Origin: a virus
Strand: one strand, 5' to 3'
IMG/VR virus record: IMGVR_UViG_3300021425_000114
Location: 1 to 30,882 of that record
Length of the DNA: 30,882 bases
Shown piece after piece: positions 1-30,882 of this stretch (the stretch's first letter is position 1; every line of letters starts with the position of its first letter). Under the pieces are notes generated by a model. It saw only the letters and a program-made list of their open reading frames with translations, did not search any database and had not been told where the DNA came from. A program made the translations under genes and the position numbers.

Positions 1-1
1 C

Positions 2-88
2 TCACGCAAGAAGATAGTTAATTAAATCTAAATCATAGATGTAATCGCTGAATTGGCTGGCTAATTTACGCTGGATCAATTTACCCAT
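2..88 (-). CDS. very small hypothetical ORF (28 aa)
   Basis: Reads leftward from an ATG at 88 to a TGA at 2-4 and encodes 28 residues starting MGKLIQRKLA, with a basic start and a hydrophobic end. A GTG at 106 in the same frame would give 34 residues. Its ATG overlaps the stop of another leftward frame that ends at 81 (the bases TATGGGTAA), the kind of overlap seen between coupled phage genes. I see no domain and no convincing ribosome binding site. It could be chance; support is only the overlap and plausible composition. Confidence 0.2.
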   Translation of the reverse strand: MGKLIQRKLASQFSDYIYDLDLINYLLA

Positions 89-168
89 ACAACGGGGTAC
101 CCCCACCCCGCTTCAAGATTGTCGAGCCACTAGCTGCCCCCTCAAATTTTCCGTAAATTTTTTGAGAA

Positions 169-369
169 TCAATAAAGTGTTTGCAACCATTCTTTAGCAC
201 CAAAACCTGATATAGCAATAGCTTTAAGGACAACAGCTTTAGGGTAATCAGGAATTTTTTGTAATTGAGTACAAGAAGATTTGCAGGTAAGTTCACGAAG
301 GAACTGTTGAGCAGCAATTTGATTACGAGCTTTAAGTATGGTTGTAAGGGTAAGAATATCAAGTAGCAT
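169..369 (-). CDS. small hypothetical phage protein, leftward
   Basis: Encodes about 66 residues if translation starts at the ATG at 369 (MLLDILTL); an upstream in-frame ATG at 405 would add 12 residues that look like non-coding sequence. The body is mixed alpha-helical in character, with two cysteines in KSSC and LTCK and a C-terminus GAKEWLQTLY. Codons end mostly in T or A, similar to the AT-rich genes to the right but on the opposite strand. It lies divergently from the neck gene at 448. I do not recognise the family. A second leftward frame (81-362) overlaps it and stays open past its stop with a glycine-rich tail, so a frameshift or broken longer gene is possible. Confidence 0.4.
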   Translation of the reverse strand: MLLDILTLTTILKARNQIAAQQFLRELTCKSSCTQLQKIPDYPKAVVLKAIAISGFGAKEWLQTLY

Positions 370-412
370 GAGATTTAAGCATATAATACATAATAGGTGA
401 GGCATAAGGTAT

Positions 413-418
413 ATTATA
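413..418 (-). promoter_or_regulatory. possible -10 box between divergent genes
   Basis: The minus strand reads TATAAT here, a perfect sigma-70 -10 hexamer, in the short AT-rich gap between the leftward small ORF and the rightward gene at 448. No convincing -35 hexamer is seen at the usual spacing. A plus-strand TATAAT also occurs at 382-387 and could serve the rightward neck operon. Both are common in AT-rich DNA. Confidence 0.25.
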
Positions 419-447
419 GGAAAGCTAGGGGACTGAGGTAGGCAGGG

Positions 448-852
448 ATGACATTAATTACGAATAGGGGATGGTCAGAGGGCGATGATGTAAGGGTATT
501 AGTTGCTGCGGGTTTAAGTGTAAGTGTATATACAACAAAACAGATTCAATCTGACATGAATTACATGTTAGATAATTTACCTAGTGCAGTAGGGCCTATA
601 ATTGAGTTATTGGATGCATATGATGTAGCAGAGAGTCGGATGTCAAATTTGAATGAGACATCAGACGGCAAGATTTTAACAAAAGCGGATGTATTAGAGT
701 GGGCTGCGACAAGTCCGGGATCATCTTATAGTCCTGAGCGCGAATTAAATCGAATTCGAGGTTTGTTATATCAATATTTCGGTTCAAGTATTTTATTTAG
801 TAATAATTCACATGGTACTATGAATGGAGTAACATCTTTAGTAAGATCATGA
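448..852 (+). CDS. putative head-tail connector / neck protein
   Basis: 134 residues, mostly alpha-helical, with an Asp/Glu-rich C-terminal half (RELNRIRGLLYQYFG near residues 97-111). Position is the main clue: it opens a tight rightward run leading to an HK97 gp10-like protein and tail chaperones, the place where head-tail connector proteins of the gp6/gp15 type normally sit. I see no signature motif that proves it. The stop overlaps the next start as ATGA at 849-852, indicating translational coupling. The ORF is AT-rich and uses codons such as TTA, GTA and GCA like the following genes. The coding call is firm; the connector role is inferred from order only. Confidence 0.8.
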   Translation: MTLITNRGWSEGDDVRVLVAAGLSVSVYTTKQIQSDMNYMLDNLPSAVGPIIELLDAYDVAESRMSNLNETSDGKILTKADVLEWAATSPGSSYSPERELNRIRGLLYQYFGSSILFSNNSHGTMNGVTSLVRS

Positions 853-1013
853 ATGAAGAGGATACCGGTATTAAATTTGGAGAAATTCTTCATTCTGAGG
901 TTGTTCCAATTGAGTGTAAACGTTGCGGCTTTCAGACAATTGTAAATAAGGTTTATTTACCCTATTTGGATGGCGGTTTAGAGTCTTGCAGGCAATGTAG
1001 GGGCAAAGGATAA
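849..1013 (+). CDS. small zinc-ribbon protein (54 aa)
   Basis: A short gene starting at ATG 849 and ending at TAA 1011-1013. It overlaps both neighbours by a few bases (ATGA upstream, TAATG downstream), which strongly suggests it is real and coupled. The protein has two CxxC pairs, IECKRCGF at residues 21-28 and SCRQCRGK at 46-53, spaced like a four-cysteine zinc ribbon. It resembles in layout the tiny Com-type zinc-ribbon proteins of phage Mu but I cannot claim homology. Placed among neck genes, it could be a small assembly factor or a nucleic-acid-binding regulator of the operon. Confidence 0.7.
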   Translation: MNEEDTGIKFGEILHSEVVPIECKRCGFQTIVNKVYLPYLDGGLESCRQCRGKG

Positions 1014-1522
1014 TGGCATCACCTTTAGCTCCATATGTAAACAGTTATTTACTATTAGAGGACACTGGAGTTCCTGAGGTTGTAAATGGTCGAATTGCAG
1101 TGGATGGGGGTCAAAAATATGTAGTAGAATGTTTTTTAACTAGAATGGAGGAAAAAGTAACAAGTACGGGAGCAGATTATTTACCTAGTGACATCACAGC
1201 AAAGAAGATCATGCCTGGTGTTGGTGGTGATGTATATATATATCGAGGATACGGTTTGAGGTATGCGATTGCACCAACGGGTTATATAATTGCAAATGGT
1301 GGTACAGGATTAAGTGGATGGATTGAATTAAGATCAGTTACGAAACCAAATTGGATAGCACCTGGTTCAAAGGGATATCATTTACAGGGGTCTGAACCAG
1401 TAAAATATACAAGGATCGAGCGTCCGAGTGGAGTATATGGTGGCGTAGGGATTGATGCGATTGTAAGTGAGAACATCGGAGGAATTCCGATTACAATACG
1501 AAGTGGGGATACAATTGACTAA
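1013..1522 (+). CDS. putative neck / head-completion protein
   Basis: 169 residues of mainly beta character with many Gly, Ile and Val; helices are rare. There are no motifs I recognise. It overlaps the zinc-ribbon gene (TAATG at 1011-1015) and the next gene (TAATG at 1520-1524), so it belongs to one coupled unit. In siphovirus gene order the slot between a connector and a gp10-like protein is typically the head-closure or stopper protein, which is a small beta-barrel, so that is my best guess. The coding call is firm, the role is positional inference. Confidence 0.75.
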   Translation: MASPLAPYVNSYLLLEDTGVPEVVNGRIAVDGGQKYVVECFLTRMEEKVTSTGADYLPSDITAKKIMPGVGGDVYIYRGYGLRYAIAPTGYIIANGGTGLSGWIELRSVTKPNWIAPGSKGYHLQGSEPVKYTRIERPSGVYGGVGIDAIVSENIGGIPITIRSGDTID

Positions 1523-2019
1523 TGGCAAAATTAAGTCTAGGAAAGATTGATATAGTACCAAATAAACTACCAAAGATACGGTCATCTACAAAGATAAAGT
1601 CACCGATTAGATTAGAGAAACCGATTATAAATGAAGCAAGAATTCTCAGTGGTTTTCAGGATGCAATAGCACGAGCAAATGCAAGAATTGCGATTGACTT
1701 AAAGGTTGCATTAGATGAAGCATTATTAGCAAATGTATGGTCAACACCTAGTGGAACAGCGGATATTTATGAAACAGGGGAACTATTATCTAGTGGTACT
1801 GTAACTGTAGGTCCTAATGGTGTAATTGTAAGTTATGACGCTCCATATGCGGCATTAGTAAATTTTGGAGGTTACATTTATCCGTATGGTAATATTAATG
1901 CAAGAGTATATTTACCACCACGTCCGTGGCTAGATTCGGTTATCAGGGGAGGAGGTCCAGTACCTGAATTTGACTTTAAGAAATACTATTTAGAGGAAAT
2001 AATAGCAGAATTCAGATAA
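1522..2019 (+). CDS. HK97 gp10-like neck / tail-completion protein
   Basis: 165 residues. The central helix (residues about 45-70, QDAIARANARIAIDLKVALD) is followed by the family hallmark YDAPYAALVNFGGYIYP near 109-125 and YLPPRPWLDSVIRGG near 133-147. The pattern 'YA..v.fG' followed by 'PPRPWL' and a terminal helix is typical of HK97 gp10-like / virion-morphogenesis neck proteins, which join the head completion complex to the tail. The start is fixed by the TAATG overlap with the upstream gene. A 37-base gap separates it from the tail chaperone gene. No oddities apart from the AT-rich codon use shared with its neighbours. Confidence 0.75.
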   Translation: MAKLSLGKIDIVPNKLPKIRSSTKIKSPIRLEKPIINEARILSGFQDAIARANARIAIDLKVALDEALLANVWSTPSGTADIYETGELLSSGTVTVGPNGVIVSYDAPYAALVNFGGYIYPYGNINARVYLPPRPWLDSVIRGGGPVPEFDFKKYYLEEIIAEFR

Positions 2020-2056
2020 AATTGGAAGGATATTAGGGCTTAAGTATAGGATAGAC

Positions 2057-2662
2057 ATGGCCAAGCTGCCATTTGTAGTAGAACCTCGTCGCAAACCGAT
2101 TATTGAATTAATCGGTACAGAGGAATCAGGTCAATTTGAGATTGAGCGAAGGGGTTATTTAACTTCTGGTGAGAAATCATTTGTACAACAGATTCAACAA
2201 TCTGAGAGCGGTGCATCAGAGATCATTTCGCTAAGTCGGAAGGTGGCACGAAAGTTGAATCTAGGAATTGAGGAAGCATATCAAGAAATCATTGGAATTA
2301 TGCAAAATGCATCAAGTGTAAATGCAGAGGTTGCAGATAAGATCGAGCAAGAATTTGGTGAAGAGATCACAGCAGTTGTTAGAAACTTGACATTAGGTCA
2401 GATCAGAGAAGATCTGGTAATGGCTGCATGTTTGTTGCGTTATCGAATTGACGATAATTTTGAGATTGGGGAAATCAGTAAGATTCATCCTGATATTATC
2501 AGTGGATTGGCTCAACTATATCGAGAAGAAGAAGCACGTTCATTGACAGCATTTAAGGAAGCAAATAAAAATGAGGAAACAGAAGATGAGGAAAATGTTG
2601 AGGAGGCAGAAAAAAAGCCGAGGATGAGGGTATCCCGTTCGAGGAGTACTACTGGAGACTAA
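2057..2662 (+). CDS. tail assembly chaperone, short form (gpG-like)
   Basis: 201 residues in the unshifted frame. The middle is helical (about 45-160), and the end is an acidic, then basic low-complexity tail (residues about 165-201, rich in Glu and Lys). This is the normal plan of lambda gpG-like chaperones, which bind the tape measure and recruit tube subunits. Decisive evidence is the A AAA AAG heptamer at 2611-2617 in the acidic tail: a -1 shift there joins it to a long open frame running to 3237. The short form should be the major product. Unlike the usual order, the gene lies upstream of the tube gene and is separated from the tape measure by an HNH endonuclease and two tail genes. Confidence 0.8.
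   Translation: MAKLPFVVEPRRKPIIELIGTEESGQFEIERRGYLTSGEKSFVQQIQQSESGASEIISLSRKVARKLNLGIEEAYQEIIGIMQNASSVNAEVADKIEQEFGEEITAVVRNLTLGQIREDLVMAACLLRYRIDDNFEIGEISKIHPDIISGLAQLYREEEARSLTAFKEANKNEETEDEENVEEAEKKPRMRVSRSRSTTGD
2611..2617 (+). promoter_or_regulatory. programmed -1 ribosomal frameshift slippery site
   Basis: The zero-frame codons GAA AAA AAG (2609-2617) give the heptamer A AAA AAG, the most efficient bacterial -1 slippery sequence. The -1 frame is closed by TGA at 2599-2601, just upstream, and then open from 2602 to the stop at 3235-3237, while the zero frame ends 45 bases downstream at 2662. The first ATG of the -1 frame is only at 2824, although coding-quality sequence fills 2617-2823. 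I see only weak potential stem-loops downstream (for example GGGTATCCC at 2628-2636). Confidence 0.75.
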
Positions 2663-3237
2663 AACGAGGATTTCCTGGTGATGAAGAATTCACGTTAAAT
2701 AACTACTGGCTTTTACCTTTTGAGTATGTATTAATTGCTATTATACAACTAAACAAGTTAAATCGAGAAGAACTACATAACATTGAGCGTCCGATATCGT
2801 ATCTAGCGTATCAGACAGCGGAGATGAATCGCGACAGGAAGAAGAATCGAAAACCATTCAAGCCAGAGGATTTCCAGTATTACAACGACCAATCAAAACA
2901 GAACCTTCCGGAGCCCAGGTATGGTGCTGCTGCATTAGCATTAATCAAGGCAGGAATGTTTCCAAATTGGGCATTATTCACGTATAAGGATTTAACTGCA
3001 AGAGCAAAAAATGTAACACCACCTACACTTTTATGTTTTCAATGTGAAGATGCAATTTTGCTAGCTCCAAGTGCAGAAGAAAATATAGTAAAGGGTATGT
3101 TAATTGCAGGGATCACAGCATCAGGGAATATCCGAATAATGAATTCACCATGTGGATCTAGTATAACGGTAAGGATACCTAAGATCAGCGGTCAATTTGA
3201 AGCTAATGAGGAAGCTGAACTAAGGATATTGTCTTAA
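2617..3237 (+). CDS. tail assembly chaperone extension (gpT-like, by -1 frameshift)
   Basis: This is the downstream half of a frameshifted gpGT-type chaperone; the fusion would be about 393 residues (187 from the gene starting at 2057 plus 206 from here). The segment before the internal ATG at 2824 reads as real protein (YYWRLKRGFPGDEEF, then NNYWLLPFEYVLIAI), followed by a basic stretch and RKPFKPEDFQYY, an arrangement typical of the T domain of these chaperones. The final part is a beta-rich domain of about 110 residues. An annotation starting at 2824 would give a 137-residue fragment and lose 69 codons. Its last 18 bases overlap the 3' end of the convergent HNH gene. Confidence 0.75.
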   Translation, partial: AEDEGIPFEEYYWRLKRGFPGDEEFTLNNYWLLPFEYVLIAIIQLNKLNREELHNIERPISYLAYQTAEMNRDRKKNRKPFKPEDFQYYNDQSKQNLPEPRYGAAALALIKAGMFPNWALFTYKDLTARAKNVTPPTLLCFQCEDAILLAPSAEENIVKGMLIAGITASGNIRIMNSPCGSSITVRIPKISGQFEANEEAELRILS

Positions 3238-3642
3238 TTTAAGCAACTGAAGATCAAGTTCAGATTGAGTAGGAAGGCGAGAGTTATCAAGCCAGAATAG
3301 AATTCGAGCTTCTCTAGTAGGATCATAAAAATCCTGTTGTCGAAACCAAGGGATCCAATCATGAGAACCTTTGCTTTGGTTATGTTCTAGACAAGCGGGA
3401 AGACAATTACGACTAATATCTTCTCCACCTTTACTGCGTGGTTTAAGATGATCAATAGTAAGTGATTGGTCACTAATAGGCGGTTGACCACAGAAGCAAC
3501 AGCAATTTTGCCAAGCATTTTTAATAGCTTTACGCCAAAGCCGTTTAGCCTCAGAACTTGTAAGGCATTCCATGACTGCTAGGTATTGGTGATAAGTATG
3601 AAGCACTTCCTGATGAGCAAAGGAAGTAAGGTCTTCAGACAT
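3220..3642 (-). CDS. HNH endonuclease, probable free-standing homing enzyme
   Basis: 140 residues on the strand opposite to all surrounding tail genes. The core has CCFCG (Cys48, Cys51), LTIDHLKPRSKGGED with the general-base His65, then RNCLPACLEHNQSKG with Asn79, Cys80, Cys84 and His87/Asn88, matching an HNH nuclease braced by structural cysteines. The C-terminus, FYDPTREARILFWL (residues 105-118), resembles the tail of small HNH proteins common in cyanophage genomes. Such enzymes nick or cut a recipient phage and spread themselves along with flanking DNA. It sits between the chaperone and the next tail gene and overlaps the chaperone extension convergently by 18 bases, so it has probably inserted here. 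Confidence 0.85.
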   Translation of the reverse strand: MSEDLTSFAHQEVLHTYHQYLAVMECLTSSEAKRLWRKAIKNAWQNCCCFCGQPPISDQSLTIDHLKPRSKGGEDISRNCLPACLEHNQSKGSHDWIPWFRQQDFYDPTREARILFWLDNSRLPTQSELDLQLLKLRQYP

Positions 3643-3714
3643 ATATCATCAATGATTGTGCGGAAGTTGAAAGTGAAAGGAATAGGAGTTCCAACATAAT
3701 CCGCAGAGCAGTTG

Positions 3715-3734
3715 CAATATAGTTTGCTATATTG
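3715..3734. promoter_or_regulatory. perfect 8-bp inverted repeat (hairpin)
   Basis: CAATATAG (3715-3722), a TTTG loop and CTATATTG (3727-3734) form a perfect hairpin between the HNH gene and the next tail gene. A TTG that could be read as a start codon (3732) falls inside the stem, which argues for the downstream ATG at 3777. Part of it matches a sequence in the divergent spacer near 19515. It may be a regulatory element or a scar of the HNH insertion. Confidence 0.45.
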
Positions 3735-3776
3735 AGTAACGGAATAATAAGGGTTGACCGTACATATAAATGGGCA

Positions 3777-4214
3777 ATGTCACAGGTGAAGGCATCAAGT
3801 CCAGAGCTAATTTACGAAACGTTAGCAGGAGATGCTACGTTTATGAATTTAGTAGGTACGAGAACATTTGCAAAAGACGATACAGTATTGGATGCAATAT
3901 CAATTGTTACACCTGGTGCTGACTTACCATTAGTAAAAGCAGCAACAGGAATGGAAGTTGTAATACATGATTTAGGTAGTTTAACACGTCGGGAATACAT
4001 CACAACTGAAATAGATATCAATACCACCTGGAAGGTTTTTCTGCTTGCCTGGCCAGGGGCGAATGGATCAATTTTGCATACTGCAGCAGCAAGAATAATG
4101 GAGATTTTTACAAAAGCAACAGCAATTGAGACTGTACCTTTACCTGATGGTTTGGGAGCAATTGCGCAAATACTTGTGATGATTCCATCAGAATCAATCA
4201 TTCTTGAAAGTTAA
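3777..4214 (+). CDS. putative tail terminator / small tail protein
   Basis: 145 residues from the ATG at 3777; an in-frame TTG at 3732 would add 15 residues but lies in a hairpin stem, so I prefer the ATG, although no good Shine-Dalgarno sequence precedes either. The protein is an alpha/beta mix with a long C-terminal helix (AAARIMEIFTKATAIETV) and a strand-rich core containing REYITTEIDINTTWKVFLLAW. Size, fold character and place directly before the tube gene fit a tail terminator (gpU/gp17-like), which caps the tube and docks to the neck. No diagnostic motif is seen, so the role is inferred from position. It is followed by a 104-base spacer with a hairpin. Confidence 0.65.
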   Translation: MSQVKASSPELIYETLAGDATFMNLVGTRTFAKDDTVLDAISIVTPGADLPLVKAATGMEVVIHDLGSLTRREYITTEIDINTTWKVFLLAWPGANGSILHTAAARIMEIFTKATAIETVPLPDGLGAIAQILVMIPSESIILES

Positions 4215-4251
4215 GATATAAATAAAGGTATAAAGTTGGAAGTCTAGTGTA

Positions 4252-4269
4252 AGCAGGTAGGCACCTGCT
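4252..4269 (+). terminator. hairpin before tail tube gene, possible weak terminator
   Basis: AGCAGGT (4252-4258), loop AGGC, ACCTGCT (4263-4269): a perfect 7-bp stem, followed after seven bases by a short run TTTT. It lies between the preceding small tail gene and the tube gene and could partly stop transcription so that the tube gene has its own promoter in the AT-rich spacer. The T-tract is weak. Confidence 0.4.
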
Positions 4270-4318
4270 CTACTATTTTGTGTCGATAAACGGCATTCCT
4301 ACCTGATTATTTATTAAA

Positions 4319-4903
4319 ATGGCAAACTTTTCTACCAGTTTTGGTTTTGACTGCTACCTCGTTCCTCTGAGTTCAGCGGAAGTAGATACCAGTTTTACTG
4401 GCGTTACCACTGCCGCTAATTTCATTGATACCACGACGGTTCAAGCCGCTGACGGTTCTATCACCTACGCAAGTGGCATCTTTAGTGTTGGCGCCACTGC
4501 ACTGGCTATGGATGGAACTGATGAACCATTCCGTCTTTATGGTCTAACCAACGCAGCCCTGGAAACCGACACGGATTCCGAGGATGTGGTGACCTATGAC
4601 GACGAAACCAAGGGTTTCAATATCAGTCTGCCAACCTCAAAGAGTTGGGAAGTATCTCTTGCAGGCGTTACTGATTTCAAGGATGCCGGTTATCATGTGT
4701 TGCGCTTGACCGAAGCAAACACGATTGCTGATGCATTGCGGGTGAAGTTCCTGCGTGTCGGTCCCACGGGTACTGACGAGAAGGTTTATGGCTATGGCAC
4801 TCTGAGTGGCTATACCGAATCGATCGAAGCTGGTTCGATTGTTTCTTGGGAAGCCACCTTGACAGGTTATGGTCCCTACCGTCTGGATCTCGATATCAAC
4901 TGA
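4319..4903 (+). CDS. major tail tube protein
   Basis: 194 residues. N-terminal MANFSTSFGFDCYLV, a beta-rich body with Ig-like character, and the C-terminal pattern ESIEAGSIVSWEATLTGYG (about residues 168-186) typical of TP901-1/lambda gpV-type tube proteins. It stacks as hexameric rings around the tape measure to form the tail tube. Codon choice is strikingly different from the AT-rich genes before it (GGT, ACC, CTG, CGT, AAC preferred), as expected for a very abundant virion protein. It is isolated between a hairpin upstream and a strong terminator downstream, suggesting its own transcript. No clear Shine-Dalgarno sequence is seen before the ATG. Confidence 0.8.
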   Translation: MANFSTSFGFDCYLVPLSSAEVDTSFTGVTTAANFIDTTTVQAADGSITYASGIFSVGATALAMDGTDEPFRLYGLTNAALETDTDSEDVVTYDDETKGFNISLPTSKSWEVSLAGVTDFKDAGYHVLRLTEANTIADALRVKFLRVGPTGTDEKVYGYGTLSGYTESIEAGSIVSWEATLTGYGPYRLDLDIN

Positions 4904-4926
4904 ATCGAGTAGCGACAATAATAAAG

Positions 4927-4952
4927 GAGCGGCTACGGCCGCTCTTTTTTTT
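4927..4952 (+). terminator. strong Rho-independent terminator after tail tube gene
   Basis: GAGCGGC (4927-4933), loop TACG, GCCGCTC (4938-4944), followed by eight T. The stem is a perfect 7 bp and can extend by A-U pairs into the T-tract. The C(TACG)G loop belongs to the very stable UNCG tetraloop class. It separates the tube gene from the tape measure gene. Confidence 0.9.
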
Positions 4953-5021
4953 GTGTATATGTGTAGCATAAAAAATAATAACAGACTGGAAAACTAGAAC
5001 ACCGAGTGCAAACAAGTAAGA

Positions 5022-8000
5022 GTGGCAGGAAAAGGAGACATTGATATTGGCATTAATGTTAGAGACGCAGGAGTTGCTGCTGCGGTTGATGCGATATTCA
5101 ATGGAGCCGAGGGTGCAGTTAATGATTTCAATAAACTTCTAGGTATAGAAGTACAAAAGAAGCTAGTTGTCGAGACATTTTTTGATCCATCAACAGCACA
5201 GAAAGGGATAAGAGTTGTTGAAAGAGATGTAAATAATCTTGGCTCTCAAATTGAGAAGCTTGCCGAGAAATCGAAGAAATTAGAATTTGGCAGTGCCACT
5301 AGCTTAAAGGGACAACTACGTGAAGCAACGCAAGCAAGGGATCAGATAAGAAGGTACGAAGAGAGTGTTGGAGTACTGGGGCAGAAAGTCCTAACAGTTA
5401 ATCAAGCCTGGGCAGCACAAAATGCAAGGGTTCAGGAATTATCTCGGCAACTAAGTATAGCAAGTGCCAATGGTTTTTGGGCAAAAGCGAAAGCAGGACT
5501 TAATCTACAAGGGCTTTCCAACTTTTCGAATGGCCTGGTTGCAGTTACGCAAGGTCTACAATCTGCCTCAATTTTAATTGGGCAGGTAATTGGATCATTC
5601 AACCAACTATTTACGGCGCTAGCAAAGATCCAGCAATTCGAATTATCATTCAAAGCAATTGGCGCTTCAGCAGGTGAGACCTCACTAGCTTTTCAGGAAT
5701 CAGAAAGGATTGCGCTAGGATTAGGGGTTGGCATCCAGACAGTTCGTGATGCATTTCAACAGTTATCACCAGTTATTTTGGCATCAGGTGGTTCAATTGG
5801 TGATGTATCAGCAATTACGGAGTCATTAAGTTCTCGTTTTGCTGCATTTGGGTTAAGTGCGGACAAAGCAAGGCGTGTAACGAATGGTGTCATTCAGGCA
5901 TTTGGTAAAGGCAAGCTACAAGCAGAGGAACTGACTCAACAGATTTCAGAAGCAGATCCAGCATTCAGAATAGACTTAGCGAGTGCAATAGGCGTAAGTG
6001 TTGCTGAACTGGGAGAATTAGTAAAGGCTGGTGAAATTACCAGTGATCGTCTAATCGAGATTTTACCTTTACTTTCAAAGAGCTCATTGCTATTTGGGAA
6101 GTTAGGAGATAGCGGAGCGTCTGCTGCAAATGCATTAGCAAAGGGTACGATAACAATAACACAGGCCAGGACTCAGTTAGATAACTTAAATCAGCTAAGT
6201 TTTGAACAACTTGCTCGTGCATTTGAACCTTTTCTGACAGCACTTATCAGAGTACAGGCTGCTTTTGTAGATTTTGGAACTGCGATTTCAAATGCAACTG
6301 CTCTAAAAGTTTTTGGCGAATTTTTGGGTCAGCTCACGAGTCAAGCAGGCGGAGTAATTGATGTAATCGGCAAGATTGCGCTAACATTCTTGTCAATCAT
6401 AGAAGCAGTCGGTAATGTAATCAATGCAATAGATAATTTTACTGAATCAATAGGTGGAATACGGGTAGTTGTAACAGGACTTGCTGCGTTAATAACAACC
6501 AAGCTAGTAGTTTCTCTACTCCGACTTGGTGTAACTTTAGGTACAACAATTGTAACTTCGATCGCAAAGTTTGCAGCGGGCATTGCGGCAGGAGGTGTTG
6601 GAATCAGTGGCCTGGCTGCGTCTATAGGTAAAGGCATTGCTACAATTTTCGGCTTAGATTCTGCAAGTTTGAAATTAATTGCAACAAACTTCAAGACGAT
6701 TGCATCAACTGGAGGAGTTACTGCGTCGCTGAAGGGTCTTGCCGCCGGAGCCACGACTGCAGCAGCTTCAATTTTAGGAGCCGGCAGTGCCAATGCAGCA
6801 CCATGGTTGGCGGACATAGCAAAACAAGCGACCAATGGGGCACAGGAAATAGGTAAACTGGCTCCTGCAACGCAATTAGTGATACCAGGTTTAACTGCTA
6901 CCGGTGAAGCTGCCAAGACAGGTGAAGCAGGACTTAAGGCACTAGGTTCAGCCACACAACTACCGATACCTGGTCTAAATGCAACGAATGAAGCTGTTAA
7001 AGCATATACAAAGGGTACATTGGAAGCGTTCTTACAATCGCAGCAAGGTGCTGCGGGTATTACTCAGGTAGCTAACGCTGCAAAGGACGGGGTACCTGCT
7101 TTTATTCCATACACGGCAGCAATACAAGGTGCCGGTGGTGCCGCAGCAGGTCTCGGACCTGCCGCTGTTGCGGGTGCTGCGGGGGTTGGTGCGGCAGGAA
7201 CTGCTGCAGGCGCTGCAACAGCTCCAACGCTGACGTTTGCGGGGGCTGTGTCGGCAGCGAATGCTTCGCTAACTGCAGGAATTAAGGCAGTACTTGCCTT
7301 TGGGGCCGCGTTGCTTACGAATCCAATAACTGCGACAATTATCGGAATAAGTGCATTAGCAGCAGGTGTCTTTTTCCTTAATAAAGCATTCAGCGGATCG
7401 GAGGCGAGCATCAAGTCTTTCGATGAAGGCATTAAAGGGATCAAGGAAAGATCAGAAAAAGCAATAGCAGCAATCGATGCTGCAGGGGATTCTGCAGTAG
7501 ACTTCGAGGAAAGGATAAAAAATCTGGAGGTAACTCCTGAAGGCCTTAGTGAGACAGCAGAAATATTCAATACCTTCCCTGCCCTAGTAAAAAGCGCAAC
7601 AGGCGAGTTCAAACAGATAGAAAAGGAAGCGACGGGCTTTTTTGAAAAAGCAGAAAAGGCTGTAGCTAAATACAATAAAGAACAGGATAAAACCGGTAAG
7701 GGTGCGCTTAAGGTTGCGCAAATCATAAGCGATTCAGAGAATGCAGTCCAACTAGCTCTGGAGACAACAAAGCGAAAGAGAGCTGAGCTTGAAGAGGCAG
7801 CGACCAAGACTGGAGGACCCATCAGTGAAGAAAATAAGAAGCTATTAATAGGTTATAATGAAAATATAAAAGCTCTTGAGCGCAAGAAACTAGCAATAGA
7901 AGATCTAAAGGCAACTGCAGTCGCTTCGGGAATTGAGATACCAGTAACAACAGTAGACCAAACCAAGGCAACACTAGATGGTATCAAGAGTAAAATAGAG

Positions 8001-11000
8001 ACGTTAAAGTCAAACATTGTACTTGAGCTAGATCCAAGAAAATTAGATGCCGCTTCATCCAAGCTAGAGTTTCTTAAATTTGAGCTTGAATTCCTGGAGA
8101 AAGACAGGTATCAGCTTCAGGTTGAATTGGAATATAAAATAAACGAATCTGCCTTACAAGCCCAACTTGATATTACTGATGCGCAAAAAACTAATATAGA
8201 GGCACAATTAGGTCTGCAACGAGCATTGCTATCAGTAGATGAGGCAAGACTGACAGCTCAAGAGAAAGCGCTAAGCGATCAAATTGAAGGACTAAAGAAA
8301 GCGGGTGCCTCGTCACAGGAGATCTATGATCTAGAGTTAAAATTAAAAGGTCTTGCCAATGAGAAGCTAGAGCTTAAGAGAAGGGCCGTTAAGGCTGAAC
8401 TGGATGCATTACCAAAAATCCAGGAAGCAGAAAAAAGATCGCTTGAACTTCAACAGAAACTAAAGCAAATAGAACTCGAAAAGACTCAAGCTGCACTGAA
8501 ACGACTGGAGAACGAAGCAAAAATAGCTCAACTTCAAAGTAGAGGTGATTTAGCGAAAGAGCAAGAGAAAGAAAGGCCGGACAATGCCAAGATCAGACTG
8601 CTCACTGATGAGGTAAACTTAAGGCAAGAAATCCTAGGCAGCATAGGGCAAGAAAAAAAAGTGCTCGAAAATGCGATCTCTGCCCAGGCTAGTCTAAACG
8701 AACTCGCCGATCAAAACCTGAGATTAAAGCAGGAAACTGATAGGGCTAACTTAAATGCAAAAGCCATTGAGGTCGGAGTTGGCGTAGATGCCAGGGGCGC
8801 TGCCCCTGCCTCTGTCAAGGTGCCAGTTGAATTCATACCTACGGGCGAGAACGACCTTGAGCGTCAGATCAGGGAACTCTCTGGTCGGCAGAGAATTGAC
8901 TTTGAGTTCACGCCTAATACGGATAAGGTCGAAGATGAGACAAGTCGTCTTGAGAATCAGGGCCTGGAGATAGACTCCAGTGTCACGCCTCCTGAGACAT
9001 CAGAGTTACAGAAGGAGCTAGATGAATTGCAAAAAGGTGGTTTAAGAATCGAGACATCACTTGGGGAGCCAAATACAAACGAAACCTATGCCACCATAGG
9101 AAATTTAGAGTCAGAGAAGATAGAGATCATTTCAGACATTGTACCACCCGATCCCGCTCCTATCACCTCAACAGTACAGGAACTGAACAATGAGAACGTA
9201 GAGATAGGAGCAGGATTTGAGGTTCCAGGCACAGAAGGCGTGCTTGAGAAGGTGGGGGAATTGGAAGATATTGATGTTAAAATTCAATCAGGTATCAATC
9301 CCCTTGATACGGATGCGGTATCCGACAAGATAGACGAACTGCAGGATGTCAAAGTTCAGATTCCTTCGGGCATTGAAAATCCGGATACTTCATTCATCGA
9401 TCAGGTCAGGGAAGAGAATGAGGGTACCCCCATCGAGATCCCAGTCAATGTGGGCACTGTTCAGGGGGCAGACGGGGTAACCAACCTGGACGGCGGGCTC
9501 TTGGAGATCACGCCAGTTATTGGCGAACTGGACACCACCGAAGTAGAAGGACAACTTGAGGAACTGAGCAACTTGGTGCCGGCCATCACTCCATTGGTGG
9601 AGGCCCCGGATACGAGTGAGACAAGAGGAGTCTTGCAGGATCTAGAAAGCACCTCTCCGATCATACCAGTAGCTCTGGGTCAATTGGATGAATCTTTGCT
9701 CAGGGGCAGTTTGGACGCCTTTGAGCAGACTGGACTAGAGATTAATCCATCTCTTAACTCTTTGGATGCATCGAAACTAGAACAAGAATTAGATGCACTA
9801 AAGGGGGATATTTTTGTACCAGCTTCAATCGAGCCCAGGGTAGAAAATGAATCTGAAGTTGAAGCGACTCTAAACCGTCTGGCTCGACCAATCGAAAGCA
9901 GTGCAAAGTATCGGATAGAGAATGAAGCCGAGCTTGCCAGTAATCTGGACGAAGCGTTTGGAGATAGGACCATCAATGTAGGAGCTGACATAACAGAAGC
10001 CGAGCAGGCGGTCATCAGACTGAAAGAACAGGATGGAGTAATCGGTCTAAACTTTGGCGTACCCGACGATCGCGAAGTCGAGCAACGAATCGGCGAACTG
10101 GAGCAAAGGAAAGTAGAAGTAGAAACCTACCTGGAGGACCTTAACACGGACGACGCTTATAACAAAATAAACAACCTAGAGGAAGAAATTGTAGATATAG
10201 CTTCAAGTATCAAGCCGCTCGATGCGACCTCAATAGAAGCCGAGATAGATAGGCTAAACAGGGAGCAAGTGCAGATTGAGTCGGGACTCGGTACCCCTGA
10301 CGATCGCAATGTGCAAGCCAAGGTACAGGAGATAAAGAATGGTGACGTTGAGATTCCATCCAGCATTCTCGATCCTGGTCTTTCCGGAATTGAAGAAACG
10401 AGAAGGGGTCTAGAAGGTGATCCGATTGTAATTCCGGTAAAAGTTGGCCCAGTCGAAGGTGGGGACAATCTTGCTGGCCCAGATGGCACAACTATACAGA
10501 TAGATACTGTACTTAATACTGCGGATGCGGACAAAAAGCTGGAGCAGCTAGGTAGTCCATCTCCCGAGGTCTCCGTAATTGTAACATCTCCCGACACGAG
10601 CGCAGCAGAAAGGAAGATAGATAGTTTAGGTAAAACTGAAATCGAGATAGAACCGATCCTGAAGCCGGTAGATGACTTCTCAGTTAAGGGTCAACTAGAA
10701 GAACTTCGTCAATCAGACGTAAAGATTGACACCAGGCTAGGGCGTCTTGATGATTCGGAGGCGATTGGACGGATAAATGCACTAAAAGAATCCAATATCG
10801 TTGTACCTGCCGAAATTGACCTGAAGTACGAGGCACTTGACTTAGGAAGGGAAGTGGATTCGATTCGTAATGGTTTAAGCGTCGATCTCAATGTCGAAAC
10901 CGTTGCAGTTGAAACCGAGTTGAACAGGTTAGAGCAACGGAAACTAGAAATTGAATTAGGTGTTATTGTTCCAGAAACAGGAGAACTGGACAGAATAAAT

Positions 11001-12968
11001 AGTCAACTAAACGCATTGGAAGCGCGAAGAAATGTAATTGACATCAAATATGACGTACAAGATCCAGGGGCGATACTAGATTTAACCCGTGAAAGCGTCA
11101 ATGTCCCTGTAAGGCTTGAGACTATAGAGATTGAGAATGAGTTAAGGAGATTAGCAGAGCGTAAGAGACAGATTCAGTTTGGTGTCGCTTCGGAGCCGGG
11201 TGAGCTTGAAGCAGTAGAGAATGAGCTACAGGAGCTCGAAGAAAGGAGAAGGATAATTCAGGTTGCTTATGGCTCTCCCGATCCAGAAGCGATAAATGAA
11301 CTAGATAGAGACCTGGAAGCAAGGAACCTGGAATTAAAGACATCGCTTCAGGCCCCTGACCCGACTCAAGTCAACGCCGAGCTGAGTAGGCTTAGAAGCA
11401 CTCAGGTGCAGTTCAAGCCAACGGTTGCTCCCTTGCCCACTGGGGCCACTAAGGTGCAGGCTGCGGCTCTTGCCACCACTCCGGTGCAGCTCAAGTCAAG
11501 CATTGCTTCTCTGCCGACCGAGCCTACCAAAGCCGAGGCCGCAGCTCTTGCTTCCACTCCAATACGGTTCAATCCAGCAATTGCACCAGTACCAGTTGAA
11601 GAAGCCAGGGCTGAGTTGTCAGAACTCGGTAACACACAAGTAGTGATAACCCCTGTCGTTAACCCTCCCGACACAACTATCGCGAAGACTGAGCTGGCCT
11701 CGCTGAGCGCTCCGGTAAACGTTCCTCTAACCGTTAATGCTGATACCGTTCAGGCGAAGACCGCCCTGACAGAGGTACGAACCGAGGGCGATGCGATTCA
11801 ATCCTCCATTGCCAATGCAACCGCAGCGACTACGTCCCTTGGTGGCAGGGCTCAGGAGGCAGTCTCGCCCTTTGGCGCACTGGGTGCAGCATCCGCGAAT
11901 CTATTGCAGTCCAGTAACACGATTGACCAGAATTTCGAGGGCATAGGTTCCGCTGCAACGGCGGCAGTAACACCAATGAGTTCGCTGAACACTTCTTTGG
12001 TCGGCGCTTCTACAAACTCCTTGGCAGCAGCTACCTCTGTAGGTAATCTGTCAACCAATGCGTCCGGCGCCGTAGGGGTCTTTGATGAATTACTGACTCA
12101 AACAACCGGAATCTCTGATAGCGCAGCCAGGGCCGCCGAGTCAACTGATCTAATAAAGACTGGCTTCGACGATGTCAACACAGCAGCGACGACCGCAGCA
12201 AAAGCTGCCTCTGCTATCTCCGAGAATTTAAGCAGCGTAAGGGAAAGCTTCTCTGATGCCGCGACAAGCAGCGAGACTCTGGCAACAGCGTTCAGCGAAT
12301 CAGTTCCAAGCTCAGCTACTCTCAGGACCAATACTGCAAATGTCGCAACAGAAGCGAGCAGGGTCGTAACACAAACTGATGCTATGTATGTTGATATAAG
12401 AGATAGTGTCGGTGTTACAAACACCCTAATAGGGAGACTCAACGCTGCTGCCAGGGCAGCGGCTAGTATAAGAATCCCAAGCGGAGGTAATAACTACTTT
12501 GCTGGTGGCCCAGTACAAGGTGGTGCTGCGTATACGGTGAACGAATTCGGCAAGGAGATGTTCCTTAGCAATAGCGGCAGGCTGTCTCAGATCAATGCAC
12601 CTGCTTGGGGTACCTGGAGAGCGCCAAGTTCTGGTACGATTATTCCAGCTCATATTGCGTCCGGTATTGATATTCCTAAGGGTGGAGTAAAAGTTTCCAA
12701 GCCTAGTGGTAGCCTTTCATCGTCGTCGGTCAAGAAAAACGGCAGCGGTCTTGGGAGGGTTATTACCAATCTGGTTAATGCCTTGAATGCATCCAGGGCA
12801 TCCCAAAAGAATAATGACAATGCAATACAGGCTACACAAGCGATCCAGATAGGAAAGCTAACCCAGGCGGTTAATAAATTAGTGGATAAAGATTGGAATG
12901 TAGGAGTAAATATCCAAGGCCAAAATGGCGGCTTAAGTTATGCTCGTGCAATTAATAGGAAGATATGA
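5022..12968 (+). CDS. tape measure protein (2648 aa)
   Basis: Starts at GTG 5022 (MAGKGDIDIGINVRDAG). Residues about 190-413 match the N-terminal tape-measure domain (KIQQFELSFKAIGASAGETS onward). Hydrophobic segments follow at about 445-468, 480-513 and 742-790. Charged coiled-coil sequence runs from about 880 to 1250, and about 35 degenerate 26-residue repeats from about 1265 to 2228. The end is Ala/Ser/Thr-rich, with GGPVQGGAAYTVNEFGKEMF near 2495, a motif often seen near the C-terminus of these proteins. The protein sets tail length and is ejected during infection; at about 0.15 nm per residue the tail would be near 400 nm. The gene overlaps the next one as ATGA. Large antisense frames inside it are composition artefacts. 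Confidence 0.95.
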   Translation: MAGKGDIDIGINVRDAGVAAAVDAIFNGAEGAVNDFNKLLGIEVQKKLVVETFFDPSTAQKGIRVVERDVNNLGSQIEKLAEKSKKLEFGSATSLKGQLREATQARDQIRRYEESVGVLGQKVLTVNQAWAAQNARVQELSRQLSIASANGFWAKAKAGLNLQGLSNFSNGLVAVTQGLQSASILIGQVIGSFNQLFTALAKIQQFELSFKAIGASAGETSLAFQESERIALGLGVGIQTVRDAFQQLSPVILASGGSIGDVSAITESLSSRFAAFGLSADKARRVTNGVIQAFGKGKLQAEELTQQISEADPAFRIDLASAIGVSVAELGELVKAGEITSDRLIEILPLLSKSSLLFGKLGDSGASAANALAKGTITITQARTQLDNLNQLSFEQLARAFEPFLTALIRVQAAFVDFGTAISNATALKVFGEFLGQLTSQAGGVIDVIGKIALTFLSIIEAVGNVINAIDNFTESIGGIRVVVTGLAALITTKLVVSLLRLGVTLGTTIVTSIAKFAAGIAAGGVGISGLAASIGKGIATIFGLDSASLKLIATNFKTIASTGGVTASLKGLAAGATTAAASILGAGSANAAPWLADIAKQATNGAQEIGKLAPATQLVIPGLTATGEAAKTGEAGLKALGSATQLPIPGLNATNEAVKAYTKGTLEAFLQSQQGAAGITQVANAAKDGVPAFIPYTAAIQGAGGAAAGLGPAAVAGAAGVGAAGTAAGAATAPTLTFAGAVSAANASLTAGIKAVLAFGAALLTNPITATIIGISALAAGVFFLNKAFSGSEASIKSFDEGIKGIKERSEKAIAAIDAAGDSAVDFEERIKNLEVTPEGLSETAEIFNTFPALVKSATGEFKQIEKEATGFFEKAEKAVAKYNKEQDKTGKGALKVAQIISDSENAVQLALETTKRKRAELEEAATKTGGPISEENKKLLIGYNENIKALERKKLAIEDLKATAVASGIEIPVTTVDQTKATLDGIKSKIETLKSNIVLELDPRKLDAASSKLEFLKFELEFLEKDRYQLQVELEYKINESALQAQLDITDAQKTNIEAQLGLQRALLSVDEARLTAQEKALSDQIEGLKKAGASSQEIYDLELKLKGLANEKLELKRRAVKAELDALPKIQEAEKRSLELQQKLKQIELEKTQAALKRLENEAKIAQLQSRGDLAKEQEKERPDNAKIRLLTDEVNLRQEILGSIGQEKKVLENAISAQASLNELADQNLRLKQETDRANLNAKAIEVGVGVDARGAAPASVKVPVEFIPTGENDLERQIRELSGRQRIDFEFTPNTDKVEDETSRLENQGLEIDSSVTPPETSELQKELDELQKGGLRIETSLGEPNTNETYATIGNLESEKIEIISDIVPPDPAPITSTVQELNNENVEIGAGFEVPGTEGVLEKVGELEDIDVKIQSGINPLDTDAVSDKIDELQDVKVQIPSGIENPDTSFIDQVREENEGTPIEIPVNVGTVQGADGVTNLDGGLLEITPVIGELDTTEVEGQLEELSNLVPAITPLVEAPDTSETRGVLQDLESTSPIIPVALGQLDESLLRGSLDAFEQTGLEINPSLNSLDASKLEQELDALKGDIFVPASIEPRVENESEVEATLNRLARPIESSAKYRIENEAELASNLDEAFGDRTINVGADITEAEQAVIRLKEQDGVIGLNFGVPDDREVEQRIGELEQRKVEVETYLEDLNTDDAYNKINNLEEEIVDIASSIKPLDATSIEAEIDRLNREQVQIESGLGTPDDRNVQAKVQEIKNGDVEIPSSILDPGLSGIEETRRGLEGDPIVIPVKVGPVEGGDNLAGPDGTTIQIDTVLNTADADKKLEQLGSPSPEVSVIVTSPDTSAAERKIDSLGKTEIEIEPILKPVDDFSVKGQLEELRQSDVKIDTRLGRLDDSEAIGRINALKESNIVVPAEIDLKYEALDLGREVDSIRNGLSVDLNVETVAVETELNRLEQRKLEIELGVIVPETGELDRINSQLNALEARRNVIDIKYDVQDPGAILDLTRESVNVPVRLETIEIENELRRLAERKRQIQFGVASEPGELEAVENELQELEERRRIIQVAYGSPDPEAINELDRDLEARNLELKTSLQAPDPTQVNAELSRLRSTQVQFKPTVAPLPTGATKVQAAALATTPVQLKSSIASLPTEPTKAEAAALASTPIRFNPAIAPVPVEEARAELSELGNTQVVITPVVNPPDTTIAKTELASLSAPVNVPLTVNADTVQAKTALTEVRTEGDAIQSSIANATAATTSLGGRAQEAVSPFGALGAASANLLQSSNTIDQNFEGIGSAATAAVTPMSSLNTSLVGASTNSLAAATSVGNLSTNASGAVGVFDELLTQTTGISDSAARAAESTDLIKTGFDDVNTAATTAAKAASAISENLSSVRESFSDAATSSETLATAFSESVPSSATLRTNTANVATEASRVVTQTDAMYVDIRDSVGVTNTLIGRLNAAARAAASIRIPSGGNNYFAGGPVQGGAAYTVNEFGKEMFLSNSGRLSQINAPAWGTWRAPSSGTIIPAHIASGIDIPKGGVKVSKPSGSLSSSSVKKNGSGLGRVITNLVNALNASRASQKNNDNAIQATQAIQIGKLTQAVNKLVDKDWNVGVNIQGQNGGLSYARAINRKI
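8815..11705 (+). repeat. about 35 tandem degenerate 26-codon repeats in tape measure gene
   Basis: Each unit encodes a short strand (V/L/I-x-I), a turn often reading P-D-T or P-D-D, a helix and a closing leucine. Examples are VKIQSGINPLDTDAVSDKI, VQIESGLGTPDDRNVQAKV and VKIDTRLGRLDDSEAIGRI. Most units are 26 residues, with some of 23-25 and a few interrupted by longer glycine-rich insertions near 9460 and 10460. Units are mostly unrelated at the DNA level except near 11405-11640, where neighbouring copies still match in 78-base register. Confidence 0.8.
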
Positions 12969-13708
12969 GTATTACCATTGGCGGAGCTATTTTTAGCCGT
13001 CTAACTGCCCAGCCTTACGGCTACGAAGAGACGGACACGAAATCGGGGCAGACAGCCCGCAGGTGGACCGTAAGTGGTTTAATGACACCAGCGGAGTGGC
13101 TGGCTCTGGTGAATGTATATGATACATGGCGGAACCTAAAGATCCTGGAGGATCCGGTTACAGAAACCGGTGTCGTCGGGGCGACGGTAGCACTAAGTGG
13201 GGATGGTCCAGGCGGTCAAACATGGACAAATGTACCATGCTGGATTACGGCCGCGCCCCAGGGGGAACAGAGCGGAGCCTACATATCCGGTTCGTGCACC
13301 CTTGTGGATGCAGCGGAATATCTTGCAATTTTACTGAAACAGCAGACAGCCACAGAGGAAGAAGACGTCCTTGATCTGGGAACTTTTACAATAAACGGTG
13401 TAGTACTCAAACTATTGAAACCACCGGATGGCTTTATCTTTGCGCCAACCATTGAGCAGACGGCAGGTGGGGATCATTATGTAACGGGTCCACTAACGTC
13501 AACTGAGGTCAAGGATATAGAGGGTGACACGACTTCCGCGGGATGGGATTCTATCAGGGCCTGGTATGCTGCGATCATACAATCTACACCAGCTACGAAT
13601 TCATACTTTCCGATTCAACCACCAACGGCAACGGCGTCTAACAAGATCGTTGACGGCGTCAAAACAGTCGTTTATACCGTTTCAATTGTCTTGGCGAAGG
13701 TAAAATGA
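12965..13708 (+). CDS. putative distal tail protein (Dit-like position)
   Basis: 247 residues, beta-rich. It overlaps the tape measure stop as ATGA (12965-12968) and the next start as ATGA (13705-13708), so it is translationally coupled on both sides. The slot immediately after the tape measure normally holds the distal tail protein that joins the tube to the tip. The two halves look alike: 'TIGGAIFSRL...VSGLMTPAEWLALV..YDTWR' (residues 3-56) and 'FTINGVVLKLL...VTGPLTSTEV...WDSIRAWYAA' (from residue 137), suggesting an internal duplication of one beta domain. I do not see a confirmed family signature. Confidence 0.75.
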   Translation: MSITIGGAIFSRLTAQPYGYEETDTKSGQTARRWTVSGLMTPAEWLALVNVYDTWRNLKILEDPVTETGVVGATVALSGDGPGGQTWTNVPCWITAAPQGEQSGAYISGSCTLVDAAEYLAILLKQQTATEEEDVLDLGTFTINGVVLKLLKPPDGFIFAPTIEQTAGGDHYVTGPLTSTEVKDIEGDTTSAGWDSIRAWYAAIIQSTPATNSYFPIQPPTATASNKIVDGVKTVVYTVSIVLAKVK

Positions 13709-15756
13709 CAATTGATATCAGAGCAAACGTTTACTGCAATTTAGGCAGAGTAATTAGCGGGAATTTTAGTGATACCCAAATACAAGGCAGTGGATTAATC
13801 CAGACTAGCGGATCAGTGGTTCTGAATGGTATTTATGCACCAGTAGCTGGAGATGTCGTCAAGTTTTCCTATTACAGGAATGGAAGAATTTCCTTATTGC
13901 CAAGGACGCTGAGAGTCTTGTCTTTCTTTGCCGATCCGTTCAGAAGACAAACGACAGTTGAGTTAGGTTGTAAATTTACATATTTTAACAATAGAAGACC
14001 ACCAGTCAGAAACCCTACGTCAGAAGAGGAAAGTGGTCTCTGTCCGTCTCCTGACGTAATCGTTCCGATCTCGGCCGAATTCGTTTTTAATACATGTCTG
14101 AATGCACTTGACTTAACTACTCAAGGGTCAATTCCTCTGACAAGCAAGTTTAACGTTGAGGAATTTGATTTAAGCCCTGGATATGTCACGGTAATGGGTC
14201 AGTTACTGGTTTCCGAAGGGTACTACTGCTACTTAAACGAAGAAGAGGAAGTGATAATAAAAAAGATAAACGGAACCGGATCCTCGACTGGTCCACTGAT
14301 TGCAAGCGATCAGATCATCGATTTAAGTCCCATAGGGGTCGGAGACCTACCTGGAGACGAAGTAGTCGTAAAATATAACTCACTCGTATTGAAGGACCCC
14401 GGAGATTCTGATCCGGTCAATACCTCGGCCCGCGACTGGGAGTACGATGCAATTCAAAACAGCGGAGGCTTCTATTCTGTGACAGCGTTGGCTCCACTCA
14501 ACTATGTTGCAGACACACTTCCGACAACATCTCAGACACTGGAGACACCACCAGAGATATCAGAATTTACCCCGATAGTATACACCCCTACTCCACAAAC
14601 ATTTGAAGAAACAGCCGCAAGCAACGCGGCCACAACCGGCTCCGCTTATGGCGCTGGCAATACTTCTTCAAATGTCGATTGCGGAACTGGTAGCACCACG
14701 ACAAATGAAACCACCATCGCCAGTTATACAACAATTCAGTATTCTTATCCAGACTTTACACTGAAAGAAACAACTACTCGGTACGACAGGTGGAACAGGG
14801 TGACCACGAGGACAATCAGACTTAGTGAGCCTACTGGTCGAGTTTTACCTGAAACCTTAATAGAGAGAATCAACTATGTGATATTGGGCGGACAGATTGA
14901 GGCCCAGGGACAGCAGACAACTGTGTACGCAATAGTGACTCCAGACAGCTATCTGGACCAAGCAATACGGGCTTTAGTGCCTGATGGCACGACTTTGACG
15001 ACGAGTGAAGAGGTACACACGTATGCGGTAAACCCCCCGGACAGCGAAGATGAATGCGAATTATCAGAAGCAGCGCTTGATAGTGCGGAGGCATTCGACT
15101 CTTTGATTAGTAAAATTACAATCGATACCAGAGATGGCGAAGTAGTTAAAAAAGTCGAAGAATTCTATGAAAAAGTTCCAACCTTTGTGAAGGTACCTGG
15201 CCTAACTAATTCCCCGGATGTAGCAGATGTCGTCACGAAGAAAACGGTAAATACCTTTGCAAGACAGGATAATGGTTTGATTCTTTTTGAGCAATCCATC
15301 GAGTGCGCTGTAGGATCGAATGCTGCAGTAGAATCGCGAGCTAATAGAGCCGAGAGAATCAACAGTGCCAATGCAAAGCCTGATACAGACACTGAAGAGA
15401 AGTTTGTGTGGGTCAATGGCTTAACAGAGAGCGAGACATATATCGAACTTACGGTTCCATATGGTTCGGATGACTACATAGAACTACAGGGTGGGCAGTA
15501 TACCTTGGTCAGGGGTGACGGAGCGGCGAAGGCGTTGAATTACGGCCGGGATCAGAACAAGATCCTGCTGGGCAACCGCAGTGGAGTTTCTGTCCAGATA
15601 TCAGCAGACATTATGCCACCAGCACCCTTTAGCCCGATTTTTATAACAGCAGAAGGGATAACGGGTCAATACATGACAAACGGCACCACCTATACATTTG
15701 ACACCACTGGCATTATCGCCAGTACGGATGCTATCTTCTGGGGAGGATCTCAGTGA
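13705..15756 (+). CDS. tail-tip hub / baseplate-like protein
   Basis: 683 residues. The N-terminal about 100 residues are strand-rich (LGRVISGNFSDTQIQGSG... then RTLRVLSFFADPFRR), followed by a region with GYVTVMGQLLVSEGYYCYLN around 160-180, reminiscent of the second domain of gp27/Tal-type hub proteins. The middle, about 270-345, is a Thr/Ser/Pro-rich low-complexity linker, and the C-terminus is a beta domain with many glycines. Position as the second gene after the tape measure, coupled by ATGA overlaps to both neighbours, fits a tail-tip hub. No peptidase or lysozyme motif is visible. Function is inferred from order and fold character. Confidence 0.75.
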   Translation: MTIDIRANVYCNLGRVISGNFSDTQIQGSGLIQTSGSVVLNGIYAPVAGDVVKFSYYRNGRISLLPRTLRVLSFFADPFRRQTTVELGCKFTYFNNRRPPVRNPTSEEESGLCPSPDVIVPISAEFVFNTCLNALDLTTQGSIPLTSKFNVEEFDLSPGYVTVMGQLLVSEGYYCYLNEEEEVIIKKINGTGSSTGPLIASDQIIDLSPIGVGDLPGDEVVVKYNSLVLKDPGDSDPVNTSARDWEYDAIQNSGGFYSVTALAPLNYVADTLPTTSQTLETPPEISEFTPIVYTPTPQTFEETAASNAATTGSAYGAGNTSSNVDCGTGSTTTNETTIASYTTIQYSYPDFTLKETTTRYDRWNRVTTRTIRLSEPTGRVLPETLIERINYVILGGQIEAQGQQTTVYAIVTPDSYLDQAIRALVPDGTTLTTSEEVHTYAVNPPDSEDECELSEAALDSAEAFDSLISKITIDTRDGEVVKKVEEFYEKVPTFVKVPGLTNSPDVADVVTKKTVNTFARQDNGLILFEQSIECAVGSNAAVESRANRAERINSANAKPDTDTEEKFVWVNGLTESETYIELTVPYGSDDYIELQGGQYTLVRGDGAAKALNYGRDQNKILLGNRSGVSVQISADIMPPAPFSPIFITAEGITGQYMTNGTTYTFDTTGIIASTDAIFWGGSQ

Positions 15757-17849
15757 CAACGATCCTAGCCGAGTATGGCTCTTTTGTAGTATCCAGTTCG
15801 GATACGGCTTTAAGAAAGAGAACTGCTAGTAGTTGCCAGCCAGAGGTGACAACCATTTGGTTCCCGGTGCTTCCGGGTACCACGGAGCTACCTGTCAGTC
15901 CGGAACCGGTCATCAATGAAACCCCTGAGGCCCCCAATTCGGTGGCCGCACCAATAGATTTTGATCCAGAAAACCCAGATCTTTGTGCATTATTCAACGA
16001 CATTCTGCCTATATCGTCTCCGCCGATTTATCCGGTAGAGCAGACTGTAGAGCTGTTGTCGGCTCCATATATTGAGACGGTACTGGTCCCGACAATAACG
16101 AGGGCACGGCTTGGCGTCACATCAATCAACTATCCGCTTTCGGTAGAGGGCGGCTCGGTTTCACTGGCAACCAAAGCTAAACTGGGCCTAGCTAATCTTT
16201 ACATAGCGGCGGAAAATGCTATTTTCGCTTTTACTGGCAACACCGCTGAGATATCAAGAAGAAAAGACATCTTCCCCGTTTTGGGGTATTTCTTTGCCTC
16301 ATTCTCTCAGGCATCTTTTGCGGTAAGATCATACACGGCTGTATTTCCTCCGGCTAGCGACATTGGAGTTCGGGGGTGGCCGACCTCCACAAGGCGCATC
16401 ACATCCGTCTTTGTGGAGCCCACTGATATCAGCCTAGAGGGTTTGCCTTGTAGTATAGTGTTTGGTATAGCAATTCGGATTCTATCTCCAGTTTCTATTG
16501 AGGTATCAGCAGCGATACCCTTGGTGGTTAGCGATCTGGCTGTAACTATTCCAACCCCGACCTCGATCTCAGTATCGGCACCACCCCCTTCAATCAGCAC
16601 TGGTAGCAGCACCTCTGTTGCGCCCACAATCGTCAGCGTCGCCATGCTGATTCCCATCGGCATAGGCGGACCTGCTGTCTTGATAACGCCACCCACGGTT
16701 GATATAGTTGTCCTGGGTCAGTTGCCGATCGTTAGTAGCGGCTATATCGTTACAGTACCAGCCAGCCAGGTGAGTATTTCCAGCGAGGGGCCAGAGGTCC
16801 TAAATGTCATATACGGAGTGTCTATACCGACCGCTAATAACTTGGCTATTTCAATCATAGACCCTGTTGTTGCCGCTGGCGTGGGACTGCTTGTGCCATC
16901 GATTAACTTGTCTGTCGTATTCCAGACTCCTCTTGCATTTGTAGAACGGGCAGTGGAAGAAGTGGTTAGAATTGGTACGGCTCCCCCCATCCTCGGGGCG
17001 GGCGGCGCTGTGCATCCGCCAGTCGGATGGAATGTGCTTGTAAACACAAACGTGGACGACGCTTCCGTTGGATCATTCGGTTGGACGTTTGATCTTACAA
17101 TTGACAGCACCGCCCATGATTATGCGTGGATAGGTTCAAATACTTATATCACCTTCGATGGAGGCAGTAGTGCTTACTCCGGTCTTTCGGAGAGTAGTCC
17201 ATTCTTGAACAAAATATTCTTTGGCGCTTCCGATAATTCATATCAAAGGGTCTATGACAAGGCCGAGGTTGTACAAGGGATCAGTGTACAGCGTATTCGG
17301 TACGAAGGCACAGCCAATACAAGCGGCACGCTGGGTAGTCCCAATATCGTGGCAGAGTTTACGTTCTTCCAGCCATTCCCGGATGGACGACAACTGATCG
17401 AGCTACGTGTTGGCTCTCACAACAGAACAAGCGGTCTGTTTATGATTGCTAGTAGAACCACGGCCTACGCAAGCAGCACGATTGCCGCAAATAGTAGCTG
17501 GGTATTTATTGGTAATGAAACGGGAACTTCATGGACGATGACTCCCAACAGGTATGTGGTTCTTGAGAAGGACAGAGAGATCAATCTGCCATCAATTGAA
17601 ATAGCGGTGTCCAGTAATTCTGCAGAAGTCGAGGCATTGTTGCCCCAGGCAATTGTGCCGCTAACAAATATAACTATTTCCAGCATTGAACCGTCGCTGA
17701 ATACGAACATTGTTCTCGAAGTACCGTCAACCGATCTTGCAATTAACGCCAGGCTTCCGCGTATTGCACTTAACACATACTTCTCATCTTTGGCCGGCCA
17801 GGTCTACTCATGGGATCGCGACTTCATGGTAGACTGGTGGGCCGATTGA
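15753..17849 (+). CDS. tail-tip / fiber-like protein with short beta repeats
   Basis: 698 residues. It starts at GTG 15753, overlapping the previous stop as GTGA, with a good ribosome binding site GGGAGG at 15741-15746. Residues about 220-395 and 608-675 consist of repeats of about 18-23 residues of the form 'VP..xIxI.....P.v' (SPVSIEVSAAIP, VPASQVSISSEGP, VPSINLSVVFQTP, VPLTNITISSIEP, VPSTDLAINARLP). The repeat track is interrupted at about 425-605 by a separate domain containing VGWNVLVNT, GSNTYITFDGGS, DNSYQRVYDK and VQRIRYEGTANTSGTLGSP. This looks like a fibrous tail-tip protein carrying an inserted globular domain. It ends in a convergent region before the leftward cassette. Confidence 0.75.
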   Translation: MTTILAEYGSFVVSSSDTALRKRTASSCQPEVTTIWFPVLPGTTELPVSPEPVINETPEAPNSVAAPIDFDPENPDLCALFNDILPISSPPIYPVEQTVELLSAPYIETVLVPTITRARLGVTSINYPLSVEGGSVSLATKAKLGLANLYIAAENAIFAFTGNTAEISRRKDIFPVLGYFFASFSQASFAVRSYTAVFPPASDIGVRGWPTSTRRITSVFVEPTDISLEGLPCSIVFGIAIRILSPVSIEVSAAIPLVVSDLAVTIPTPTSISVSAPPPSISTGSSTSVAPTIVSVAMLIPIGIGGPAVLITPPTVDIVVLGQLPIVSSGYIVTVPASQVSISSEGPEVLNVIYGVSIPTANNLAISIIDPVVAAGVGLLVPSINLSVVFQTPLAFVERAVEEVVRIGTAPPILGAGGAVHPPVGWNVLVNTNVDDASVGSFGWTFDLTIDSTAHDYAWIGSNTYITFDGGSSAYSGLSESSPFLNKIFFGASDNSYQRVYDKAEVVQGISVQRIRYEGTANTSGTLGSPNIVAEFTFFQPFPDGRQLIELRVGSHNRTSGLFMIASRTTAYASSTIAANSSWVFIGNETGTSWTMTPNRYVVLEKDREINLPSIEIAVSSNSAEVEALLPQAIVPLTNITISSIEPSLNTNIVLEVPSTDLAINARLPRIALNTYFSSLAGQVYSWDRDFMVDWWAD

Positions 17850-17853
17850 GATA

Positions 17854-17941
17854 ACCGACCCACAGAGGGGGACGGTCTTAACATATCATGACCTCGGGTG
17901 CGTTGATCGAGGGCAGGGGCCTTCTTCGCTCAAGCCCTGCC
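17854..17941. terminator. two stem-loops between convergent genes
   Basis: The first stem is ACCG-A-CCC (17854-17861) with GGG-A-CGGT (17869-17876), eight positions with one A/A mismatch. The second is GGCAGGG (17912-17918) with CCCTGCC (17935-17941), flanked by a further GC pair with a bulge. They fall between the rightward gene ending at 17849 and the leftward gene ending at 17930, where bidirectional termination is expected. Neither has a strong T-tract, so their strength is uncertain. Confidence 0.4.
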
Positions 17942-18163
17942 TGATGGCGGCAGCCCAATCATCTTGCTTTCTCGCCGCCCTTCAGATTGCACAGCACTTG
18001 AAGGGGCGTACCGCGTCGGCGTGTTACTTGTTGCATCAATCACTTTATCATATAAAACATTTGTAATGATCGCGTTTAATGTTGAACTGCCCGGCACAAG
18101 CGTAGTGCTTAAGCCGGTGGATATGGTTGTTTGGCCTAGGGGGGACTGATTAAAGGAAGCCAT
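17930..18163 (-). CDS. small virion-associated protein (third gene of leftward cassette)
   Basis: 77 residues, MASFNQSPLGQTT..., rich in Ser, Thr, Asn and Pro, without cysteine or membrane segments. Its ATG overlaps the stop of the preceding leftward gene as TAATG (18161-18165 on the plus strand), the same coupling used throughout this phage, which supports it as a real gene. Its stop falls in the loop of a hairpin at 17912-17941. I do not recognise the family; composition and neighbours suggest a small structural or decoration protein. Confidence 0.6.
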   Translation of the reverse strand: MASFNQSPLGQTTISTGLSTTLVPGSSTLNAIITNVLYDKVIDATSNTPTRYAPSSAVQSEGRRESKMIGLPPSGRA

Positions 18164-19137
18164 TAGACTGTCCTAGCTAAGAATAATATGGAGCCGGTGC
18201 TGCCTACATCTACAACAAGAATTTCGTACTCTTCTACACCGGGGCTTACAATAAAAGTGTCTTGGAAACCTACAGCACTGCTTGCATAATAGGCACACAT
18301 AGCAAAATCTGCAGGCAGAGCAGGCGCATAGGGGCTGTACTGTATTGACGTAAACACAGGAGTGTAATCGCTTACAAGTCCTGAGTGGGTATTAGCAAGT
18401 GCTGTAGGTAGGCGTATGTTTTCTTCGTTATCTATATTACTAGTAGCGCTTTGACTATCGTTTCCAATTGCGCTGTAATTATTTAAGGTTGTAGCAAAGT
18501 AGTAGTATTGGGCAAAAGTACTTCCTCTACATGCAGTGGCGCCCAAGTAGGTGCGTCTAGTATGCGCACCGTAATGTCGAAAGTGAAGATTAGCGCCTGA
18601 ACTTGAGGTTGAAGTAGCGCAAACGACAAGTCCATTAAAAGCCGTTATATTCTGATCTACAAAAGAAGTCGCTGTATAAGCACCGAAAGGGATTAAAAAG
18701 ATTAAACTAGAGGATTGTCGCAAGTAAAACCAAGTGCAGCTTGTGTTAATGGCACTTGTGTAGCGAGTAAGTGTGAGGCTAGTTGTGGTTACTAGGCTAG
18801 AGTATAGTGTAGTATGGTTTGTAGTGCTGTTTGTTGTAGTAGAATAGTAGTCTTGGTACTGTGTGCCGGTAGGGACGTGTGTAGTGGCATCCCAGCTAAG
18901 TGCGGTTTGTACAGCAAGCGTAGTTGTGGTAAACATGAACCAGTAGTAGACCGTGCCGTAGGTCTTGGTTCCGTCGTTTACTACTTCTAGAATGCGATTT
19001 TCTACGCTGCCACTAAGGAAGGAGTCGTACCAGTCGGTCATTAGACCGGCGTCGATAAATGCAGAGCGAACTAGGTCTGCTAGGCCCGATGCAGTCCAGG
19101 TAGGGCTAAGGGTGTATACCTGCTTGGTAACGGCCAT
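18163..19137 (-). CDS. putative virion structural protein (leftward)
   Basis: 324 residues starting MAVTKQVYTLSPTWTASGLA. The N-terminal 60 residues look globular (LVRSAFIDAGLMTDWYDSFL), and the rest is very rich in Thr, Ser and Tyr with a few Cys, typical of beta-structured virion surface proteins. No enzyme motif is seen. It is the middle gene of a leftward three-gene cassette: the gene upstream (19139-19495) ends one base before its ATG region and the gene downstream overlaps its stop. Preceded by a homolog of a fiber-module protein, it is probably exposed on the virion. Function is inferred. Confidence 0.75.
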   Translation of the reverse strand: MAVTKQVYTLSPTWTASGLADLVRSAFIDAGLMTDWYDSFLSGSVENRILEVVNDGTKTYGTVYYWFMFTTTTLAVQTALSWDATTHVPTGTQYQDYYSTTTNSTTNHTTLYSSLVTTTSLTLTRYTSAINTSCTWFYLRQSSSLIFLIPFGAYTATSFVDQNITAFNGLVVCATSTSSSGANLHFRHYGAHTRRTYLGATACRGSTFAQYYYFATTLNNYSAIGNDSQSATSNIDNEENIRLPTALANTHSGLVSDYTPVFTSIQYSPYAPALPADFAMCAYYASSAVGFQDTFIVSPGVEEYEILVVDVGSTGSILFLARTV

Positions 19138-19138
19138 T

Positions 19139-19495
19139 TTAGGAAACCTCTTCGTAGTGGATGGTTAGATCAATGGTGGATACCGCGTTGGCCTTGGCGT
19201 GCAAAGCATCTCCCTCTTCTAGGTAGAGGTACTCGTTCTTGTCCAATACGACAAGCGAGGTGTTGGGGGCCACGGTAGCGGTCTTGATCACATAGGTGTG
19301 AGCAGAACTGCGAAAAACCGTTATATCTACAGCCGCAGGGCCGGTCGTAAGGTTGGCGGCGCGAATGACATTGACTTTCAGCAACTTGTTACTGGCCTCG
19401 ACATTCGCAAGTGCGCTGTCCAATGCGGCCGTGGCAGAGTACAAGGCTGTTTTTCCGGTTATATTCACTGGGTCTCGCAAATTTGGAGCAGTCAT
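19139..19495 (-). CDS. small virion protein, paralog of the gene at 28875
   Basis: 118 residues, MTAPNLRDPVNITGKTALYS..., ending DLTIHYEEVS. It is clearly homologous over its whole length to the rightward gene at 28875-29231 (MAAPNLKNPTTITGKTARYA..., ending ELVIGYEEIS), sharing APNL, ITGKTA, YLEE-D and YEE-S and the same length. This short all-beta family is one I associate with cyanophage virions near tail fibers, of unproven role. It is the first gene of the leftward cassette, transcribed away from the gene at 19615 across a shared 119-base spacer with symmetrical repeats. Confidence 0.85.
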   Translation of the reverse strand: MTAPNLRDPVNITGKTALYSATAALDSALANVEASNKLLKVNVIRAANLTTGPAAVDITVFRSSAHTYVIKTATVAPNTSLVVLDKNEYLYLEEGDALHAKANAVSTIDLTIHYEEVS

Positions 19496-19614
19496 GAGGT
19501 CAAGTCTTTATGTGTAGTTTGCCTATGTTGAGCATTTTTGCAGAAGAACAGCCCAGCTTCTTTCAATTACCGCAATAAATTGGCAAACTAAGGCCGAATA
19601 TATCATGAGCAGAA
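19496..19614. promoter_or_regulatory. divergent promoter spacer with symmetrical inverted repeat
   Basis: This gap separates the leftward cassette (start at 19495) from rightward genes (start at 19615). TAGTTTGCC at 19515-19523 and GGCAAACTA at 19582-19590 are perfect 9-bp complements placed almost symmetrically, so each gene has GGCAAACTA reading toward it about 20-24 bases upstream of its start codon. This fits a bidirectional promoter or a pair of regulator sites. The left arm extends into a motif also present at 3720. Confidence 0.5.
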
Positions 19615-20049
19615 GTGGCTGTTACCGTTTCGCTGTACAACCATACCGCACGCCGCTTTGCGGACGGTAGTTTTACTCCATCTAATGGGTACAATGTGAA
19701 TCTGTATACCGCAGCCACGTTTGACGCCACACATACCGACATAGACCAGGTAGTTGGAACCGAGGTCGCGAATGCCAACGGCTACACGACTGGCGGCGCA
19801 ACGCTTCAGAACGTTACCGTAGAGACGGTCACCACGAATGACGCAAGATTCACGGCAGACGAGGTGACGTGGACCGCTACGGGTGGAGCGATTACTGCAT
19901 CCTTTGGAATTCTTTACGATTCCACAGATCCACTAGACCTGGCCCCAATAGCGTTTATCGATTTTGACGGAAGTCAATCTGCTGGAGCCGGCACCGACTT
20001 CAAGATTATTTGGAATGTCAACGGCATCTTCACCTTCACCGTAACCTAG
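19615..20049 (+). CDS. small virion protein, first of three paralogs
   Basis: 144 residues, probably from GTG 19615 (MAVTVSLYNHTARRF); the nearby ATG at 19605 is out of frame. The fold looks like a beta-sandwich, with markers NGYTTGGATL (residues about 55-64), TWTATGGAI (about 84-92) and FGILYDSTDPLDLAP, ending in DFKIIWNVNGIF. The same skeleton occurs in the next two genes. Such 110-140-residue proteins are common in phage tail and fiber modules; I cannot name a function. It is the first rightward gene after the divergent spacer. Confidence 0.7.
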   Translation: MAVTVSLYNHTARRFADGSFTPSNGYNVNLYTAATFDATHTDIDQVVGTEVANANGYTTGGATLQNVTVETVTTNDARFTADEVTWTATGGAITASFGILYDSTDPLDLAPIAFIDFDGSQSAGAGTDFKIIWNVNGIFTFTVT

Positions 20050-20150
20050 CAAAAACTTCTGTGTACAATTTGGCTGACGGGTGGGGATGCGCCTGCTGAA
20101 GCCACTGAGACACTTGACTCGGAATCCTATTTGCAAAGTCTGAAGACTTA

Positions 20151-20588
20151 ATGGCCGCTTTTAACAAGGTAAATATTTTTGTACAAGACCTTGCAAGAGG
20201 GGTTCACATCTTAACGCCGACAACTGGTCACGTCTTGAAGTTATTCCTGTCGAATGATGCCCCTCTGCCTACCTCAGAATTAAAATCCACACTGAGCGAG
20301 ATCGCCGCAGGAAACGGCTATACTTCTGGGGGCAACCAGGTAGCCATTCAAAGCAGCATCCAGACGACTGGTACATACAAGCTGGTGCTATCTGATCCGG
20401 CGACATTTACGGCAGTAGGGGGATCTATTGGCCCATTTAGATACGTTGTTCTATACAACAGTACCACGGCATTCAAGGTCAATCCGTTGATCGGGTGGTG
20501 GGACTATGGATCTTCGATTACGTTGCTTGATGGAGAGTCCTTTGCAGTTGACTTCGACCAGACCGCAGGTGTCTTGGTAATTACCTAG
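20151..20588 (+). CDS. small virion protein, second of three paralogs
   Basis: 145 residues. It shares with the previous gene the order 'NGYTSGG' (about residues 55-61), 'FTAVGGSIGPFRYVVLYN' (about 87-104) and a closing strand pair (GESFAVDFDQTAGVLVI). Pro/Trp content in NPLIGWWDYG distinguishes it. It is separated from the first paralog by about 100 bases in which I see no promoter or terminator, and from the third by two bases. It probably encodes a tail or capsid accessory protein, of unknown exact role. Confidence 0.75.
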   Translation: MAAFNKVNIFVQDLARGVHILTPTTGHVLKLFLSNDAPLPTSELKSTLSEIAAGNGYTSGGNQVAIQSSIQTTGTYKLVLSDPATFTAVGGSIGPFRYVVLYNSTTAFKVNPLIGWWDYGSSITLLDGESFAVDFDQTAGVLVIT

Positions 20589-20590
20589 CC

Positions 20591-21235
20591 GTGTCAATCT
20601 TTATCAACGTCTCAAGACAAGAACTGGCCCGCATAGCCCAACTATGTTACGAAGGCAAGTACGCAAGATTTTCCTTGGCGTATCTTCAGAATGAGGGATA
20701 CGATGCTCAGAGTTCAAGGGCTGACTGGGATTCGATCAAGCTAAGCGGCAACGGGTATGCTGATTTTCGGGGCAAGATCGAGGCGGGTGCCTATGACTTT
20801 GGGGACAACAGGTATGAGATGCCAGCACTGACTGCTACATTTACAGCAGAAGGCGGCCTGTTGACTTACAACAAAATCTACATCGTTTTAGCTTCGGCCT
20901 CGACTTTCAATATTACCTACGCCCAACTGGCTTCCAACGTAGTCACAATTACCACTGATGGCAATCATGGATTCACCACGGGACAGATAGTAGTAGTAGC
21001 GGACGCCACTAACTCAGTCTTCAACGGTAACTACCTGATAGCGTCAGCCCCAACGCTTACCACCTTTACCTATGCAAAGACTGCTGCAGACGTTGCATAC
21101 GCATCATCTTCTGGTACCGCTTCGAGGCTGACGGAAGAGACACAAATCTACGGGGTAATGACAGAGGCTCCTCAAATCACCTTAGCGAGCGGTCAGACTA
21201 TAAATTACAGGATTCAGTTCTCGACCGATGATTAA
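20591..21235 (+). CDS. small virion protein, third paralog, with inserted Ig-like domain
   Basis: 214 residues from GTG 20591, two bases after the previous stop. Residues 1-104 follow the paralog skeleton (SGNGYADFRG, then ATFTAEGGLLTYNKIYIVL), which resumes at about 181 (TQIYGVMTEAPQITLASG...). Between them, residues about 105-180 carry an extra module (VVTITTDGNHGFTTGQIVVV, VFNGNYLIAS, TTFTYAKT) that matches a widespread Ig-like phage surface domain. The insertion explains why it is about 70 residues longer than its sisters. Ig-like domains on virions often bind cell surfaces or mucus weakly. Confidence 0.75.
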   Translation: MSIFINVSRQELARIAQLCYEGKYARFSLAYLQNEGYDAQSSRADWDSIKLSGNGYADFRGKIEAGAYDFGDNRYEMPALTATFTAEGGLLTYNKIYIVLASASTFNITYAQLASNVVTITTDGNHGFTTGQIVVVADATNSVFNGNYLIASAPTLTTFTYAKTAADVAYASSSGTASRLTEETQIYGVMTEAPQITLASGQTINYRIQFSTDD

Positions 21236-21271
21236 CTGGGAGACGACGGGGCCAACAAATAAAAACAGACC

Positions 21272-23011
21272 ATGAGCACCTTAGATCAAGGCGTTCGGCA
21301 GGCGGAGGTTTTAACTAATAACTTGTCTGCTATTGCAGCGCAAAATCAAGAGGCCAATCGCAACGCAAACCTTGAGGTCAGTTCGGTCGAACAGCTAGCT
21401 GGCTCCAGCCTGTCTGGCGTACAAGCACAGGCTCAGCTAAGTAATTTTTCAAGCATTACCACTTCGAGTACGACGACAACTACCTCTTCGAGTTCGACGA
21501 CAGCACTAACGCTAGCAGCGGCCCAGACTTCAGCAACCCAGCAGAGCACAAGGACGAACAGATCAGGCTCGTGCTGCTGCTTCGATCAAGAAGATCCACA
21601 GGTACTGGAAGTTACTCTTGAAGATGTAGAAATTCGATACGGCTATGACGCCTTCAATGAGTGGGAGAGTGAAATTTATGCTTTCGTAATCGGACGAGTG
21701 TCGATAAATATACCACTCGCTAGTACTTTTACCCTGTTTATGAATTTTGACGGCAATTCTTTTGAGGTCACGATTCCATCCTCCTTGAAAGACGGAGGGC
21801 CCAACTGGTACTCCGCTGTTGTTGACGTGGACGATCCATGGCCGCCTCCGTATCACCAGGTTTTTGCCAGGGGTACCAGCCTAGGACAGCCCAGCTTTTG
21901 CGAAGAGAAGATACTTAGTATCACTGGTTATGCGGTAGGATATGATCCGTTCAACGTTTTCGAGAAAAGAGTCTCGGAGGTTCAACTTCCAGGCTCGGTA
22001 TCACTTACTGTTTGTCCTTATATAGGAACCCTCGAAATTCAGGAAGCAAAAAATGATACAGAGGTTATCGCAACAATATCCGTTGACTACCTGCCATTCA
22101 TTTTGCCTCTCAGGATCGGTGTAGCATATGGCGACTCTTCTTGGCGATCCGATACGACTTCAATAGGTGGGTCTGTTTCCGTAAGGTGGGTATGGGAGGG
22201 CCTGAGCGATGAGCCAAGTACGAGGCCGCAGATATTGGAGGTTACAATTGGGACCGCTCAGTACAGGTACTTCGACATAAATGGATCACCGACTAACAAT
22301 AGTAGTTCAGTTTATTGGGCCTGGGATGTTTTCAGTAAACAATATCAATTACAGTTAGCTCTTCTTGATTGGAGATGGAATGGGGACTGGGAATACGTAG
22401 GTCCAAGGTGGAGTAACTACTTCACTGAAGTTACTTTTTGGGATGACGGCTACGAACCTCCGCCGCCCGGAAGTCCTCCGAGCATTATTTTTCCTGAACC
22501 AAAGGCTGTGACTGCTACCTTCGCAAAAGGTGCAGACTGTTACAGTACCTGGATAGCGTACTCCATAAATGGCGGATACAGTCGCACGATCCTGCCGCCA
22601 AAATCTGTGGTCGGCTGCTCTCCGGGCGCCCACGTAGCAATAATAAACATCAACGCCGTTACTGATGACAACTTTGATATCTTTCTCAATGGGAATTTTC
22701 TTGGATCCGTTGACCTCAGTGGGAACAGGTATAAGGCTTTCCTCTTTGTGTGGTCAGACGAACCAGAACTAATTGAGCAGTTGAAGGCGATGTACGCTGA
22801 GCTAGGGCTCCCGTTAGAATGGACGACGACAACAATTGCTGGCACCGCACCAGAGCGTGGATCTCCCGCGAATATCTTTATGCAAAATACGCGCGACAAC
22901 GAGAATGGCAACTTTGGCAGCATTTATGTCGGGTTTTTGGGGGGAAACAACAAGACCGAATACGGAGCGGCGCCCGGCGGCGACGTTTCGATCACGCTAG
23001 AGTTTCCATGA
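21272..23011 (+). CDS. large structural protein with repeated beta domains
   Basis: 579 residues. The N-terminal 60 residues are helical and Ala/Gln-rich, followed by a Thr/Ser tract (61-80) and a cysteine triplet in SGSCCCFDQ (101-103). Three similar segments begin near residues 109 (QVLEVTLEDVEIRYGYDAFN), 213 (KILSITGYAVGYDPFNVFE) and 319 (QILEVTIGTAQYRYFDINGS), a spacing of about 105 residues. The C-terminal part contains a proline-rich hinge (EPPPPGSPPS, about 395-404) and a different beta domain. I do not recognise a family. Its place between small virion genes and the scaffold gene suggests an appendage or fiber protein. Confidence 0.75.
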   Translation: MSTLDQGVRQAEVLTNNLSAIAAQNQEANRNANLEVSSVEQLAGSSLSGVQAQAQLSNFSSITTSSTTTTTSSSSTTALTLAAAQTSATQQSTRTNRSGSCCCFDQEDPQVLEVTLEDVEIRYGYDAFNEWESEIYAFVIGRVSINIPLASTFTLFMNFDGNSFEVTIPSSLKDGGPNWYSAVVDVDDPWPPPYHQVFARGTSLGQPSFCEEKILSITGYAVGYDPFNVFEKRVSEVQLPGSVSLTVCPYIGTLEIQEAKNDTEVIATISVDYLPFILPLRIGVAYGDSSWRSDTTSIGGSVSVRWVWEGLSDEPSTRPQILEVTIGTAQYRYFDINGSPTNNSSSVYWAWDVFSKQYQLQLALLDWRWNGDWEYVGPRWSNYFTEVTFWDDGYEPPPPGSPPSIIFPEPKAVTATFAKGADCYSTWIAYSINGGYSRTILPPKSVVGCSPGAHVAIININAVTDDNFDIFLNGNFLGSVDLSGNRYKAFLFVWSDEPELIEQLKAMYAELGLPLEWTTTTIAGTAPERGSPANIFMQNTRDNENGNFGSIYVGFLGGNNKTEYGAAPGGDVSITLEFP

Positions 23012-23113
23012 TGAGCACTCACTTAAGATTAAGTTCAGCACTGGAGATGCACCCTGCCACGGGGATGCCTTTGTAAAATTAGAGTTTGAATTGTCCACTG
23101 ACATGGCTTAAAA

Positions 23114-23275
23114 TTGACTAACAAGAATAACGATCAACAATCGATTAACCAATTAATCGAAAATGCAAAAATACAGATAGAGGCAAACCGCTATGTCTTC
23201 CTGCGGAATGCAAAAAATAAATTAATTATGGCACAAACATTGAGGAATCAAATAAGAAGAGGCCGACCTCATTAA
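23114..23275 (+). CDS. small basic helical protein (53 aa), possible
   Basis: This 293-base gap before the scaffold gene holds one plausible small ORF, from TTG 23114 to TAA 23273-23275. It encodes a helical, Asn/Gln-rich protein with a basic end (RNQIRRGRPH). No strong ribosome binding site precedes the TTG; an internal ATG would leave only 15 residues. The stop codon lies in the loop of a 6-bp hairpin. AT-rich codon use resembles the left end of the window rather than its neighbours. Apart from it, 23012-23304 holds nothing I can support. Confidence 0.35.
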   Translation: MTNKNNDQQSINQLIENAKIQIEANRYVFLRNAKNKLIMAQTLRNQIRRGRPH

Positions 23276-23281
23276 GTCGGC
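23262..23281. promoter_or_regulatory. stem-loop upstream of scaffold gene
   Basis: GCCGAC (23262-23267), loop CTCATTAA, GTCGGC (23276-23281): a perfect 6-bp stem overlapping the stop of the small ORF and 26 bases before the scaffold start. There is no T-tract, so it is not a typical terminator. It may affect mRNA processing or stability. Confidence 0.35.
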
Positions 23282-23307
23282 ATCCTATTGCGCACACATA
23301 GGGCGTG

Positions 23308-24069
23308 ATGCCCTTCATTCCAATGCCTGAAGATCAAACCCTGGTAACCGAGACGGCTGCCACTGGTAATGCTATTGATACAGAATCCCTTGACCAAAGG
23401 GGTATCAGTAATGATTTTATCCCAAAAGCCGAAGTTGACAACCTGGTAAAAGCACTAAAAGCCGAGCGCGAATCACGCAAACAATACGAAAAAGAGCTTC
23501 GCGACAAGGCTGCCCAACTAGAAAAATTTGCGGAGATCAATCCCCAGGAATATCGTCGTCTACAAGAAGAAGCCGCAATTGCTGAGCGAGATCGCCTGGC
23601 AGCAGAAGAACGCACCTCCTTGCTAGAGGAGAAGTATGGTGCACAGGCTGCTGAGGCTAACAAGAAAGCTGAGGCCTATCAGGCGCAATTGCAAGAGTAC
23701 CGCAAACGGTATGCATTGGAAAAGGTTTTCTTTGCTGCTGGCGGTCGAACTGATGCTGCAGACGGCGTGTCCTTCTTCGATATGCTGGCGGATCGATTGG
23801 GTTCCAACTTTCGACTTGAACCCAATGGAGCCGTGACTGTCGTTGATAACAATGGCGATCCCATTCTGGATGCAGATACCGGCAAACGCATTGCACCAGA
23901 AGAATACCTAGGCGGATTTAAGAGCCATCCAATTTACGGAACCTTCTTCCGTGGTGCAAAGGGATCTGGCGCTGGTCTTGGTCTTGGTGGCACGGATGCC
24001 AGTGGGTTAACGACTCAGGATCTTTCAGAGCTATCACCCGATGCTTTGTTCGAAGCAGCATTTGGCTGA
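23308..24069 (+). CDS. capsid scaffolding protein
   Basis: 253 residues from ATG 23308 (a GTG directly before it at 23305 is an alternative). Residues about 40-135 form a long charged coiled coil (VKALKAERESRKQYEKELRD..., EERTSLLEEKYGAQAAEANK), followed by a conserved-looking region with GVSFFDMLADRLG and EEYLGGF, and a glycine-rich, acidic C-terminus. This plan and its place immediately before the major capsid gene are those of separate scaffolding proteins that guide HK97-fold shell assembly and then leave. No serine protease motif is seen, so the scaffold is not fused to a protease here. A 140-base spacer follows. Confidence 0.8.
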   Translation: MPFIPMPEDQTLVTETAATGNAIDTESLDQRGISNDFIPKAEVDNLVKALKAERESRKQYEKELRDKAAQLEKFAEINPQEYRRLQEEAAIAERDRLAAEERTSLLEEKYGAQAAEANKKAEAYQAQLQEYRKRYALEKVFFAAGGRTDAADGVSFFDMLADRLGSNFRLEPNGAVTVVDNNGDPILDADTGKRIAPEEYLGGFKSHPIYGTFFRGAKGSGAGLGLGGTDASGLTTQDLSELSPDALFEAAFG

Positions 24070-24182
24070 AACCTTTAGGAACACTAAGAGCAAAGATACC
24101 TGAATACCTCGGTCGAGATGACAAGGTAAGAGGGTGTCGAGCTGGTTAGTCGCGAGATGCGGAACCTGCAAATCACCCATCT

Positions 24183-24204
24183 TTACCTGTTTTATCAAAG
24201 GTAA
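24183..24204 (+). promoter_or_regulatory. hairpin over ribosome binding site of capsid gene
   Basis: TTACCT (24183-24188) can pair with AGGTAA (24199-24204). The Shine-Dalgarno sequence AAAGG (24197-24201) sits partly in the 3' arm, eight bases before the ATG at 24210. Such a weak stem could modulate capsid translation. Confidence 0.4.
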
Positions 24205-24209
24205 TTCTT

Positions 24210-25112
24210 ATGTCACTCACTCTGGCTGAGGCCAAGAAGCATAGTCGTAATCCCCAAGAACTGGCGATTATTACTGAACTTTCTGCCGGCCCCCTGACCA
24301 GCAACCTGCCTTTCCGCGAAGTGCAAGGTTCTGGTATTTTCTATAAGAGGGAAACCGAACTTGGAGACGTGGGGTTCCGCGCCTTCAATGAAGGTTATAC
24401 CGAGAGCTATGCTGAGGTTCGTCAATACAGCGAAGCGCTGAAGCTTTTCGGTGGCGACGTGAAAGTTGACCGTGCACTTGTTGAACTCGAAGGTCCTCAA
24501 GCTCGCGCTTATCAGATTCAAGCTAAGACTCGCGCAATGCGTCTGTCTTTCGAAGCGCTGTTCATCAACGGTGACAGCAACAGCAATGCTGCTGAATTCG
24601 ATGGCCTGAGCCTGCGTCTGCCTGCTTCTGAAGCCGGTAACCAGTCTCAAGTTATCGAGAACTCTAGCACTCCTGGAGCGTTGGATCTGAACAAGCTTGA
24701 CGAAGCGATTGATGCTGTTGACGCCCAGGGCGGCCAGAAGTATCTGATCACCTCGAAGTCTGCTCGTCGTCACTTGAGCGCCATTGCTCGCGCCAACGGT
24801 CAAATTGATATTGAGCGTTCGGAGTTCGGTGGCCAGCAACTGATCTACGGTGGTATTCCTGTACTGGAACTCGACCGCGACCACAAGAACGTTGCAATTC
24901 TCGACAGCGACCCCACAGATCAATCGATCTACGTGGTGTCCTTCGGCAACGATCACCTAACCGGCATCCAAAACGGCGGTCCTCAGGTTCGTGACCTGGG
25001 AGAAGCTACCGAGTCTCCGGTTCTGGTCACCCGCGTCGAGTGGTACTGTGGTCTGGCACTGATGAACGGTCGTGCCGCCTCTCGTTTGACCAACATTGAC
25101 GCCACTGCTTAA
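24210..25112 (+). CDS. major capsid protein (HK97 fold)
   Basis: 300 residues. Markers of the HK97-fold capsid family are a spine-like region (AKTRAMRLSFEALFINGD, residues 105-122), EFDGLSLRLP (129-138), and the A-domain-like segments GGQKYLITSKSARRHLSA and IYGGIPVLELDRD. There is no long N-terminal delta domain, consistent with the separate scaffold encoded just upstream. It has a good ribosome binding site (AAAGG, eight bases before ATG) and codon use strongly biased to C/G endings (CGT, CTG, GAA, AAC, GGT), as expected for the most abundant virion protein. A strong terminator follows. Unusually, the head genes lie downstream of the tail genes. Confidence 0.88.
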   Translation: MSLTLAEAKKHSRNPQELAIITELSAGPLTSNLPFREVQGSGIFYKRETELGDVGFRAFNEGYTESYAEVRQYSEALKLFGGDVKVDRALVELEGPQARAYQIQAKTRAMRLSFEALFINGDSNSNAAEFDGLSLRLPASEAGNQSQVIENSSTPGALDLNKLDEAIDAVDAQGGQKYLITSKSARRHLSAIARANGQIDIERSEFGGQQLIYGGIPVLELDRDHKNVAILDSDPTDQSIYVVSFGNDHLTGIQNGGPQVRDLGEATESPVLVTRVEWYCGLALMNGRAASRLTNIDATA

Positions 25113-25139
25113 GCTACCTAGATAGCTAAATAACAAATA

Positions 25140-25163
25140 GGGGTCCTTCGGGGCCCCCTTTTT
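25140..25163 (+). terminator. strong Rho-independent terminator after capsid gene
   Basis: GGGGTCC (25140-25146), loop TTCG, GGGCCCC (25151-25157) with one G-U pair, followed after one C by five T. The C(UUCG)G tetraloop is exceptionally stable. It ends the scaffold-capsid transcript before the fiber module. Confidence 0.9.
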
Positions 25164-25201
25164 GTATCTATGGGAAGACTAACCTAGGCGAAATCGGCAA
25201 A

Positions 25202-25528
25202 TTGAAGCCAGCGAAGCTCGATCTAACAGTACACCAACGTGCCACTCTCCGGGTACGCTTCAGGTTTCCGTTTGATTGCACTGGATACGAGGTGAAATCT
25301 CAGATCTGGTCGGCTTATCGCGTTAAAAAACTTGTTGATTTTGAGACCGAATGGATAGATCGAGCCGACGGAAGAGTTGACATAGTTGCTGATTTCAATG
25401 AAACACAATTTAATGCAAAGGGTGCCGAATGGGACCTGTTATTGATCTATCCTAACCTGGAGAGACTATTCTGGGTAGAGGGTAAAATAATTGTAGATCC
25501 TGGATTCACGGAGTCAAACAATGTCTGA
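25202..25528 (+). CDS. fiber-base protein (BppU N-terminal-like)
   Basis: 108 residues from TTG 25202; no ATG or GTG exists upstream in this open frame, so the unusual start is preferred. The order of strands and the phrases [20 protein letters not shown] and [20 protein letters not shown] resemble the small beta-sandwich found at the N-terminus of baseplate upper / fiber proteins ('...DLTGY.v..qi...'). It overlaps the collagen-like fiber gene by eight bases (ATGTCTGA). In other phages this domain is often fused to or precedes a collagen-like fiber, so it probably anchors the next protein to the tail tip or head. Confidence 0.65.
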
Positions 25529-26957
25529 AATTACTCTTCAGGTTGTAGACGAAGGCCAGGTTGAAATTGTCCAACTAATCCAGCCTGGACCTCCGGGTCC
25601 AGTCGGTGCAACGGGCCCCTCTGGTCCGACTGGCCCAACAGGCGTAATTGGTTCTACGGGTGTCACCGGTACGACAGGATCAACAGGAGCCACTGGACCA
25701 GAGGGTGCGACAGGACCGGCCGGAGGTCCAAGTGGAGCCACTGGAGCAACAGGCGTTACTGGAGCTACAGGTGCTGTCGGCAGCGATGGAGCTACTGGGG
25801 CCACAGGACCAGCCGGCACGTCAATAACCATTCTCGGTTCCATTGATATTGGCATTGCCGATCCACAGCAAACTCTTAATGATGCGTTCCCTACTGCCGT
25901 TGCCGGCAATGGTGCGATTGATAGCGGCACGGGACACCTATGGGTGTATGACGGCTCGCAGTGGGATGACGTTGGCACCATTGTTGGACCGTCTGGCCCT
26001 ACTGGCGTAACTGGTGTAACTGGTGTAACTGGCGTAACTGGCGCAACTGGTGCTACTGGCCCTCAAGGTGAAAGCGGCGTTGTTGGTCAAACTGGAGCAA
26101 CTGGTGTAGCCGGCGCTGATGGAGCAACCGGCGTCACGGGTGTCATTGGTGAGACTGGCCCAACTGGCGTCACCGGAGCCACTGGTCCCGAAGGTGCTAC
26201 CGGAGCTGGCGCAACAGGAGCTACAGGCATTCAAGGACCTACAGGACCCGCTGGTGCTGGCACGCCTGGTAACAATGATGTAGGTGTCATCTATCTCAAA
26301 GATAATACCACTCCAACAACTATTGCAAACGCCAATGATCGGGCTGTTGTTGCAGGCACAATGCTCACAGGTGAGCTATTTAATTTTACCAAGGATAGCA
26401 CTACTAATTCGCTTAAGTACTCAGGCATTGGCGGTTTATTTCACATTGTTGCCACATTTAACTTTGAAGCAGGTAGTCAAAATATATGCGGATTTTATAT
26501 TGGTCACAGCACTGATGATACCGTTGCCCTCGATCCCAACGCTGATCGAATTTCCGAGTCCGAGATATATATAAACTCAAGCAACGGCGCTAATCAACCA
26601 GTTGGTGGCGCCATTCAGACAGTGTTGAATCTGGCAACTGATGATCGGGTGTTCTTTATTGTTCAGAACCAAACGGCTGGAACCAATATCACCGTTGAGT
26701 TTCTTAAGTTTACGGTTACAGCACTTACCGCTGAAAAAGGTGACACAGGCTCGACGGGACCCACTGGTGTCACTGGTGTTACTGGCGTTACTGGCGCGAC
26801 CGGAGCCGCAGGTGCCTCGTATCTTGCAAGTCTACTAGATGTTGATGTGACGGCAAAAGCTAGCAATAGCGTCCTGTATTATAATGAAACTTCAGAAAAA
26901 TTTGTAGCCGACGATGTCAACACAGTGGTTACGCTTACGGATGGTGGTAATTTCTGA
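25521..26957 (+). CDS. collagen-like fiber protein
   Basis: 478 residues. An N-terminal acidic segment (1-22) is followed by Gly-X-Y repeats at about 23-99, a compact spacer of about 55 residues ([16 protein letters not shown]) typical between phage collagen blocks, a second Gly-X-Y block at about 156-250, a beta domain at about 251-400 that looks like a C1q/TNF-type jelly roll ([14 protein letters not shown]...), a third short Gly-X-Y block at about 406-433 and a small C-terminal domain. Many triplets are G-A-T, G-V-T or G-P-T. It should form a trimeric fiber, with the jelly-roll domain as a possible receptor binder. The start overlaps the preceding gene. Confidence 0.9.
26003..26058 (+). 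repeat. 9-bp tandem repeat in collagen-like gene
   Basis: Near-perfect tandem copies of a nine-base unit (GGNGTAACT) encode G-V-T triplets, with a shorter similar array at about 26764-26800. Such tracts can gain or lose whole triplets by slippage without changing frame. Confidence 0.7.
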
Positions 26958-26992
26958 AGAACTGGAAGCCTAAATAGAGCCTTCCCCGGTAA

Positions 26993-28459
26993 ATGTCTAA
27001 TACAATTCGCATTAAGCGCCGCAGCTCTGGTTCGCCAGGGGCGCCTACTAGCCTCGCTAATGCAGAACTTGCGTTTAACGAGGTCGATGATGTTCTTTAC
27101 TACGGTGAAGGCACTGGTGGTGCGGGCGGCACCGCGACCACCATTGTAGCAATTGCTGGTCCTGGCGCGTATGCCACTCTAAGTACTGATCAGACAATTT
27201 CAGGCAACAAAACTTTTACGGGTGATGTAACTGTCACCACTGTTGACACAGGCGACAGTTCAGGAAAGGCGGCTTCTACTGCATTTGTTAAGGGACAGAA
27301 CTACCTTACTGGCAACCAAGGTATTTCAATCTCTGGAGATGCTTCCGGCTCTGGAACCACTTCAATTACGCTAACGCTGGAGAGTGTCGGCACTGCCGGT
27401 ACATACACCAAGGTCACCACCGATGCCAAAGGACGGGTTACCAGCGGCACCACGCTTAGCGACACTGACATCCCGTCACTGACCTCTGCCAAGATCAGTG
27501 ACTTCGACACTCAAGTACGCACGAGTCGTCTAGATCAAATGGCGACACCGACCGCCTCGGTGTCATTCAACAGTCAGAAAATTACGAATCTGGCCGCGCC
27601 GACCGGTGACAACGATGCGGCGACCAAGGCCTATGTCGATGCCACCAAACAGGGTCTTGATGTCAAAGACAGTGTGCGGGTGGCTACCACCGAAAGCATC
27701 ACGCTGTCTGGTACGCAAACCATTGACGGCATAGCTGTTATCGCTGGTGACCGCGTTCTGGTCAAAAATCAGTCCCCTGGCAGTGCTAACGGTATCTACT
27801 CCGTGGACGCTGGCTCCTGGACCCGCACTGTTGACGCAGATAACAGCACAGCGGGCGAGGTGACCGCTGGCATGTTCACCTTTGTCGAAGAGGGTACTAT
27901 CAATGGTGATAGCGGTTGGGTTTTGATCACCAACAACCCAATTACACTGGATACTACTGATCTAACCTTTACCCAGTTCTCGGGTGCAGGTCAGGTTGAG
28001 GGCGGCGCAGGTCTAACCAAAGATGGTGTTACTCTCAATGTCGGCACCGCCTCTACGGAACGGATTGTTGTCAATGCCGACAATATCGACCTGGCAGTTG
28101 CAGGCACTGCTGGTACCTATACGTCAGTCACCACTGACGCCTACGGGCGCGTCACCGCTGGGACCAATCCAACCACCCTGGCGGGTTATGGCATTACTGA
28201 TGCCCAAAGCCTTGACGCCACGCTGACGGCCCTCGCTGGCGTAAGCACTTCAGCCGACCAGTTGATCTACGCAACTGGTTCTGACGCCTTTGCGACCACC
28301 ACCTTCACCTCTTTTGGGCGCAGTCTTGTAGATGACGCCGATGCAGGTACTGCTCGCACCACGTTGGGCCTGGGTACCATCGCTGTCCAGAATGCTAGTA
28401 ACGTAACAATTACCGGCGGCTCGATTGACGGAATCACCTTCGATGGTGGTTCATTTTAA
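26993..28459 (+). CDS. long tail fiber protein
   Basis: 488 residues. The first about 45 residues (IRIKRRSSGSPGAPTSLANA... with a later LAFNEVDDVLYYGEG) match the beta-hairpin N-terminal domain named after the major tropism determinant of Bordetella phage. The middle contains phage fiber modules (KITNLAAPTGDNDAATKAYV, AGDRVLVKNQSPGSANGIYS) and a twice-used motif, 'AGTYTKVTTDAKGRVTSGT' and 'AGTYTSVTTDAYGRVTAGT'. The end has TLAGYGITDAQSLDATL of the phage tail fiber repeat family and DAGTARTTLGLGTIA. It should be a host-recognition fiber. No reverse transcriptase or template repeat is nearby, so it is not evidently a diversity-generating target. Confidence 0.9.
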   Translation: MSNTIRIKRRSSGSPGAPTSLANAELAFNEVDDVLYYGEGTGGAGGTATTIVAIAGPGAYATLSTDQTISGNKTFTGDVTVTTVDTGDSSGKAASTAFVKGQNYLTGNQGISISGDASGSGTTSITLTLESVGTAGTYTKVTTDAKGRVTSGTTLSDTDIPSLTSAKISDFDTQVRTSRLDQMATPTASVSFNSQKITNLAAPTGDNDAATKAYVDATKQGLDVKDSVRVATTESITLSGTQTIDGIAVIAGDRVLVKNQSPGSANGIYSVDAGSWTRTVDADNSTAGEVTAGMFTFVEEGTINGDSGWVLITNNPITLDTTDLTFTQFSGAGQVEGGAGLTKDGVTLNVGTASTERIVVNADNIDLAVAGTAGTYTSVTTDAYGRVTAGTNPTTLAGYGITDAQSLDATLTALAGVSTSADQLIYATGSDAFATTTFTSFGRSLVDDADAGTARTTLGLGTIAVQNASNVTITGGSIDGITFDGGSF

Positions 28460-28474
28460 TTCTAATTGACGACC

Positions 28475-28509
28475 TTCCGTAAATACGGAATCCTATCTTG
28501 GCTAGATAG
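28475..28509. repeat. two adjacent inverted repeats between fiber genes
   Basis: TTCCGT-AAAT-ACGGAA (28475-28490) is directly followed by CTATCT-TGGCT-AGATAG (28493-28509), with an overlapping alternative pairing GGCTA/TAGCC. They occupy most of the 68-base gap between two fiber genes. No T-tract follows; they may stabilise or separate mRNA segments. Confidence 0.4.
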
Positions 28510-28527
28510 CCACTTTGAGAGCGCCAT

Positions 28528-28875
28528 ATGGCAAACACATTTAAGCTAAAACGAAGTGCTGTCTCGGCCAAGGTACCTACGACTGGCGACCTTGAACTAG
28601 GGGAACTCGCTCTAAATACCTTTGACGGCAAGCTCTATACTAAGAAGGATAACGGTACTGAGTCTGTCGTAGAGATTGGTGCTGGCGGCGGTGGCACGAC
28701 CTTTACTTACTCAAGCTCCGCGCCAGTGTCCCCGTCTGCTGGTGATGAATGGCTAGATTCGACGTCGGGTATACTATATACGTATATTAATGATGGCAAC
28801 AGTTCCGCTTGGGTCGAGTTGGGCCCCTTTGGTGCCGAAAGCATTAGCCCAACCATCGCCGCAATGATCTTCTAA
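28528..28875 (+). CDS. short fiber-related protein with Mtd-like N-terminal domain
   Basis: 115 residues. Residues 1-50 (FKLKRSAVSAKVPTTGDLEL, GELALNTFDGKLYTKKDNG) are the same beta-hairpin domain as at the start of the long fiber at 26993. After a glycine linker (GAGGGG) comes 'SPSAGDEWLDSTSGILYTYI...SAWVEL', a small module often seen in fiber proteins of cyanophages. The protein ends soon after and overlaps the next gene as TAATG. It has an attachment domain but no long shaft, so it may be a fiber base, a cap, or the head of a fiber completed by the following proteins. Confidence 0.8.
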   Translation: MANTFKLKRSAVSAKVPTTGDLELGELALNTFDGKLYTKKDNGTESVVEIGAGGGGTTFTYSSSAPVSPSAGDEWLDSTSGILYTYINDGNSSAWVELGPFGAESISPTIAAMIF

Positions 28876-29231
28876 TGGCTGCTCCAAACCTTAAGAACCC
28901 CACTACGATCACCGGCAAGACGGCGCGGTATGCCGTGACGGCATCGCTGGCGACTGCGCTAGCTGCACCAGGCACCGGCAAGACTTTCAAGATCAACAGC
29001 ATCTTCTGCGCCAATGTAGATGGCGCTAACCCTGCTGACATCAGCGTAAGTATTTACGACGGCACTACTGATTTCTACTTGGCTAAGACGATTGCCGTGC
29101 CTGCCAATGCCACGCAAATCCTCAGCACCAAAGAAACATATTTCTACTTAGAAGAAGCTGACTCTATTCGTGCAGTAGCCAGCATAGCCAGCCGGCTGGA
29201 GCTTGTCATCGGCTATGAGGAGATTTCCTGA
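28875..29231 (+). CDS. small virion protein, paralog of leftward gene at 19139
   Basis: 118 residues, MAAPNLKNPTTITGKTARYA... to ELVIGYEEIS, all-beta, no cysteine-rich motif beyond one Cys. Full-length homology to the 118-residue leftward gene at 19139-19495 is evident by eye. It is coupled on both sides (TAATG upstream at 28873-28877, TGATG downstream at 29229-29233) inside the adhesion module. I associate this family with cyanophage virions near fibers, function unproven; a trimeric fiber cap or decoration role is possible. Confidence 0.85.
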   Translation: MAAPNLKNPTTITGKTARYAVTASLATALAAPGTGKTFKINSIFCANVDGANPADISVSIYDGTTDFYLAKTIAVPANATQILSTKETYFYLEEADSIRAVASIASRLELVIGYEEIS

Positions 29232-30145
29232 TGATTGGATTTAATGGTGGGTTGATTGGGAAGGATCGCACTCCTAGTCTTTTGGCGGCAGTTGGCGTGT
29301 GGACATTAGATGAACAAATCAAAGCACGGCGCAGTGGTGTATGGCCAACGCTGGGTGTTGCTGCATTAGGCGGCACTGAAGCTACTGTCTCCGATGGTGG
29401 CGTTTCGTATAAAGTACATACCTTCCTAGCGGACGGCACTTTTACTGTCACTGCTGGCGGGGTAGTGGAATATCTTATTGTCGCGGGCGGCGGCGGTGGC
29501 GCTAATCTTTTTGGCGGTGGCGGCGGTGGTGGAGTTCTTCAGTCACCAGCAAATTACGCTATCACACCAGGCACTTATACGGTCGTAGTTGGATTAGGTG
29601 GAGCAGGGGAAACTGGCAACGCCACTTCAAACAACCAAAACGGCGGCGATTCTTCTATATTTGGTCTGACTGCAATAGGAGGAGGCAAGGGGGGCAGAAT
29701 CGCGACAGGTGCCACAGGTGGATCTGGCGGTGGCGGTGGCGGATGGGGAGGCCAGATAAGAAGTGGTGGCGCAGGAACCGCTGGCCAAGGTTTTGCTGGT
29801 GGCAGTAGTGATGTAAATGCTGGCGGCGGTGGCGGCGGCGCGGGGCAAGTGGGATCAAGCGGAGTATCTAATGCCGGTGGTAATGGTGGCAACGGAATTA
29901 CATCGTCTATATCTGGCACTTCTCTCGGTTATGGAGGAGGTGGTGCGGGCGGCGGATATGGTGCTAGTGCCACTGGAGGCACTGCAGGCACTGGTGGTGG
30001 CGGGACTTCTGTATTTGATCAAAGTGGCGGAAATGGCACAGACGGGCGTGGGGGCGGTGGCGGTGGAGTTGCTACAAATAACTACGGCGTTTACACTGGC
30101 GGCAACGGCGGTTCCGGAGTAGTAATCATTCGCTACCGCGTCTAA
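29231..30145 (+). CDS. glycine-rich tail adhesin
   Basis: 304 residues. N-terminal MIGFNGGLIGKDRTPSLLA... and WTLDEQIKARRSGVWP (about 24-39) form an attachment segment I know from cyanophage tail proteins. A short beta part (VHTFLADGTFTVTAGGVVEY) follows, then about 200 residues of glycine-rich sequence with runs of four to seven Gly, and the closing GGNGGSGVVIIRYRV typical of glycine-rich adhesin domains. Such domains form polyglycine-helix bundles in phage adhesins like gp38 and display receptor-binding loops. Variable loops between Gly runs would set host range. It is coupled to both neighbours. The antisense proline-rich frame is an artefact. Confidence 0.9.
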   Translation: MIGFNGGLIGKDRTPSLLAAVGVWTLDEQIKARRSGVWPTLGVAALGGTEATVSDGGVSYKVHTFLADGTFTVTAGGVVEYLIVAGGGGGANLFGGGGGGGVLQSPANYAITPGTYTVVVGLGGAGETGNATSNNQNGGDSSIFGLTAIGGGKGGRIATGATGGSGGGGGGWGGQIRSGGAGTAGQGFAGGSSDVNAGGGGGGAGQVGSSGVSNAGGNGGNGITSSISGTSLGYGGGGAGGGYGASATGGTAGTGGGGTSVFDQSGGNGTDGRGGGGGGVATNNYGVYTGGNGGSGVVIIRYRV

Positions 30146-30639
30146 TGCTTTACTCCTTCCGCCAACAACGCCCCGCCCCACTGCCATTCCGCATACGGCT
30201 GTCAAACGGCTTCACGCGAACCGAGCCTGCCAGCTTCACCGCTGAGGAGATAGCAGACGCTGGCTACGTCGGCCCCTACACCGAACCCGCCTACGACCCT
30301 GCCACTGAGCAGCTCCTGTGGAGAGACGGCGAGTATGTAATTGAAGCACTCCCTCCCCCAATTCCAACGCCACGCTGGGTGGACTTCAGCGCAGCCATCA
30401 TGGCCATGCCTGCCATCAACGTGATGCTTGGCGCAGTGCTGCAAGCTGCACCTGGCCTATACGGCGGCTTAGTGGTTGGGCTGCAACAAGCTAGTGAAGG
30501 CGATAGCAGGGTGTTCCTCAATTCCTGGCACGCTGCCATTGCAATGACGCTGGTAAGCGAGGAGCTAATTGCTACAGTACAAGGAGTAGCCACCGAATAT
30601 GACCTGCCGGAAGCCTTCATAAACTCCTTAGCCCCATAA
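30145..30639 (+). CDS. tail fiber accessory / chaperone-like protein
   Basis: 164 residues. The N-terminal part contains 'PLPFRIRLSNGFTRTEPASF' then FTAEEIADAGYVGPYTEP-like sequence, YDPATEQLLWRDGEYVI and PRWVDFSAAIMAMPAI, a layout found in many small genes placed just after adhesin or fiber genes. The C-terminal half is helical with hydrophobic stretches (AAPGLYGGLVVGLQQA), ending EAFINSLAP. It overlaps the adhesin stop as TAATG. A role in folding or attaching the adhesin is likely from position but not shown. Confidence 0.75.
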   Translation: MLYSFRQQRPAPLPFRIRLSNGFTRTEPASFTAEEIADAGYVGPYTEPAYDPATEQLLWRDGEYVIEALPPPIPTPRWVDFSAAIMAMPAINVMLGAVLQAAPGLYGGLVVGLQQASEGDSRVFLNSWHAAIAMTLVSEELIATVQGVATEYDLPEAFINSLAP

Positions 30640-30645
30640 CCACTT

Positions 30646-30882
30646 ATGGCTCTTGATTTCCCAGCATCCCCATCGGTAAACGACCTCTACACAGATAGCG
30701 GCAGAACTTGGCGCTGGAACGGAACGGGTTGGGCAATGCTCCCTGGCGCCCCCGTGGCTATCGACACCACCGCAGCGGACATCCTTTCAGCTACCGCTGG
30801 GGTGATCACGGCTGATGACGCGGCTGCCGACAAGCTCGTCTTCTGGGACGACAGCGAAAGTAAGCTCACTTATTTGACATTG
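30646..30882 (+). CDS. tail fiber protein, N-terminal part (runs off window)
   Basis: 79 codons from ATG 30646 to the window end without a stop, six bases after the preceding gene. It begins MALDFPASPSVNDLYTDSGR and continues WRWNGTGWAMLPG, the short N-terminal module with paired Trp found in phage fiber proteins, then AAADKLVFWDDSESKLTYLT, a second recurrent fiber motif. The remaining length and C-terminal domain are unknown. Confidence 0.8.
   Translation, partial: MALDFPASPSVNDLYTDSGRTWRWNGTGWAMLPGAPVAIDTTAADILSATAGVITADDAAADKLVFWDDSESKLTYLTL

Follow-up and report, generated by a model that had tools for sequence, protein, structure and literature searches.

An S-CBS2-like cyanosiphovirus tape measure protein with an array of about 39 strand-turn-helix-type units

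The tape measure gene and its surroundings

The window, a 30,882-base IMG/VR virus record that is apparently a fragment, carries a gene for a tape measure protein (TMP) directly downstream of the gene for the major tail (tube) protein (Table 1). The encoded protein matches TMP_3 (PF20155) of Pfam (2.1e-23, 83.5 bits against a cut-off of 41), tape measure families of PHROG (values down to 1.2e-13) and the NCBIfam model tape_meas_nterm (TIGR02675; 5e-13, 49.1 bits against a cut-off of 21.35), and it has the large size and the adjoining tail tube gene expected of the TMP_3 family. An earlier, sequence-only reading of the window had named it a tape measure, and the profile matches and the tail tube neighbor uphold this identity. 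The virus is an S-CBS2-like cyanosiphovirus. The N- and C-terminal regions of the protein, and the order of tail tube gene followed by tape measure gene, are shared with the TMP_3 tape measures of S-CBS2/S-CRES/P-SS2-like cyanosiphoviruses, whose capsid proteins are 50–66% identical to that of the window, and the C-terminal motif FAGGPVQGGAAYTVNEFGKEMF is common to cyanophages S-CBS2, S-CRES1-3 and P-SS2; these tape measures are, however, shorter (932–1885 aa against 2648 aa), and none has the 26-residue array described below. Given the identity of the tail tube and capsid proteins with those of cyanophage S-CBS2 (Table 1), the host is probably a picocyanobacterium.

An HNH endonuclease gene (3220-3642, - strand) lies amid the tail genes on the opposite strand, and a gene of this kind has the same position and orientation in S-CBS2, S-CRES1 and S-CRES3. 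The gap between the tail tube and tape measure genes (4904-5021) is too small for a separate tape-measure chaperone gene, and the spacing is equally close in S-CRES1 and S-CRES3. Just 3' of the capsid gene is a gene for a collagen-like protein (25521-26957, + strand) with short tandem repeats of 9-, 18- and 27-base periods, and two adjacent genes on the + strand (19615-20049 and 20151-20588), both of PHROG family 644 (unknown function), are probably a tandem duplication.

Table 1. Positions in the window of the tape measure gene, its parts and the tail tube and capsid genes
Feature	Position	Strand	Basis or remark
Major tail (tube) protein	4319..4903	+	PHROG 38654, 9e-79; 72% identity with S-CBS2 gp019
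Tape measure protein, 2648 aa, GTG start	5022..12968	+	Pfam TMP_3, PHROG and NCBIfam profile matches
TMP_3 domain, residues 195-388	5604..6185	+	Pfam; conserved N-terminal region is residues ~1-540
Coiled-coil-like region, residues ~800-1261	7419..8805	+	Alignable to L025, L035, L038 and L060, and to L063 from residue ~947
Repeat array, residues 1265-2259, ~39 putative strand-turn-helix units	8814..11798	+	Periodicity and unit profile
Super-repeat block 1, residues 1315-1597	8964..9812	+	Lag 331, z = 10.2
Super-repeat block 2, residues 1646-1928	9957..10805	+	Lag 331, z = 10.2
Youngest unit duplication, residues 2129-2180 (pair 2129/2155)	11406..11561	+	71% nt and 62% aa identity
Conserved C-terminal region, residues 2390-2648, with motif FAGGPVQGGAAYTVNEFGKEMF	12189..12965	+	
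Major capsid protein	24210-25112		66% identity with S-CBS2 capsid protein

The repeat array and the fold of its unit

The sequence-only reading had described a regular repeat, mostly of 26-residue units and in about 35 copies, between bases 8815 and 11705. Autocorrelation of residues 1265–2228 with BLOSUM62, compared with shuffles, gave z scores of 17.9, 11.6 and 8.4 at lags 26, 52 and 78, and the lag-26 peak was absent from residues 1–900, 900–1265 and 2228–2648. The regular repeat is borne out, a protein without periodicity near 26 is contradicted, and the boundaries agree, with residue 1265 beginning at base 8814 and residue 2228 ending at 11705. The number of copies is nearer 39. Division by strand starts, with lengths of 21–30 residues allowed, separated residues 1265–2259 into 39 units. 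Of these, 24 are exactly 26 aa long, five have 23 aa and four 25 aa; the weakest (u1650, u1802, u1825, u2005 and u2233) owe their placement more to position than to score. A self-trained 26-column profile placed 25 units in the array with a total score of 802, against at most 10 in 100 shuffles, a comparison that is partly circular as the array itself had served to train the profile; the autocorrelation is free of this circularity.

In the consensus, columns 1, 3, 7, 15, 19 and 22 are hydrophobic (leucine at 22 in 22 of 25 units), columns 10–12 read P/L-D-T/D, and the remaining columns are polar and mostly acidic. The P-D-T motif noted previously stands as a consensus (P at column 10 in 12/25, D at 11 in 15/25, T at 12 in 12/25) and not as a regular feature, being complete in few units only. 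The array has a net charge of -11.5 per 100 aa, while the middles of related tape measures range from +2.8 to -8.4 (below -7 only in two 955-residue forms), and it contains 6.4% proline against 2.4% or less in those middles; tryptophan is absent and phenylalanine amounts to 1.3%. Tape measure proteins are ejected during infection, and the more acidic and proline-rich character of the array would suit a module that acts after ejection in a conduit across the cyanobacterial envelope, with length a secondary matter. Profile searches, however, detected no enzymatic or membrane domain in the array, and it sits within the length-variable middle of the protein; we consider such a function unlikely. 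Tandem repeats within the length-determining region are also known from TP901-1-type tape measures (PMC5099701), but those are spaced Trp/Phe repeats of 11 or 18 residues, whereas the array is Trp-free and proline-rich with a unit of 26 residues, and is not an aromatic repeat of this type.

The hydrophobic moment is maximal at 180 degrees in positions 1–8, as in a strand, and at 100 degrees in positions 12–24, as in a helix, and the unit has the elements of a strand-turn-helix module, namely a strand pattern at hydrophobic columns 1, 3 and 7, a D/T/S turn, and a helix with hydrophobic residues at i, i+4 and i+7. The heptad signal is weak (z = 4.3 at lag 7 against 17.9 at lag 26) and does not indicate a heptad coiled coil. 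Since 64 prolines are spread over 34 of the 39 units, the longest run without one being 57 residues, the array is not one continuous coiled coil, an outcome that would have contradicted the sequence-only reading. An AF2 model of six units placed a helix of 10–13 residues in each (residues 12–24 in the first), joined by extended links, and paired strands were absent from this low-confidence model (pLDDT 56, pTM 0.14); confidence was low for the N-terminal region too (25 rows, pLDDT 52). Of the strand-turn-helix unit as first described, the helix has two supports, the hydrophobic pattern and AF2, and the strand has one, the pattern.

The regular 26-residue unit fits the size range of leucine-rich-type solenoids, and its helix and strand faces are both amphipathic, so that a compact alpha/beta solenoid has to be weighed; strands would stack within the chain at ~0.5–1 nm per unit, and the array would serve as a plug or ejected domain and not as ruler length. 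AF2, usually ready to build solenoids, nevertheless left the strands unpaired in its low-confidence model, the unit lengths vary from 21 to 30, and the tail lumen is about 4 nm wide, in which several TMP copies carrying wide solenoids would hardly fit. This fold appears improbable. Alpha/beta coiled coils with beta-layers (PMC4786415) also have short strands alternating with helices, and the idea of a parallel trimer could be shared, but their beta-layers take up 3 residues each within motifs of 6 or 9 residues, whereas the window unit spans 26 residues with a strand-type segment of 8–10 residues and a PDT-like turn, unlike a beta-layer.

Related tape measures and traces of the unit elsewhere

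Relatives were collected by IMG/VR searches with C-terminal, N-terminal and tail-tube queries, together with annotated cyanophages, giving 33 distinct complete tape measures besides that of the window (ORFs counted stop to stop). They range from 955 to 2,646 codons, with conserved ends and a hypervariable middle, and align to window residues 1–540 and 2390–2648, their middles being mostly unalignable. Five of them (L025, L035, L038, L060 and L063) also align to all or part of residues 800–1253, the coiled-coil stretch, after which alignment resumes at residues 2278–2482 and the array is skipped. Because the alignments of these five jump past the array, it is an insertion at the junction between the coiled-coil and the conserved C-terminal region, inside the middle whose length differs from relative to relative.

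The 26-residue array is absent from all 33 complete relatives. When the repeat profile was run against the ORFs of 180 loci the window was the sole match, a tblastn search of 50,697 phage records with the array as query found no close relative of it, and no array-bearing relative came from IMG/VR scans that used the complete protein, the array, the gene downstream or the stretch shared with L027; one scan of genome contigs returned only distant TMP fragments. The closest relative, L027, is 70% identical and stops at residue 1101, short of the array. Another, L062, reaches 2646 aa without the 26-residue array and with a different middle. The array is therefore not required for a long ruler, and L062 is consistent with a ruler that accepts different kinds of filler. 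Word searches of the literature, mostly outside subscription journals, found no description of a strand-turn-helix array this large in a tape measure.

The sequence-only reading did not recognize the unit from tape measures, and this part of it has to be revised. At the junction where the array lies in the window, L035 and L038 show some three strand-turn-helix units of looser pattern, e.g., QSLNIGLDANLDPQSVNQAVSEGQAAL and KPTVDTVGFYNEVRQAV. Across 53 TMPs the unit profile favored the N-terminal 60 residues (median rank 0.17, KS p 1e-10, an optimistic value as the sampled TMPs are related to one another); a profile with reversed helix-strand order gave no N-terminal enrichment in the same proteins (p 0.16), and one with permuted columns gave a weaker enrichment than the real profile. 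Of two hand-made actinophage consensus queries, one had no match and the other, less repetitive, matched annotated Streptomyces tape measures only. This lead was tested with the window's own profile, which placed four in-phase units in residues 45–153 of the JackieB TMP, within its N-terminal 165 residues (shuffles: mean 0.37, maximum 3). Like the window array, the TMPs of JackieB and LazerLemon (MH229863, MH229865) have successive strand-turn-helix units, here of ~24–33 residues and found by the window's unit profile, but in only ~4–5 copies, N-terminal and without repeat annotation, whereas the window array is internal and 39-fold. The strand-turn-helix module thus appears detectable at one to five copies in other tape measures, in the N-termini of relatives, at the L035/L038 junction and in JackieB. 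With HMMER alone no match reached significance, and the likeness may be convergent because it consists of a short hydrophobic/polar pattern.

No PDB profile match was significant, and the real array matched no Pfam repeat family. Matches of an idealized consensus repeat (CDI, Metal_resist and PHROGs of unknown function) were dismissed as artefacts of the synthetic repeat, those of the real array being weak, and a match of the real array to an SbcC-like PHROG (3e-7) probably reflects its Glu-rich composition.

Growth of the array and tail length

A super-repeat of 331 residues (z = 10.2) shows that the array was enlarged by the copying of blocks of ~12–13 units each. The two blocks are 22% identical in amino acid sequence overall and 34% across residues 1393–1493. 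Mean identity between units is 39% (nt) and 22% (aa), and an assembly artefact was ruled out as the source of the array since its units are so dissimilar at the nucleotide level. Between pairs of units the mismatch at codon position 3 is 0.69–0.72, close to the random value of 0.73–0.75, while at codon position 2 it is 0.196 in the six hydrophobic columns and 0.57 elsewhere. The array is old, with third codon positions near saturation, and the hydrophobic pattern has been maintained over a long time. Retention of these columns while silent sites became saturated argues against a neutral filler, that is, a disordered repeat grown by slippage with no structural role; the low AF2 confidence would suit such a filler, as would the unrelated array of a sibling TMP, L167 (see below), yet we regard it as very unlikely.

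With a probability of roughly 0.6, we read the array as a TMP module that existed beforehand and has been expanded to an extreme degree, in the length-setting region of this S-CBS2-like cyanosiphovirus tape measure. A module widespread among phage tape measures, in one to a few copies each, would have been multiplied, both as single units and as blocks of ~12–13, enlarging the length-setting middle where the coiled-coil stretch meets the conserved C-terminal domain. Several parallel TMP copies would hold the array inside the tail lumen, where it would add length, each unit contributing a short helix and an extended segment, with strands pairing between TMP chains and no fold-back within a chain. 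A more specific form of ruler, in which non-coiled-coil alpha/beta units build an inter-chain sheet-and-helix rod whose length is quantized by unit number and which grows by block duplication, is conceivable but doubtful. As a form of a known part the array is striking, with the strand-turn-helix module at ~39 copies against the usual one to five.

By analogy, the array may be ruler material, and it is plausible that tail length changes by steps of one repeat, as the sequence-only reading supposed; the uneven unit lengths (21–30) imply that register need not be strict. The usual rule of 0.15 nm per residue presupposes a helix. In TP901-1, deletions in the middle segment, of repeat or non-repeat sequence, shorten the tail in proportion, and alanines in place of one repeat are tolerated (PMC5099701), while a 1,886-residue tape measure accompanies a 325 nm tail in P-SS2 (PMC2784084) and a 1,964-residue one a 300 nm tail in phiCbK (PMC3556154). 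By arithmetic and not from data, the 1,653 residues outside the array would account for about 250–285 nm of tail, and the predicted total is ~265–325 nm for a solenoid, ~400 nm if all is helix and ~450–510 nm if extended. Because these three packings predict clearly different tails, length setting by non-helical TMP middles is testable with the 39-unit array.

Repeats of other kinds occur in related tape measures. That of L167 (L167:3794-9610, 1938 aa) has 14 copies of a 27-residue, 81-base tandem repeat (NINTSPTVIPEHLTSQLGVPTTEINTK; array 8421-9455), which is unrelated to the window array, young (85% matching at the DNA level) and evidently derived from the conserved C-terminal motif APSSGTVIPAHLTSELDIPATG. 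Together, the window and L167 arrays suggest that tandem duplication of local segments lengthens TMP middles and C-termini, and has done so independently more than once in one phage group. In the tape measure of L008 (L008:2024-9343, 2439 aa), the middle is a different, coiled-coil-like repeat with periods of 25 and 39.
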